A program made the translations under genes and the position numbers. Of a DNA stretch of 64,000 bases, positions 1 to 64,000 are shown in pieces (the first letter of the stretch is position 1; every line of letters starts with the position of its first letter). The stretch is taken from contig QQVD01000058.1 of the NCBI GenBank assembly GCA_003388555.1, positions 1 through 64,000 of the forward strand, written 5' to 3'. Under the pieces are notes generated by a model that ran no database searches, was not told the DNA's origin, and saw only the letters and a list, made by a program, of their open reading frames with translations. The DNA is from Acidobacteriota bacterium. Lineage in GTDB: Bacteria; Acidobacteriota; Thermoanaerobaculia; Multivoradales; Multivoraceae.

Positions 1-501
1 GTCGCCAGCGCACCGCTCACCGGCGACGGCCACGTCAACCTCTCACCGAAAGGGCTCGATGCGTTCCGCGTGCTCGGGCCGACGACGGTCGCCTACCTCG
101 ACCTCGCCGGGAGCGGCGTCGAGACCATCGCCCACCTGCGTGAGAACGGCCGCATCACCCTGCTCTTCTGCGCCTTCGAGGGCCCGCCGAAGATCCTGCG
201 CCTCTACGGCGAGGGGCGTCCCGTCTTCCCCGGCGACGACGGATGGGACGACCTCATCTCCCTCTTCCCCACCCTCCCGGGCACCCGATCGGTGATCGTG
301 GTCGAGTGCACCCGCATCGCCGACTCCTGCGGCTTCGGCATCCCGCTCTACGACTTCCGCGGCGACCGCACCCAGCTCACCGCCTACGCCGACCGCAAGG
401 GCGAGGAGGGCATCCTCGACTACATGCGGACCCGCAACCGCACCAGCCTCGACGGCCTCGACGGGCTGGCCGGCATCGCCGCCTACGAGGAGCCGTCGTG
501 A
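1..501 (+). CDS. Pyridoxamine 5'-phosphate oxidase-family (PNPOx-like) flavoprotein, 5'-truncated
   Basis: The reading frame is open from the first base, so the true start lies outside the window; 166 residues are visible. The fragment begins with a segment of the type TGDGHVNLSPKG, continues through a beta-rich core (VAYLDLAGSGVET, NGRITLLFCAFEG) and ends EEPS. This is the layout of the small FMN-binding split-barrel proteins annotated as pyridoxamine 5'-phosphate oxidase family. Members of the family bind FMN or F420 and act on varied substrates, so the substrate cannot be named. The stop codon overlaps the GTG start of deoC (GTGA), which suggests translational coupling. Confidence is good for the family and low for function. 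Confidence 0.75.
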   Translation, partial: VASAPLTGDGHVNLSPKGLDAFRVLGPTTVAYLDLAGSGVETIAHLRENGRITLLFCAFEGPPKILRLYGEGRPVFPGDDGWDDLISLFPTLPGTRSVIVVECTRIADSCGFGIPLYDFRGDRTQLTAYADRKGEEGILDYMRTRNRTSLDGLDGLAGIAAYEEPS

Positions 502-1424
502 TCGCCGACGCCGCTACGCGCGCCCTACCACCGCCGTCGCCTCCGGTCGACGAGGTCGGCGTCGCCGAACGGGTCGACCGGCTCACCAAGCGCTCGATCA
601 AGCAGCAGGCGAAGGTCGAGGCCCTGCGCATGACCCTGTCGATGATCGACCTGACCACGCTCGAAGGTGCCGACACCTCGGGCAAGGTGCGCCAGCTGTG
701 CACCAAGGCGCGTCAGCTCCACCTCGACGAACGGCTGCCCGACCTGCCGCAGGTGGCGGCGGTCTGCGTCTACCCCTCGTTCGTCGGTCTGGCGAAGCGC
801 GAGCTCGCCGGCACCTCGATCCAGGTCGCCTCGGTGGCGACCGCCTTCCCCAGCGGCCAGGCGCCGCTCGAGGCCAAGCTGCTCGACACCCGCGTCGCGG
901 TCGAGGAGGGCGCCGACGAGATCGACATGGTGATCTCGCGGGGCCGTTTCCTGGCCGGCGACGAGGCGTTCGTCTTCGACGAGATCGCCCGCATCAAAGA
1001 GGAGTGCGCCAAGGGCGACGCGCACCTCAAGGTGATCCTCGAGACTGGCGAGCTCGGGCCGCTCGATCGCGTGCGCCGCGCCTCCGATCTCGCCATTGCG
1101 GCGGGCGGCGACTTCATCAAGACGTCGACCGGCAAGATCCAACCGGCGGCGACGCTGCCGGTGACCCTGGTGATGCTCGAGGCGATTCGCGATCACTACC
1201 TCGCTACCGGCCGACGGATCGGGATGAAGCCGGCGGGAGGGATCTCGAAGGCCAAGCTGGCGCTGCAGTACCTGGTGATGGTGCGCGAGACCCTCGGCGG
1301 CGCCTGGCTCGATCCGGCGCTCTTCCGCTTCGGCGCCAGCAGCCTCGCCAACGACGTCCTGATGCAGCTGCTCAAACAGGCGTCGGGCCGCTACCAGAGC
1401 CCGGACGACTTCTCGCTCGACTGA
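498..1424 (+). CDS. deoC: Deoxyribose-phosphate aldolase
   Basis: 308 residues from a GTG that overlaps the stop of the preceding gene. The enzyme reversibly cleaves 2-deoxyribose 5-phosphate to glyceraldehyde 3-phosphate and acetaldehyde in deoxynucleoside catabolism. The TIM-barrel landmarks are present: the Schiff-base lysine segment GGDFIKTSTGK, the second active-site lysine in GMKPAGGISK, and KVILETGEL. The protein is about 50 residues longer than the 259-residue E. coli enzyme, mainly through an N-terminal extension (first ~45 residues, including the segment TKRSIKQQAKVEALR). This resembles the long form found in other phyla. The gene converges on the rhodanese gene with only 13 bp between the stops and no visible terminator. 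Confidence 0.95.
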   Translation: MIADAATRALPPPSPPVDEVGVAERVDRLTKRSIKQQAKVEALRMTLSMIDLTTLEGADTSGKVRQLCTKARQLHLDERLPDLPQVAAVCVYPSFVGLAKRELAGTSIQVASVATAFPSGQAPLEAKLLDTRVAVEEGADEIDMVISRGRFLAGDEAFVFDEIARIKEECAKGDAHLKVILETGELGPLDRVRRASDLAIAAGGDFIKTSTGKIQPAATLPVTLVMLEAIRDHYLATGRRIGMKPAGGISKAKLALQYLVMVRETLGGAWLDPALFRFGASSLANDVLMQLLKQASGRYQSPDDFSLD

Positions 1425-1437
1425 CTGCGGTGGCCGT

Positions 1438-1836
1438 TCAGCGCCTGACCTCCTCGATCGCACCACCCGCCTGCTTCCACGCCGCGAAGCCACCTCCCAG
1501 GTGGCTGACGCCTTCAGCGCCCATCTCCTGCAGGGTGCGCGCCGCCAGGGCCGAGCGCCAGCCGCTGCCGCAGTAGAGCAGCAGCCGCGGAGCGTCGGCG
1601 AGCTCCTGCTTGTGGTAGGGAGACGCCGGGTCGACCCAGAACTCGAGCATGCCGCGCGGCACGTGCATGGCGCCCGGGATCTTGCCCTCGCGCTGCAGCT
1701 CGCGCACGTCACGCAGGTCGACGACCAGCACCCCCCCGGCGTCGATCGCCCGACGTGCCGCCTCGACGTCCAGGGTCTCGACGCGCTCCTCGGCCTCGTC
1801 CACCAGCTGGCGGAATCCCTTGCTGATCTGGACCAT
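1438..1836 (-). CDS. Rhodanese-domain sulfurtransferase-like protein
   Basis: 132 residues from an ATG preceded by a strong purine-rich site (GAGGGAGGGAGA). It is a single rhodanese domain with the typical LVVDLRDVRELQREGKIPGAMHVPRGM opening split over residues ~38-65. The active-site loop is CGSGWRS, so the catalytic cysteine is retained and sulfur transfer is plausible. A short helix precedes the domain (FRQLVDEAEERVETLDVEAAR). Single-domain rhodaneses move sulfane sulfur to varied acceptors, and nothing nearby identifies the partner. An in-frame extension upstream of this ATG exists but has the arginine-rich composition of non-coding frames and no better ribosome site. Confidence 0.9.
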   Translation of the reverse strand: MVQISKGFRQLVDEAEERVETLDVEAARRAIDAGGVLVVDLRDVRELQREGKIPGAMHVPRGMLEFWVDPASPYHKQELADAPRLLLYCGSGWRSALAARTLQEMGAEGVSHLGGGFAAWKQAGGAIEEVRR

Positions 1837-1929
1837 GCCATCTCCCTCCCTCGAGCCTTCGTGCGCGTCGCGAGCAGCGCTCGCCCGGCGATCTTGACAC
1901 CTCGGGAACGCCGTGCGAGCCTCCCGGCG

Positions 1930-2019
1930 ATGAGGACCGCCCACGCCGACGCCACGCTCGCCCACTCGACGGGCCTGTTTAGCCGCTGCAGCGCCGGCCG
2001 TGGGAGCCTGGCGACGTAG
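1930..2019 (+). other. Short open frame in the pheS leader (doubtful)
   Basis: A 29-codon frame starts at an ATG, runs to a TAG and ends inside the first hairpin of the pheS leader. It contains only one Phe codon, so it is not a convincing phenylalanine-sensing leader peptide of the pheL/pheM kind. It is recorded because its stop lies in the hairpin loop, where a ribosome could influence folding. It may be chance. Confidence 0.15.
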
Positions 2020-2074
2020 CGACGTCGCCACCTTCGACGCGGTCCCGGCGCGGCTTTCCAGCCGCGCTTTTTCG
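2010..2074 (+). terminator. Two-hairpin leader with intrinsic terminator upstream of pheS (candidate attenuator)
   Basis: Two perfect hairpins are visible. The first has an 8-bp stem (2010-2017 with 2022-2029). The second has an 8-bp GC stem (2048-2055 with 2060-2067), a four-base loop and then five T residues (2068-2072). The second has classic intrinsic-terminator form on the plus strand only; the reverse complement has no T tract. It lies 22 bp before the pheS start and no plus-strand gene ends nearby, so premature termination in the pheST leader is the natural reading. phe-tRNA synthetase genes are attenuated in other bacteria. The sensing mechanism here is not evident. Confidence 0.55.
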
Positions 2075-2093
2075 TTTCTGAGCGGAGACTCCG

Positions 2094-3140
2094 ATGAGCG
2101 AGACGTCCCCCGAAACCAGCCTCGACTTCGAAGCCGTCCAGAACAGGGCCGAAGTCGCCCTGGCACGCTGCGAGGACCCCGAGCAGCTCGAGTCCTGGTA
2201 CTACGCCACCCTGGGCCGCAAGGGTGAGGTGCAGCTGATGAGTCGGCAGCTCGGCCAGCTCTCCGCCGAGGAGCGACCGATCTTCGGCAAGCGGGTCAAC
2301 GCGCTCAAGCAGGCGCTGCAGGTCGCTTACGAGCAGCGGCGGGAGGAGATCGAGCGCCAGGCGCTCGAGCGGCGGCTCAGCGCCGGCGCCATCGATGTCA
2401 CCCTCCCCGGCCGCCGTCCTCGCACCGGCACGCTGCACCCGTCGACCCTCGTGCTGCGCGCCATGTGCCGGATCTTCGGCGACATGGGCTTCCAGATCTA
2501 CCGCTCGCCCGACGTCGTCACCGACGAGTACAACTTCGAGTGGCTCAACATGCCACCCGAGCATCCGGCGCGCGACATGCAGGACACCTTCTACACCCGT
2601 GACGAGAACGTCGTCCTGCGCACCCACACCAGCGCCGGCCAGATCCTGGCGATGCGCGAGTACCACCCCGAGCCGATCCGGGTCGTGCTGCCGGGGATGT
2701 GCTACCGCAACGAGCAGATCACGGCGCGCAGCGAGATCCAGTTCCACCAGATCGAGGGCCTGGCGGTCGGCGAGGGCATCACCTTCGCCGACCTCAAGGG
2801 CACACTGACCGAGTTCGCGCGCCGCTTCTTCGGCGCCGAGCGCCAGACCCGCTTCCGCGCCAGCTACTTCCCCTTCACCGAGCCCAGCGCCGAGATGGAC
2901 GTCAGCTGCTTCCAGTGCGACGCGAAGGGCTGTCGGCTGTGCAAGTACAGCGGCTGGCTCGAGATCCTCGGCTGCGGCATGGTGCATCCGGTGGTGCTGC
3001 GCAACGGCGGCTACGACCCCGAACGCTTCTCCGGCTTCGCCTTCGGCACCGGCCCCGAGCGCATCGCCATGCTGAAGTACGGCCTCGACGACATCCGCGC
3101 TTTCTGGGGCAACGACCTGCGCTTCCTGACCCAGTTCTGA
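2094..3140 (+). CDS. pheS: Phenylalanine--tRNA ligase alpha subunit
   Basis: 348 residues, normal for the alpha chain of the cytoplasmic (alpha-beta)2 enzyme that charges tRNA-Phe. An N-terminal helical arm (~1-90) that contacts tRNA precedes a class II catalytic domain. Motif 1 lies around TGTLHPSTLVLRAM, motif 2 around CYRNEQITARSEIQFHQIEG, and motif 3 is the C-terminal GFAFGTGPERIAMLKYG segment. A four-cysteine insert (CFQCDAKGCRLC) before WLEILGCGMVHP resembles the variant seen in some non-proteobacterial PheS. The start has GGAG eight bases upstream. The pheT start follows 19 bp after the stop, so the two form one operon controlled by the upstream hairpin. Confidence 0.98.
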   Translation: MSETSPETSLDFEAVQNRAEVALARCEDPEQLESWYYATLGRKGEVQLMSRQLGQLSAEERPIFGKRVNALKQALQVAYEQRREEIERQALERRLSAGAIDVTLPGRRPRTGTLHPSTLVLRAMCRIFGDMGFQIYRSPDVVTDEYNFEWLNMPPEHPARDMQDTFYTRDENVVLRTHTSAGQILAMREYHPEPIRVVLPGMCYRNEQITARSEIQFHQIEGLAVGEGITFADLKGTLTEFARRFFGAERQTRFRASYFPFTEPSAEMDVSCFQCDAKGCRLCKYSGWLEILGCGMVHPVVLRNGGYDPERFSGFAFGTGPERIAMLKYGLDDIRAFWGNDLRFLTQF

Positions 3141-3159
3141 GACAGCCGAGAACCCGATC

Positions 3160-5721
3160 ATGAGAGTTCCCATCTCCTGGCTCCGCGAGTACGTCGACAT
3201 CGACCTTTCGGTCGACCAGCTCGCCGAGCGCATCACCAACGCTGGCCTCGAGGTCGGATCGATCGAGCGCATCGGCGTCGCCGGCGCGCCACTCGAGTGG
3301 GATCGCGACAGGGTGCTCCTGGCCCATGTCCTCGCGGTGCGCCCGCACCCCGACGCCGATCGCCTGGTCATCGCAACGGTGGATCACGGCGCCGGGCAGC
3401 CGAAGGAGGTCGTGACCGGCGCCCCGAACCTCTTCCCCCACCTCGAACGGGGAGACCTCTCCGAGCTCGACCTCTGGGCCGCGCTGATCCTCGAAGGCGC
3501 CACCTATCTCGATCCGCACAAGGACCTCCAGCCAACCAAGCTGAAGGGCCGCAAGCTGCGCGGGGTGTACAACGACGCGATGCTCTGCTCGCCGGTCGAG
3601 CTCGGGCTCGGCGAGGACCACGACGGCGTCCTCCTGGTGCGCGGCGACGAGCTGACGCCGATCGCAGGCGGACGCAGCGAGATCGTCGCCGGCCGGCCGC
3701 TGGTCGACCTGCTCGGCGACGCGGTGCTCGAGATCGACATCATCCCCAACATCGCCCGCTGCGCCTCGATGGTCGGCGTGGCGCGGGAGGTCGCGGCGCT
3801 GACCGGCAAGGTGCTGCGCACCCCGAGCACCCAGGTCGTCCAGGAGGGGCCCTCGATCGAGGGCAAGCTGGTCATCGAGACGCGCGAGCCGGAGCTCAAT
3901 CCGCGCTTCGTCGCCTTCCTGATCGAGGGCGTCGAGCAGCGCCCGGCTCCCTTCTGGATGCAGCACCGCCTGCGGCTCGCAGGCCAGCGGCCGCTGCACG
4001 TGGTGGTCGACGTCAGCAACTACGTGATGCTGGAGATCGGGCAACCGAACCACACGTTCGACTGGGGCTTCCTGCAGCGGCGGGCCGAGAGCGATCCCGG
4101 CTACGACCCGGGCGGACCGGTACGCCTGATCACCCGCCTCGCCGAGCCAGGCGAGCAGCTCACCACCCTCGACGGCACCCGCCACGAGCTGCTGCCGAAC
4201 AACATCCTGGTCACCGATCCCGCCGGCGCGCTCTCCATCGGCGGCGTGATGGGTGGTGAGGAGAGCGAGATCCAGGACCACACCACCGACGTGCTGCTCG
4301 AGGCGGCGGCGTGGAAGTTCACCAACATCCGTCAGACCCAGCGTCAGCTCGGACTGCACAGCGAGGCCGGCTTCCGCTTCAGCCGCGGCGTACATCCCGA
4401 GCTCGCCCTGCTTGGCGCGCGACGCGCCGCAGAGCTGCTGCGCACTCTGGCTGGCGGTACCGTCGCCGCGGGCTGCATCGATCACGTGGCGCAGGCCTGG
4501 GCGCCGGTGGAGATCGAGCTCGATCCGGCCTACGTCAACGAGCGCAGCGGCCTCGACCTCAGCCCGGAGCAGATCGCCGCCCACCTCGAGCGGCTGGAGT
4601 TCAGCGTCGAGCCGAGCACGTCCGGCCGAAGCACGCTACGGGTCGTGGCGCCGCCACACCGCATCGACGTCGAGGGGCCGCACGACCTGCTCGAGGAGGT
4701 CTGCCGCATGGTCGGCTACGAGAACCTGCCGTCGACGGTGCTGGCTTCGCACCTGCCGCCGCAGCGCGGCAACCCCGCTCTGGAAGCGGAGGAGGCGGCG
4801 CGCGACTGCCTGGTGCGTAGCGGGCTGCACGAGGTGATCACCTACCGTCTGACGACCGCCGAGTCCGAGGCGCGACTGCGCGACGAGGAGGTCAGCGTCG
4901 GGCCCTACGTCGAGCTGAGCAATCCTTCGACCCTCGAACGCTCGGCGCTGCGCCGCAGCCTGCTCGCCTCGGTGCTCGACGTGGCCTCCAACAACGCCCG
5001 CTTCACCGACCGCCTCGCCCTCTTCGAGATCGGCGCCGTGTTCCTCCCGCGCCCGGATTCGCCGTTGCCCGAGGAGGTCGCCCGGCTCGCGGTGCTGCTC
5101 CGCGGTCCGCGCCAAGGGGCCCACTGGCAGGACGGGACCGATCCCGGCGCAGCGGCTGGCGAGCTCGACTACTTCGATCTCAAGGGCGTGATCGAGATCC
5201 TGCTCCGCGACCTGCACCTCGACGGCGCCGAATTCTCCGCCACCGAGCATCCGACCTACCGCCCCGGCCGCGCCGCCGAGCTGTCGATCTCGGGTCGGAC
5301 CGTCGGACGGCTGGGAGAGCTGCACCCGGTGGTGGCGCGCGACTGGGGATTCGACGAGCGACCGTGCCTGGTGGCCGAGCTCGACCTCGGTCCACTCCTG
5401 GGGTCGGCCTCGCGAGCACCGGTGGTGACGCCGATCCCCGTGTACCCGGCGGTGCGCGAGGACCTCGCCTTCCTCGTCGACGAGTCGCTCCCCGCGGCGG
5501 CACTGGTCGAGGCCCTGCGCTCGGCCGGCGGCGTCCTGCTCGAATCGATCGAGCTGTTCGATCTCTACCAGGGCGACAAGATCGCTCCGGGAAAGAAGAG
5601 CCTCGCCTACCGGGTGGCCTACCGGTCGCCGAGCAAGACGCTCTCCGATCGCGACGCGACGCGCCTGCGCGGACGCCTGGTCGAAGCGGCCGCCGGCATC
5701 GGCGCCACCCTCCGCGAGTAG
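3160..5721 (+). CDS. pheT: Phenylalanine--tRNA ligase beta subunit
   Basis: 853 residues. It begins MRVPISWLREYVDIDLS, the conserved PheT opening. It continues with the N-terminal OB-fold tRNA-binding module (~40-190, with HPDADRL), the B3/B4 editing domain (~230-440), the B5 domain, the catalytic-like core and the C-terminal ferredoxin-fold anticodon-binding domain (~755-853, YPAVREDLAFLVDE and KSLAYRVAYRSPSKTLSD). The beta chain edits mis-charged Tyr-tRNA-Phe and contacts the tRNA. It is about 60 residues longer than the E. coli protein, mostly through insertions in the N-terminal half. It lies 19 bp downstream of pheS. Confidence 0.98.
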   Translation: MRVPISWLREYVDIDLSVDQLAERITNAGLEVGSIERIGVAGAPLEWDRDRVLLAHVLAVRPHPDADRLVIATVDHGAGQPKEVVTGAPNLFPHLERGDLSELDLWAALILEGATYLDPHKDLQPTKLKGRKLRGVYNDAMLCSPVELGLGEDHDGVLLVRGDELTPIAGGRSEIVAGRPLVDLLGDAVLEIDIIPNIARCASMVGVAREVAALTGKVLRTPSTQVVQEGPSIEGKLVIETREPELNPRFVAFLIEGVEQRPAPFWMQHRLRLAGQRPLHVVVDVSNYVMLEIGQPNHTFDWGFLQRRAESDPGYDPGGPVRLITRLAEPGEQLTTLDGTRHELLPNNILVTDPAGALSIGGVMGGEESEIQDHTTDVLLEAAAWKFTNIRQTQRQLGLHSEAGFRFSRGVHPELALLGARRAAELLRTLAGGTVAAGCIDHVAQAWAPVEIELDPAYVNERSGLDLSPEQIAAHLERLEFSVEPSTSGRSTLRVVAPPHRIDVEGPHDLLEEVCRMVGYENLPSTVLASHLPPQRGNPALEAEEAARDCLVRSGLHEVITYRLTTAESEARLRDEEVSVGPYVELSNPSTLERSALRRSLLASVLDVASNNARFTDRLALFEIGAVFLPRPDSPLPEEVARLAVLLRGPRQGAHWQDGTDPGAAAGELDYFDLKGVIEILLRDLHLDGAEFSATEHPTYRPGRAAELSISGRTVGRLGELHPVVARDWGFDERPCLVAELDLGPLLGSASRAPVVTPIPVYPAVREDLAFLVDESLPAAALVEALRSAGGVLLESIELFDLYQGDKIAPGKKSLAYRVAYRSPSKTLSDRDATRLRGRLVEAAAGIGATLRE

Positions 5722-5729
5722 GGGCACTG

Positions 5730-5799
5730 GGCCGCGCAACCCGCGGCCTGCTCCGCCGTACGTTGGATCCGGTCCGGTCCGCGGCGCTCTCCGCGCCGC
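5730..5799 (+). other. Inverted repeats in the pheT-cupin gap
   Basis: A perfect 7-bp GC hairpin with a five-base loop (5730-5748) begins nine bases after the pheT stop. A second perfect 7-bp hairpin lies at 5781-5799. Neither is followed by a T tract, so they are not classical terminators. They may stabilise the pheST 3' end or structure the cupin leader. In DNA this GC-rich short hairpins also arise by chance. Confidence 0.3.
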
Positions 5800-5868
5800 G
5801 TGGTGTCGGACCGACTTTCCGACGGCAGGGAGGGCGCGAACAGCCCGGCACGTCGGGGGAGGCTGGAG

Positions 5869-6330
5869 ATGCTACCGATCGTTCAGCTCCCGTCCGAGGG
5901 ACGGGACTTCTGGATCTGGGGTGACCGCTACTCCTTCAAGGCCGTCGGCGCCGAGACCGACGGCACATTCTCGCTGCTCGAGATGACCGCGGCGCCGGGT
6001 TCCGGGACGCCGCCGCACCTGCACCGGCTCGAGGACGAGTCGTTCTACGTCCTCGAAGGCGAGCTCACCATCTACGCCGGGGACCAGCGCATCGCCGCCC
6101 CGGCGGGGACCTTCGTGGCCGCACCGCGTGGCATCACCCACCGCTGGGCCAACGAGTCGGGCGCTCCGGTGCGTGTGCTCGTGTTCATCGTCCCGGCCGG
6201 CTTCGAGCAGTTCCTGATGAGGATCGGCGTGCCGGTCGACCAGCCGTACACGCCGGCGCCGCCGACTCAGCAGGAGATCGACGCCGCCCTGGCGATCGCC
6301 GGCGAGTACCAGATGGAGATCGTCGCCTGA
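5869..6330 (+). CDS. Single-domain cupin protein
   Basis: 153 residues from an ATG preceded by GGGGGAGGCTGGAG. The cupin_2 metal-binding motifs are clear. Motif 1 is around GSGTPPHLHRLEDESFYVLEGE, giving the His-X-His, Glu and related ligands. Motif 2 is PRGITHRWANES with the last histidine ligand. The C-terminal tail (VDQPYTPAPPTQQEIDAALAIAGEY) is a helical extension common in small cupins annotated as quercetin-dioxygenase-like. A metal-binding barrel is therefore well supported, but the substrate is unknown and the neighbours give no clue. Confidence 0.88.
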   Translation: MLPIVQLPSEGRDFWIWGDRYSFKAVGAETDGTFSLLEMTAAPGSGTPPHLHRLEDESFYVLEGELTIYAGDQRIAAPAGTFVAAPRGITHRWANESGAPVRVLVFIVPAGFEQFLMRIGVPVDQPYTPAPPTQQEIDAALAIAGEYQMEIVA

Positions 6331-6345
6331 GGTGTTGCGCAGAAC

Positions 6346-6374
6346 CTACGGCGTGGATGCAGTCCACGCCGTAG
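6346..6374. repeat. Perfect 12-bp inverted repeat at the end of the remnant gene
   Basis: Arms 6346-6357 and 6363-6374 are perfectly complementary around a five-base loop. They overlap the last codons and stop of the frameshifted minus-strand gene and lie 15 bp after the cupin stop. There is no T tract on either side. It may act as a bidirectional 3'-end structure between converging transcripts. Confidence 0.45.
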
Positions 6375-6771
6375 CGTCCCCGCTCTCAAAGCCGTCAGCG
6401 AAGATCCCTCCCGTCGCGCGCGCCACGAACAGGCCACTGCCCCACTCGATCTGGTTGTCGTGCGACGGCGTCAGGCCGGCGGCGAACGCCACCTCGCCGT
6501 GCGAGGTCGGTCTCGACGGCAGGGGCTGGTCCGGCCGAGGCCGTCCTCAGCGGCGTGGATCGCGGTTGCGGCGCCGTCCCAGGAGGCGTAGGCCTGGCCG
6601 CCGCTGAAGCCGGCGCGCAGCCCGACCTGCCCCGACAGGCCTCGCAGCGGCGATCCCCGGGGTCCCGACGCCGAAGTGCCCGCATCCCCCACCGGGCTCG
6701 CCGAGGGACAGCGGCGTCGCCGCGACGGCGGTTGGCAGGAGCGCTGCCAGCCAGAGCGCCACGAGCCCCAC
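6346..6771 (-). pseudogene. Remnant of a secreted protein with a DGFESGD C-terminus, two frameshifts
   Basis: The minus strand first reads a signal-like segment from a GTG (VALWLAALLPTAVAA, then TPLSLGEPG). Coding character then moves to another frame (LRGLSGQVGLRAGFSGGQAYASWDGA, about 6660-6560). It returns to the first frame after an in-frame TGA at 6547 (EVAFAAGLTPSHDNQIEWGSGLF and GGIFADGFESGDATAW) and stops at 6346. The last segment matches the C-terminal signature of the intact protein at 47552-48544. Two compensating frame changes in about 420 bp fit a decayed gene. Sequencing errors in GC-rich DNA could give the same picture. Confidence 0.6.
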
Positions 6772-6931
6772 CGCCTGCCGCGGCGGTCGTGGCCCCGTCG
6801 CCGATCGTGACGCTACCGGGCCGATCCGCCTGCAGCGAGGATAACCTGCCCGTCGCCGCCGCCCGGGGGCTGGAGACCGAGGCGGCGATTAAACTACGCT
6901 TTCTTGCGAATCGCTCTTTCGAAGCCCACCG

Positions 6932-9904
6932 ATGAGTACTCTCCCATCTCCCGATCGACCTCCGGATGGACCTCCGGATGGACCTCCGGATGGACCTCCG
7001 GATGGACCTCCGGATGGACCTGCAGATGGTCCTGCAGAGCGACGGCGCGCCGGCAGCTGGGGCAGCTGGGCCTTCGCTGTCGCCCTCGGCATCCTGGGTC
7101 GCCTGATCGGCGGTCTCGAGGCTCCGATCCTCACCGAGGAGACGCCTCCCTTCACCGCCTGGCAGGCGCCGGTGCTGATGGCCTTCGTCCTCTTCGGACC
7201 GCTCCGCGGCCTGGTCGCCGGCCTGCTTGCCCTGAACCACGGTCAGCTCGTGGAGCTCTGGAGCGTTCACCCGGGGATCTCGCTCGGCGGCACGGTCTAC
7301 CTCCTCGAGGGCTGGACTGCGTGGTGGCTGTACCGGCGCACCCGCTCGCTGCCGCTGGCGATCGCCATCTTCTGGCTCGGCTTCGGCTGGATCGCCGACT
7401 GGCTCATCTACGTCGCCTGGGTGGGGCTGGCGCCAGCCTACGTCTTCGTCCTGTTCGTCAAACAGCTCCTCAACGGAGTGCTCTACGGGACCGCCGTCGA
7501 CCTGCTGGCCATGCGACCCGTGCGCGCGTTCGCGGCACGCGTCGACGGACGCCGGGCGGAGACCGTCGACATCGCCCACTATGCCTTCCGTGGCGGCATG
7601 GTGCTGGCGATGCTGCCGGTGGCCCTCGTGGCGCTGATGTACGCCCGGGCGCAGTACGCCGGGGTGCTCGAGGCCGAGGAGCAGGTCAACAGCGAGATCG
7701 GCTACCAGGTCGCCACCCGCACCCACGCCCACATGGAGGTCGAGCGCTACCAGGTCGAGGACCTGGTGCGCCAGCTCGAGGGAGCCGGTACCGCCACGCA
7801 GATCGGCCGCATCCTCGAGCAGCATCTCGCCGATCGTCCCGAGTCGGACATCGTCGCGGTCGTCGACCGGGACGGCGTCATCCTGGCGGCGCACCCGCCG
7901 ACCAGTATCGACGGCGTGCCGCTGGCCGGCGCCGACATCACCGACCGCGCCTACTTCCGCGAGGTCCGCGCCAGCAGCAGGACGACCTACTCCAACCTGA
8001 TCATCGGGCGCTTCCCGATGCGCCGCCAGGCCGTCGCCAACACCGCGGTGGTCATCGCCGAGCCGCGACTCGACGACGAGGGCTCGTTCGCCGGGGCTCT
8101 GATCTGGTCGATCGAGCTCACCTACCTCTTGCACTCGGTGATCCCCCCAGAGATGCACGGTCGCTCGCTCACCCTGATCGACCAGTACCGCAGGGTGATC
8201 GTCTCTTCGGACGGCGAGCGGGCTTCCGGTTCGCTGCTCGAGCTGCGCCCCTCCACCGAACACGACGCCGACGACCCGCGAGGGCTGGAGACCCAGCTCG
8301 GCAACCGTCGCGCCGCCCTGCACTACTACCCGCCCGCAGAGCCGACGCTCGCCTCGAGCCTCGGACTCGATCTGGTCCACGCCGTCTACCAGCCCATCGT
8401 GGCCCCGAACTGGGGAGTCCTCGTCGACCTGCCCGCGAGCCGCCTGCACGAGCAGTTCCTGCCCACGGCGCAGGGCATCGCGGTGCTCTTCGTGCTCCTG
8501 GTGACCAGCGCCTACCTGCTGGTGCGGCGCTTCGCCAGTCGGCTCACCGATCCGGTGCGCTCAGCGGCCACCGTCGCGCAGCAGGTGCACGAGGGCCGGC
8601 TCGATCCGCAGCCGGTGGCGGCGATGGAGCGCTCCGACCTCACCGAGATGCGGGCGCTCGGAGCGGCGTTCGGCGAGCTCGATCGCGCCCTGCAGCGACA
8701 GCGGCGCGAGACCGCCGAGCGCGAGGAGGACCTGCAGAGCCAGCTGCTCGAGGCTCAGAAGATGGAGGCGATCGGCCTGCTCGCGGGCGGCGTCGCGCAC
8801 GACTTCAACAACATGCTGACGCCGATCCTCGGCTATGCGGATCTCGGCGCCGCCAGCGCCCACGGCCAGGAGGAGCGGGAGTACTTCGAGAAGATCCGTG
8901 CCGCGGCGAAGGAAGCCGCCCGGGTCACCGCGCAGCTGCTGGCCTTCGGCCGCCGCCAGGTGCTCGACATGGAGTCGGTGGATCTGGTCGCGGAGATCGA
9001 GCAGTGCCGTCCCCTGCTGCGCCCGCTGCTGCGCGAGAACATCGAGCTGCGGATCCACACCCGGGTCGAGCGCGCCCCGGTGCTGGTCGACACCGCCCAG
9101 TTCCACCGCATCCTCTTCAACCTGTCGCTGAACGCCCAGGACGCGATGCAAGACGGCGGCAGCCTCACGATCGAAGTCGACGTCACGGACAGCGCACCGC
9201 ACTCGATCGGCGACGAGGCTCGCGCGGTGGAACGCTACGTCGTCGTCTCGGTGCGCGACACCGGCTCCGGCATCGAGCCGGCGCTGCAGCGGCAGATCTT
9301 CGAGCCCTTCTTCACCACCAAGGGTCCCGAGAAGGGCACCGGCCTCGGCCTCGCCACCGTCTACGGGATCGTCAAGCAGCACGGCGGCGGCGTCGACGTC
9401 AGCAGCCGACCCGGGCACGGCAGCACCTTCCGCGTCTTCCTGCCCGAGGTCGTCGCGGGCTCGCAGCGCCCAGCGTCCGCCGAGTCGCCTCGGCCCGCGA
9501 CGACGCGCAGCCACCGGATCCTGGTGGCGGAGGACGACACCGCGGTGCGCACAGTCATCGCCTCCTTCCTCACCGGCCACGGCTTCGAGGTCAGCGCCCA
9601 CGCCGATGCCGAATCGGCGCTCGAGGCCCTGCGCCGCCAGCCCTTCCACTTCGATGCCCTGGTCACCGACGTCGTGCTGCCGGCGATGAACGGCCGCGAG
9701 CTCTGGGACGCGGTGCAGCACCTGCGGCCCGGCTTCCCGACCCTCTTCATCTCCGGCTATGGCCACGAGGTGCTGGCCAGCCAGGGCCTGCCCCACGGCG
9801 TGCACCTGCTGAGCAAGCCGTTCACCCAGGCCGACCTGCTGAGGAGCCTCGATCAGGTACTCGAACCCGGGGTTTCCAGGGTCGGCAGGGATCGCGCCTC
9901 GTGA
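6932..9904 (+). CDS. Membrane-bound hybrid sensor histidine kinase with C-terminal receiver
   Basis: 990 residues. The N-terminus is a cytoplasmic Pro-Asp-Gly repeat (residues ~10-34). It is followed by a cluster of hydrophobic segments (~42-190), another membrane helix (GGMVLAMLPVALVALMYA, ~218-236), an extracytoplasmic sensor of double-Cache type (~240-510, with DRDGVILAAHPP and DRAYFREVRAS), a last helix (GIAVLFVLLVTSAYLLV) and a HAMP-like linker. The kinase core has the phospho-accepting histidine in VAHDFNNML (about residue 623), the N box and the ATP lid FFTTKGPEKGTGLGL. A receiver domain ends the protein, with the acceptor Asp at about 913 (VTDVVLPAMNG). No separate response regulator is adjacent. 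A longer GC-rich frame overlapping it at 6904-9981 is an arginine-rich shadow. Confidence 0.93.
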   Translation: MSTLPSPDRPPDGPPDGPPDGPPDGPPDGPADGPAERRRAGSWGSWAFAVALGILGRLIGGLEAPILTEETPPFTAWQAPVLMAFVLFGPLRGLVAGLLALNHGQLVELWSVHPGISLGGTVYLLEGWTAWWLYRRTRSLPLAIAIFWLGFGWIADWLIYVAWVGLAPAYVFVLFVKQLLNGVLYGTAVDLLAMRPVRAFAARVDGRRAETVDIAHYAFRGGMVLAMLPVALVALMYARAQYAGVLEAEEQVNSEIGYQVATRTHAHMEVERYQVEDLVRQLEGAGTATQIGRILEQHLADRPESDIVAVVDRDGVILAAHPPTSIDGVPLAGADITDRAYFREVRASSRTTYSNLIIGRFPMRRQAVANTAVVIAEPRLDDEGSFAGALIWSIELTYLLHSVIPPEMHGRSLTLIDQYRRVIVSSDGERASGSLLELRPSTEHDADDPRGLETQLGNRRAALHYYPPAEPTLASSLGLDLVHAVYQPIVAPNWGVLVDLPASRLHEQFLPTAQGIAVLFVLLVTSAYLLVRRFASRLTDPVRSAATVAQQVHEGRLDPQPVAAMERSDLTEMRALGAAFGELDRALQRQRRETAEREEDLQSQLLEAQKMEAIGLLAGGVAHDFNNMLTPILGYADLGAASAHGQEEREYFEKIRAAAKEAARVTAQLLAFGRRQVLDMESVDLVAEIEQCRPLLRPLLRENIELRIHTRVERAPVLVDTAQFHRILFNLSLNAQDAMQDGGSLTIEVDVTDSAPHSIGDEARAVERYVVVSVRDTGSGIEPALQRQIFEPFFTTKGPEKGTGLGLATVYGIVKQHGGGVDVSSRPGHGSTFRVFLPEVVAGSQRPASAESPRPATTRSHRILVAEDDTAVRTVIASFLTGHGFEVSAHADAESALEALRRQPFHFDALVTDVVLPAMNGRELWDAVQHLRPGFPTLFISGYGHEVLASQGLPHGVHLLSKPFTQADLLRSLDQVLEPGVSRVGRDRAS
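6959..7030 (+). repeat. 12-bp tandem repeat encoding Pro-Pro-Asp-Gly near the kinase N-terminus
   Basis: Five identical copies of cctccggatgga run from 6959 to 7018, followed by one degenerate copy to 7030. The unit length is a multiple of three, so copy-number change would lengthen or shorten the N-terminal tail without shifting the frame. Confidence 0.95.
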
Positions 9905-9944
9905 CCGGCGACCGGCGGCGAGTAGCCTCCCGACGCGCCTCCCC

Positions 9945-11765
9945 TCACTCCAGCGACTGCAGACGCCAGTACCGCCGGTAGAGGGCGCTGGTCTCGAAGA
10001 GCTCCTCGTGGGCTCCGCTCGCCACCACTCTGCCCTGGTCGAGCACATAGATCCGGTCGGCCCGTCGCGCCGTCGCCAGGCGGTGGGCGATGACCAGCGT
10101 GGTGCGCCCGCTGAGCAGGGTGGCGACGCCTTCCTGCACCCGCGCCTCGGACTCGGGATCGAGCGAGCTCGTCGCCTCGTCGAGCAGCAGGATCTCGGGA
10201 TCCTGGAGGAAGGCCCTGGCGATCGCCAACCGCTGCCGCTGACCGGCCGAGAGGCGCAGACCGCGCTCGCCGATGCGAGTCTCGTAGCCGTGCTCGAGGG
10301 CGACGACGAAGTCGTGGGCGCCCGCCGCCCTGGCCGCGGCCTCCAGCTCCGACTGGTCGGCCTCGGAACGCACGATGCGGAGGTTCTCGGCCACCGTGCC
10401 CGAGAAAAGGAAGATCTCCTGGGGTACCAGGCCGAAGCCGCGACGCAGGTCCTCGAGCCGGTACTCGCCCACCGCCACGCCGTCGATCTCGATCGAGCCA
10501 CCGGACGCCTCGTAGAAGCGCAGCAACAGCGAGAACACGGTGCTCTTGCCGGCACCGCTCGGTCCGACCAGAGCCACCACCTCTCCGGCCGCCACGTGCA
10601 GCGACACGTCGTCGAGCACCAGCCTCTCCGACCCCGGATAGCGGAAGCGGACTCCTTCCAGGCGCAAGGCTCCACGACGCATCGGGCCGACGCCGTCACC
10701 CGCCACGTCGGGCACCGCCGACACCTCGTCGAGCAGCTCGAAGACGCGCGCCGAGGCGCCACGCAGCTCACGGTATCCGGCGTACAGGGAGCCAAGCTGG
10801 CTCACCGAGACGGCGATCGAGAAGGTGTAGAGCAGGAAGCTGGTCAGCTCGCCCGCCGAGAGCCGACCCTCGATCATCAGCTGGCCGCCGTAACCGAGGA
10901 CCAGGGCGAAGGCCGAGAAGCCCGAGAACACCATCAGACCCGAGAAGCCGGCCAGCACCCTGGCGTTGCGCAGCTGCACGGCGAGCAGGTCGCCGAGGTG
11001 CTCGCCGTAGCGGCGCAGCACCTCACCCTCGATCGCCGCCGCCTGCACCGTGCGCACGCCGCTGAGAGACTCCTCGACCCACGCCGAGGCTTCCGCCGAA
11101 GCGTCGCGCGCTCGCCTCGACAGCTTCTCCAGACGAGCCCCGAACCACCGCGCCAGCACCACCACCGGTGGCACCACGATCAGCGCCACCAGAGTCAGAC
11201 GCGTCTGCAGGACCAGCAGGATGACCAGGGTGCCGACGAAACGCAGCGTCGCCTGCAGTCCCTGCGGGATCTGATCGGTGAGCGACCCCTGCACGATGAC
11301 CAGGTCGGAGCCGAGCCTCGAGATCAGCTCGCCCACCCGGCGGCGATCCCAGAACGCCGGCGCCAAGTGGACCAGGTGGCGGTAGAGGCGCTCCCGCAGG
11401 TCGCGCAGCAGACGCGCTCCGGTGGCGATCAGCAGGTAGGTCTCGACGAAGCCGATCACTCCGAGCACCGCGAAGAGGCCGATCAGCGATGCCACCACCC
11501 GGCGGAGCCGGACGCTGCTGGCGCGCTCCAGCGCGGTGTCGACCACCTCGCCGGCGACCATCGGCACCGCCAGCCCCACGGCGCTGCCCACCAGCATCAG
11601 CAGCGTCGCCAGCAGCAGCGGCGTCAGATACGGCCGCGCCAGCGCCAGCAGCCGGCGGAAACTCACCGAGGCGTCGACGGGCTCGCCCGCGGTCTCGCCT
11701 CCGCTGTCGTCGGCCGGCACCCCCGCCTCCCCCTCGGCCTGCTCCTCGGCCTGCTCCGGGCGCAC
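9945..11765 (-). CDS. ABC exporter half-transporter (membrane domain fused to ATPase)
   Basis: 606 residues from a GTG 13 bp after the stop of the acetyltransferase gene, with GAGGA upstream. Six membrane helices (~50-340) precede an ATPase domain with Walker A GPSGAGKST, Q-loop VPQEIFLFSG, signature LSAGQRQRLAIARA, Walker B EILLLDEATSSLD and the H-loop histidine in IAHRLATA. This is the MsbA/ABCB-type exporter layout. There is no C39 peptidase domain. As the last gene of a long co-directional run next to lanthipeptide-like enzymes and a second exporter, it may export a peptide or lipid, or confer self-protection. Substrate is inference only. It converges on the hybrid kinase gene. Confidence 0.93.
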   Translation of the reverse strand: MRPEQAEEQAEGEAGVPADDSGGETAGEPVDASVSFRRLLALARPYLTPLLLATLLMLVGSAVGLAVPMVAGEVVDTALERASSVRLRRVVASLIGLFAVLGVIGFVETYLLIATGARLLRDLRERLYRHLVHLAPAFWDRRRVGELISRLGSDLVIVQGSLTDQIPQGLQATLRFVGTLVILLVLQTRLTLVALIVVPPVVVLARWFGARLEKLSRRARDASAEASAWVEESLSGVRTVQAAAIEGEVLRRYGEHLGDLLAVQLRNARVLAGFSGLMVFSGFSAFALVLGYGGQLMIEGRLSAGELTSFLLYTFSIAVSVSQLGSLYAGYRELRGASARVFELLDEVSAVPDVAGDGVGPMRRGALRLEGVRFRYPGSERLVLDDVSLHVAAGEVVALVGPSGAGKSTVFSLLLRFYEASGGSIEIDGVAVGEYRLEDLRRGFGLVPQEIFLFSGTVAENLRIVRSEADQSELEAAARAAGAHDFVVALEHGYETRIGERGLRLSAGQRQRLAIARAFLQDPEILLLDEATSSLDPESEARVQEGVATLLSGRTTLVIAHRLATARRADRIYVLDQGRVVASGAHEELFETSALYRRYWRLQSLE

Positions 11766-11778
11766 CGAGCCGCCGTCC

Positions 11779-12927
11779 TCAGAAGCGGTCGGCCGGCCAG
11801 AAGTGAAAGCTCGAGCGCGGCAGCAGCAGCTCGAGGAACTCCTCCTCGGCGCGCTCGTCACCGGGTCGCCAGGGCAGCTCGAAACGCGCCGCCAGCGCCT
11901 CCGGCGCCAGGCATCTCAGCATCCACACCGCTTCCGGTCGACCGCGATCGTCGGGCTCGTCGACCCGGCCGACCCCGATGCGCAGCAGCTCGGCCTCGAG
12001 CGCCGGATCGCGCAGCGGCGGGAAGCGCAGCGCCGGCAGACCGAGAGCCCGCTGCGTCGTCGCGATCAGCAGCGCGAGATCCGCGGCGCCGCGTCCCGGA
12101 TCGTGCTCCGGCGCCGACAACTCGTCCCACGACGGGTCGGAGCCGTCGTGTGCCCACTCGGTGGCGCACCAGAGGTCACCGAGCATCGTGCCGCGGAGGA
12201 AGGCGTCGATCTGCACCGAGCCCTCTTCGCGCACCACCAGGAACTCCTCGTGCGGATCCCCGGCCAGCTCCAGGCTGGCCAGCCAGTCGCCACGGTTGCG
12301 CAGCACCGTGCCGGGACGGCGCGACGAGTAGAGGTCGGCGAGCTCCATCACCGCCTCGAGATGGCGCTCGGCGTCGAAGCGCTCGATCTCGATCGGCGCG
12401 CTGCGCGGCGCGGCGGGTGCGTCCTGACGCAGGCCGAGGCGCACGCTGCCGCCGCCCCAGATGCTCCAGCCCAGCTCGCCGTACCAGGCGGTACGAGAGG
12501 CCCACAGCAGCGACAGCTCGTGCCCGCGCCGGCGCATCTCCTCCACCGCCTCCTCGAGCACTCTCGAGGCGAGACCGCGCCTTCGGTGGGTCGGGGCGGT
12601 GAAGACGCTGCCGATGCCGCCGGTAGGCACCGGCTGCCCCCGCACCCGCAGCCAACGGGGGAAGATCTGGGCGCAGGAGACGAGCTCGTGACCGATCTCG
12701 GCGACGACGAAGTTGCGCGCCTCGTAGCGAGGGTCGTGCTCGATGGCACGGCGGAAGAAGTCGGCGCCACTGCGTCCGTCAGGAAACGGCCAGCCGTCGA
12801 GCAGCGCCAGAACGCGCGACTCCTCGCCCGGCTGGAGGGTGCGGATGCGCGCCTCGAAAGCCGCGCTGGTTGCAGCCGAGTCAGCGGCGCCGGCGTCGAG
12901 CCGGGGAGTTGACGAGCGACGATCCAT
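11779..12927 (-). CDS. Eis-like GNAT-family N-acetyltransferase
   Basis: 382 residues from an ATG. The N-terminal half is a GNAT domain: RIRTLQPGEESRVLALL at the start, then the acetyl-CoA loop region GGIGSVFTAPTHRRRGLASRVLEEAVEEM at ~110-140. A second GNAT-like half and a C-terminal region give the length (~380-410) typical of the Eis family. Eis enzymes acetylate amines on peptides, proteins or aminoglycosides. The gene sits 13 bp before one ABC exporter gene and just after another, in the same run as a kinase-LanC gene, so acetylation of an exported peptide is a reasonable hypothesis. It could also act on an unrelated small molecule. Confidence 0.8.
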   Translation of the reverse strand: MDRRSSTPRLDAGAADSAATSAAFEARIRTLQPGEESRVLALLDGWPFPDGRSGADFFRRAIEHDPRYEARNFVVAEIGHELVSCAQIFPRWLRVRGQPVPTGGIGSVFTAPTHRRRGLASRVLEEAVEEMRRRGHELSLLWASRTAWYGELGWSIWGGGSVRLGLRQDAPAAPRSAPIEIERFDAERHLEAVMELADLYSSRRPGTVLRNRGDWLASLELAGDPHEEFLVVREEGSVQIDAFLRGTMLGDLWCATEWAHDGSDPSWDELSAPEHDPGRGAADLALLIATTQRALGLPALRFPPLRDPALEAELLRIGVGRVDEPDDRGRPEAVWMLRCLAPEALAARFELPWRPGDERAEEEFLELLLPRSSFHFWPADRF

Positions 12928-12959
12928 CGCCGCGACTATAGCGACGGCGGATGCACCCT

Positions 12960-14732
12960 TTACTGGTAGCCACGCGCCTGCAGTCGGAAGAGCCGGGCGT
13001 AGCGGCCGTCGAGGGCCAGCAGCTCCTCGTGCGTGCCGCGCTCGACGATGCGGCCGTCGTGCAGCACGACGATCTCGTCGGCCATGCGCACGGTCGAGAA
13101 ACGGTGGCTGATCAGGATCACCATGCGGTCCGCCGACAGCCCCTGCACGTGCTCGAACACCGCCGCCTCCGCCTCCGCGTCCATCGCCGCCGTCGGCTCG
13201 TCGAGCACCAACAGGTCGGCGCCGCCGCGCATGAAGGCACGCGAAAGCGCCACCTTCTGCCACTGTCCGCCGGAGAGCTCCTGGCCGTCCTGGAACCACT
13301 TGCCGAGCTGCGTGTGGTAGCCGCGCGGCAACGATTCCAGGAACGACGCCGCCAGGCCGTCCGCGGCGGCGCGCCGCCAGCGCTGCTCGTCGCCGAGCGC
13401 GCCGACGTCTCCGACTCCGATGTTCTCGCCGGCGAGCAGCTGGTAGCGGGCGTAGTCCTGGAACACCACGGCGATACGGCGGCGCAGCGCGGCGGCATCC
13501 CAGGCGCCGACCTCGGTGCCGTCGAAGAGGACCCGGCCGGTGGTTGCCGGATAGAGGCGGGTCAGCAGCTTGATCAGCGTCGTCTTCCCCGAGCCGTTCT
13601 CTCCCACCAGAGCCAGGCTGGTGCCCGGGCGCAGGTGCAGGTCGATGTCGCTGAGCGCCGGTCTGCTGGCCCCGGGATAGGTGAAGGAGACCGCCTCGAA
13701 GCGCACACCGTCGCCGGGCAACCGGCCCACCGTGGCCTCGCCGCGCTCGCTCTCCACCGGCTCGTCGAGCAGGTCGTAGAGCGTGCTCAGGTAGAGGTTG
13801 TCCTCGTACATGCCACCGATCGCGGTGAGCGCCGCGGCCACCGCAGCCTGTCCCTGCTTGAACAGGAGCAGCAGCATGGTCATCTCGCCGAGGGTCAGCG
13901 AACCGCTGACCGTCACCACGACGATCCAGGCGTAGGTGCCGTAGAACGCCGCGGTCGAGAGCAGGCCGAGCACGAAACCCCAGAGCGAGCGTCGCAGGGT
14001 CAGGTTGCGATCGAGCAGGTAGAGCCCGTCGAAGATCGCCCGGTAGCGCTGCAGCAGCATCGAGCCGAGGCTGAACAGCTGCACCTCCTTGGCGTAGTCC
14101 TCGCGGGCCAGCACCGATTCGAGGTACATCTGCTTGCGGGTCTCGGGCGCCCGCCAGCGCGACAGGCGGAAGGCGTCGCCCGAGAACTTGGCCTCGGCGA
14201 CGAACGCCGGCAGCGCGCCGACCAGCAGGATGAGCACCGCGATCGGTGAGAACGCGAGCAGGATGGCGCCGTAGCTGACCAGGGAGACGCCGTTCTGCAG
14301 CACCCCGAAAGACTTGACCACCAGGCCGAGAGGACGCGTCGACGCGAAGCGTCGCGCCTGGGTCAGTCGGTCGTAGAGCTCGGCGTCCTCGAAGTGCGAC
14401 AACTGCAGCGTCGTCGCCTTCTCGAGGATCATCACGTTGACGCGGTGGCCCAACTTGGCCTGGAACAGCGACTGAGCTGCCTGCAGCCCCCGCTGCGCCG
14501 CCGCCAGCGCCACCAGCACGATGCCCTCGAGGCCGACCCAGCCAAGCGCCGGCGACGCCCGCTCCCAGGCGGCCCGCCAGTCACTCCCAGGGTCGCCCGC
14601 GGTGGCGGGCATCGCCGCCACCACCGCGTCGACGATCAGGCGCCCGAGGTACGCGGCGACCGCTGGCAGCATCCCGGCGATCAGGGTCAGCACCAGGAAG
14701 AAGACGGTGAGGCCCCGGTGGGTGGTCCACAC
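12960..14732 (-). CDS. ABC exporter half-transporter, start unclear
   Basis: 590 residues if the GTG at 14732 is used. Membrane helices (~5-300) precede an ATPase with Walker A GENGSGKTT, Q-loop VVFQDYARY, signature ELSGGQWQKVALSRA, Walker B DLLVLDEPTAAMDA and the H-loop SHRFSTV. The family is that of peptide/lantibiotic-associated and lipid exporters without a peptidase domain. The same frame stays open and protein-like for 76 further codons up to the stop of the upstream kinase-LanC gene (14961). It encodes a Ser/Thr/Gly-rich tail and a conserved-looking segment (PRRFAGVFRYSRHALEL) just before the first helix. No ATG, GTG or TTG occurs there. A CTG at 14930 with GGAGA six bases upstream could be the real start. 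Confidence 0.9.
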   Translation of the reverse strand: MWTTHRGLTVFFLVLTLIAGMLPAVAAYLGRLIVDAVVAAMPATAGDPGSDWRAAWERASPALGWVGLEGIVLVALAAAQRGLQAAQSLFQAKLGHRVNVMILEKATTLQLSHFEDAELYDRLTQARRFASTRPLGLVVKSFGVLQNGVSLVSYGAILLAFSPIAVLILLVGALPAFVAEAKFSGDAFRLSRWRAPETRKQMYLESVLAREDYAKEVQLFSLGSMLLQRYRAIFDGLYLLDRNLTLRRSLWGFVLGLLSTAAFYGTYAWIVVVTVSGSLTLGEMTMLLLLFKQGQAAVAAALTAIGGMYEDNLYLSTLYDLLDEPVESERGEATVGRLPGDGVRFEAVSFTYPGASRPALSDIDLHLRPGTSLALVGENGSGKTTLIKLLTRLYPATTGRVLFDGTEVGAWDAAALRRRIAVVFQDYARYQLLAGENIGVGDVGALGDEQRWRRAAADGLAASFLESLPRGYHTQLGKWFQDGQELSGGQWQKVALSRAFMRGGADLLVLDEPTAAMDAEAEAAVFEHVQGLSADRMVILISHRFSTVRMADEIVVLHDGRIVERGTHEELLALDGRYARLFRLQARGYQ

Positions 14733-14865
14733 CAGCTCCAGCGCGTGGCGGCTGTAGCGGAAGACGCCGGCGAAACGCCTGGGGTGCAGGCTCGGGGTCT
14801 CGATCGACGGCGCCGAGACGGCCGAAGCCGACGAGCCGGAGCCGGACTCCGAGCCCGAGTCGCCC

Positions 14866-14896
14866 GTCGACTGGCCGGTCGACTGGCCAGTCGACT
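14866..14896. repeat. 12-bp direct repeat containing an 18-bp perfect palindrome
   Basis: The unit gtcgactggcc(g/a) is repeated 2.6 times. Within it, 14878-14895 is a perfect 18-bp palindrome. It lies between the kinase-LanC stop and the GTG start of the ABC exporter gene. It could be an operator or pause site, or simply the coding repeat of the Ser-Thr-Gly-Gln tail described for the exporter. Confidence 0.8.
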
Positions 14897-14960
14897 CTGC
14901 GTTGGTTGCGGAAGCAGGAGCTGAAGTCAGGGAGATTCTCCACGCCGGGCCGCAGGGGCG

Positions 14961-17408
14961 TCACTCTATCGGCCTCGATCGAGGGGGCCCGGGCAGCAGC
15001 CCCGGCAGCAGCGCGCAGCGCTCGAGCCAGGGCTCCGACGCCAGCTCGGCCACGGTGCACGCCGCGATCCACCCTCGCATCAGGGAGTGGGGAAAGGCCT
15101 TGTCGAAGCGTTGCGGATCGCGCGCCGGATCCGGGAAACGCGCCGCCAGTCCGGCCAGACGCCGGCGCCATCCCGGCGCGACCTCCACTCGCTCCACGAA
15201 GTCGGCCAGCGCCGACAACCGGCCGGCGAGCCCGCAGCAGAGCGTGCCGTCCAGGACCGGCTCGTCGTACACAGGCCACGCGGCCTGATCGGCAAGCTGG
15301 CCCCATCCCGGATCCGCGTCGCGACTGCTGGCGCGTCCCTCGGCCTCGAGCTGCGTCAGCCTCGAGAAGAGGCGCAGCAGCCCGGCCGCGCCGCCGCACC
15401 AACCGCCGCCACCGCCTGCGTGACGCTCCGGGCCCCGGCCTCCGTGCGGCGCTGCGAGCCTCCAGACGGCACCGCGGTGGCGCGGCGTCGCCGCTGCGGC
15501 AAGCCTCTCGAGCCGCGCCGAGAGCAGGTCGTCGTCGCCGTCCAGGTCGACGCGCCCGTGCAGCGCCAGGCGCCACTCGATCAGGGCCAGGGCAACGCCG
15601 GCGGACCCGTGCGCCAGGCCCGGAGGGACCGCCCCCGCGCCGAGCGGCGAAACCAGCACGGAGGCGGCGAGATCGTGGGCCGCGGACCAGGCCATCGTCG
15701 AGCGCGACTCCGCAGCGACCAGCAACGCCCCGGCAGCGCCGGTGAAGAGGTCGACGGACGTCGCGTCGTGACCGTCATCGAGGTCCGAACCGATCCGCTC
15801 GACGCATCGGCGCACTGCGGGCTCGGCGCGCTCCTGCAGGCGCACGTCTCGCTCGAGCCGCGCCTGCCGCTGCGCCACCCACCAGATCCCGAGCTCGCCG
15901 TGGAACAGGCCGCCGGAACCGAGCCGGTCGCGGGTGATACCGAGCTCCGGGGCGCGCAGGGCGCCCTCCTCGTCGGCGTCGAGATCGCGCAGCGACCGGT
16001 CGACCCACAACCGCGCCAGGTCGAGCAGCTCCGCAGACCGGGCGGCCGCCACGACCTGCAGCAGGTGGGCGATGCCGGCGGCGCCCAGGTGCAGCGTCGC
16101 CGTCGGGCGCGGCAGCGGACGGCGCCAGGCCTCGCTGCCCGGACCGAGGGCGCGCCAGAGCCGATCGCGCAACGCCTCGCCGGCGCCGGGCCGCGGCGCG
16201 CGGGTCCGCGTCGGCGGGGTCCCGGCGGCAAGGCTCTCGAGCGAGCGGCGCAGGGTCGAGACGTCGGCGTGACGATCGCCCGGCACGGCGGCCAGTCCAC
16301 GCTCCAGCACCACCTCGAGCTCGGGCCAGGGCTCGGCGCCGACCTCGGCGAAACGGCGTGGGGGGCTGTTCGCCAGTCGACGTAGCGCCTCTGCGCGCCC
16401 CAGAGGCAGGGCGCGCGGCGGTTGTCCGGTGACCAGCTCGTAGAGCAACGCGCACAACGCGTGCTGTTCGGCCGCCGGCGTGCACGGCGGCGGCGCGCGG
16501 TCCGCCAGCAGGGCGGCAGCCAGCTCCGGCTCCCACTGACTCGGCACGCCGCCCCGCTCCTCAAGTCTCGCGAGGTCCGCCGCGGAGCCGCTCCAGCCGA
16601 AGTCGACCAGACGCCACCGATCGGCGCGGTCGAGCAGCAGGTTGCCGGAGTGGAGGTCGCCGTGCACGACGCCTTGCCGGTGCAGCTCCTCCAGAGTCCT
16701 GGCTAGATCGACGCAGAGGCCCAGGAGGTCCGAGACGTCCAAGGCGTCGCGGCGCTCGCCGCCGGTGCAGCGACGCACGACCTCGCGGAAGGGCAGGCCG
16801 GGGATCCAGCTTAGCACCAGGCCGATGCACTCCCGATCTCCGCACCGGTGCAGCAGCCCGGGGGCCCGGCCCCACCCGGCGAGAGCGACCAGCGCCCCTT
16901 CCTCGCGCTCGAGCAGCCGTCGGCTGGCCGGCCGATGCGCCACCTTGCCGAACGCCGGCCGGCCCTGGGGGTCGCGCAGCAGCCAGGCGGAACCGTCGAC
17001 CGTGCGCCGCAGCTCGCCCTCGGCGCGCCAGGGAGACCAGTCGAGCTGCGGCCCGGCGATCGCATCCTCCGATCGCCCATCGCCGGCGCGGCGCAGGATG
17101 CCTGCCCGTCGCAGCTCGTCGACCCAGCGTGACGCGGCATCGAAACGGTCGGCCACCTCGTCACCGTAGACCGCGCAGTAGAGCACCACCGCGTCGACCA
17201 GCGAGGTCGGTTGCGAGAAGAGCTCGGCCAACCTCCAACCGGCCAGGTCCACCGCCAGCGGCGACGAGCGGCTTCCGCGTCGCGAGACGATGCCCTGGCA
17301 CGAGGCGGGGAGCTCGGCCCGCCGCTCCGGTGGCAGCGCCTCTGCCGGCAGCCAGAGCACGTCCTCGGCCAGCTCCAGCCGCACCTCGTCGGGCGCAGTA
17401 TCGCTCAT
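14961..17408 (-). CDS. RRE-like / protein kinase / LanC-like fusion (lanthionine synthetase-type)
   Basis: 815 residues; the ATG overlaps the stop of the preceding gene (ATGA). Residues ~45-107 look like a PqqD/RRE-type winged helix (DLAGWRLAELFSQPTSLVDAV and VDELRRAGIL). Residues ~135-395 are a protein-kinase fold with Lys155, catalytic loop HGDLHSGN (249-256) and DFG (269-271). Residues ~430-790 are a LanC-like alpha-toroid with GLFHGELG, DLFTGAAG, GLAHGSAG, WCGGAAG (Cys671) and LCCGLAG (Cys724-Cys725). In class III-V lanthipeptide systems the kinase phosphorylates Ser/Thr, a lyase eliminates phosphate and LanC adds Cys. No lyase domain is visible here, but the preceding gene may supply one. 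The zinc motif is CCG rather than CHG. Confidence 0.85.
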   Translation of the reverse strand: MSDTAPDEVRLELAEDVLWLPAEALPPERRAELPASCQGIVSRRGSRSSPLAVDLAGWRLAELFSQPTSLVDAVVLYCAVYGDEVADRFDAASRWVDELRRAGILRRAGDGRSEDAIAGPQLDWSPWRAEGELRRTVDGSAWLLRDPQGRPAFGKVAHRPASRRLLEREEGALVALAGWGRAPGLLHRCGDRECIGLVLSWIPGLPFREVVRRCTGGERRDALDVSDLLGLCVDLARTLEELHRQGVVHGDLHSGNLLLDRADRWRLVDFGWSGSAADLARLEERGGVPSQWEPELAAALLADRAPPPCTPAAEQHALCALLYELVTGQPPRALPLGRAEALRRLANSPPRRFAEVGAEPWPELEVVLERGLAAVPGDRHADVSTLRRSLESLAAGTPPTRTRAPRPGAGEALRDRLWRALGPGSEAWRRPLPRPTATLHLGAAGIAHLLQVVAAARSAELLDLARLWVDRSLRDLDADEEGALRAPELGITRDRLGSGGLFHGELGIWWVAQRQARLERDVRLQERAEPAVRRCVERIGSDLDDGHDATSVDLFTGAAGALLVAAESRSTMAWSAAHDLAASVLVSPLGAGAVPPGLAHGSAGVALALIEWRLALHGRVDLDGDDDLLSARLERLAAAATPRHRGAVWRLAAPHGGRGPERHAGGGGGWCGGAAGLLRLFSRLTQLEAEGRASSRDADPGWGQLADQAAWPVYDEPVLDGTLCCGLAGRLSALADFVERVEVAPGWRRRLAGLAARFPDPARDPQRFDKAFPHSLMRGWIAACTVAELASEPWLERCALLPGLLPGPPRSRPIE

Positions 17409-18571
17409 CGGGCCTCGAGCGGAGCCCATACCGCGACGTCCACGCCGCGCCCATGGAGCCGCTGCAGGACCTCGCCGCACCGCTCCTCCACCGACGAGCC
17501 GCTTCGACGGCTGGCGACGATCGCGGCCGCGATCTCCTGCGCCAGCCAAGCGCGCCAGCTGGTCATCGGTTCCCCCTCGATCACCGGATCGATGGCCCAG
17601 GAGAGCAGGCCGTCGGGCGACAGCGCGCCGGAGAACGGGACCCCGTGCACCCGCAGCGACGGTTCGCCCCGCCGCAGGGCCGAGAGGAGGCTCTCAGCCG
17701 CCTGCTCGAGTCGCCGCCGATCTTCGAAGTAGAGCACCAGCTTGTCCGGGCGTAGCACCGCGTCGAGCGTCGCGCCGACCTTGAGCTCGACGAAGTCGAT
17801 CCGCCTCAGCGCCGGCGCCAGGCGCCGCAACGCCTCGCCGAGATCGGCCGCCGCCGGGCTGACGTAGAGCTTCGGCACCGGCCGGGCCCCGGCCGCGGCG
17901 CCAGCCGCGGAGACGCCCCGGGAACGCGTCGACGGCCTCACCACGGTCCAGAAGTCGATCCGCGAGGGGGTGGCTCCGAGCGCCGCGCAGACCTCGTCCA
18001 CCCCGCGCTTCCAGCAGCCTTCGAGGCCGCCACCGTCCGGCTCGCGGCCGGCGCGGTAGAGACGTTCGGCGAGCTCGTGCCGTGCGGCGCGTCCGCCCTC
18101 GGCGACGTCACCGGCGACCGTCAGCTCGAGCAGCCGCAGCGAGCGGCGGGCGAGCTCGTCGTCGGCTGTGGGCGGCGCCCCGAGACCGAAGGCCTCGAGC
18201 GCCGAGGCGCCGGTGTCCCAGGATCCCGCCGCCCCGAGCTCGGGCCGGTGCACCTCGAGCAACCCGTCGAGCACCCACTCCCCCAGCCGCTGGCGCGCCG
18301 CTGCGTCACCGAGCGCCCGGCGCACGAAGGCGGGCAGACGGCCCGGCTCATCCAGCGCGTAGAGGACCAACGCCAGGTCGGTGTCGATGGCCTCCAGGTG
18401 CGACCCGCCCGCCGGGGCGTCGCTCCAGCGGGCGATGCCGAAGAGCTCCCCACTCCGCGGGGCCGGCAGACTTGCGGATGCCTCGAGGCGCTCCCGGGGA
18501 ACCAGCTCCAGCCCGGGGCGACGACGCAGTCTGGCGGCGAGCAGGTCGCGCGCACCTGCCGAACCGGTCAC
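17405..18571 (-). CDS. HopA1-like protein, putative phospho-Ser/Thr lyase of the RiPP pathway
   Basis: 388 residues from a GTG. The C-terminal half resembles the HopA1 effector fold used as the lyase (LxmY-type) in class V lanthipeptide systems: PVPKLYVSPAAADLGEAL (232-248), FVELKVG (260-266), RPDKLVLYFED (274-284), HGVPFSG (309-315) and LLSWAIDP (322-329). The N-terminal half is helical and shows the pattern of HopA1 relatives less clearly. The gene overlaps the kinase-LanC gene by four bases, so the two products are likely made together, and the lyase missing from that fusion could be this protein. The family call rests on motif resemblance by eye and could be wrong; an unrelated conserved hypothetical is the alternative. 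Confidence 0.5.
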   Translation of the reverse strand: MTGSAGARDLLAARLRRRPGLELVPRERLEASASLPAPRSGELFGIARWSDAPAGGSHLEAIDTDLALVLYALDEPGRLPAFVRRALGDAAARQRLGEWVLDGLLEVHRPELGAAGSWDTGASALEAFGLGAPPTADDELARRSLRLLELTVAGDVAEGGRAARHELAERLYRAGREPDGGGLEGCWKRGVDEVCAALGATPSRIDFWTVVRPSTRSRGVSAAGAAAGARPVPKLYVSPAAADLGEALRRLAPALRRIDFVELKVGATLDAVLRPDKLVLYFEDRRRLEQAAESLLSALRRGEPSLRVHGVPFSGALSPDGLLSWAIDPVIEGEPMTSWRAWLAQEIAAAIVASRRSGSSVEERCGEVLQRLHGRGVDVAVWAPLEAR

Positions 18572-18591
18572 CTCGTCGTCATCCGATCGGC

Positions 18592-18918
18592 TCAGCCGAT
18601 GCCCTTCGCCTTCTTGATCTCGGCGATGCGGTCGAGCATCTCGCGCAGGTGACGCTCACACTCGAGGATCTCCTCGCGCTCCTGGGCGTCGGCATCCTGC
18701 AGCTTGCGGAGCTGCGCCTCACGGTGCTCGGCCTGCGCCCGCATCGTCGCCTCGTCCTCGGCAGGCGCCATGCGGCCGCGCAGCCCGCCGGTCTGCACGC
18801 TGCAGTAGAAGCAGTTGGTGGTGCCATCGCAGCGCTCCGCCGGCACCCCGGCCTTGGCTGCAGCGTCCTCGAGCACGTCGGAGAGCAGCTCGATGTAGGT
18901 GAAACGGGTCTCGGCCAT
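18592..18918 (-). CDS. Small Cys/Thr-containing protein with coiled-coil tail, candidate RiPP precursor
   Basis: 108 residues from an ATG with GAGGGGGAGA upstream. The N-terminal ~28 residues are an amphipathic helix-like stretch (FTYIELLSDVLEDAAAKAG). Next comes a short Cys/Thr-rich region with Cys30, Thr33, Thr34, Cys36, Cys39, Ser40 and Thr43, ending in Gly-Gly (44-45). Residues ~50-108 are a charged coiled coil with one more Cys (87). I recognise no family. The position, 20 bp before the HopA1-like gene, and the leader/Gly-Gly/Cys-Thr content allow a lanthipeptide precursor. The long C-terminal coiled coil is unusual for one, so a scaffold or zinc-binding accessory protein is also possible. 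Confidence 0.7.
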   Translation of the reverse strand: MAETRFTYIELLSDVLEDAAAKAGVPAERCDGTTNCFYCSVQTGGLRGRMAPAEDEATMRAQAEHREAQLRKLQDADAQEREEILECERHLREMLDRIAEIKKAKGIG

Positions 18919-18953
18919 GGGTCTCCCCCTCGTCATTCGATTCGATCGTCGTC

Positions 18954-21737
18954 CTATGGTCCGTTCCCCCTGCGTCGCAGAGCCGTCAGCGCGGGCGTCA
19001 GCGTCGGATCCCGCTCCACGTAGGTCTCGGACCAGTAGCTGCCGAAGTCTAGACCGAGAACCTCCGTCAGGTACTCCGCGGCGCGTCGCGGTTCACCGTT
19101 CATCACCTCTATCCACACCCCGTACTCGAGCACCCGGGCGCGGTAGAGCCACTGGTTGGCGGCGAGCTCGCGCGCCCTGGCCAGGTAACGGCGCGAGCGC
19201 TCGGAGTCGCCGAGGGCGGCGGCGACGAGAGCGGCCATCGAGCGGAGGACGGGATCCAATGGGTCCTGGTCGAACTGGGCCTCGAGGTAGCGCAGCGCCA
19301 CGTCGGCCTCGCCGCGCCAGTCGAAGGCGAGCTCCTGGTGGCGTGCGATCAGGAAGGCGTAGGGCATATCCACCGCGTGCAGCCAGCCGTGCTCGTCTTC
19401 GGGTATCGATCGCGAGGCCCGGCGCTCGAGCAGCCGCTGCGCCGCCAGCGGCCAGTCCTCCCTCACCACCGCCAGCTGCAGCGCCAGCCGCGTGTGCACC
19501 GTGAATCCCTGGCTCTCGAGCTCTCGGTGCAGCGCCTCGACCTCCTCCACCGGCGCTCCACCGGCCAGCAGCGCCGGCTGCAACACTTCGAGGGCGAAGG
19601 TGCGACCAGGAACGAGCGACAGCAGCAGTCGCCCCATCTGCTCCGCCTCGGCGTAGTCGCGCGAGGTCAACCGGTCCCAAGCGAGCTGATCGCGCACCTG
19701 GGGATCGGTGCCGTGCAGACTCCAGGCGCGGCGCAGAGTCTCGGTGGCTGCTTCGCCGTCGCCGGCGCTGCGCTGCATCAGCGCGTACCCGAGCAGCAGG
19801 TCGGAGCGGCCGGGGTGGCTGTCGAGGAGCTGCTCGAAGATCTGCAGCGCCCGCTGCGGCTGCTGATGGACCTGGCCGACGTAGAGCGCCTCGGCGACCC
19901 GCCTCGAGGAGTCGTTGGGGGCGAGCTGGCGCGCGTGGTCGATCGCCCGCTCGACGCGATCGATGGTGTCGCCGATCATCGGCGCCGGCAGGCAGCGCCC
20001 CGCATTGCGGTGGTTGTCGATCTCGGCCACCGCGAGCTCGCTCCACGCCAGCCCGAACTGCGGATCGAGCTCGACCGCCCGCTGCAGCGCCTCGTTGGCC
20101 TCGTCGAGCCGTCCGACGCGGCGTAGGTTGAGGCTGCGCAGGTAGGCCGCTTCCGCCTCGGCCACCGAAGTCATCGGCGTCGGCTCGATGACGTCGCCGG
20201 GCCGCAGCAGGTGCAGCTGGCGGGCCACGTCGCCTGCGATCTCGGCGTTGATGCGGGCCCTGTTCTCAGGCCTCGACCGGTAGCTCTGGCGCCAGTCGAG
20301 ACCGAGCTCCTCGGTGCCGACCAGACGCATGGTGAGCTCTCCGGTCAGCTCGCGCTCGGACCAGTCGATGACGCCGTAGAGCGCCGCGTCGGCACCGAGC
20401 TGGGCGAGCAGCTCGGAGCGACGGGTCTCGTCGCCGAGCTCGATGCCGGCCGACGACGACACGTTCGCGAGCTCGCCCTCGTCGACCAGATGCAGTCCCG
20501 GCACTTCGAGCAGGGTGTGGCGCAGGCTCTCCTCGAGCCCACGCACCGTGTGCTCGTACTCGAGGCTTCCGTCGATCTGCATCGGCACCGTGACCAGCCG
20601 CACGAAGTCGCGCACCTCGTCGACCGGCGGCGGCCGATCGAGCAGCGGCCGCGCCGCCCACAGTCCGGCGCCGGCGGCCACCGCAGCCATCGCAACGCCG
20701 GCAAGCAGCAGGTTGCGCGCCCCTCGCCGGGCCGGCAGCAGCCCGCGCACCACCAGCGGGGCGGTCAACGAGCGGCTGCTCAGATGCGCCGCGAGCACCT
20801 CGAGCGCTCGCGCCACCTCGCCGGCGTCGGCGTACCGCGCCGCCGGTTCCTTCTCCAGGCAGCGGGCGACGATCGACTCCAGCATGGCCGGTGCGCGAGG
20901 CCGCAGCTGACGTAACCCGGGCGCGTCGTCGCGCATGATGCGCGCCATCAGCTCGGCCTGCGAGATCGCCTCGAAGGGCCTGCGGCCGGTGGACAGCTCG
21001 AACAGCAGGGCGCCGAGAGCGAAGACGTCCGAGCGCGGCGTCGCCTCCTCGCCGCGCAGCTGCTCCGGCGCCATGTAGGGCACCGTCCCGACCATGCCGC
21101 CGGCCTGGGTGACCATCGGCACGGTCTCGTCGACGGTCGAAGGCGGCTTGGAGAGCTCGTGCTCGTGGCTCTCCTTGGCGACGCCGAAGTCGAGCACCTT
21201 GACGTTGCCGGTCTCCGACTCGACCATCACGTTCGACGGCTTGAGGTCGCGGTGCGTGATCCGGCGCTCGTGCGCCGCCGCCAGGGCGCGCGCGATCGGC
21301 AGCGCGTAGCGGAGCACCTCGACGACTTCGAGCCCGGCCTCCGGCAGGCGCTCCGCCAAGGTCTCGCCGTCGATCAGCTCGAGGCTGAGGAAGCGCAGCG
21401 CCTCGAACTCCTCGACCGCGAAGAGGGTGACGATGTTCGGGTGCTTGAGGCCGGCGAGGATCTCGGCCTCGCGCTGGAAGCGCTTGAGCCGCCGAGGTTG
21501 CCGGCTCATCTCCTCGGGCAGCACCTTGATGGCGATCTCGCGCCGCAGCCGCAGGTCGGTGGCGCGGTAGACCTCGCCCATGCCGCCGGCGCCGAGCAGC
21601 TCGCCGAAGCGGTAGTGCAGCAGCGTGCGACCGCTCAGCGAGCCTCTGTCGCCCCGGCGCCGCGCGCTGCGCTGCCCGTCGCGGGTCGGGGCGTGCTCGG
21701 CAGCCCCGGTCGCGGCCTCCTCGTCTTCGGCATTCAC
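18954..21737 (-). CDS. Membrane Ser/Thr protein kinase with C-terminal TPR-like region
   Basis: 927 residues from a GTG. The cytoplasmic PknB-type kinase domain (~40-320) has GAGGMGEVY, the lysine in EIAIKVL, catalytic loop HRDLKPSN, DFG in VLDFGVAKE and APEQ. A membrane helix follows (NLLLAGVAMAAVAAGAGLWAA, ~338-358). The external part holds a TolB/adenylyl-cyclase-associated type segment (~375-500) that builds a small sensor-like domain, and then helical repeats of TPR type (~510-900). This receptor-kinase layout is abundant in Acidobacteriota and myxobacteria. It lies 35 bp upstream of the small Cys protein and 32 bp downstream of mltA, in the same run of genes, so it may control or be co-expressed with the peptide pathway. 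Confidence 0.93.
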   Translation of the reverse strand: MNAEDEEAATGAAEHAPTRDGQRSARRRGDRGSLSGRTLLHYRFGELLGAGGMGEVYRATDLRLRREIAIKVLPEEMSRQPRRLKRFQREAEILAGLKHPNIVTLFAVEEFEALRFLSLELIDGETLAERLPEAGLEVVEVLRYALPIARALAAAHERRITHRDLKPSNVMVESETGNVKVLDFGVAKESHEHELSKPPSTVDETVPMVTQAGGMVGTVPYMAPEQLRGEEATPRSDVFALGALLFELSTGRRPFEAISQAELMARIMRDDAPGLRQLRPRAPAMLESIVARCLEKEPAARYADAGEVARALEVLAAHLSSRSLTAPLVVRGLLPARRGARNLLLAGVAMAAVAAGAGLWAARPLLDRPPPVDEVRDFVRLVTVPMQIDGSLEYEHTVRGLEESLRHTLLEVPGLHLVDEGELANVSSSAGIELGDETRRSELLAQLGADAALYGVIDWSERELTGELTMRLVGTEELGLDWRQSYRSRPENRARINAEIAGDVARQLHLLRPGDVIEPTPMTSVAEAEAAYLRSLNLRRVGRLDEANEALQRAVELDPQFGLAWSELAVAEIDNHRNAGRCLPAPMIGDTIDRVERAIDHARQLAPNDSSRRVAEALYVGQVHQQPQRALQIFEQLLDSHPGRSDLLLGYALMQRSAGDGEAATETLRRAWSLHGTDPQVRDQLAWDRLTSRDYAEAEQMGRLLLSLVPGRTFALEVLQPALLAGGAPVEEVEALHRELESQGFTVHTRLALQLAVVREDWPLAAQRLLERRASRSIPEDEHGWLHAVDMPYAFLIARHQELAFDWRGEADVALRYLEAQFDQDPLDPVLRSMAALVAAALGDSERSRRYLARARELAANQWLYRARVLEYGVWIEVMNGEPRRAAEYLTEVLGLDFGSYWSETYVERDPTLTPALTALRRRGNGP

Positions 21738-21769
21738 CGGACCTGCAGGCTACCACCGCGGTGCGACGG

Positions 21770-23104
21770 TCAGACGTCCTCGAGCAGGAGCGAGGACCCG
21801 ATCCTCTCCGCCACCGGTCGTGGCAGCAGGATCCACATGCGACCACGGCTGTTCATCCGGCCGGCGATCTCTGCCGCCCGCTCGCCGGCTCCCCAGAAGA
21901 CGTCGCCGCGCACCGGGCCGCGGATGGCACCGCCCGTGTCCTGCGCCACCACCAGGCGCCGCAGTGGCACCTGGGCGTAGCCGAGGCGGGGATCCGGAGC
22001 CGCCGCGGCGTCCTCGACCGGCCTGGTGGCGTCGAGCCAGACCGGCGCTCCGAGCGGGTGGTACCGACGGTCGACCGCCAACGAGCGCTCCGCCACCAGC
22101 GCCACGCCCTGGCTGCCGAGCGGCCCGTCGCCGGTGATCTCGCGGAAGAAGACGAACGAAGCGTTGGTCGCCATCACCTCGTCGGCTTGTTCAGGATGGC
22201 TCTCGAGCCAGGCCCGGATGCTCTGCATCGACACCTCGCCGCGCCGCAGCGCGCCGCGATCGATCAGCTCGCGCCCGATGGCGTAGTAGGGATGGCCGTT
22301 CTGCCCCGCGTAGCCCACCCTGATCCGCCCACCGCCCTCGAGCTGCACCTGTCCCGAGCCCTGGATCTGCAGGAAGAAGGCGTCGATCGCGTCGTCGACC
22401 CAGAGCAGCTCGAGCCGACGCCCGCCCAGCGCGCCGGCCTCGATCTGCTGGCGGCTCCAGTAGGGCAGCAGCGTGCTGCCGGTCCAGCGTCCGGCCAGCG
22501 AACGGCCCTTCCACTCTTCGCGAAAGGGCTCGAGGTCGACCTGCACGATGTCGCTGGGCCGCGTGTAGAGCGGCACGTCGTAGCGCTCGCTGCGGCGCCG
22601 GCTGCCGCGGAGGAGCGGCTCGTAGTAGCCGGTGAAGGTGCCGTGACGGCGCTCGCCGTTGCGCACCTCGAAGGGCACGAAGTGGGCCTCGAGGTACTCG
22701 CGCGCCAGGCGTTCCGGGTCGCCGGCGCCGAGCCGGGGCAGCGCCATGCAGGCTGCGGTCCAGTCCGCCACCTCACCGCCCGTGGCCAGTGGCCGCACCT
22801 CGGCGTCGGGCGGTCGCGACCGCAGAGCGCCGCACGAGCGGGCGAGCGCCGGCAACGCCTCCGAGACCCGGTCCTCGGACCAGCCCGGGAGCGCCTGGAA
22901 CCCGACCCGCTCGAGCTCCAGCCGGTCGGGCGGTCGTTCGATCTCGATCCGCTCGCCGGCCCAGTGTGCCGGGATCGGCTGCGGCTGCAGGAAGGCGAAC
23001 CAGCACAGGCCAGCCGTGGCCACCAGCGCCCACAGCCACAGGAGCAGGTCGCGCCGCCGCAGCGCGGAGGCACCTGACGGCGGTGCAGGGGCGCGCCCGC
23101 TCAA
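21770..23104 (-). CDS. mltA: Membrane-bound lytic murein transglycosylase A
   Basis: 444 residues from a TTG that overlaps the stop of the M61 peptidase gene (TTGA). A basic N-terminus and one hydrophobic segment (LLLWLWALVATAGLCWFAFL) act as signal or anchor; there is no lipobox cysteine in the usual position. The MltA domain shows GTFTGYYEPLL, VPLYTRPSDIV, FFLQIQGSGQVQL, VGYAGQNGHPY and the C-terminal 3D barrel with AQDTGGAIRGPVRGDVFWG, whose aspartates are catalytic in the family. The enzyme cleaves glycan strands of peptidoglycan to 1,6-anhydro products. The overlap with its upstream neighbour implies coupled translation. Confidence 0.93.
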   Translation of the reverse strand: MSGRAPAPPSGASALRRRDLLLWLWALVATAGLCWFAFLQPQPIPAHWAGERIEIERPPDRLELERVGFQALPGWSEDRVSEALPALARSCGALRSRPPDAEVRPLATGGEVADWTAACMALPRLGAGDPERLAREYLEAHFVPFEVRNGERRHGTFTGYYEPLLRGSRRRSERYDVPLYTRPSDIVQVDLEPFREEWKGRSLAGRWTGSTLLPYWSRQQIEAGALGGRRLELLWVDDAIDAFFLQIQGSGQVQLEGGGRIRVGYAGQNGHPYYAIGRELIDRGALRRGEVSMQSIRAWLESHPEQADEVMATNASFVFFREITGDGPLGSQGVALVAERSLAVDRRYHPLGAPVWLDATRPVEDAAAAPDPRLGYAQVPLRRLVVAQDTGGAIRGPVRGDVFWGAGERAAEIAGRMNSRGRMWILLPRPVAERIGSSLLLEDV

Positions 23105-25113
23105 CGGCGCGGCGTCCCCAGCGCCGCACGCGACGATTCGGCGAGGGTGCGGCGGGGTGCCAGCCACGCGTCGCGAAAGCGCTCGATCTGCGGCGTCAGG
23201 GCCAGTCCCAGCTCCTCGTACGGAACCACCTCCCAGCCGGGATCGCCCGCCAGCCGGACCTCGACCTCGAATTCCTCGCCGCGGCCCTCGACCGAGAGAC
23301 GCAGTGGGTCGCCCGGGCGTCGTTCTGCGAGGGCGGCTTCGAACTCCGCGAGCGATCCGATCTCCTGGCCGCCGAGACGCACCAGCCGATCGCCCCGCGC
23401 CAGGCCGGCCTCGGCCGCGGGTGAGCCGTCGAGCGGGTTGCCGACCACCAGCAGGCCAGCCTCCTCCTGCTCCGCAGGCTCCACTTCGACGCCGAGCCAG
23501 GCGCGCTCCTGGTCCGCCCGCCGCAGGCGCAGGCCCGCCTGGCCGAGCAGTCGGAAGTAGTCCGGGGCGTTGCCGTCGTGGACGAAGCGGGCGAAGAAGT
23601 CCTGCGCCCACGTCGGGTCCCCGGAGTAGTCGCCGAGCAGTCGCTCGAGATCCTCGATCTCGTAGGGGCGGTCGATCTCGGAGTGCTGCGACCAGACGAG
23701 CTGCAGGAAGCCGTCCAGCGAGCCACCCTCCAGACGCTCGCGCAGCGACAGATCGAGCGCCAGCCCGACGCCGGCACCCCAGGTGTAGTACGAGAGGAAG
23801 GTGTTCTCGCGATTCGACGGATCGTTGGCGGTCGCCGCATCGACGAAAGGGGCCTGGCGGCTGGCTGCCACCGGACTGGTACGGCGCACCGCCGGGCTGC
23901 GCAGGACCGCGTCGACGACGCCGCCGATGCGGTCGGCGAAGCGCGGCAGCGAGTACACCCCGGCGCGCTTGAGCAGCAGGCGGTCGTAGTAGCTGGTGAA
24001 GCCCTCGCCGAACCACAGGGCGTCGGACATGTTGGCGCGCTCGAAGTCGAAGGGCTCGAGCGAAGCCGGCCGCATGCGCTCGACGTTCCAGGCGTGCACG
24101 AACTCGTGCGCCACGGTGCCGAGCAGGCGCTCGGCGCTCCGCGCGAGGCTGGCGGAGCTGGTCAGCACGGTCGAGTTGCGGTGCTCCATGCCGTCGCCCC
24201 GGCACCAGGGCAGGTAGTCGGCGAGGAAGGTGTAGCGCCCGTGGTCGAAGCGGGGCGGCTCGCCAAAAACTGCGACCGTCTCGAGCACGACCGCCTCGAC
24301 GCGGTGCACGAAGGAGGTGGCTTCGGCCTGGTCACCCTGGTGGTGCAGCGCGACCAGGATCTCCTGCGCACCGATCTCCCCGCTCGCCGGCAGGGTGAAG
24401 CCGCGCACCAGGTGGTCGGAGGCCTCGATCGGGCTGTCGAGCAGCTCGGCCAGGTGCATGGCGCGAAACGCCCGGCCGTCGCGGCGGTGTGGCAGCTGCG
24501 TGCTCACCCGCCAGCCTCGCGGCAGCTCGAGGCGCACGTCGTGGGGCAGGCCCTCGAAGCCGCGCGCCCAGACGAAGGTCGCCGGTGCGTTCAGGTGGGC
24601 GTGACTGCGGTCGATCGCCGAGTAGGTGCCGTCACAGCGGTCGGCGTAGAGGGTGTAGCGGAAGGTGACCTCGCTCGGCGCGCTGGCCAGGTCGACCCGC
24701 CATTCGTGCGGCGTCAGGCGGTCCAGCGGCAGCTTCCACCCCCGCTGGTCGACCGCCTCGACGTCGTAGACGTTCTTGGCGAAGTCGTGGGTGGCGTAGC
24801 GGCCGGGCGAGCTGCGGCTCATCACCAGACGCAGACCGGAGGCGAGTGCCGCCGGATCGATCCTCGCGCCCTCGGGCGCCAGGGTGACGCGCATCGCGAT
24901 CCGCGCCTCGTGCCCGGCGCGGTCCGCGAGGTCGATCTCGTAGGCCACCGCGGCGGCCGGCTCGCCGGGCTGGATCGACTGCCGCGACTGGGTCGGTCGC
25001 ATCGCCTCGGCCGAAGCCCCCAGCTGGAGGGCCGCGGCGGCGATGCAGAGCGCCAGCCTCCTCGGCGACGCCGTCGATCCGCGGCGGTCGGTCGTCGGGT
25101 TCGGCATCCGCAT
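23101..25113 (-). CDS. Secreted M61-family (glycyl aminopeptidase) peptidase with PDZ domain
   Basis: 670 residues from an ATG; a second in-frame ATG lies two codons later. A signal peptide is likely (RRLALCIAAAALQLGASAEA). The N-terminal beta domain carries the M61 pattern (YADRCDGTYSAIDRSHAHLN). The gluzincin active site is HEFVHAWN with the third zinc ligand Glu in GEGFTSYYD. A PDZ domain lies at ~540-625 (GNPLDGSPAAEAGLARGD). M61 enzymes remove N-terminal Gly or Ala in the periplasm. It is co-transcribed with mltA by overlap and starts 34 bp after the stop of the 1199-residue kinase. Confidence 0.93.
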   Translation of the reverse strand: MRMPNPTTDRRGSTASPRRLALCIAAAALQLGASAEAMRPTQSRQSIQPGEPAAAVAYEIDLADRAGHEARIAMRVTLAPEGARIDPAALASGLRLVMSRSSPGRYATHDFAKNVYDVEAVDQRGWKLPLDRLTPHEWRVDLASAPSEVTFRYTLYADRCDGTYSAIDRSHAHLNAPATFVWARGFEGLPHDVRLELPRGWRVSTQLPHRRDGRAFRAMHLAELLDSPIEASDHLVRGFTLPASGEIGAQEILVALHHQGDQAEATSFVHRVEAVVLETVAVFGEPPRFDHGRYTFLADYLPWCRGDGMEHRNSTVLTSSASLARSAERLLGTVAHEFVHAWNVERMRPASLEPFDFERANMSDALWFGEGFTSYYDRLLLKRAGVYSLPRFADRIGGVVDAVLRSPAVRRTSPVAASRQAPFVDAATANDPSNRENTFLSYYTWGAGVGLALDLSLRERLEGGSLDGFLQLVWSQHSEIDRPYEIEDLERLLGDYSGDPTWAQDFFARFVHDGNAPDYFRLLGQAGLRLRRADQERAWLGVEVEPAEQEEAGLLVVGNPLDGSPAAEAGLARGDRLVRLGGQEIGSLAEFEAALAERRPGDPLRLSVEGRGEEFEVEVRLAGDPGWEVVPYEELGLALTPQIERFRDAWLAPRRTLAESSRAALGTPRR

Positions 25114-25147
25114 CGGCGCAAGATAGCGCACGCGGCGGCGATCGGGC

Positions 25148-28100
25148 TCAGCCTCCCGCAGACGGCGCCACCGGCAGGGCGGCGAATCGTCCAGCGAGCG
25201 GCGCCACCCGCGAGCTCGCCGCCGACAGCGCGCGGCGCAGTTCCAGTGCTCCGCCGCCGGCAGCCAGCTCGTCGGCGATGCCTCCGGCGAGGGCCAGCGC
25301 CGCACGATAGGCCCGCGCTTCGTGATGGTCCGCCTGGTGCTCCAGCGCCAGGTCGGCGAGCGCCACGCCGATCCGCGACACCGAGGCTCGCTGGTCCGCC
25401 GGGGCGCGCAGCAGCAGTCTCCACGCGGCGCGCAGCGGCGCCCGCAGGTAGTCGGCGTTCCACGGCTCGAGCTCCAGACAGCCGGAGAGCGCCCGCTCGC
25501 CCCTCGCCACAGCCGCGGCCGACAACGGCCCCGGAGTCGCCTCCGACTCGATCTCGAGGACCTCGACCAGCGCCAGCTCGCAGGGTGCCGACACCCTCCT
25601 CCGGTCGACCTCGAGGGCCCGCTCGAGGGTGCCGCGCGCACGCTCGAGCAGCGGCGCGGCGCCTCCCTGTGCGGACGGCCCCGAAAGCTCCAGCTCGGCA
25701 CGCATGACGTCGAACCGAGCCATGTCGACCCACGCCTGGCCGATGGTCGGCGCCAGCTCCAGACCGCGCCGGTAGCGCTCGCGCCCCCGCTCCAGGACCT
25801 GCAGCAGGCGTTGCCGTGCCGCCCCCCGCGGCGGCTCGCCGAGCATCGCCCAGCGGGCCAGCTCGCGGTCTGTCTCGCCGAGGTTGAAGAGCACGAACGG
25901 GTCCTCAGGGTTCAGCTCGTGCGCCTCGAGCAGGACCTCCTGCGCCGACTCGAGCACCGGCCCGGGATCGGTCCCGGAGCGCGCCTGCTCGCGGCCGCGC
26001 ATGAGGTACACGATGGCCAGATTCGACCGCAGCCAGCTCGCATCGGGCAGCTGCTCGAGGGCGCGTCGGTAGTGCCGCTCGGCTTCGTCGATGGCCTCGC
26101 CCGGATCATCGCCGGCGGTCGCCAGCCCGTCGGCGAGCTGCAGCCACCCGTTGGCCGCGGCACCCCAGGTCCCCGGTTCCTCGGGGCTCAGCTCGGTCAG
26201 TCGCTCGAGCCATACCAGCGCCTCGCGCTGCAGGGCGATGCGCTCGCGGCCCTGCAGCCAGCGCCCCTCGATCCCGAGCGCCTCGGCGATCAGAGAATGC
26301 GGCGCAGGCCGCTGCGGCTCGAGCTCGAGGCAGAGCTCGAGGTGACGCACGGCGCTGCGCAGCGACGGGCGTGGATCCTCGCCGCGCCGCAGCTGCTCGG
26401 TGGCGGCAGCCAGGTCGGCGTCTCCGAGCACCACGTACGCCGACGCGAGTGTGGGCTCGATCGCCAACGCCCGCTGCGCGTCGCGCCGCGCCAGCTCCAT
26501 CACGCCCTCGGAGAGCTGCACCCTCCACTGCAGGAGCTCACCCCACTCGGTGTGGAGCAGCGCCCGCGAAAGCCAGCCCTCGGCGTTCTCGGGATCGATC
26601 TCGATCGCAGCGCCGCACCAGTCGAGGCCGGCGTCGTACATCGGCTGGCCGCTCGACGGCTGGCTCCTCGCGAGGTCGAGCCGCTCGACGCTCACCGCGC
26701 AGAGGCCGAGATAGGCACGCGACTCGCTGCGCCCGATCTCGACCGTGCGCAGGAACGACTCGGTCGCCTGGCCGAGCAGTGCCGCGGCCTCGTCGGTCCG
26801 GCCGTCGTCGTTCGCCTCCTGCGCCCGGCGCAGGTGGACGCGACCGCGCAGCAGCGACGCCTCGTGCAGCCACGGCGCCTCTTGCTCGACGCGCTCGACG
26901 ACCTCGAGGACCCGTGGATCGTCCTGGTTGAAGTAGGCGATCCAGGCCTCGCCGAGACGCCCCTCGAGCGAGCCCGTCTCGGCTGCTTCGCTGATCAGTC
27001 GTCGAGCCGGCTCCAGCAGCTCTCGACGCAACTCGTCGTGACGGCGGTCGCCCTCCTCCGGATCGTGCATCGACCTGGCGATGCGCAGCTCCCTCTCGTA
27101 GAGCAGACCGTAGGTCATGCCGAGGGCCTCGGAGATCTCGGCACCGCGCAGGCCGGCCTCCCGAGCCATCTCCAGGTGACGCCGGGCCTCGTCGAGCTGC
27201 CCGAGGATCAGGGCGCCGCGGCCGACCGCGTAGAGGCCCGCGCGCCGGCCCACCGGCCCGAGGTCCTCGACCCCCTCGCGAAAGGCCTCGACGCGGCGCC
27301 GCAGCTCGTCCTTCTGAGGGGTGATGTCGTGCCGCGGCAGCTGGCGGCTGGCGCGCAGCAGCCACTCGAGTCGCTCGACCTCGCGGCCGGTGCTCTGCGC
27401 CAGCTGTGCCGCGCGCTCGGCCTGCCACTGGGCGCGCACCGCCTGGGCCGCCGAAAGGAGCGCCAGCAGCAGCGCCGCCGCGCTGACCGTGGCGAGCGCG
27501 CGGTGGCGCTGCACCCAGCGGGTGGCGCGACGGAAGACGCCGGTGCCGCGCGCCTCGACCGGCTCTCCGGCCAGGTAGCGCTCGAGGTCCTCGGCCAGCG
27601 CTCGAGCGCTCGGATAGCGCTCGATCGGCGATTTGGCGAGACACCGCTCGACGATGCGCTCGATGTCGCGCGGCAGCTCCGGGGTGACGCTGCGCAGACG
27701 CGGCGGCTCCTCGCTGAGGATGCGCGAGAGGACCACCATCGAGCTGTCGCCGACGAACGGCGGGCGGCCGGCGAACAGCTCGTAGAGAACCGTTCCCAGG
27801 CCGTAGACGTCGGTCCTGCGGTCGAGCGCGTCGCGACCGGAAATCTGCTCCGGCGCCATGTACCAGGGCGTGCCGACCACGACGCCGGTGCGGGTCATGC
27901 CCGGTGCGCCGACTTCGCGCGCGATGCCGAAATCGACCACCCAGGCGCGCAGCCCTGCCTCGGTGGTGCGCGCCACCATGATGTTGGTCGGCTTCAGGTC
28001 GCGGTGGATCAGGCCGGTGCGGTGCGCGGCGTGCACGCCCTCGGCGACCTGACGCACGAGATCGACCTTCTGCTCGACGCTGAGGCCCTCGGCGGCGTCC

Positions 28101-28747
28101 TGGAGCGTCTCGCCATCGATCAGCTGCATGGCGATGTACGGCCGGCCGCGGTACTCGCCCACCTCGTACACACCGCACACGGCATCGTGCTCGATGCGCG
28201 CCTGGTGGCGTGCCTCGGCGACGAACCGCTCGCGCTCGAAGGGGCCGTGCGCGTGCATCACCTTGAGCGCGACCTGGCGCCCCAGTCGGCGGTCGCGGGC
28301 CCGGAAGACGTCGCCGACGGCGCCGCTGCCGAGCAGTTCGAGAATCTCGTAGTGCGGCGGGCACCAGTCGCCTTCGTCGCCCGACTCCGAGCTCCCGCCG
28401 GTGGTTCCGCCGCCGGTCGCCGCGCCGACCCCGGCAGCCGCCGAGGAGCGGGCTCCCCGGCCGCCGCTCCAGCGGGTCGCCCGACTGCCCTCGTCCGCCG
28501 CCTGGCGCCGGCCCGACTCGGCCAACGCGTCGGCGAGCAGCGACGCCACCTCCTCTGCGCCGACCCCCCGCGCGGCGAGCGAGCGACGCAGCTGGGTCAG
28601 TCCGATCGAGGGCTCGCCTCCGGGCGGGATCGCCGCGTGCAGGTCGAGTCGGATGCGCTCGAGCTCGCCACCGTCGAGCAGGCCGCGACGCCTTGCCGCC
28701 GCCAGCACCGAGTCGACGACCCCGGCCGATTGCTGCTCTCCGCTCAT
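25148..28747 (-). CDS. Large Ser/Thr protein kinase with TPR-rich sensor region
   Basis: 1199 residues from an ATG; a GTG three codons upstream is an alternative. An N-terminal helical segment of unknown type (~1-85) and a Gly/Ser-rich linker precede the kinase domain (~130-395): GSGAVGDVF, QVALKVMHA, HRDLKPTN, DFG in VVDFGIARE and APEQ. A membrane helix follows at ~415-435 (LATVSAAALLLALLSAAQAV). The remaining ~750 residues are helical repeats of TPR type with recurrent LEPxxPxAH/LGxxx patterns. It heads the ten-gene minus-strand run and faces a divergent kinase gene across a 139-bp gap full of 15-bp repeats. Signal and targets are unknown. Confidence 0.92.
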   Translation of the reverse strand: MSGEQQSAGVVDSVLAAARRRGLLDGGELERIRLDLHAAIPPGGEPSIGLTQLRRSLAARGVGAEEVASLLADALAESGRRQAADEGSRATRWSGGRGARSSAAAGVGAATGGGTTGGSSESGDEGDWCPPHYEILELLGSGAVGDVFRARDRRLGRQVALKVMHAHGPFERERFVAEARHQARIEHDAVCGVYEVGEYRGRPYIAMQLIDGETLQDAAEGLSVEQKVDLVRQVAEGVHAAHRTGLIHRDLKPTNIMVARTTEAGLRAWVVDFGIAREVGAPGMTRTGVVVGTPWYMAPEQISGRDALDRRTDVYGLGTVLYELFAGRPPFVGDSSMVVLSRILSEEPPRLRSVTPELPRDIERIVERCLAKSPIERYPSARALAEDLERYLAGEPVEARGTGVFRRATRWVQRHRALATVSAAALLLALLSAAQAVRAQWQAERAAQLAQSTGREVERLEWLLRASRQLPRHDITPQKDELRRRVEAFREGVEDLGPVGRRAGLYAVGRGALILGQLDEARRHLEMAREAGLRGAEISEALGMTYGLLYERELRIARSMHDPEEGDRRHDELRRELLEPARRLISEAAETGSLEGRLGEAWIAYFNQDDPRVLEVVERVEQEAPWLHEASLLRGRVHLRRAQEANDDGRTDEAAALLGQATESFLRTVEIGRSESRAYLGLCAVSVERLDLARSQPSSGQPMYDAGLDWCGAAIEIDPENAEGWLSRALLHTEWGELLQWRVQLSEGVMELARRDAQRALAIEPTLASAYVVLGDADLAAATEQLRRGEDPRPSLRSAVRHLELCLELEPQRPAPHSLIAEALGIEGRWLQGRERIALQREALVWLERLTELSPEEPGTWGAAANGWLQLADGLATAGDDPGEAIDEAERHYRRALEQLPDASWLRSNLAIVYLMRGREQARSGTDPGPVLESAQEVLLEAHELNPEDPFVLFNLGETDRELARWAMLGEPPRGAARQRLLQVLERGRERYRRGLELAPTIGQAWVDMARFDVMRAELELSGPSAQGGAAPLLERARGTLERALEVDRRRVSAPCELALVEVLEIESEATPGPLSAAAVARGERALSGCLELEPWNADYLRAPLRAAWRLLLRAPADQRASVSRIGVALADLALEHQADHHEARAYRAALALAGGIADELAAGGGALELRRALSAASSRVAPLAGRFAALPVAPSAGG

Positions 28748-28783
28748 CTCAGCCACCGCAGTCTACGAGTCGTTACACTGAAA

Positions 28784-28869
28784 GGCGGGATTCCGGAGGG
28801 CCGGACACCGAAAGGCCGGACACCGAGAGGCCCGACATCGAAGGGCCTGAAACCGAAGGCCGATCGAGA
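28784..28869. repeat. 15-bp tandem repeats between divergent kinase genes
   Basis: A degenerate copy (28784-28798) is followed by two near-identical copies of ggccggacaccga(a/g)a (28799-28828), two diverged copies (28829-28858) and part of a further one. The array fills most of the gap between the kinase genes starting at 28747 and 28887. The period of 15 bp is about one and a half helical turns. It could be a cluster of regulator sites or the remnant of a coding repeat. A short minus-strand frame reads it as SVSG(P/L) repeats. Confidence 0.85.
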
Positions 28870-28886
28870 GTACCCGCGAAGCACCC

Positions 28887-30314
28887 GTGAACACAGGGAC
28901 CCAGCAGGAGACCCAGGAGGAGCGCCTCACCTGCGCCCGCTGCGGCGGCACGCTCGCCGACGCCGGGACCCCGTGCCCGCGCTGCACGCCGGACTACCCG
29001 CTCGATTCGACCACCCTCGACGCCCTGACTCCGACCCGCCCGCCGGGCTTTCCCCGCCGGCGCGACGAGGGCGAGGATCCCCTGCTCGGAGCCGAGCTCG
29101 CGGCGTACCGCGTGCTCCAGCTCGCCGGTCGCGGCGGCATGGCCCGGGTCTACCAGGCCGAGCACCGCACCCTGGGCCGCAAGTGCGCGCTGAAGGTGCT
29201 CGAGCCGCGCCTGCTGCAGGACGCTCCGGCCTACCTGCCCTTGTTCCTGCAGGAGGCCCGGGCGGTGGCCGGACTGGTGCACCCCAACGTGGTGACGGTG
29301 CACAACATCCTCGAGTGGGACGGCTACCACGCGATCGAGATGGAGTGGGTCGACGGGCTGCCGCTGGCGCTCGCCTGCCGCCGCGACGGTCGACCCTCGA
29401 TCGAGCGCTCCACCGAGCTGGTGCTGCAGGCCACCGAAGGCCTCGCCGCCGCGCACGCCCTGGGCATCGTGCACCGCGACTTCAAGCCGTCCAACATCCT
29501 GGTCACCCCGGAAGGAGTCGCCAAGCTGGCCGACTTCGGTCTCGCCCGGCGGGTGATGGCCGCGGCGGCGGACCAGGAGGACCTGCCGCTGACCGCCGGG
29601 ACCCCCCACTTCATGGCCCCCGAGCTCTTCCGCGGCGAGCCGGCGTCTCCCGGCTCGGACGTCTACGCGGTCGGCGTCACCTTCTACTTCCTGCTCACCG
29701 GCGCCTTCCCGCTCCACGCCAAGAGCCTCAACGGCCTGATCCAGCACCACTGGAACACCGAAGCACCAGACCCGCGCGAGATCGAGCCCCGGGTGCCGCC
29801 GCTGGCGTCGAAGATCATCCGCCGCTGCCTGGCCAAGGATCCCGCCCAACGCTTCGCCGACGCGATCGAGCTCGCCGAAGCGCTCCGCCGTCTGAGGCGC
29901 CTGTCGCGGCGACTCGAGCGGATGCTGCGCACGGCGCTCGCCGGCCTCGATCTCGACATCGAGCCGACCCTGGACGGCGAGTTCTGCATCGAGGTGCCCT
30001 TGAAGGCCGGCCGACGGCAGCGGGTCTACGTCGGTGAGCTGGTCAGCGAGATCGATGCCGAGCCCCTGCTGCGCATCTACTCGCCTTGCGCGCCGGCCAC
30101 CGACGACTACCTGCGCCACGCACTCGAGCTCAACGCCCGCGTGCACATGGGAGCGCTGGCGATCCGACAGCACGAAGGGCGCGAGTACTTCGTGATGCGC
30201 AACACCACGCCGCGCGCGACCTGCGATCCCGAGGAGCTGCGCGAGAGCATCCTGTCGGTGGCGCGGGGCGCCGACCACGTGGAGTCGGTGCTGCTGGATG
30301 TTGACGAGCACTGA
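28887..30314 (+). CDS. Soluble Ser/Thr protein kinase with N-terminal zinc ribbon
   Basis: 475 residues from a GTG. A four-cysteine ribbon (CARCGG... CPRC, residues 16-33) precedes the kinase domain (~72-330). The glycine loop is GRGGMARVY and the catalytic loop reads HRDFKPSN, with Phe replacing the usual Leu. DFG is in LADFGLARR and APE is intact. There is no membrane helix. The C-terminal ~120 residues (GEFCIEVPLKAGRRQRVYVGE and following) form an alpha/beta domain resembling the CesT/YbjN secretion-chaperone fold; that call is tentative. It is transcribed away from the TPR kinase and lies 81 bp before the deoxyhypusine-synthase gene. Confidence 0.9.
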   Translation: MNTGTQQETQEERLTCARCGGTLADAGTPCPRCTPDYPLDSTTLDALTPTRPPGFPRRRDEGEDPLLGAELAAYRVLQLAGRGGMARVYQAEHRTLGRKCALKVLEPRLLQDAPAYLPLFLQEARAVAGLVHPNVVTVHNILEWDGYHAIEMEWVDGLPLALACRRDGRPSIERSTELVLQATEGLAAAHALGIVHRDFKPSNILVTPEGVAKLADFGLARRVMAAAADQEDLPLTAGTPHFMAPELFRGEPASPGSDVYAVGVTFYFLLTGAFPLHAKSLNGLIQHHWNTEAPDPREIEPRVPPLASKIIRRCLAKDPAQRFADAIELAEALRRLRRLSRRLERMLRTALAGLDLDIEPTLDGEFCIEVPLKAGRRQRVYVGELVSEIDAEPLLRIYSPCAPATDDYLRHALELNARVHMGALAIRQHEGREYFVMRNTTPRATCDPEELRESILSVARGADHVESVLLDVDEH

Positions 30315-30395
30315 CTCGGGCGACATCCTCGCCACCACTGCCCGGCCGCGAACCGGGAACGACGACCTTCCCGATTCCGGAGACGAACACCACAG

Positions 30396-31493
30396 ATGAG
30401 CGATCGATCCAAGGACCACGCAGGGCAAAACGACGCCGCGAGCCAGCAGGGCAAGCGCACCAAGAAGCAGGCCAGCGACGGCAGCGAGTTCGGGCTCGAG
30501 CCGCTCCAGGCGCTCGATCTGTCGCAGGTCGGCGGCTTCTCCGATCTGCTGACCGCGATGAAGTCGACCGCCTTCGGCGGCCGCCAGCTCGGCGAGGCGG
30601 CAGACGTGCTCTACGACATGGTGGTCGACGAGGACTGCTTCGTCGTCGGAACCTTCTCCGGCGCCATGACCGTCGCCAAACAGGGCCTGCTGCTCTGCGA
30701 CATGATCGATCACGGCATGCTCGACGCGGTGGTCTCGACCGGCGCGCTGATGGCGCACGGCTTCGTCGAGGCGGCCGGCATGACGCACTTCAAGCACCGC
30801 CCCGACCTCGACGACACCCAGCTCTACAACGCCGGTTTCGACCGCGTCTACGACACCCTCGAGCTGGAGAACAACCTCGACGACGTCGAGAAGATCATGC
30901 GGCGGATCCTCACCGACTGGCCCGACGGCGAGACCGCCTGCTCGCGCACTCTGAACCGCGCCATCGGCGCCTGGCTGGCCGAGAACACCGAGGGCCGGGG
31001 CATCCTGCGCTCCGCCTACGAACAGGACGTGCCGGTCTACGTACCCGCCTTCTCGGACTCCGAGCTAGGCCTCGACTTCGCCATCTCCAACCGGGTGCGC
31101 AAGCAGATCGGCCGGGTGACGACACCCTACGATCCCTTCCTCGATCTCGAGGACTACACCAGCCGCGTGCTCGCCAGCGAGCGCGTCGGCATCTTCACCA
31201 TCGGCGGCGGAGTGCCGCGCAACTGGGCGCAGCAGGTCGGCCCCTTCCTCGACATCATCGAGAAGCGCGGTGCCGGCACCGGAGCGCTGCGCCGCTTCCG
31301 TTATGCGGTCCGTATCTGCCCCGAGCCGGTGCACTGGGGAGGCCTCTCCGGCTGCACCTACTCCGAGGGCGTGTCGTGGGGCAAGTTCGTGCCCCCGGCC
31401 GAAGGCGGCCGCTTCGCCGAGGTCCCCGCCGACGCCACCGTCGCCTGGCCGCTGCTGCTGGCCGGCGTGCTCGAGCGCCTCGGCAAGCGCTGA
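30396..31493 (+). CDS. Deoxyhypusine synthase family protein
   Basis: 365 residues from an ATG. The NAD-binding deoxyhypusine synthase fold is evident: FVVGTFSGAMTVAKQGLL, DAVVSTGALMAHGFVEA, FTIGGGVPRNWAQQVGPFLD and the active-site region SGCTYSEGVSWGKF. The last lysine corresponds to the one that forms the imine intermediate in the eukaryotic enzyme, so catalysis is likely. Bacteria have no eIF5A to hypusinate. Bacterial members make homospermidine or act on unknown acceptors, and the exact reaction here is open. A Lys-rich N-terminus (KRTKKQ) is extra. It follows a kinase gene and precedes a secreted DUF4412-like protein. Confidence 0.92.
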   Translation: MSDRSKDHAGQNDAASQQGKRTKKQASDGSEFGLEPLQALDLSQVGGFSDLLTAMKSTAFGGRQLGEAADVLYDMVVDEDCFVVGTFSGAMTVAKQGLLLCDMIDHGMLDAVVSTGALMAHGFVEAAGMTHFKHRPDLDDTQLYNAGFDRVYDTLELENNLDDVEKIMRRILTDWPDGETACSRTLNRAIGAWLAENTEGRGILRSAYEQDVPVYVPAFSDSELGLDFAISNRVRKQIGRVTTPYDPFLDLEDYTSRVLASERVGIFTIGGGVPRNWAQQVGPFLDIIEKRGAGTGALRRFRYAVRICPEPVHWGGLSGCTYSEGVSWGKFVPPAEGGRFAEVPADATVAWPLLLAGVLERLGKR

Positions 31494-31595
31494 CCGCGCC
31501 CACGGCGCCACCCATCCGCCACCATGTCCGTCGGCTGCGCCGAGAGGCGTGGCACCAGACGGGACATGGACATCGAAACCTCCGAGGAGAACCAT

Positions 31596-32507
31596 ATGAC
31601 CGCCATCCGACTTCGTACCCGACGAACACCAGCGCGTACCTTCCCGGGACTCCCCCTCCTCTCGACGCTCGCCGTACTGGTCCTCTCGCTCGCCAGCGCC
31701 CCGGCCGCTCTTGCGGGTATCCACTACCAGCAGGAGACCACCAGCTCGCCGGACAACGCCGCCGGCATGACCGCCGAGGTGTGGATCGATCAGGAGAAGG
31801 GCCGGATCGAGATCCGGAGCAGCGCCAACCCGATCCTCCCCGCCGGCAGCTACATCGTCACCCAGGACGGCGGCCGCACGTTCTTCCTGGTCGATCCCGA
31901 AGCGGAGACCTATTCGCGCTTCGACGTCAACGCGATGCTCGGCGCGGCCGGCGCCATGCTCGACTCGCTCGGCGGCGTGGTCGACTTCGAGTTCAGCCAG
32001 CCGCAGATCGAGGTGCTCGACGAGGGTGCCGGCGACGAGGTGCTGGGAATGTCCACCCGCTACCTCAAGCAACGGGTCACCTACGACATGACGATCAAGG
32101 TCCTCGGCATGAAGCGCAGCCAGCAGGCCGAGTCGACCACCGAGATGTGGATCGCCGACATCGACAGCGAGCACCAGATCGGCATGTGGCTGCGTACCGA
32201 GCCGCCGCGCACCGGCAATGCCCAGCTCGACGAGGTGATCGCAGCGCAGAGCGACTTCCCGGAGGGCGTTCCGCTGCGCACCCGCACGACGACCGTCTCG
32301 CGCCAGATGAACCGCAAGGGCGAGGTCAAGAACGAGTCGACCTCGGTGGTCGAGATGCGGGTCACCTCGTTCGAGGAGGTCGACACCTCCGGCATCGACT
32401 ACAGCGTGCCGGCGGGCTTCGCGGAGGTACCGATGATGGTCCCCGGCGCCACCGACGAAGAGGGCGGCAACCCCCTCAGCGGGCTGTTCAAACGCGACGG
32501 CGGCTGA
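31596..32507 (+). CDS. Secreted DUF4412-like protein
   Basis: 303 residues from an ATG with GAGGAGA six bases upstream; an in-frame ATG 24 codons earlier lacks such a site and would bury the signal peptide. A signal peptide ends near APAALAG. The mature part is beta-rich with the pattern of proteins annotated DUF4412 (EVWIDQEKGRIEIR, RTFFLVDPEAETYSRFD, TTEMWIADI). These are periplasmic or outer-surface proteins of unknown role, structurally related to the LolA/LolB-type half-barrel. The terminal region ends GLFKRDGG. The gene converges on fdhD. Confidence 0.75.
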   Translation: MTAIRLRTRRTPARTFPGLPLLSTLAVLVLSLASAPAALAGIHYQQETTSSPDNAAGMTAEVWIDQEKGRIEIRSSANPILPAGSYIVTQDGGRTFFLVDPEAETYSRFDVNAMLGAAGAMLDSLGGVVDFEFSQPQIEVLDEGAGDEVLGMSTRYLKQRVTYDMTIKVLGMKRSQQAESTTEMWIADIDSEHQIGMWLRTEPPRTGNAQLDEVIAAQSDFPEGVPLRTRTTTVSRQMNRKGEVKNESTSVVEMRVTSFEEVDTSGIDYSVPAGFAEVPMMVPGATDEEGGNPLSGLFKRDGG

Positions 32508-32534
32508 GCCCGAACACCTGGCTGCCTTAGGCGA

Positions 32535-33458
32535 TCAGTCCGGCGATCGCGGAGGCAGCCGCTTCCCGCCCTCGTCGCGGACGAACCAGTAGAGCCCCAG
32601 GCCGCAGCGCTCGGCGAGCTCGACCGCCAGGGTCGACGCGGCGCCGACCGCGATCAGCGCGTCGACCTCGCTGCACAGCGCCTTGTGCACCAGCTCGAAG
32701 CCGGCGCGGCCGCTGACCACCAGCAGGAGATCGTGCAGCACGTGATCGTCGCTGCGCTCGCCACCTGCGACCCGCCCGCCGATTCGCGGTGTCGCGCCGT
32801 CGAACCCGCCGCGCAGCGCGGCACCGACCACCTTGTCGACCGCGTTGTGGCGGCCGACGTCCTCGCGCAGCAGCAGCAACTCGCCGTCGTAGCCGAACAG
32901 CGCCGCCGCGTGCAGGCCACCGGTCTGCTCGAAGAGCTCCTGGCGCTGCCGCATCACCGCCGGCAGTCGCCGCACCAGCTCCGGGTCGAGCCGGCGGGCC
33001 CTGGCGCTGCGCCGGCTCGCCAGCGGTCGTGGGCGCTGCGCCTCGAGATCCTCGAGCCGCGCCTTGCCGCAGACCCCGCAGCCGCCGACCATGGCGAACT
33101 CCCGTTCCATCCGGCGGCGCGCCCAGCGGTCGAGCGCCGCCTCGTCGAGCTCGATCTCGCAGCGCGCCGAAGCCCCCGCGGAACCCTCGACCGCGACGAT
33201 CTCGGCCGCCTCGACCTCGCTCCATCGACCGATCACCCCTTCGCAGCGCAGCAGTCCTGCGACGAGATCGAGATCGTCGCCCGGCGTTCGCAGGGTGACC
33301 AGCCATGGCCTGCCGTGCACCCGCAGCTCCAGGGGCTCCTCGACCGCCAGCAGGTCGTGCCCGCCCTGCGAGGCTGCGCCGGCCGCACCCAGGGTCTCGG
33401 GGGGATCGAGAGGCAGGGCCGCGAGCCGGCGAGATCCCCGGCGTTCGGCTCCACTCAT
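32535..33458 (-). CDS. fdhD: Formate dehydrogenase accessory sulfurtransferase
   Basis: 307 residues. FdhD transfers sulfur from a desulfurase to the molybdenum cofactor of formate dehydrogenase-type enzymes. Visible are the EEPLEL opening, the redox/sulfur loop CGVCGK at residues ~126-131, FEQTGGLHAAALF, the conserved REDVGRHNAVDKV and SGRAGFELVHKA. The ATG overlaps the stop of the upstream oxidoreductase gene (ATGA), so the two are produced together and FdhD probably serves that enzyme. It converges on the DUF4412-like gene with 27 bp between stops. Confidence 0.97.
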   Translation of the reverse strand: MSGAERRGSRRLAALPLDPPETLGAAGAASQGGHDLLAVEEPLELRVHGRPWLVTLRTPGDDLDLVAGLLRCEGVIGRWSEVEAAEIVAVEGSAGASARCEIELDEAALDRWARRRMEREFAMVGGCGVCGKARLEDLEAQRPRPLASRRSARARRLDPELVRRLPAVMRQRQELFEQTGGLHAAALFGYDGELLLLREDVGRHNAVDKVVGAALRGGFDGATPRIGGRVAGGERSDDHVLHDLLLVVSGRAGFELVHKALCSEVDALIAVGAASTLAVELAERCGLGLYWFVRDEGGKRLPPRSPD

Positions 33459-35674
33459 CGCGCGGCACGCGGAGCGTCGGTGTCGGTCAGGGGCTCGATC
33501 CGCACCGCAGCGCCGTAGTCGGGCTCGCCGGACTGGTGGTCGATCGCCTGACCGAGCAGGGCCATGCCCTCCGGCCAGTGCACCTCGACGTTGCCGGGCC
33601 GCATGCGGCAGCGGTGCACCCGCGCCCGCATCTCACCGTGGGCCGAGCGCAGCCTGACCTCCTGTCCGTGCTCGAGGCCGAGGCGCACCGCGTCGCGGTG
33701 GCTGATCAGCACGTCCCGCCGGCCGGCGCCGTTCAGCGGATCGGTCGGCGAGTGCACGATCGAGTTGAACTGGTGGCCGCGGCGGGTCGACAGCCAGAGC
33801 TCTCCCGGCTGCCGCCGACGCTCGGGGGCGCTGACCGGCACGAAGCGCGCCCTGCCGTCAGGGGTGGCGAAGACGCCGTCGGCGAACAGTGTCGGGCCGC
33901 CCCACTGCACCTGGTCGCCCTGCTCGGCGAGCCGTTCGATGCCCTGGTAGAGGGGGATCGCGGCGGCGATCTCACGACGGATCGCTGCGGTGTCGCCGAA
34001 GGTGACGAGATCGGCACGGTCCGGGTGCACGAGCGCCGCGAGCTCGCACAGCACCTCCCACTCCGGACGCGCGCCGCGCACCCGCGGCCCCGGGACCTCG
34101 GGCGAGAAGACGATGCGGCGCTCGGTGGTCGTCTCGGTGGCGCCGCCCGGCATATCGTAACGGGTCGCCGCCGGCAGCAGCAGGGTGGCGCAGCCCGGCT
34201 GCGGGTCGACCAGCATCGAGCGGTTGAACACCAGGTCCTGGTGCACCCGCAGCCGCGGCCTGGCCAGAGCCTGACGATTGCGCGCCTCGTCGGGCACCGT
34301 GTCGAGGAAGCTGCCACCGACGATCCAGAAGACGTCGATCTCGCCGCGCGCCGCGGCCTCGATCTGGGCCACCGCCGCATGCCCGGGGCCCGCTGGCGGG
34401 GCGAAGCCCCACACCCGGCCCCAGAGCTCCCGCGTCTCTTCGTCGAGCGTCGGTACGCAGCCCACCTCGGCGCCCCCCTGGACCCCCGAGTGCCCCCGGA
34501 TCGGGGTCAGGCCGCGCAGCGGGTGGCCGGGCAGAGCCCGCGCCAGACCGACGTTGCACAGCGCCTGCACGGTGTCGACGCCGTGCTCGTGCTGGGTGAG
34601 GCCCATCGACCAGACGAAGATCGTGTTCGGGTGTCGGACGAGCAGTCGCGCGAACTCCTCGATGCGCTGACGGCTGGCGCCGCTGCCCTGCTCGATCGCC
34701 TCCCAGCCGAGCGCCTCGACGTGCTCGCGGACCTGCGGCCACCCTGCGCAGCGCTCCCGCACGAACGCCTCGTCGACCCCGTCAGGCAGCGCCAGCAGGG
34801 CCTTGAGGACCCCGTTGAGGAAGGCGAGGTCGCCGCCGGTGTCGACCTCGAACCAGTCGTCGACCAGGCGCGTCCCGAACAGGGCGCTGCCGACGTTGGA
34901 CGGCACCCAGTAGCGCTCCAGGCCGGGCTCGCGGTACGGGTTGACCGCCGCGATGCGCAGGCCGCGCTGCTTGCCCTCGACCAGGTACTTGGTGGTCACC
35001 GGTTGGTTGTTCGGGGTGTTCGATCCGAAGAAGACGATCAGGTCGGCTTCGAGCCAGTCGCGGTACGAGCCGGTCGAGGCGCCGTGGCCGAGCGCGCGCT
35101 TCATCGCCACCGTCGACGCGGCGTGACAGAGCCGCGCCGAGTTGTCGATGTGCGGCGTGCCGAGGAAGCGCGCCACCTTCTGCGCCACGTAGTAGGTCTC
35201 GTTGGGAATGCCGCGAGAGGTCAGGTAGAAGGCGAGACGTCGTGGATCGGCGGCCGCCACCGACGCGGCGCAACGCCGCATCGCCTCGTCCCAAGACACC
35301 TCGCGGAAGCGCGCCTCGCCGTGCTCGCGTAGCAGCGGCGACGGGATCCGGCCCAGCGCCCTCAGCTCCGCTCCGTCCATGCGCTCGAGCCGGTCGACCG
35401 GCGGCAGCGCCTCGACGTCCAGCTGGCGCATCGTGTTGAGTCGCAGCAGGTCCAGACGCACCATGCACAGGTGCACCGAGTCGAGGGTCCAGTCCCGCAT
35501 CCCGGTGGTACCGAGTGCGCAGCCGTCGCAGACGCCGCGATCGAGGATCCGCCAGGCGTAGCGCCAGCGCCCGCGGTTCTCCCAAAGCACCCGCAGCATG
35601 CCGCGGAAGTGACGCGGCTTGCGTTCGCCGAGGCCGAAGGGAGCCCAGCCGGCCCGCCGCGAGAGCGCGCTCAT
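33455..35674 (-). CDS. YdeP/FdhF-type molybdopterin oxidoreductase
   Basis: 739 residues. This is a formate-dehydrogenase-alpha-like protein. It has an N-terminal two-cysteine motif (VCDGCALG) instead of a full four-cysteine 4Fe-4S ferredoxin-type site, the RLCHAASTVAMKRALG segment where the metal-ligand residue normally lies, GSNTPNNQPVTTKYL, GHSGVQGGAEVG and a C-terminal molybdopterin-dinucleotide-binding domain (~620-735). Cys is the probable metal ligand in RLCHAA. Proteins of this YdeP branch have no settled substrate. The flanking fdhD and an unknown gene, both overlapping by four bases, are likely functional partners. No electron-transfer subunits are encoded here. Confidence 0.9.
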   Translation of the reverse strand: MSALSRRAGWAPFGLGERKPRHFRGMLRVLWENRGRWRYAWRILDRGVCDGCALGTTGMRDWTLDSVHLCMVRLDLLRLNTMRQLDVEALPPVDRLERMDGAELRALGRIPSPLLREHGEARFREVSWDEAMRRCAASVAAADPRRLAFYLTSRGIPNETYYVAQKVARFLGTPHIDNSARLCHAASTVAMKRALGHGASTGSYRDWLEADLIVFFGSNTPNNQPVTTKYLVEGKQRGLRIAAVNPYREPGLERYWVPSNVGSALFGTRLVDDWFEVDTGGDLAFLNGVLKALLALPDGVDEAFVRERCAGWPQVREHVEALGWEAIEQGSGASRQRIEEFARLLVRHPNTIFVWSMGLTQHEHGVDTVQALCNVGLARALPGHPLRGLTPIRGHSGVQGGAEVGCVPTLDEETRELWGRVWGFAPPAGPGHAAVAQIEAAARGEIDVFWIVGGSFLDTVPDEARNRQALARPRLRVHQDLVFNRSMLVDPQPGCATLLLPAATRYDMPGGATETTTERRIVFSPEVPGPRVRGARPEWEVLCELAALVHPDRADLVTFGDTAAIRREIAAAIPLYQGIERLAEQGDQVQWGGPTLFADGVFATPDGRARFVPVSAPERRRQPGELWLSTRRGHQFNSIVHSPTDPLNGAGRRDVLISHRDAVRLGLEHGQEVRLRSAHGEMRARVHRCRMRPGNVEVHWPEGMALLGQAIDHQSGEPDYGAAVRIEPLTDTDAPRAAR

Positions 35675-36936
35675 CGCCCCTCCCCCTCGGCTCCTGCCTG
35701 CGCCACCGGAGCGCGCCGCCTCAGCGCGTCGATGGCGCCGGGGTCACCCGGCTTCCAGACGCCCCGCTCGAGGCGACGCTCGATCGCCGGCGGCGAGTAG
35801 CGGATCGAGGTGACCAGCTTGGCGGACTCGTTGAAGACGTGGACCCGACCGCGATCGCCGAGCACGATCCAGGTGCCACGCCGCTCGTCGCGCAGCACCC
35901 GCTCGTTCGGAGCCGACTCGAGATCGGGCAGTGCCATGCCGGTCGGCCGGGCCTCCTTGCGGCGGTCCTCGGCGTGCCGCGTGCGGCGCCTGGTGGCGCG
36001 CTCGCGCCGCTGCAGACGCCGCTCCAGCCCCTCCAGCACCCCCTGCAGACGAGCCGCCGCGGGCTCCGGGAGGCCCTGCGCGGCCGCACCGTCGGCGTGG
36101 CGTGCCGCCGCTCGTTCGATCTCGGCCAGGGCGCGACGCGCCCAGGCGAAAGCCTCGGACCAGGGTGGATGACCACCGAAGGCGGCCTCGAGGTCGTCAC
36201 CGTCCTCGGCGATGCCGAGCGGCAGCAGCTGCACGCGCCGCGGGCGACCGGAACCGCCGGTCGAGACACACAGGAAGCTCACCGCGCAGCGCTCGGTGGC
36301 GTCGCGCCGGTACCATCCCGCCGCCACCTGACCGTGCAGCTCGAAGTCGGCGCCGTCGCGGTAGGCGGGGAGCAGGTCGCGCTGCAGGTCGTCGCCGGAC
36401 TCGAGCAGGGTCACCGGCGCGCCGCCGGAACGGTACAGGTCTTCGATCGCCGGGTGCCCGAGATCGAGCAACCGCTGCCCGTAGTCGACGAAGCGGGCCG
36501 CGCCGGTCGGGCCGTAGCCGGCGAAGACCTGTCGCGGCGCGGGCGACAGCTCGCAGCTGCACGGGTCGCGGTGGCGGGCGCACGGAACCCGACCAGCCCG
36601 GAACAGCCTCTGCTCGCGGCGGAAGGCGTCCGCCGCGGCGGCGATCTGCTGCTCGAGATCCGCCGCCGCGACCGAGTGGTCGCCAGCGAGATCGAGGTCG
36701 AGGGTCAGGCGCAGGCGGCGCGGAGTGCGCGGCGAGCTGCTCGCCTCCTCGAGACGCCTGACCGCCGCCTCGGCAAGCGAACGCACGGCCTGCTGCAAGG
36801 CTTCCGGCGGCTCGGTCGCGGAGGCGCCGGGCGGCCTCCTGCGCCGCCGCGAGCCGGGGCCCGACCTGCGCCGCCGCGAGTGCCCGCGCCTGCCGCCGGT
36901 CTCCTTCCTGCCCCCGGTGTCGGCACCGTCGGCCAC
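35671..36936 (-). CDS. Conserved protein of unknown function, first gene of the fdhD unit
   Basis: 421 residues if the GTG at 36936 is used; AAGGAGG lies nine bases upstream. I do not recognise the family. A basic N-terminus (GHSRRRRSGPGSRRRRRPPG) is followed by a helical region, a Cys-containing stretch with CARHRDPCSCEL (~181-192), a central alpha/beta part (EDLYRSGGAPVTLLESGDDLQ, VSFLCVSTGGSG), an arginine-rich helix and a C-terminal segment (RVLRDERRGTWIVLGDRGRVHVFNESAKLVTSIRYSP). The gene overlaps the molybdopterin oxidoreductase start by four bases. It may be an assembly or partner protein of that enzyme. Annotation by context only. Confidence 0.7.
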   Translation of the reverse strand: MADGADTGGRKETGGRRGHSRRRRSGPGSRRRRRPPGASATEPPEALQQAVRSLAEAAVRRLEEASSSPRTPRRLRLTLDLDLAGDHSVAAADLEQQIAAAADAFRREQRLFRAGRVPCARHRDPCSCELSPAPRQVFAGYGPTGAARFVDYGQRLLDLGHPAIEDLYRSGGAPVTLLESGDDLQRDLLPAYRDGADFELHGQVAAGWYRRDATERCAVSFLCVSTGGSGRPRRVQLLPLGIAEDGDDLEAAFGGHPPWSEAFAWARRALAEIERAAARHADGAAAQGLPEPAAARLQGVLEGLERRLQRRERATRRRTRHAEDRRKEARPTGMALPDLESAPNERVLRDERRGTWIVLGDRGRVHVFNESAKLVTSIRYSPPAIERRLERGVWKPGDPGAIDALRRRAPVAQAGAEGEGR

Positions 36937-37247
36937 TCCTCCGGCCCTCCTTCCGCTGGACTCGAGCTGCGGGGCCCGGCGCGAGGACCCCAGCGGAGAT
37001 TGTAGTCTCCCGACCGGCTCCGCTATCGTCACGCTACGACCGCCGGCGGCCCTCCGTCCGCCGCCCGGGCGATCGCTCCACGGCACCGGGAAGAGAACGG
37101 GCCCCGCGACCCATCCCGAATCCGCGGCCCCGGCTCGATCACTGGTTCGACCCCGATCCAAGACCCGACACTGCGTCGGCCGCGCCCTCGCGCCCGACGC
37201 CGCGCCGCGCCGCACGGCGCCGCGGGTCTGCAAACACAGCGAGAATC
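36937..37247. other. Divergent intergenic region without genes
   Basis: 311 bp between the divergent starts of the unknown/fdhD unit and glutamate dehydrogenase. I see no convincing open frame, tRNA or terminator. On the minus strand a TACAAT hexamer (37004 down to 36999) could be the -10 box of the fdhD unit, but no matching -35 is clear. The plus strand has no strong promoter I can point to. Confidence 0.4.
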
Positions 37248-38657
<1,410 letters not shown>

Positions 38658-38748
38658 CCCACGGCCCGGACGGCGCATCGCCTCTCGACGACCGGCGAAT
38701 CGCCGTCGTCCGCCGCCCGGGCACGCCGACGACACCGCCTTCGAGACC

Positions 38749-39681
38749 ATGCTGCTGCCGCTGCTCCTGATCGCCCTCAGCATCGCCGTGCTCTACGCCG
38801 GCGGCGAGGTGCTGGTGCGCTACGCGACGGCTTTGGCCAGGGCGCTGCGCATCAACCCGCTGATCGTCGGCCTGACGGTGATCGCCTTCGGCACCTCGGC
38901 GCCCGAGCTCGCCGCCGCCCTTTCCGCGGCAGCCGCGGGGAGCCCGGCCCTGGCGGCCGGCAACGTGATCGGCTCGAACATCGCCAACGTCGGCCTGATC
39001 CTCGGCCTCGCGGTGCTGGTCAATCCGATCCGGGCCGAGCTCTCCTTCCTGCGCCGCGAGATGCCGTTCATGATCTTCTCGGCGGTGCTGGTGGTGGGCT
39101 GCGTCGCCACCGGCGCCTTCACCCGCTGGCAGGCCGCCCTGCTGCTGATCCTGATGGTCCTCTTCCTGCGCTCGATGCTGGCGCAGGGCGCCGTGCCGCA
39201 CGAGGAGGACGGAGTGCCCGACACCACGTGGATCGTCGGGCTGGTCGGCTCTTCGATCGGCATCGTGCTGCTGGTCGTCGGCGCCGACCTGATGGTCGAC
39301 AACGCGGTGATCCTGGCGCGGCGCTACGGCGTCAGCGAGCGGGTCATCGGGCTGACCCTGGTGGCCTTCGGCACCAGCGTGCCCGAGCTCGCCAGCGCCC
39401 TGGTCGCGGCCCTGCGTCAGCAGACCGGCCTGCTCATCGGCAACATCGTCGGCTCGAACATCTTCAACACACTGCTGATCCTGCCCGCGGCTCTGCTGGT
39501 CCATCCCTTCCCGGTGCGCTTCGCGGAGTTCGGCATCGACGCGCTGGTCGCCCTCGGCTTCGCCGTGCTGCTGCTGCTGCTCTTCCTGATCTTCGGCAGG
39601 CACACCGTGCACCGCTGGGAGGGCGCCGTCCTGCTGACCTGCTACGCCGCCTACGTGGGTCATCTGGCAGTCTCGCAGTGA
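38749..39681 (+). CDS. Calcium/sodium antiporter, YrbG family
   Basis: 310 residues with ten hydrophobic segments. The two inverted alpha repeats of the CaCA superfamily are evident: FGTSAPELAAAL with GSNIANVGL in the first half and FGTSVPELASAL with GSNIFNTLL in the second. The acidic residues in the PEL motifs bind the cation. It sits in the cytoplasmic membrane and exchanges Ca2+ or Na+ across it; the family does not fix the direction. Short cytoplasmic loop between halves (LAQGAVPHEEDGVPD). Confidence 0.95.
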   Translation: MLLPLLLIALSIAVLYAGGEVLVRYATALARALRINPLIVGLTVIAFGTSAPELAAALSAAAAGSPALAAGNVIGSNIANVGLILGLAVLVNPIRAELSFLRREMPFMIFSAVLVVGCVATGAFTRWQAALLLILMVLFLRSMLAQGAVPHEEDGVPDTTWIVGLVGSSIGIVLLVVGADLMVDNAVILARRYGVSERVIGLTLVAFGTSVPELASALVAALRQQTGLLIGNIVGSNIFNTLLILPAALLVHPFPVRFAEFGIDALVALGFAVLLLLLFLIFGRHTVHRWEGAVLLTCYAAYVGHLAVSQ

Positions 39682-39769
39682 CCGGACGCCCTCGCCTCCC
39701 GTCGGCTACCGTTGACCGCCGGCCCTTCTCATCGACCCTGCCGCTTCTCCGAGGAGCCCGCACCCGACC

Positions 39770-42775
<3,006 letters not shown>

Positions 42776-42781
42776 GCCCCT

Positions 42782-42801
42782 ACCGACCGGTCGGTTACAC
42801 T
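42782..42801 (+). promoter_or_regulatory. 14-bp palindrome abutting a -10-like box before the hydrolase gene
   Basis: accgaccggtcggt (42782-42795) is a perfect 14-bp palindrome filling the 32-bp gap after gcvP. TACACT (42796-42801) follows at once and ends six bases before the GTG start of the hydrolase. The palindrome resembles short operators of TetR-family repressors. The spacing would give a leaderless or nearly leaderless transcript. No good -35 box is visible. Confidence 0.35.
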
Positions 42802-44478
42802 GCGGCTGTGTCCGTCGATCCCGATCACCGGGCGCCGACCTTCCCGGGCGCCCGCACCCCCGACAGGCAGTGGCGCCTCGAAGCACAGCCCGGTCTCGCC
42901 GAGCTGCGACTGGCGCTGCACCAGTGGGGCCGAGACGACGCGCCGCCGCTGATCCTGGCCCACGGCGGCTCCGACTTCGCCCGCACCTTCGACGGACTGG
43001 CGCCGCGCCTAGCCGACGCAGGGTGGCGGGTGGTGAGCTGGGATCACCGCGGACACGGTGACTCGGATCGCGCCGCGCTCTACTCCTGGCGCGCCGACCT
43101 GCGCGACGCGCTGCGGGTGGTCGATCACGTCGCCGCGGGCACTCCGGTGGCGCACCCTGGACTTCGTCCGGGTGCGGTGGCGATCGTCGGTCACTCCAAG
43201 GGCGGCGGCCTCTTCTCCCATCTGGCGGCCGCCTACCCCGAGCGCTTCACCGCCTACGTGAACATCGACGGCATCCCCCGCCGCATGGCGAGTCGCCGTG
43301 GATCGCGCGAGAAACCGCCGCTCGACGAGCGTATCCGTCGTCGCGACGCCCTCTTCGCGGCGTGGCTGGACCACCGGCGCGCCGCAGCCGACAAGGACCG
43401 CCGCCCCGGCACCCTCGACGAGTTGGCCGAGCGCCGGGCGCGGATGAACCCGCGCCTGTCGATGGACTGGCTGCGCTACCTGGTCGGCGTCGGCGGCACC
43501 CGCTCGGAGGATGGCTGGAGGTGGAACCTCGACCCGGTGATCCGCATGGGTGGCATCGGCCCCTGGCGTCCCGACTGGGGCCTCGTCGGCCTCGATCGCA
43601 TCGAGGTGCCGATGCTCGCCATCCTCGGCCGCCAGCGCGAGCCGATGGGCTGGGGCAACGATCCCGACGAGGCGCGCGCCGACCTGCCGCCCGACGCCGA
43701 GCTCGAGATCTACGAGGACAGCGGTCACTTCGTGCACATCGAGCACCCCGATCGGGTGGCGAAGAGCATTCTCGAGTTCCTCGACCGGGCACGGCCGAGA
43801 GCGCAGTTCAGCGCCCGTCTCGACCCTCGCCGCGCGGCGACCGGCGACGCGTCGACCGGCCGAGAGCCGGTGCAGGCGCCAGGCCCCACCAGACACCTGC
43901 GGCACGCCCGCCTCACCCTTGCCCTGCACCGGCTGCGCGGCGCCGGGCCCGCGGGCGGGCAGCCGCCGCTCCTGCTCCTCCCCGGCCTCGGCGAGACGGT
44001 GGCGGCGCTCGTCGCGCCGACCGGCCCCTGGAGTCGCGAGACGCTGCGCCAGCTACCGTGGGACGGCGAGCTCTGGGCGCTCGACTGGAGCGGACACGGC
44101 GCCTCGCAGCGCGCCGCCGGCGGCGGCTACTCCACGGAGACCCTGGTCGGCGACGTCGATGCGGCGCTGGCCGAGCTCGGCCCGTCGATCCTGCTCGGCC
44201 GCGGGCTGGGCGCGTACGTCGCCCTGCTGACCGCCGGCGCCCGCCCCCGCGAGGTGCTCGGCGCCGTGCTCGCCGACGGCCCCGGGCTCGACAGCGGCTC
44301 GCCCGATCCCCTTGCTCTCGCCACGCAGGGCGCGGTCGCAGGCGAGCTCGAGCACGCACCGACCCTCGCGGAGGCGAAGGCCGCCGCGGTCGATCCCATG
44401 GCGCGGCTCGAGCTGTGCCGCGAGGTGCGCCCGCCCGGCTACGTGCAGCTCTTCGTACGCCAGGCGCTGGCGCTCGGC

Positions 44479-47385
<2,907 letters not shown>

Positions 47386-47480
47386 GAAAACCGAGGGCGG
47401 AACCCGCCAACGGCATCCACCTGCCGCGTCCTGCGTCGCCCCTCCGGCACGCTAGCAGCGCCGCCGGCGTGGCGGGTTTT

Positions 47481-47520
47481 CCGCTCGCTCCCGTTAGGGG
47501 GGAGAACGGGTCGCGAGCGG
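47481..47520. repeat. Long inverted repeat upstream of the DGFESGD protein gene
   Basis: Arms ccgctcgc (47481-47488) and cccgtt (47490-47495) pair with aacggg (47505-47510) and gcgagcgg (47513-47520). This gives 14 base pairs with one small internal bulge and a nine-base purine loop. It ends 31 bp before the start of the secreted-protein gene, between divergent genes. It could be an operator or a 5'-UTR hairpin in either direction. Confidence 0.6.
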
Positions 47521-47551
47521 CCCGCCGAACCACCCGACTGGAGGAGCACCG

Positions 47552-48544
47552 ATGAAGGCCAGACGAGACCTCGCGATCGGCGCCGGCCTCGCCGCTACCT
47601 GGGCGCTGACGGCGCTGGTCGCCGCACCGGCATCGGCCCAGCACGACTGCATCCCCTACACCCCGACAGAAGCCGGTACCACGATCAACTCCAACTGGGC
47701 CGTCCCCGGCGAGCAGGACGACTATCAGATCGTCATCCCGGACGATCCCGGCGGCGGCTACGTCATCGCCTCGGTCAGCACCTCGGCACCGTCGGAGCCG
47801 ATGATGCGCATCATCCCACCCTCCGGGCAGGGGGTCGTGACCGACATCGCGACCACAACCAACGGCCCGTCCCCGCACACGCTGACGGTCGCCTTCGAGG
47901 TCGACGCCGACACCACCTTCGACGTCGAGATCATCGAGGACACGGTGGCCCCGATCGACCAGCACCCGGTCGCCTACACCTGGACCTGGACCTTCGTCTC
48001 GCAGGTCGACTGCTACGAGCCCAACGACGGCAGCCCCAGCTCCTGGCCGGACCCGAGCTTCGATGCGCGCGAGATCCCGCTCGACCAGGAGCTGACCGCC
48101 TACGCCATCGCCGGTCACCAGGCCTCGTCGATCCCCAACGACGCCGACCACAGCTGGGACTGGTACGAGCTCACCCTCGGCGCCCCGACCGATCTGTGGC
48201 TGGCCACCACCAAGATCCCGGACGACCAGCGCCTGCGCATGCGCCTCTATCCGAGCGACGGACCGCCGGCGATCGCCAGCGGCACCAGCTCGGTCGCCGG
48301 CGACGAGATCTCCTTCGGCCCGGTCACCGTGCCGGCGGGAACCTGGTACCTCGAGATCCACCCGATCGACAACGGTGAGGAGGATGCCCGGCTCAGCGAG
48401 GGCGAGTCGCTGCCCGATCACTTCATCACGCCTTACCGCTGGGTGGTCTCCACCGCACCGATCGCCGACTGTGGCTTCATGGCGATCTTCTGCGACGGCT
48501 TCGAGAGCGGCGACACGACGCTGTGGTCGACCTCCGTGCCCTGA
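47552..48544 (+). CDS. Secreted protein with DGFESGD C-terminal signature
   Basis: 330 residues from an ATG with GGAGG upstream. The signal peptide ends at ALVAAPASAQ. The mature protein has two beta-rich segments resembling bacterial pre-peptidase C-terminal domains (PGEQDDYQIVIPDD, NDADHSWDWYELTLG, PAGTWYLEIHP). Cysteine-rich ends occur (CIPYTP, DCGFMAIFCDGFESGD). The last ~15 residues, FCDGFESGDTTLWSTSVP, share the signature FxDGFESGDxxxW with the remnant at 6346-6771. This short terminal tag recurs in secreted proteins of Acidobacteriota and some Gammaproteobacteria; its function is unknown. The ECF sigma gene converges on it with 6 bp between stops. Confidence 0.85.
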   Translation: MKARRDLAIGAGLAATWALTALVAAPASAQHDCIPYTPTEAGTTINSNWAVPGEQDDYQIVIPDDPGGGYVIASVSTSAPSEPMMRIIPPSGQGVVTDIATTTNGPSPHTLTVAFEVDADTTFDVEIIEDTVAPIDQHPVAYTWTWTFVSQVDCYEPNDGSPSSWPDPSFDAREIPLDQELTAYAIAGHQASSIPNDADHSWDWYELTLGAPTDLWLATTKIPDDQRLRMRLYPSDGPPAIASGTSSVAGDEISFGPVTVPAGTWYLEIHPIDNGEEDARLSEGESLPDHFITPYRWVVSTAPIADCGFMAIFCDGFESGDTTLWSTSVP

Positions 48545-48550
48545 AGACGT

Positions 48551-49114
48551 TCAACCCGACCCGTCGTCGAGACTCTCGCGCAACCAGGCGCGGGCCATCC
48601 GCCAGTCGCGCTGCAGGGTGCGCAACGAGACGCCGAGCGCGTCTGCCGCCTCCTGCTCGCCGAGGCCGAGGAAGAAGCGGCACTCGAAGACCCGCGCCAG
48701 CCGCGGGTCGACGCGCGCCAGCTGCTCCAGCGCCGCGTCGATCGCCAGCAGCAGCTCGGCCTGGGCGTCGACCCCGACCTCGACCCGGCCGAGCGAGATC
48801 GGGGCGCTCTCCCCGCCACGCTTCTGCGAAGTCCGGCGGCGCACGTGGTCGACCAGGATCTGGCGCATCGCAGTCGCCGCGATGGCAAAGAAGTGCCCCC
48901 GATCGCGCGCCGCGACGCGCGACGAATCGACCAGCTTGACGTAGGCCTCGTTGACCAGCGCCGTGGTGTCCAGGGTGTTGCCCGGGCGCAGGCGGGCGAG
49001 CTGCTGCCGGGCGATCCGGCGCAGGTCCTCGTAGACCACCGGCACCAGCCTCGGCAGCGCTTCCGGATCGCCCTCGCCGTGGGCGATCAGCAGCTCGGTC
49101 AGGTCGTCGGCCAC
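48551..49114 (-). CDS. ECF-type RNA polymerase sigma factor
   Basis: 187 residues from a GTG. Region 2 lies at ~20-95 (EDLRRIARQQLARLRPGNTLDTTALVNEAYVKLVD, HFFAIAATAMRQILVDHVRRR) and region 4 at ~125-180 (FECRFFLGLGEQEAADALGVSLRTLQRDWRMARAWL). This is the large ECF group common in Acidobacteriota and Planctomycetota, often paired with Ser/Thr kinases rather than classical anti-sigma factors. The TPR kinase at 44479-47385 lies 1.2 kb away and is a possible partner. No anti-sigma gene is adjacent. The gene starts 21 bp after the DPP-IV stop. Confidence 0.92.
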   Translation of the reverse strand: MADDLTELLIAHGEGDPEALPRLVPVVYEDLRRIARQQLARLRPGNTLDTTALVNEAYVKLVDSSRVAARDRGHFFAIAATAMRQILVDHVRRRTSQKRGGESAPISLGRVEVGVDAQAELLLAIDAALEQLARVDPRLARVFECRFFLGLGEQEAADALGVSLRTLQRDWRMARAWLRESLDDGSG

Positions 49115-49135
49115 TGGTGATCGCCGCGGTTCAGC

Positions 49136-51475
49136 TCAATCACCAGCGCTGGCAGCGGTCTCCGGCCCCGCCCCGGGCCGCAGCGTACGCAGCACGAAGT
49201 CCGTCATCAGGGTGTAGAGATGCTCCTCCTGCGCCGCGTCACGCACGCCGTGTCGCGCCTTCGGATAGAGCATCAGCTCGAACTGCCGGCCGGCCTTCTG
49301 CAGCGCGTAGGCGAGCTGCATGCTGTTCTGCAGGTGCACGTTGTCGTCGATGGTGCCGTGGATCAGCAGCAGCTCGCCGTGCAGGTCGGCGGCCGACTCG
49401 ACCACCGATGTCGCCGCGTAGCCCTCGGGATTGGCCTGTGGTCGACGCATGTAACGCTCGGTGTAGACGGTGTCGTAGTAGCGCCAGTCGGTGACCGGCG
49501 CCCCGGCGATGCCGGCCGCGAAACGCTGCGAGTGGGTCAGCGCGTAGGCGGCCATGAAGCCGCCGTAGCTCCAGCCCCAGATGCCGATCCGCTCGGCATC
49601 GACCCAGGGCTGCTTCGCCAGCCAGTCGAGGCCGTCCTCGATGTCGCGCAGCTCGAGCTCCCCCATGCGCTGGTAGGCCTCGTAGACGGGCGCGATGCCC
49701 TTGCCCGAGGCCGACCGGTTGTCGCACATCCAGATCACCACGCCGCGCTGGGCGAGCAGCTGGTGCCAGGCCCAACGCCTGCCGCCCCAGGCGTCGCGCA
49801 CCACCGGCGCGTGCGGTCCGCCGTAGTTGTACTGCAGCACCGGGTAGCGCCTGGAGGGATCGAAGTCGGGCGGCTTGATCAGCAGCGCCTCCATCATGAA
49901 CCCGTCGCGGGTCGGCACCTGCAGCCGTTCGACGCTGCCCCAGGCGATCCCGGCGAGATCCTCGAGCTCACCATCGTCGACCACCCGCACCTGCTCTCCG
50001 GCGGTCGTGAACACCGCCGCGCGGGTGGGCTGCTCGAGGTGGCTCCAGCGGTCGTAGTAGAGCGAGGCGCTCTGGTTGAGCTCTACGGCGTGGCTGCCGC
50101 GCTGGCTGCTGATGCGCTCCACTCCGTCCGGCGCCTCGAGCCCCACCGAGTAGAGCTGCGGCGCGATCGGATCGTCCTTGGTGGCGAGGAAGTAGGCGCG
50201 TCCCTGCGACTCCGAGAGGGCCAGAAAGGAGCGAATCTCCCACTCACCGGAGGTCAGCTGGGCGACCAGCTCGCCCTCGACGTCGTAACGGTAGAGGTGC
50301 TGGAAGCCGCTGCGCTCGGAGAGCCAGAGGAAACCGCCGTCTTCCAACCAGCGCGGCTCGCCGAGCGCCTGCACGAAGGCCGGGGAGGTCTCCTCGAGCA
50401 GCAGCTCGATCTCGCCGCTCTCCGGATCGCCGCTCAGCAGGTGCAGCCAGCGCTGCTCGCGGTCCTGCACCTGGAAGACGACGCTGTCGCCGTCCGGATC
50501 CCAGCCCACCGAGACGATCAGATGGTCGCTGCTGGCGTAGCTTCCGGTGTCGAGCCAACGTGCCTCGCCGCCCACCACCGGGATCACCCCGAGAGTCACG
50601 ATCGGGTTGGGATCGCCGGCCTTCGGGTAGTTGGTCACCTCGACCTTGGGCGGATCCTCGATGTGGTCGACGACGGTGAACTCGCGTACCGGCGACTCGT
50701 CGAAGCGCAGCAGCGCGATGCGCCGGCTGTCCGGGCTCCACCAGTAGCCCTTGAAGTTGCCGCGGCCGTAGATCTCCTCCTGATAGACCCAGTCGAGGCG
50801 GCCGAAGAGCAGCTCGTCGGACCCGCCGGAGGTCAGCGGGCGTTCGCGTCCACTCTCGAGATCGAGCAGGAACAGGTCGCCGCCACGCACGAAGCTGACG
50901 AAGCGTCCGTCGGGGCTGAACTCCTCGCCGACCTCCTCCTGCGGATCGAAGGTCAGCCGCTCGACGGTCGGCGCGGCGCCGTCGAAACGGGCCAGGAAGA
51001 GGTCCTCGCCGAGATGCAGCAGGGCGAGCGTGTGCCCCTCGTTCCAGCGCAGCGCGCCGTAGGCGCTCTTCTTCGCCGCAGCCGCCTCGACACCCGGCAC
51101 CGCCGCGAGGGCCGCGGCGAGGGCGTCGTGATCGAAGAGCGGCTCGCTGGCGCCGCTGCGGGCGTTCACCTTCTCGTAGCGTCGCCGCTTGCCGCCCTCT
51201 TCGGCCCCATCCTCACTGTCACCCTCACCCTCGGCGCCGCCGATCTCGGTCCTCTGGATCCAGTGCTCGTCGTCGAGCCATTCGATCGACGGCACCGAGC
51301 CTTCGAAGTCGAGCCGTTGATCCTCGTCGGCACCGTAGACGTCGGCGACCTCGAGTCGCCGCAACTCCCCGCCCGGCTCCTCGGCCGACCCCTCAGTCAC
51401 CTGCGCCGCTCCCACTGCGGCGACCAGCAGCAGAGCTCCTCCCGTTCCACCCGACACCCGAAACGCACGACTCAT
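49136..51475 (-). CDS. Secreted S9B dipeptidyl peptidase IV
   Basis: 779 residues. A signal peptide (GGALLLVAAVGAAQ) leads into a beta-propeller (~50-510) with the double-Glu N-terminus-binding motif in DWVYQEEIYGRG. The C-terminal alpha/beta-hydrolase carries nucleophile Ser in GWSYGGFMAAY, Asp in HGTIDDNVH and His in YPKARHGV. It removes Xaa-Pro dipeptides from peptide N-termini, probably in the periplasm or at the cell surface. With the M61 and M12-like peptidases in the window it suggests use of peptides as nutrients. It may be co-transcribed with the downstream ECF sigma gene (21 bp) and lies 95 bp downstream of the TonB receptor gene. Confidence 0.96.
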   Translation of the reverse strand: MSRAFRVSGGTGGALLLVAAVGAAQVTEGSAEEPGGELRRLEVADVYGADEDQRLDFEGSVPSIEWLDDEHWIQRTEIGGAEGEGDSEDGAEEGGKRRRYEKVNARSGASEPLFDHDALAAALAAVPGVEAAAAKKSAYGALRWNEGHTLALLHLGEDLFLARFDGAAPTVERLTFDPQEEVGEEFSPDGRFVSFVRGGDLFLLDLESGRERPLTSGGSDELLFGRLDWVYQEEIYGRGNFKGYWWSPDSRRIALLRFDESPVREFTVVDHIEDPPKVEVTNYPKAGDPNPIVTLGVIPVVGGEARWLDTGSYASSDHLIVSVGWDPDGDSVVFQVQDREQRWLHLLSGDPESGEIELLLEETSPAFVQALGEPRWLEDGGFLWLSERSGFQHLYRYDVEGELVAQLTSGEWEIRSFLALSESQGRAYFLATKDDPIAPQLYSVGLEAPDGVERISSQRGSHAVELNQSASLYYDRWSHLEQPTRAAVFTTAGEQVRVVDDGELEDLAGIAWGSVERLQVPTRDGFMMEALLIKPPDFDPSRRYPVLQYNYGGPHAPVVRDAWGGRRWAWHQLLAQRGVVIWMCDNRSASGKGIAPVYEAYQRMGELELRDIEDGLDWLAKQPWVDAERIGIWGWSYGGFMAAYALTHSQRFAAGIAGAPVTDWRYYDTVYTERYMRRPQANPEGYAATSVVESAADLHGELLLIHGTIDDNVHLQNSMQLAYALQKAGRQFELMLYPKARHGVRDAAQEEHLYTLMTDFVLRTLRPGAGPETAASAGD

Positions 51476-51570
51476 CCACCACGATCCTTCCTCGAGTTCA
51501 CAGCGGGCGGCAGCGTATCGAAATCGGATCGTGGAGCGTCGACGGCACTCCGCCCGCCCGAGGAGAGGCC

Positions 51571-54500
51571 TCAGAACAGGAAGCGCAAACCGAGCTGGAC
51601 CTGACGCGGCATGCCGGTGCCGGCGGCGATCGTGCCGTCGAAGTTGAACACCAGATTGGTCGTCTGGGGATTCAGCAGGTTCGTGTCGTTGAGCACGTTG
51701 AACACGTCGACGATCAGCTCGAGCTGCCGGTCGCCGACCGAGAAGAACCGCGACACGCGCAGGTCGAGCGACTTGAACTCGTTGTCGCGGCGACCCAGGT
51801 TGCGCTGCGTCACCGAGCCGTCCGGATGGATGTGGTCCTGCGGCGTCTGGGCGATGTCACCGCTCGCGGTGAGCGAGATCGGCTGCGCCGAGCGGTAGGT
51901 GTAGCGGGCGTTGACGTTGAAGCCCAGCGGCGCCCGCCACAGCGCCCAGGCGTTGAAACGGTGCTTCTGATCGCGGTCCGAGAGGCCGAACTCGGCGTCG
52001 AGGTCGGTGATCTTGGCGTAGCGGAAGCTGAAGGGATCGCGCTCGTTGTCGTCGTCCGACTCGTCCTTCGACCGGGTGTAGTAGGCCTGTACGTCGAAGC
52101 GCTGGCCGCGGCTGTCGACGCCGATGGTGGCGCCCTGGTAGCGGCTCTTGGCGCCCGACTCCACCGTGGTGAGCACGCCGATGCCGTTGAAGCCGCCCGG
52201 CCCCAGGCCGGTCGACCATGGCGAACCGAGCAGCGGGTCGTTGCGGTCGACGAAGCGCGTCAGGTGGTCGGTCTTGGCGTAGTTCAGCTTGGCCAGCAGC
52301 TTGGTGCGCGCCGCCACCTGTCCCTCCCACGCCAGGGCGTAGGCGTAGGTGCGCGGGTTCTGGAAGTCCTTGTCGAAGACGAAGACGCCCGGCTGGAACG
52401 GATCGCCCACCGCGCTCGGCGGGATCAGCCCGGTGATCGGCGGCGGCGGTCCGAGGAAGGGAGAGGCGGCGCTGTTGCGGAACAGGGTCTGCCCGCGCGA
52501 GCCGTCGGTGGAGCGGGTCGAGGCCAGAGCCAGACCGGGGATACGGGCCGAGTAGATACCCGCGTTGGCGCGCACCACGTGCGAGCCGTCCCCCTTCGGA
52601 TCCCAGGCCAGGCCGAGGCGCGGCTGGATCATCTCGTCGTCGTCGGGGATCGTGCCGTCGGACGGGAACTCCATGCCGTTCACCACCTGGCCGATGAAGT
52701 CGCGGTAGAAGATCTCCTCGACCGGAGTGATCGTGTCGGGCTGGTACTGCGCCTCCCAGCGCAGGCCGTAGGTCACCGTCAGGTTAGGCGTCGGCTGCCA
52801 GTTGTCCTGGGCGAACAGCGCCAGCTCGTCGGAGGTGATCGTCTGGGTGCCGGCCTCCTCCACGCTCAGGCCTCCGACCCCGGCCTGCTGGAGGTACAGC
52901 AGTACCGGTCCGGTCGGCGAAGTGCCGGCGGGGCACACTCCCGTCTGCGAGGTGCTGCCGTCGGAGCACTCGATGTAGTTCGGGTTCGCCAGGTAGTTGA
53001 GGAAACCGTCGGTGGAGTTGAAGATGAAGCGCCCGTTGGCGAAGCCGATGAAGGTCTGGAACGCCGCGGTCTGATTCCACTCGACGCCGACCTTGAAGGT
53101 GTGCGCCTCGGTCAGCCGGGTCCAGTTGTCGGACAGCTGCCACCGGGTGTCGTGGTAGACCACCGGGATGAAGAAGGGCATGCCGAAGCGGTACTGGTTG
53201 GCGAAGTCGAAGGCGATGTCCGGCAACGGCCGGTCGGTGCCGGTGATCGTGGGACCACCGTACGGCCGCGGACGGTCCTCCCGGGCGAACTGGAAGCGGG
53301 CCTCGTTGAGCGAGGAACCGCTGAGGGTCGAGATCAGCGAAGCGCTCACGGCGTGAGAGTTCACCTGTTCGATCGCGTTGGCGCTGCGTCCCCACGAGTC
53401 GACGTCGAAGGTGCCGTTGACCTGCTCCGAGTCGATGTGGGAGTAGCGGGCGGTCGCCAGGTTGGCGGAGCCGATCTGGAAGTCCAGCTTGGCGAGGCCG
53501 GCGAGGCCGTCGTCGGTGCGGGTGATCGGCAGGTTCTCGCCGGGGCTGCCCAGCGAGGCCAGCGCATCGACCACCCTGGCTTCGATCCGCGTCGGGTCGT
53601 TCTGCCGCGTCGCGTCCGCGTCCTGGTAGTCGAGGGTGGCGAAGTAGAAGATCTTGTCGGCACGGATCGGCCCACCGAGAGTGAAACCGGTCTGCAGCTG
53701 CTCCGACTCGAAATCGGGCTCGAGCGAGCCGTCGGCGCGCTCGGCACGGGCCGAGAGGCTGTCGTCCTTGTAGAAGAGGTGCGCCGTGCCACGCAGGTCG
53801 TTGGTGCCCGACTTGGTGATCACGCTGACGAAGCCCGAAGAGGCTCGTCCGTACTCCGCCGGTGCCCCGTCCGGGATCACCACGAACTCCTGGATGGCGT
53901 CGATGTTGAACGTGAAGGCCGGGCGCTGGCCTCCGCGCTGCTCGCCGAAGAAGGGGTTGTTGAAGTCGACGCCGTCGACCGAGATGTTGTTCTGGATGCC
54001 CTTCTGACCGTTGATCGTCAACTCCTCTCCGTCGGGCCCCTGAACGGTCGAGACTCCCGGAGTGAGCTTGGTGAAGTCGAGGAAGTTGCGGTTGTTGTTG
54101 GGCACCTTGTCGAGCGTCTCGCGGTCGATCATCACCGAGTTCTGCGTGTTGTTGACCTCGATGAGCGGCGCGGCGCCGGTGACCGTGATCTCGTTCTCCA
54201 CCGCCGCCAGGGCGAGCTCGAAGTCGATCGTCACCACCGATCCGACCGTCACCGGGATCCCTTCGCGCGTCGCGGTGGTGAAGCCTTCGAGCGCGGCAAC
54301 GGCCCGGTAGTCGCCGAGCGGCAGCAGCACGGCGCGGTAGCGGCCGTTGGCGCCGGTCACGCTGGCGCGCTCGAAGCCGGTTCCCTGGTTGATCAGCGTC
54401 ACGGTCACGCCGGCCAGGGCGCCACCGTTGGCGTCGGTGACCGTGCCCTCGACCACGCCGGTGGTCTGCGCCTGACCGAGAAGCGTCGACGGGCTGACCG

Positions 54501-54603
54501 CGGTGACCGCGATCAGCAGCACGAGGACCGAGGCGGCGATCCCTCCACCGAGGACTCGCATTGCCACCCTGCGCAGGCCGTCCACCAAGTGCACCTCGAC
54601 CAT
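51571..54603 (-). CDS. Oar-like TonB-dependent receptor with carboxypeptidase-regulatory N-terminal domain
   Basis: 1010 residues; start chosen at the ATG with GAGGAGGG four bases upstream because the upstream extension reads as non-coding. A hydrophobic signal segment (ASVLVLLIAVTAVSPS) is followed by an Ig-like carboxypeptidase-regulatory domain (~50-130: GVVEGTVTDANGGALAGVTVTLIN), a plug (~135-290: VDGVDFNNPFF, DAIQEFVVIPDGAPAEYGRASSGF) and a 22-strand barrel ending in GLRFLF, a proper outer-membrane C-terminal Phe. It imports or binds a bulky ligand at the outer membrane. No TonB box is obvious. Such receptors are numerous in Acidobacteriota. Confidence 0.94.
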   Translation of the reverse strand: MVEVHLVDGLRRVAMRVLGGGIAASVLVLLIAVTAVSPSTLLGQAQTTGVVEGTVTDANGGALAGVTVTLINQGTGFERASVTGANGRYRAVLLPLGDYRAVAALEGFTTATREGIPVTVGSVVTIDFELALAAVENEITVTGAAPLIEVNNTQNSVMIDRETLDKVPNNNRNFLDFTKLTPGVSTVQGPDGEELTINGQKGIQNNISVDGVDFNNPFFGEQRGGQRPAFTFNIDAIQEFVVIPDGAPAEYGRASSGFVSVITKSGTNDLRGTAHLFYKDDSLSARAERADGSLEPDFESEQLQTGFTLGGPIRADKIFYFATLDYQDADATRQNDPTRIEARVVDALASLGSPGENLPITRTDDGLAGLAKLDFQIGSANLATARYSHIDSEQVNGTFDVDSWGRSANAIEQVNSHAVSASLISTLSGSSLNEARFQFAREDRPRPYGGPTITGTDRPLPDIAFDFANQYRFGMPFFIPVVYHDTRWQLSDNWTRLTEAHTFKVGVEWNQTAAFQTFIGFANGRFIFNSTDGFLNYLANPNYIECSDGSTSQTGVCPAGTSPTGPVLLYLQQAGVGGLSVEEAGTQTITSDELALFAQDNWQPTPNLTVTYGLRWEAQYQPDTITPVEEIFYRDFIGQVVNGMEFPSDGTIPDDDEMIQPRLGLAWDPKGDGSHVVRANAGIYSARIPGLALASTRSTDGSRGQTLFRNSAASPFLGPPPPITGLIPPSAVGDPFQPGVFVFDKDFQNPRTYAYALAWEGQVAARTKLLAKLNYAKTDHLTRFVDRNDPLLGSPWSTGLGPGGFNGIGVLTTVESGAKSRYQGATIGVDSRGQRFDVQAYYTRSKDESDDDNERDPFSFRYAKITDLDAEFGLSDRDQKHRFNAWALWRAPLGFNVNARYTYRSAQPISLTASGDIAQTPQDHIHPDGSVTQRNLGRRDNEFKSLDLRVSRFFSVGDRQLELIVDVFNVLNDTNLLNPQTTNLVFNFDGTIAAGTGMPRQVQLGLRFLF

Positions 54604-54835
54604 GTCGCCCTCCTCGAGGAAGCTCCCGGGGCCGTCGGTCGAGCCCGTCCTGGGGCTTCGCTCGCGACCCTGGCTGATGAGAGAATCTCGGCCAGATCGT
54701 AGCCGCGGATCGCCCTGGATCGAAGGGCCCCTGCGGCCCAGCCAACGCTTGGTTGCCCGCTCGGCCAGGCCAAGTCGCTGAGCCCTCAGGAGTTCAGCCG
54801 CCGGGCGCGGATCGACCCCGGAGGAGAAATCGTCC

Positions 54836-55384
54836 ATGACCCATCGTTCCCTGACCCGACCGACCGCATCCCGCAGCCGCCACCTGCTCGTGGCCCTGGC
54901 GATCTCGTGCCTGGCCGCGCCGGTCGCCGCCCAGCCGGAGCTCGAGGCGATCAACGTCGCTTCCCCGCTGCCGGGGATCACCACCTCCGGCCAGATCAGC
55001 GAGGGCGATCTCGAGACGATCGCCGGCGCCGGCTACGTGGCGGTGATCAACCTGCGCAGCGCCGAGGAGAACGGCAACTGGGACGCCCGCCCGCGCGCCG
55101 AGGAGCTCGGCCTCGCCTACCACACGATCCCGATCGCGGGCGCCGGCGAGGCGACTCCGGAGGCCGCGGCGCAGCTCGACCAGCTGCTGCTCGAGCTCGG
55201 CGCCTCGCCCGAGCGCCCGGTGCTGGTGCACTGCGCCAGCAGCAACCGTGTCGGGGCGCTGTTCGCCCTGCGCGAGGCAGCTTCCGGCGCCGACCGCGAG
55301 GCCGCGCTCGAGCTGGGCCGCGCCGCGGGACTTCGCAGTCTCGAGGGCCGGGTGGAGGAGATCCTCGCCGCCGACCCGGACTGA
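54836..55384 (+). CDS. Secreted dual-specificity-phosphatase-like protein (DUF442/Blh type)
   Basis: 182 residues from an ATG with GGAGGAGA upstream. A signal peptide ends near CLAAPVAAQ. The mature domain resembles the beta-lactamase-hydrolase-like/DUF442 phosphatase family: ITTSGQISEGDLETIAGAGYVAVINLRS and the CX5R loop HCASSNRVGAL with Cys and Arg of the phosphatase signature present. It could dephosphorylate a periplasmic substrate, or be a rhodanese-like sulfurtransferase partner as in some family members. It diverges from the TonB receptor gene across a 232-bp gap. Confidence 0.85.
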   Translation: MTHRSLTRPTASRSRHLLVALAISCLAAPVAAQPELEAINVASPLPGITTSGQISEGDLETIAGAGYVAVINLRSAEENGNWDARPRAEELGLAYHTIPIAGAGEATPEAAAQLDQLLLELGASPERPVLVHCASSNRVGALFALREAASGADREAALELGRAAGLRSLEGRVEEILAADPD

Positions 55385-55403
55385 GGCCTCGATCGACCGA
55401 GGC

Positions 55404-56321
55404 TCAATCGTCCGGATCGATCAACCGTCCCTCGGTGTCGCGCCGCTCCGGGCCGCGCACCCGCGCCCGACCGTCGCCGAACCCGGCGTCACGGTCGCGG
55501 AAGGCGGCCTTGAGGCCGGCCTCGCGCACCTTCTGCGCGAACTGCCTGGCGCTCGGCGCCTGGTGGCCGCGAGCGTCGTTCTCGGCCGCGAGGCGCTGCA
55601 GGGTGCGCGCACCCATGAGCTCCAGACCGAGGTTGAGGATCCTCTTGTTGGCGGCGAGCAGCTCGGGGTCGATCAGGGCGAGACGATCGAGCAGCTGCTC
55701 GACCTCGGCCTCGAGCAGCTCCGCAGGCACCGACTTGAGCACCAGGCCGATCTCGGCCGCCTCGGCGCCGGTGACGGTGTCGCCGGTCAGGGTGAGGCGC
55801 TTGGCCCACTGCGGCCCGACGTTGTAGAGCCACATGTTGTTGGGCAGCGCACCGAGGTCGCGCGCCGGCGGGAAGCCGATCGTCGCGTCGTCGGCGGCGA
55901 TCACCATGTCGCAGAGCAGGGCGATGTCGGTGCCCCCGGCGAGGCAGTGGCCGTGCACCTGCGCCACCACCGGCTTGTGCATGTCGAAGATCGCCATGCG
56001 CAGGCGCTGCGAGCGCTCGAGCTGCCACGCGTCGTCGTCGAACGAGCTGGCTCCACGCCGTTCGGCCGCCGTGGAGTCGCCATCACGCGACGCCGCGAAG
56101 CCCGAGAGGTCGTAGCCGGCGCAGAAGCTGGGGCCGTCGCCCTTGATGACCACCGCGTGCACCCGCCGATCGTCGTCGGCCTCCCACAGTGCGTCGTGCA
56201 TCTCCTGCAGCAGCCGCAGGTTCATCGCATTGCGCTTCTCCGGGCGCGCGAGCACGACGCGGGCGCGGCCGCGCTCGACCTCATAGCGAATGTGCTCGCG
56301 CCGGCCGTCGGCGGAGCTCAC
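55404..56321 (-). CDS. Enoyl-CoA hydratase/isomerase (crotonase) family protein
   Basis: 305 residues from a GTG that overlaps the stop of the upstream thioesterase gene (GTGA). The crotonase fold has ARPEKRNAMNLRLL, the first oxyanion segment VIKGDGPSFCAGYDLSG and the second HGHCLAGGTDIALLCD. The usual second-catalytic-Glu position (ATIGFPPARDLG) has no Glu as in hydratases, so isomerase or hydrolase activity is as likely as hydration. A ~25-residue acidic insertion lies after DLSG. The gene is paired with a thioesterase, so both act on acyl-CoA. Confidence 0.9.
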   Translation of the reverse strand: MSSADGRREHIRYEVERGRARVVLARPEKRNAMNLRLLQEMHDALWEADDDRRVHAVVIKGDGPSFCAGYDLSGFAASRDGDSTAAERRGASSFDDDAWQLERSQRLRMAIFDMHKPVVAQVHGHCLAGGTDIALLCDMVIAADDATIGFPPARDLGALPNNMWLYNVGPQWAKRLTLTGDTVTGAEAAEIGLVLKSVPAELLEAEVEQLLDRLALIDPELLAANKRILNLGLELMGARTLQRLAAENDARGHQAPSARQFAQKVREAGLKAAFRDRDAGFGDGRARVRGPERRDTEGRLIDPDD

Positions 56322-57235
56322 AGCGTCAGCCCCTCGATGCACTGCGGCTCGAGACGGCGCCGCATCGCGTCGTCGATCGGCAGGGCCCGCCGTGCCTCGA
56401 GATCGAACCGCACCGCGACCGCCTCGGCGGTGGCGTAGGCGGCGCCGCTGCGCGGGTCGAGCAGCCAGTGCACGAAGTGCTGGGTCTTGTTGCCCAGCGC
56501 CCGCAGACCCGAGCGCACCTCCACCAGGTCGCCGACCCGCGCCGGGCGCCGGTAGGCGAAGCGGTACTCGAGGGCGGCGCCGCCTATCCCCGAGGCACCG
56601 GCCGTGCTGCGATCCTCGCCGCGCAGCCGCCAGAGCAGGTGGGGAATGCCGTCCGACAGGCAGGCCATGAAGGCGGCCTGGCGTACCCCGCCGCGACCGT
56701 CGCCGTCGGCGGGCGAGAACACCCGCCGGTGGATCGGCACCATGCCGAGCCGCACGGCGGTTTCGAGGTCCGCTGTCTCGCGCCTCGGGCCCGGATCGAT
56801 GCCGCGAGGAGCGCCACGGTCGGGCAGCTCGACGAAGGAGTCGCCGAGGGAGTCGAGGGGGTCGAGGACGGCACCGTCGGCCGGGGCCCGGGCCAGGCGC
56901 ACCTCGAGCAGGAAGGTCGCGTGCACCAGCCCGTCGGAGGGCCGCACCATCTCGAGATAGGCCACCTGGGCCTGCCCGCAGCCGTGCTCCGCGCCGACCG
57001 CCGGCGCCAACCAACCGCCGCGCACGACGTAGGCGCCGGAAGGCCGCACCTCGCGGTGGAATCGGATGTGCTCCCCGACCACCACCGCGGCCTCGCCATC
57101 GCGGTCGGCCGGCGCTACGCCGAGCAGGAGGAAGGCGAGGGCCTCGTGCGCGCGCTCGACGTAGAAGCGCACGTTGAGGTGGCCCATCGCGTCGCACTCC
57201 CAGGTCTGCGCGACGCCGTGCAGCAAGTCGTCCAA
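56318..57235 (-). CDS. Double-hotdog acyl-CoA thioesterase-like protein
   Basis: 305 residues from a TTG. Two hotdog folds are in tandem. The first has WECDAMGHLNVRFYVERAHEA (the 4-hydroxybenzoyl-CoA-thioesterase-type Asp-His region) and VVVGEHIRFHREV. The second has EYRFAYRRPARVGDLVEVRSG and HFVHWLLDPRSGAAYATAEAVAVRFD. It would hydrolyse an acyl-CoA to free acid and CoA. It starts 199 bp from the divergent MshEN-GAF gene and overlaps the crotonase gene. The substrate chain is not identifiable. Confidence 0.85.
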   Translation of the reverse strand: MDDLLHGVAQTWECDAMGHLNVRFYVERAHEALAFLLLGVAPADRDGEAAVVVGEHIRFHREVRPSGAYVVRGGWLAPAVGAEHGCGQAQVAYLEMVRPSDGLVHATFLLEVRLARAPADGAVLDPLDSLGDSFVELPDRGAPRGIDPGPRRETADLETAVRLGMVPIHRRVFSPADGDGRGGVRQAAFMACLSDGIPHLLWRLRGEDRSTAGASGIGGAALEYRFAYRRPARVGDLVEVRSGLRALGNKTQHFVHWLLDPRSGAAYATAEAVAVRFDLEARRALPIDDAMRRRLEPQCIEGLTL

Positions 57236-57307
57236 GTCGATCTCTCAGAGTCTGTTCGGCGCGGTCCAGGCCCCCGCGCGCCCCGCCCGAGGTCACGCCC
57301 GGAGTGG

Positions 57308-57337
57308 GTGACGAGCTCGTCGCGCGGCTGGTATCCT
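57308..57337 (+). promoter_or_regulatory. Candidate sigma-70-type promoter of the MshEN-GAF gene
   Basis: A -35-like GTGACG (57308-57313) and a -10-like TATCCT (57332-57337) are separated by 18 bp. Transcription would start near 57344, about 90 bp before the ATG. It is the clearest promoter pair I can point to on the plus strand in this region. Confidence 0.4.
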
Positions 57338-57434
57338 GCCAGATCGCCAGGCTGCACGCGCGAACAGTGCGCCAGATCCCGTCCCCTCCCCTCGTTTCTT
57401 CTCTACGAGCCCTGCACAGGTCGCCGCGCCAGAG

Positions 57435-58736
57435 ATGCCCGCCAAGGTCCGCAACAAGCTCGGCCAGCTGCTCTTGGAGCGCGGCCTGATCACGCGCAGC
57501 GAGCTCAACCGGGCTCTCGAGCACCAGCGGCTCACCGGCGGTCGGCTAGGCACCACCCTGCTCGAGATCAGCTCGATCGACGAGGAAGACATGCTGAAGG
57601 TGCTCGGCGCCTTCTTCGAGGTGCCGACCGCCTCGGCGAAGGACCTGTCCGAGATCCCCCGCGGCGTGCTCGAGCTGCTGCCTCGCGAGCTGGCGCGCCG
57701 CTATACGGTGATCCCCTTCCGCCTGCGCGGCAACACCCTCTATCTCGCCTCGCCGCAGCCACTCGATCTCTCCATCGAGAGCGAGATCGCCGCCATCACG
57801 TCGCGCCTGGTGCGGGGCGCCGTGGCGCTCGAGGTGCGCATCTGCGAAGCGCTCAACCGCTACTACCACGAGCCCGTCCCGGTCCGCATGATCGGGCTGA
57901 TGCGACGCCTCAGCGCCGGTGACCGGGTGCGCGACACGCAACCGCTCCAGGTCTCCAAGTCGCGAGCCTCCGAGGAGGATGCGTCACCCCAGAGGCCGGC
58001 CGACGATCCGAGCGCCGTGACCCAGGAGTGGCTCTCCGACTCGTCTCTGAGCGACGACGATGCCGCCCTGGCGGGATCGACCGGCAAGCTGGTCTTCGAC
58101 TCCGAGGACGAGGGAGAGGTCGACGAGGACATCGCCGGCTTCCTCGACAAGCTCGGCCCGCCACGCAGCGCCACCAGCGTGGTCGGCGACTCCGAGGAGG
58201 AGGGCGAGGAGATCTCCGCCCCCGAACGCCCCCAGTCCGACGTGCCGCTGGTGGGACCGACCCTGGTGGCGCTGCGCGCGGCCGGCAGTCGCGACGACGT
58301 CGCCGCCGCGCTGATCGACGGCCTGGCCCCCAGCTTCTGCCACCGCCTCCTGCTCGGCCTGCGCGGGCATCAGGTCAACGGTTGGCACGGCGACGGCCTC
58401 GGCTTCTCCAAGGAGCGTCTCGAGAAGCTCTACTTCGATCTGGTGCAGGCGCCGCCGCTGCTGGCGCTGGAGAAGGGCTCGCCGTTCTGGCTCGGTCCAC
58501 TCGGCGACACCCCGGCCGCGGAGGCGATCCGCGGCGTCTTCCGCGGCAGGTCACCGTCGGTCTGCCTCATCGTGCCGCTGCGGGTGGGCGAGCGCACCGT
58601 CGCCTTCCTCTACCTCGACAACGGCGGCGACGGTGTCAGCTCGGCCCCGATCGGGGAGATGCAGCGCGTCGCGCGCGAGGGGAGCATCGCGATCGAACGG
58701 CTGATTCGCGAGCGCCAGGCGCAGCGCGGGGCTTGA
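57435..58736 (+). CDS. Stand-alone MshEN domain protein with C-terminal GAF-like domain
   Basis: 433 residues. Residues ~1-140 are the N-terminal MshEN domain of type II/IV secretion ATPases, with both repeats of its LG-x-L-x-x-x-G signature (KLGQLLLERGLITRSELNRALEHQ and RLGTTLLEISSIDEEDMLKVL). In that family this domain binds cyclic di-GMP. There is no ATPase core. A long acidic, probably disordered linker (~165-275) leads to a GAF-like C-terminal domain (~280-430: LVALRAAGSRDDVAAALIDG, LIVPLRVGERTVAFLYLDN). The protein looks like a cyclic-di-GMP receptor that regulates something else. Confidence 0.82.
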   Translation: MPAKVRNKLGQLLLERGLITRSELNRALEHQRLTGGRLGTTLLEISSIDEEDMLKVLGAFFEVPTASAKDLSEIPRGVLELLPRELARRYTVIPFRLRGNTLYLASPQPLDLSIESEIAAITSRLVRGAVALEVRICEALNRYYHEPVPVRMIGLMRRLSAGDRVRDTQPLQVSKSRASEEDASPQRPADDPSAVTQEWLSDSSLSDDDAALAGSTGKLVFDSEDEGEVDEDIAGFLDKLGPPRSATSVVGDSEEEGEEISAPERPQSDVPLVGPTLVALRAAGSRDDVAAALIDGLAPSFCHRLLLGLRGHQVNGWHGDGLGFSKERLEKLYFDLVQAPPLLALEKGSPFWLGPLGDTPAAEAIRGVFRGRSPSVCLIVPLRVGERTVAFLYLDNGGDGVSSAPIGEMQRVAREGSIAIERLIRERQAQRGA

Positions 58737-58751
58737 CGCTTCGGTCGACGG

Positions 58752-59162
58752 TCAGCCGCCGCAGTGCACCACCAGGCGTCGCTTGGAGCCGATCCTGCGG
58801 TGCTCCCACAGGAAGACGCCCTGCCAGGTGCCCAGCGCCAGTCGCCCGTCCAGCACCGGGATCGAGAGCGACGTGGCGGTGAGCGCCGCACGAATGTGCG
58901 ACGGCATGTCGTCCGGCCCCTCCGAGGTGTGGGTGAAGGACGGATCGTCCTCCCTCACCAGGCGCGACAGCCAGCCCTCGAGGTCGGCCCGCGCGCTCGG
59001 GTCGGCGTTCTCCTGGATCGTCAGGCTGGCCGAGGTGTGCTGGATCATCACCGTGCACAGGCCTTCGCCGAGGCGCGCCTCGTCGACGAGCTGCTGGATC
59101 CTCGCCGTGACGTCGACGAGCCCCTGGCGCCGGGTCTGGACTTCGATGCGGTGGACGCTCAT
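58752..59162 (-). CDS. YjbQ-family (UPF0047) protein
   Basis: 136 residues from ATG; the upstream in-frame extension is not needed. Conserved YjbQ features are CTVMIQHTSASLTIQENADPS, DDMPSHIRAALTATSLSIPV and LGTWQGVFLWEHR, with the histidines that bind metal. The family is widespread and some members have weak thiamine-phosphate-synthase activity; a physiological role is not settled. It converges on the MshEN-GAF gene with 15 bp between the stops. Confidence 0.95.
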   Translation of the reverse strand: MSVHRIEVQTRRQGLVDVTARIQQLVDEARLGEGLCTVMIQHTSASLTIQENADPSARADLEGWLSRLVREDDPSFTHTSEGPDDMPSHIRAALTATSLSIPVLDGRLALGTWQGVFLWEHRRIGSKRRLVVHCGG

Positions 59163-59303
59163 GTGGCGGACTGGTTCGGCGGACGGCGGCGATCCTGCCA
59201 CAGGCGAGGGGTGCGGTGCGCCGCCGGGACGGGCTGGCTGCTAGGCTGAGCGGGCTCCGGGGGAGTGCCCGTCCGATCGAAGAGGCCGAGAGGAGCAGAG
59301 ACC

Positions 59304-61964
59304 GTGTACCGGACTTCACGCCTTGCCAGGAGCCTGCGCGTCGCGGCGCTGGTGATCCTGGCGCTCTCCCTGCCCTGCGCGCTCGGCGCGCAGAGCCTCT
59401 ACAGGGTGATCGAGGCCCCGGACCCGGGCGCCCCCGAGACCGAGCTGCGACTCCAGGTCGACACCGCGCTGCTGCGGACACTGCCGGAGCGCCTCGTGTT
59501 ACGGCTGCCGGGCGGCCCGGTCGAGGCGGTGCGGCTCGACGCCGAACGCCGCGCCGAAGGAGTGCTGTGGCGCGGATCGCTGGGAGCGGCCGCCGATCCG
59601 GAGCTGCCGCGCGGCGACGCCACCGCGCCGATCTCGGTGGTGCTCACCCTGCACCGCGACATCCTGCTCGGTCGCATCTTCAGCGCCGAGGGGCACTTCG
59701 CGGTCCAGCCGAGCGACATCGACGGCGCCCACCGGCTGAGTCGCATCGAGCGGCTCGCCGGCGTCGTGCGCAGGAGCGCAGGGGCCGCCGCGCTGCCGGC
59801 TCCGTGCGCCGGGCCCGCCGGAATCGACCGTGAGGTTCCCACCGGGGCGGCGCGGCTCGCGGCAGCGGCTGGAGACCTCCAGAGCCCCGGTGCCCAGAAC
59901 GGCACACCGCGGCTCGACGTGATGATCGCCTACACGCCGCGCGCCCAGGCCGAGCTCGGCGGCGGCCGGCTGCAGGCCGAGGCCGTCGCCGCGGTCGACT
60001 ACCTGAACACCTCGCTGGCCAACAGCGGCGTCAGCGGCCGCGGCCGCCTGGTCGAGACGGTGATCGCGCCCCAGCTCGACCACCTGCGCAGTCAGGCCGA
60101 TGGGCTGCCGACCCTACGCGTCGATCCCACCGTCCTCGCCCAGCGCGATGCCGCCCGGGCCGACGTCGTGGTGCTGTTCATGGCCTCCTCGGACTCCGCC
60201 GACGGCTGCGGCCTCGGCTACGTGATGCTGCGCGGAGACACCCCGGTGACGATGGCGCCCTACGCCTTCAGCACGGTCAACGTCGGCTGCGACATCGGCT
60301 CGACGACGGCGCACGAGATCGGCCACAACCTGGGCCTCAACCACGATCCGCAGAACGCCAACGTCGCCGACCACCGCAAGTACGCGCCAGACGCCCACGG
60401 CCACTTCTACGGCCTCACCTCCAACTTCAAAACGGTGATGTCGTACGGCCCGTTCAACGACATCCCCTACTTCTCGACCCCCGACATCATCGTCCGGGGA
60501 CAGCCGATCGGCATCCTCGACGAGCGCAACAACACCCGTGTGCTCGGCGAGACGCTGCGCATGGGCTCGCGCTTCCACGACGGCAATTCGCCGCCGACGC
60601 CGTCCGGCAACCCCGAGATCGCCCCGACCGATCTGAGCGCCAGCGAGGTGAGCCCCAGCGCGGTGACCCTGAGCTGGCTCGACAACGCACCCGACGAGAT
60701 CTCGGTGCTGATCGAGCGGCGTGCCAGCGGCGAGGCCTGGCAGCAGATCCTGCAGCTGCCGCCCGACAGCGTCAGCACCCGGGTCGAGGGGTTGATCCCC
60801 GCGACCTCCTACGACTTCCGTGCCCGGGTGCGCACGGCGAGCGAATACTCCACCTACTCGAACCGCGTCACGGTCATGACCCTCTCGGGACCGGGGCGAC
60901 CCGAAGCGATCGAGGCGACCCCGTTCAGCGCCACCGCGATCCTCGTCACCTACTCCGGCATCGCCGCTGGCGACACGGTGCGGGTCGAGCGCCGCGGGCT
61001 CGACTCGCTGCCCGGCGAGTGGGATCTCGCTCTCGAGGCGGTCGAGGACGGCAACGGCTCGGTGCTGATCCCGGGACTGGAGCCGGGCGAGCCCTCGACC
61101 TTCCGGGTGCTGGCGGTGGGTGCCAACGGTGAGCCTTCCGAGCCCTCGGAGCCTCTCCACGCCACCACCCGGTGGGCCGACGGCGAGTGCGTCGCGGACG
61201 GTCAGACCCTCTGCCTGCTCGGCGGGCGCTTCGAGCTGCGGGCGCACTGGAACGATCCGTTCAACCCGCCGCTGAGCGGCGCGGCCGGCACCACCACCGT
61301 GCCGGGATCCGACGAGACCGGCCTCTTCTACTTCTTCGACGCCGCCAACGTCGAGCTGGTCAGCAAGATGCTCGACGGCACCGGCCTGACCGACAGCTAC
61401 TGGCACTTCTACGGCGCCCTCTCCAACGTCGAGTACTGGGTCACCGTGCGCGACACCTCGACCGGGGCGCAGAAGACGTACCACAACGAGCCCTACGACC
61501 TGTGCGGCGCCGCCGATCTCGAAGCCTTCTTCGATCCGCCCACCGGCGCGGCGCGCCGGACGGCCCCGTCCTCCACTGCGGCGTCCCCTCCGCCGCAGCA
61601 CACGGTGTCGGCCTCCGGCGCCTGCGTGCAGGACGACGAGCGCCTGTGCCTGCGCGACGGCCGCTTCGAAGTCACGGTGCAGTGGACCAGCGCGACGGGT
61701 AGCGGTGTCGGCCGGCCGGTCGCCGGGACCGCCACCAACGACTCCGGCTTCCTCTGGTTCTTCACCCCGAGCAACCTCGAGCTGGCGGTCAAGATCCTCG
61801 ACGGCCGACCGATCAACGGCAAGTTCTGGTTCTACTGGGGCGGCCTCTCCGACGTCGCCTACACCATCCAGGTGCGCGACACGGTGAGCGGCCAGACGGC
61901 GAGCTACGCCAGCGAGGCCGGCAGCGTCTGCGGCGGCGCCGACGTCGAGGCGATCGACGGCTGA
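59304..61964 (+). CDS. Secreted zinc metalloprotease with fibronectin-type and duplicated C-terminal domains
   Basis: 886 residues from a GTG preceded by AGAGGAGCAGAG; a GTG 13 codons upstream has a poorer site. The signal peptide ends near CALGAQS. A prodomain-like region leads to an M12-type metzincin catalytic domain with HEIGHNLGLNHD (residues ~336-347) and a Met-turn in TVMSYGPF. Two fibronectin type III-like modules follow (~440-625). The C-terminus is two copies of a ~100-residue Cys-containing domain with LCLLGGRFELRAHW / LCLRDGRFEVTVQW and FFDAANVELVSKMLDG / FTPSNLELAVKILDG. That domain recurs in secreted proteins of Acidobacteriota. It probably degrades extracellular protein. Confidence 0.92.
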   Translation: MYRTSRLARSLRVAALVILALSLPCALGAQSLYRVIEAPDPGAPETELRLQVDTALLRTLPERLVLRLPGGPVEAVRLDAERRAEGVLWRGSLGAAADPELPRGDATAPISVVLTLHRDILLGRIFSAEGHFAVQPSDIDGAHRLSRIERLAGVVRRSAGAAALPAPCAGPAGIDREVPTGAARLAAAAGDLQSPGAQNGTPRLDVMIAYTPRAQAELGGGRLQAEAVAAVDYLNTSLANSGVSGRGRLVETVIAPQLDHLRSQADGLPTLRVDPTVLAQRDAARADVVVLFMASSDSADGCGLGYVMLRGDTPVTMAPYAFSTVNVGCDIGSTTAHEIGHNLGLNHDPQNANVADHRKYAPDAHGHFYGLTSNFKTVMSYGPFNDIPYFSTPDIIVRGQPIGILDERNNTRVLGETLRMGSRFHDGNSPPTPSGNPEIAPTDLSASEVSPSAVTLSWLDNAPDEISVLIERRASGEAWQQILQLPPDSVSTRVEGLIPATSYDFRARVRTASEYSTYSNRVTVMTLSGPGRPEAIEATPFSATAILVTYSGIAAGDTVRVERRGLDSLPGEWDLALEAVEDGNGSVLIPGLEPGEPSTFRVLAVGANGEPSEPSEPLHATTRWADGECVADGQTLCLLGGRFELRAHWNDPFNPPLSGAAGTTTVPGSDETGLFYFFDAANVELVSKMLDGTGLTDSYWHFYGALSNVEYWVTVRDTSTGAQKTYHNEPYDLCGAADLEAFFDPPTGAARRTAPSSTAASPPPQHTVSASGACVQDDERLCLRDGRFEVTVQWTSATGSGVGRPVAGTATNDSGFLWFFTPSNLELAVKILDGRPINGKFWFYWGGLSDVAYTIQVRDTVSGQTASYASEAGSVCGGADVEAIDG

Positions 61965-61968
61965 CCGC

Positions 61969-62934
61969 TCAGCCCGCCTCGCCTGGCAGACCGTCCAGGG
62001 TCTCCTCGTTCTTGGCGATGCGGCTCTCGAGCTCGAGGCCGGCGAGCTCGGCGCGGCGGTGCGAACGCACCAGCTCGTCGTGCTCGGCGGCGCTGCGGTC
62101 GCGCTCTGCGCGCGCCTCGTCGAGCTGCGCTCGGAGTGCGTCGACGGCCCGCTGCCGCTGCGCCAGCTCCTCCTCCGCCCGCTGCCTGCGCCGGCCCAGC
62201 TCCCCCATCTCTTCGCGACGCCGCTCGAGCTGCTCGCGATCCTTGGCGAGCTGGGCCTCGAGCGCGCGGCGCCTGGCGACGTCGAGCGCCCGCTGGCGAC
62301 TCTTCACCGCTGGCTTCACCGCTGCGTTCGCCGGCGGCTCGGCCGACGGCTGCGGAGGCGCCGGGCCCGCGGCGCCGACGGCGAGCCCGAAGAGAAGGTC
62401 GAAGTCGGGCGGCTCCAGCTCGCGGACCAGCGTGCCCGCCCGCTGGTCGACCGGCGGAGTCTCGTCGGCCTGGCGTGACGACAGCGCCTCGAGCGTGCGG
62501 CGCACCGCGTTGGTGGTCGTCCGGGCGGCGGCATGACCGTCCGCGAGCAGGTGCTCCTCGGCCCGTGCGGTGAGCCGGTCGACCAGGCGCCGCCGAGCCT
62601 GCGTGAGCTGGCGCACCTCCTCACCGGCCTGGTCGGCGCGATGCGCCGCGCGCAGCTCCTCGCCGGTGCGTTCGAGCCGCGACAGCTCCTCGCCGTCGCG
62701 GTAGCGGAGCTGGTTCACCGCCCAGGCCGGCAGCGACGGCTTGGCGAGGCGGCCGAAGGCGGCCACCTCCTGGCGCGGCACCCCGAGCTGCTTCAGCGCC
62801 GCGACCTGCTCCCTGCGACGCTCGACGAACCCCTTCAGGTCGCCGTCGTAGACCCGGGCCCGCGCCTGCTCGATGGCGTCTACGGCGTCTACGGCGTCTA
62901 CGGCGTCCACGTCGTCCGTGGCCGATCCGCTCAC
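61969..62934 (-). CDS. Coiled-coil protein of unknown function
   Basis: 321 residues from a GTG. The N-terminus has four VDA tripeptides encoded by a 9-bp DNA repeat. A helical region follows (~20-165) with RVYDGDLKGFVERRREQVAALKQLGVPRQEVAAFGRLAKPSLPAWAVNQL, similar to a domain seen in proteins of unknown function. A Pro-rich linker (~195-215) leads to a long charged coiled coil (~220-315). No signal peptide or membrane segment is present. It starts 7 bp after the stop of the hybrid histidine kinase gene and converges on the metalloprotease gene with 4 bp between stops. I cannot assign a role. Confidence 0.8.
   Translation of the reverse strand: MSGSATDDVDAVDAVDAVDAIEQARARVYDGDLKGFVERRREQVAALKQLGVPRQEVAAFGRLAKPSLPAWAVNQLRYRDGEELSRLERTGEELRAAHRADQAGEEVRQLTQARRRLVDRLTARAEEHLLADGHAAARTTTNAVRRTLEALSSRQADETPPVDQRAGTLVRELEPPDFDLLFGLAVGAAGPAPPQPSAEPPANAAVKPAVKSRQRALDVARRRALEAQLAKDREQLERRREEMGELGRRRQRAEEELAQRQRAVDALRAQLDEARAERDRSAAEHDELVRSHRRAELAGLELESRIAKNEETLDGLPGEAG
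62875..62910. repeat. 9-bp tandem repeat at the coiled-coil protein N-terminus
   Basis: Four copies of ggcgtc(t/c)ac in tandem, three identical. They encode VDA repeats on the minus strand. The unit keeps the reading frame. Confidence 0.9.
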
Positions 62935-62941
62935 CGCCGGC

Positions 62942-64000
62942 TCACGACACGCTCGGTTGCGCCGCGTCCCGCTTGCGGTCCGCTCTCCCCTCGCCGCCAG
63001 ACCGCGGCGCGTGGTCGAGCAGCCTGCGCACCATCGCCAGCAGCACCTCGAGCTCGAACGGCTTCTGCAGGAAGTTGATGCTGCGATCGAGGATCTCGCG
63101 CCGGTCGAGAGCGTCGCGCGGGTAGCCGGAGACGTAGAGCACCTCGAGGCCGGGCGCCTCCTTCTTCAGCGCCCGCGCCAGCTCGGCGCCGCTGCGCCCG
63201 GGCAGCACGACGTCGGTGAGCAGCAGGCTGGGGAAGACGGGCGCGGCGCGCAGCACCTCCTCGGCCTCGTCCGCGGTCTCCGCCTGCAGCACCCGATAGC
63301 CGTGCGACTCGAGCGAGGAAGCGATCAACGAGCGCACCGCCTGCTCGTCCTCGACCAGCAGGATGGTCTCGTCACCGTCGAGGTTGCCGGTGCCGGCGAG
63401 CTGGGAGAGGCGGTGGGCGCCGGAGGAGTGGCGCGACGTCGTCGGCAGGTAGATGCGAATCTCGGTGCCCTCGTCGACCTTGCTGCGCAGGTCGATGTAG
63501 CCCGAGCTCTGGTGCACCAGCCCGTAGACCATCGACAGCCCCAGACCGGTGCCCTCTCCCGAGGCCTTGGTGGTGAAGAAGGGCTCGAACACGCGGTCGA
63601 TCAGCTCGGCGGGAATGCCCTTGCCGACATCGCGGATCGCCAGCCGCACATACTCCTTGCCGAGTGCCGCGTCGGCGCCGGCGACGCGACGCATCTCGGC
63701 CGGCGTGGCGCGGCGTGTCTCGAGCGAGAGGGTGCCGCCGGCGGGCATCGCGTCGCGCGCGTTGACCACCATGTTGAGGATCGCCTGCTCCATCTGGGCG
63801 AGGTCGGTGCGCACCAGTGGCAGCTGCTCCTCGAGCCGGATCTCGAGCTGCACCTCCTCGCCGACCGCCGGCCGGACCAGCGGCTCGAGGTTCTTGATCA
63901 CCAGGTTGAGGTCGAGCGGCTCCGGCTGCAGCAGCTGCTGGCGACCGAAGGCGAGCAGGCGACTGGTGAGCACCGCGGCGCGCTCACCGGCGCGACGCAC
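62942..64000 (-). CDS. Hybrid histidine kinase, 5'-truncated (kinase core and receiver)
   Basis: 352 residues visible; the gene continues beyond the right edge. The fragment begins inside the phospho-acceptor helix pair (SRLLAFGRQQ) and shows the N box VVNARDAM, G1 box RDVGKGIP, the FFTTKASGEGTGLGLSMVYGL lid region and a C-terminal receiver with the phospho-accepting Asp in LLLTDVVLPGRSG and a conserved lysine in LQKPFEL. The resemblance to the kinase at 6932-9904 in both core and receiver is close. The sensor domain is outside the window. Confidence 0.93.
   Translation of the reverse strand: MRRAGERAAVLTSRLLAFGRQQLLQPEPLDLNLVIKNLEPLVRPAVGEEVQLEIRLEEQLPLVRTDLAQMEQAILNMVVNARDAMPAGGTLSLETRRATPAEMRRVAGADAALGKEYVRLAIRDVGKGIPAELIDRVFEPFFTTKASGEGTGLGLSMVYGLVHQSSGYIDLRSKVDEGTEIRIYLPTTSRHSSGAHRLSQLAGTGNLDGDETILLVEDEQAVRSLIASSLESHGYRVLQAETADEAEEVLRAAPVFPSLLLTDVVLPGRSGAELARALKKEAPGLEVLYVSGYPRDALDRREILDRSINFLQKPFELEVLLAMVRRLLDHAPRSGGEGRADRKRDAAQPSVS

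What the first reader, a model, noticed from the sequence alone, without database searches (positions are those of the whole stretch)
18592..18918. Unusual 108-residue candidate precursor with a central Cys/Thr patch and a C-terminal coiled coil
A helix, then Cys30, two Thr, Cys36, Cys39, Ser40, Thr43 and Gly-Gly (44-45), then ~60 residues of coiled coil. A precursor with the modified part between an N-terminal recognition helix and a C-terminal follower would be odd for lanthipeptides. It is the only small gene near the enzymes.
Basis: partly seen in the sequence, partly recalled or inferred. Interest (0 to 1): 0.6.

Follow-up and report, generated by a model that had tools for sequence, protein, structure and literature searches.

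The report
Lanthipeptide-like precursor with coiled-coil follower
The small gene most likely encodes the substrate of a little-noticed bacterial peptide-modifying system in which a changeable cysteine/threonine stretch sits between a fixed front tag and a fixed coiled-coil tail, an arrangement that recurs next to the same two enzymes in about 45 genomes from many phyla but has apparently not been described.

Summary
The gene lies 20 nt upstream of a lyase (17405-18571) that folds like LxmY/HopA1/SpvC, and the lyase overlaps a kinase-LanC fusion (14961-17408). Using the lyase as bait I found 53 loci from Acidobacteriota to Actinomycetota, Pseudomonadota, Gemmatimonadota and others. The kinase-LanC gene follows in 52. 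In about 45, a small gene accompanies the pair with one layout: N-terminal leader (F-x-V-K-D-L-M-I-x-V), hypervariable Cys/Thr/Ser core (often repeated), and C-terminal helix or coiled coil (LxxLKxQLxxALxxV). A Paenibacillus plasmid gene carries three tandem leader-core-follower units. The enzymes combine a class V-like lyase with a class IV-like kinase-cyclase with a Cys-Cys-Cys zinc site (CCG), and share an N-terminal RRE-like domain. No Pfam/NCBIfam family or open-access paper covers the precursors. The window's own gene is a divergent member: its leader and follower match only weakly (best of the window's ORFs, about 1% of unrelated ORFs do as well), so its assignment rests largely on synteny. 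Chemistry, proteolysis and product are untested.

The parts
18592..18918 (-). Candidate precursor peptide gene (108 aa, P0001)
   Evidence: ORF with ribosome-binding site; position as in homologous cassettes; best of 301 window ORFs against the family profile
18871..18906 (-). Leader motif, residues 5-16 RFTYIELLSDVL, in register with family motif F-x-V-K-D-L-M-I-x-V-L
   Evidence: PSSM score 6.6, weak against 10-34 for the family in leave-one-out; aligns in register in MAFFT
18784..18831 (-). Putative core, residues 30-45 CDGTTNCFYCSVQTGG
   Evidence: Corresponds in position to the Cys/Thr-rich hypervariable core of the family
18595..18780 (-). Follower, residues 47-108, coiled-coil-like; residues 84-98 ILECERHLREMLDRI resemble LxxLKxQLxxALxxV
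   Evidence: hhalign of P0001 residues 32-102 to the family profile; follower PSSM weak
17405..18571 (-). LanY/HopA1-type phospho-Ser/Thr lyase with N-terminal RRE-like domain (P0002, 388 aa)
   Evidence: AlphaFold model pLDDT 87; Foldseek top hits LxmY 1.8e-7, HopA1, CuvL, SpvC; invariant K234, K264, R274, Y281
14961..17408 (-). Kinase-LanC fusion (815 aa) with N-terminal RRE-like domain, CCG-type zinc site
   Evidence: Pfam Pkinase and LANC_like; Foldseek top hit class IV synthetase CuvL 2.9e-19; WC...CCG
12960..14732 (-). ABC transporter ATPase, possible export gene of the operon
   Evidence: Pfam ABC_tran; not conserved in other cassettes
11779..12900 (-). GNAT acetyltransferase, possible tailoring or unrelated
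   Evidence: Pfam Acetyltransf_9; not conserved
9945..11861 (-). ABC transporter with membrane domain, no C39 peptidase domain
   Evidence: Pfam ABC_membrane and ABC_tran; not conserved
18954..21737 (-). PknB-type Ser/Thr kinase with TPR repeats directly upstream
   Evidence: Pfam Pkinase and TPR; a family of long upstream ORFs recurs in 14 loci, mostly Acidobacteriota

Best explanation
The 108-aa protein is the precursor of a lanthipeptide-like RiPP made by a two-enzyme synthetase. Its N-terminal segment is a leader, residues ~30-45 are the core, and the C-terminal coiled coil is a follower. Inferred steps: the kinase domain of the kinase-LanC protein phosphorylates Thr33/Thr34/Ser40/Thr43; the separate LanY/HopA1-type lyase eliminates phosphate to dehydroamino acids; the LanC domain, with a Cys-Cys-Cys zinc site, adds Cys30/36/39 to form (methyl)lanthionine rings. 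Both enzymes carry a homologous N-terminal RRE-like domain, the likely docking site for the leader. The follower probably helps to hold or dimerise the substrate or enzymes. Shown here: gene order, architecture, conservation pattern, predicted enzyme fold and active-site residues. Inferred: all reactions, the docking roles, and removal of leader and follower (no dedicated protease was found).
For: Same three-gene order in ~45 of 53 lyase loci from many phyla; nine of the loci with leader hits were not used to train the leader model. Core hypervariable, flanks conserved. Cores are 16.5% Cys and 20% Ser/Thr, with tandem core repeats and, on a Paenibacillus plasmid, three tandem leader-core-follower units with a 213-nt period. 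Lyase: LxmY/HopA1/SpvC fold, Pfam HopA1 as best family for 5 of 37 members, invariant K264-R274-Y281 with the spacing of CaoY K219-R229-Y236 (PMC9486802). Kinase-LanC: kinase and LanC motifs intact, CCG in all 43 complete homologues. N-terminal domains of the two enzymes are homologous, hhalign 95.7%. P0001 against the family profile built without it: best of 301 window ORFs (38.8 vs 30.3), 0 of 200 shuffles.
Against: P0001 has no detectable homologue and the HMM of 21 precursors misses it even at E<=10, while finding the second copy on C65 at 1e-32. Its leader score is below all family members and its combined leader/follower score is reached by 26 of 2159 unrelated ORFs, of which a few are true precursors. 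Against coiled-coil decoys the margin is thin (38.8 vs 36.0). No dedicated protease or conserved transporter was found. No chemistry has been shown for any member.
Confidence: 0.77

Rival explanations
1. P0001 is a diverged or decaying precursor whose enzymes now act on another substrate, for example the precursor of the second cassette on contig C65.
For: Weak leader and follower; an intact second cassette with a canonical leader (L085).
Against: The enzymes beside P0001 keep all catalytic residues and are themselves equally diverged (25-36% identity for the lyase, 23-33% for the kinase-LanC), which fits co-divergence. The C65 cassette has its own enzymes.
Confidence: 0.1
2. P0001 is a small zinc-binding or coiled-coil regulatory protein unrelated to the enzymes (C-x5-C-x2-C as metal site).
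For: Three Cys and a coiled coil; weak SlyX/EnvC coiled-coil matches; no homologues to test.
Against: Only three clustered Cys; the homologous position in about 45 cassettes is occupied by precursors with a hypervariable core; best window ORF against the precursor profile.
Confidence: 0.1
3. The arrangement is ordinary leader-GG-core: cleavage at Gly44-Gly45 and the C-terminal helix is the product.
For: A Gly-Gly at 44-45 in P0001; two ABC transporters downstream.
Against: GG is not conserved in the family; Ser/Thr and Cys lie before it; no C39 peptidase domain in the transporters; the C-terminal helix is the conserved, Cys-poor part.
Confidence: 0.04
4. The precursors are substrates, but the product keeps leader and follower: a thioether-cross-linked protein acting inside the cell or at the surface, not a small excreted peptide. 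(A variant of the best explanation as to the product, so its probability overlaps with it.)
For: No conserved protease or transporter; cores up to ~170 residues with up to 33 Cys.
Against: Proteases and exporters may be encoded elsewhere; short cores of 8-30 residues look like classical RiPP cores.
Confidence: 0.25

Closest known systems
Class V lanthipeptide dehydratase (LanK + LanY; CaoKY, LxmKY)
   Same: Stand-alone HopA1-type lyase; LxmY is the best fold match; catalytic Lys/Arg/Tyr in identical spacing to CaoY.
   Different: Kinase is a protein-kinase-like domain fused to LanC; a canonical zinc LanC domain is present; precursors have a follower; wide spread beyond actinobacteria; lyase has a Lys (K234) where CaoY has Arg187 (by position, not structurally verified).
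Class IV lanthipeptide synthetase LanL (CuvL) and class III LanKC
   Same: Kinase-cyclase order and fold; NCBIfam LanL/LanKC are best hits, far below cutoff (112 vs 650 bits); CuvL best fold match.
   Different: Lyase is a separate gene of HopA1 type, with an RRE-like domain at the N-terminus in place of the lyase domain; CCG instead of the usual Cys-Cys-His zinc ligands.
ProcM-type CCG LanM with prochlorosin precursors
   Same: CCG zinc site and hypervariable cores behind a fixed leader (PMC10027976).
   Different: Different dehydratase; leader is not Nif11/NHLP by model search or sequence; follower present.
Leader-core-follower RiPPs (e.g. cyanobactins; bottromycins with a follower only)
   Same: Core flanked by or followed by a removable conserved segment (own knowledge).
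   Different: None of these uses a lanthipeptide kinase/lyase/LanC set or a long coiled-coil follower (own knowledge).

Membership tests
Present precursor family (leader-core-follower beside LanY + kinase-LanC) | Gene directly upstream of the LanY-like lyase, same strand | tested here: met
   20-nt gap
Present precursor family (leader-core-follower beside LanY + kinase-LanC) | Leader motif FxVKDLxIxV | tested here: inconclusive
   P0001 6.6 against 9.8-34.2 for members in leave-one-out; 7th of 357 window ORFs
Present precursor family (leader-core-follower beside LanY + kinase-LanC) | Similarity to the family profile | tested here: inconclusive
   hhalign 88%, best of 301 window ORFs, but HMM search misses it and a coiled-coil decoy scores 36.0 against 38.8
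Present precursor family (leader-core-follower beside LanY + kinase-LanC) | Cys/Ser/Thr core between leader and C-terminal helix | tested here: met
Class V lanthipeptides | HopA1-type LanY lyase | tested here: met
Class V lanthipeptides | Separate APH-like LanK kinase and LanX, no LanC | tested here: not met
   Kinase fused to a LanC domain
Class IV lanthipeptide synthetase (LanL) | Lyase, kinase and zinc LanC in one chain | tested here: not met
   Lyase is a separate gene; NCBIfam LanL 112 bits, cutoff 650
Lanthipeptides in general | Lanthionine or methyllanthionine in the product | not testable with these tools
   needs expression and mass spectrometry

The most novel reading that the evidence does not exclude
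A widespread, undescribed class of lanthipeptide systems: a HopA1/LanY lyase plus a CCG kinase-cyclase, both with RRE-like domains, acting on precursors whose hypervariable core lies between an N-terminal leader and a C-terminal coiled-coil follower.
Probability: 0.7. Interest if true: 0.8.

Novelty: new variant of a known kind. Interest (0 to 1): 0.7.

Why it matters
It would add a lanthipeptide synthetase type outside classes I-VI, present in uncultured soil phyla, with a promiscuity-linked CCG cyclase and precursors having a long C-terminal follower, not a known lanthipeptide feature. Since no precursor model exists, genome miners relying on such models would miss these clusters. The separable leader, core and follower and the naturally repeated cores make it attractive for engineering and make the question of why a coiled coil is needed directly testable.

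Tried and rejected
Direct homologue searches with the 108-aa protein gave nothing. NCBIfam and Pfam found no family for precursors or for the window's lyase. A PDB sequence search with the lyase profile gave only noise; the fold search solved it. A search for conserved transporters or proteases found none. Full-length HMM ranking of P0001 was confounded by low-complexity out-of-frame ORFs, so I used hhalign with shuffles and decoys and motif PSSMs. The follower PSSM did not single out P0001's best-looking helix. Literature searches for class VI/VII, follower and HopA1 lanthipeptides found no description of this system; only open-access papers are held.

Full report
1. The observation. The gene is on the minus strand, 18918 to 18592, 108 aa, with a purine-rich ribosome-binding site before the ATG. 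Its neighbours on the same strand are a PknB-TPR kinase (21737-18954), then this gene, then a 388-aa protein without a Pfam family (18571-17405), then a kinase-LanC fusion (17408-14961), an ABC transporter ATPase, a GNAT protein and a second ABC transporter. The protein itself has no homologue in genome contigs or in 60 related genomes.

2. The enzymes. An AlphaFold model of the 388-aa protein built with 36 homologues (mean pLDDT 87) matches best LxmY of the class V lexapeptide dehydratase (9dk1, 1.8e-7), then HopA1, the lyase part of CuvL, SpvC and OspF. Pfam HopA1 is the family found in most homologues (5 of 37, best 1.5e-4; RamC_N in 2). K234, K264, R274 and Y281 are invariant in 37 sequences; K264-R274-Y281 have the same spacing (10, 7) as the catalytic K219-R229-Y236 of CaoY (PMC9486802). 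This equivalence is by motif and spacing, not by a superposition. The kinase-LanC protein has a kinase domain (HGDLHSGN loop) and a LanC domain; its model (pLDDT 82) matches class IV CuvL (2.9e-19) and class III ThurKC. Its zinc motif is WC...CCG, and this CCG form holds in all 43 complete homologues; in LanMs the CCG form is associated with promiscuous enzymes such as ProcM (PMC10027976). Both proteins begin with a beta-strand-rich segment followed by three helices, as in PqqD/RRE domains, and these N-terminal domains are homologous to each other (hhalign 95.7%). That this is an RRE is inferred from topology; no RRE structure appeared among the listed fold matches.

3. The family. With the lyase as bait, 11 of 72 genomes of the order, 13 of 149 of the class and 53 loci in genome contigs were found, in Acidobacteriota, Actinomycetota, Pseudomonadota, Gemmatimonadota, Nitrospirota, Bacteroidota, Verrucomicrobiota, Chloroflexota, Armatimonadota and Cyanobacteria (by record titles). 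In 52 of the 53 loci the kinase-LanC gene follows (in L045 after one intervening ORF); the exception ends at a contig end. Upstream of the lyase lies a small ORF of recurring layout: a leader F-x-V-K-D-L-M-I-x-V, a Cys/Thr/Ser/Gly-rich core of 8-170 residues with 2-33 Cys, and a C-terminal helix with the motif LxxLKxQLxxALxxV, often continued by a second helix (PQTxEEVDxLExxLxxALEEL). ORFs scoring above 15 bits for the leader are 39 of 322 near the lyase and 10 of 6213 elsewhere. The leader model was trained on 38 of these sequences, so part of this is circular; but it found nine further loci not used in training (L052, L058, L059, L067, L070, L071, L073, L074, L076), and leave-one-out scores were 9.8-34.2. 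I count 44 loci with a leader-scoring ORF at the lyase, one more with it downstream (L043), and three more by eye (L042, L065, L082). Two of the remaining are cut by contig ends.

4. Core against flanks. In pairs of related precursors, identity in leader/core/follower is 86/42/81% (the two genes of L045), 71/25/54% (L038 and L086) and 62/38/49% (L057 and L039). Other pairs are less clear-cut (L038/L040 76/81/90%; L059/L066 100/89/91%), and L033/L036 shows the reverse (core 83%, follower 51%). Core repeats occur in L081, L084, L086, L073 and in a second precursor of L036. A Paenibacillus peoriae plasmid gene consists of three tandem units, 213 nt apart, each with its own leader, Cys core and helix, which marks the three parts as one unit. 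The high Cys content of the core (16.5%) against the flanks is partly by definition, since I set the core limits by the first and last Cys; the Ser/Thr content (20% against 8-9%) is not.

5. Is the window's gene a member? Its N-terminus RFTYIELLSDVL aligns in register with, e.g., RFAVKDLMITVL of L074, but the PSSM score is low (6.6; 7th of 357 window ORFs). The family profile built without it gives hhalign 88%, score 38.8, the best of 301 window ORFs (next 30.3) and above all of 200 shuffles. Against 329 coiled-coil-like decoys the best unrelated one scores 36.0, so much of the score is generic coiled coil. The combined leader+follower score is the best in the window, but 26 of 2159 distant ORFs (a few of them true precursors) reach it. 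The HMM search of the genome finds the C65 copy (1e-32) and not this gene. The enzymes next to it are also diverged (lyase 25-36%, kinase-LanC 23-33% identity) but catalytically intact, so they should have a substrate, and this is the only candidate beside them. I therefore put the assignment at about 0.77.

6. Mechanism. Inferred: leader (and perhaps follower) docks on the RRE-like domains; kinase phosphorylates Ser/Thr; LanY-like lyase eliminates phosphate; the CCG LanC domain forms thioethers. The follower's role is unknown; holding the substrate in register or dimerising it are the simplest ideas. No protease and no conserved exporter accompany the cassette, so it is open whether a small peptide is released.

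7. Known or new? The set falls between class V (LanY) and class IV (kinase-LanC), and fails a defining feature of each: class V has a separate kinase and no LanC, class IV has the lyase in the same chain. Reviews list classes I-VI, class VI being LanKCb of streptococci (PMC12328550, PMC10676316). No NCBIfam 2026 or Pfam model covers the precursors, and open-access literature searches found no description. Subscription papers could not be checked. I rate it a new variant of a known kind.

Noticed in passing
L085:1776-5969 (window genome, contig C65): Second complete cassette in the same genome: precursor, LanY-like lyase, kinase-LanC.
   Followed up: partly
L067, L068, L072, L075, L077, L078, L085 precursors: A second precursor type with a conserved P[DN]P[ND]CGG[TS]SxETIPxxxTPVVH segment and usually a single Cys; in most of these loci the lyase ORF is short and appears to lack the N-terminal domain. 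The conserved core suggests one product across phyla.
   Followed up: partly
L102:7011-7763: Paenibacillus peoriae plasmid gene made of three tandem leader-core-follower units (213-nt period).
   Followed up: yes
L103:2250-5942: Cupriavidus oxalaticus plasmid: a class I lantibiotic dehydratase (LanB) gene directly precedes the leader-core-follower precursor and the LanY-like lyase.
   Followed up: partly
L081:8361-8795, L084:8854-9549, L073:9063-9854, L036:9240-9503: Precursors with tandem core repeats, in L081 separated by acidic linkers, as in multi-core RiPP precursors.
   Followed up: no
window 18954-21737 and upstream of the lyase in about 14 loci: Long upstream ORFs, in the window a PknB-type kinase with TPR repeats, recur before the cassette in Acidobacteriota; possible regulator.
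   Followed up: no
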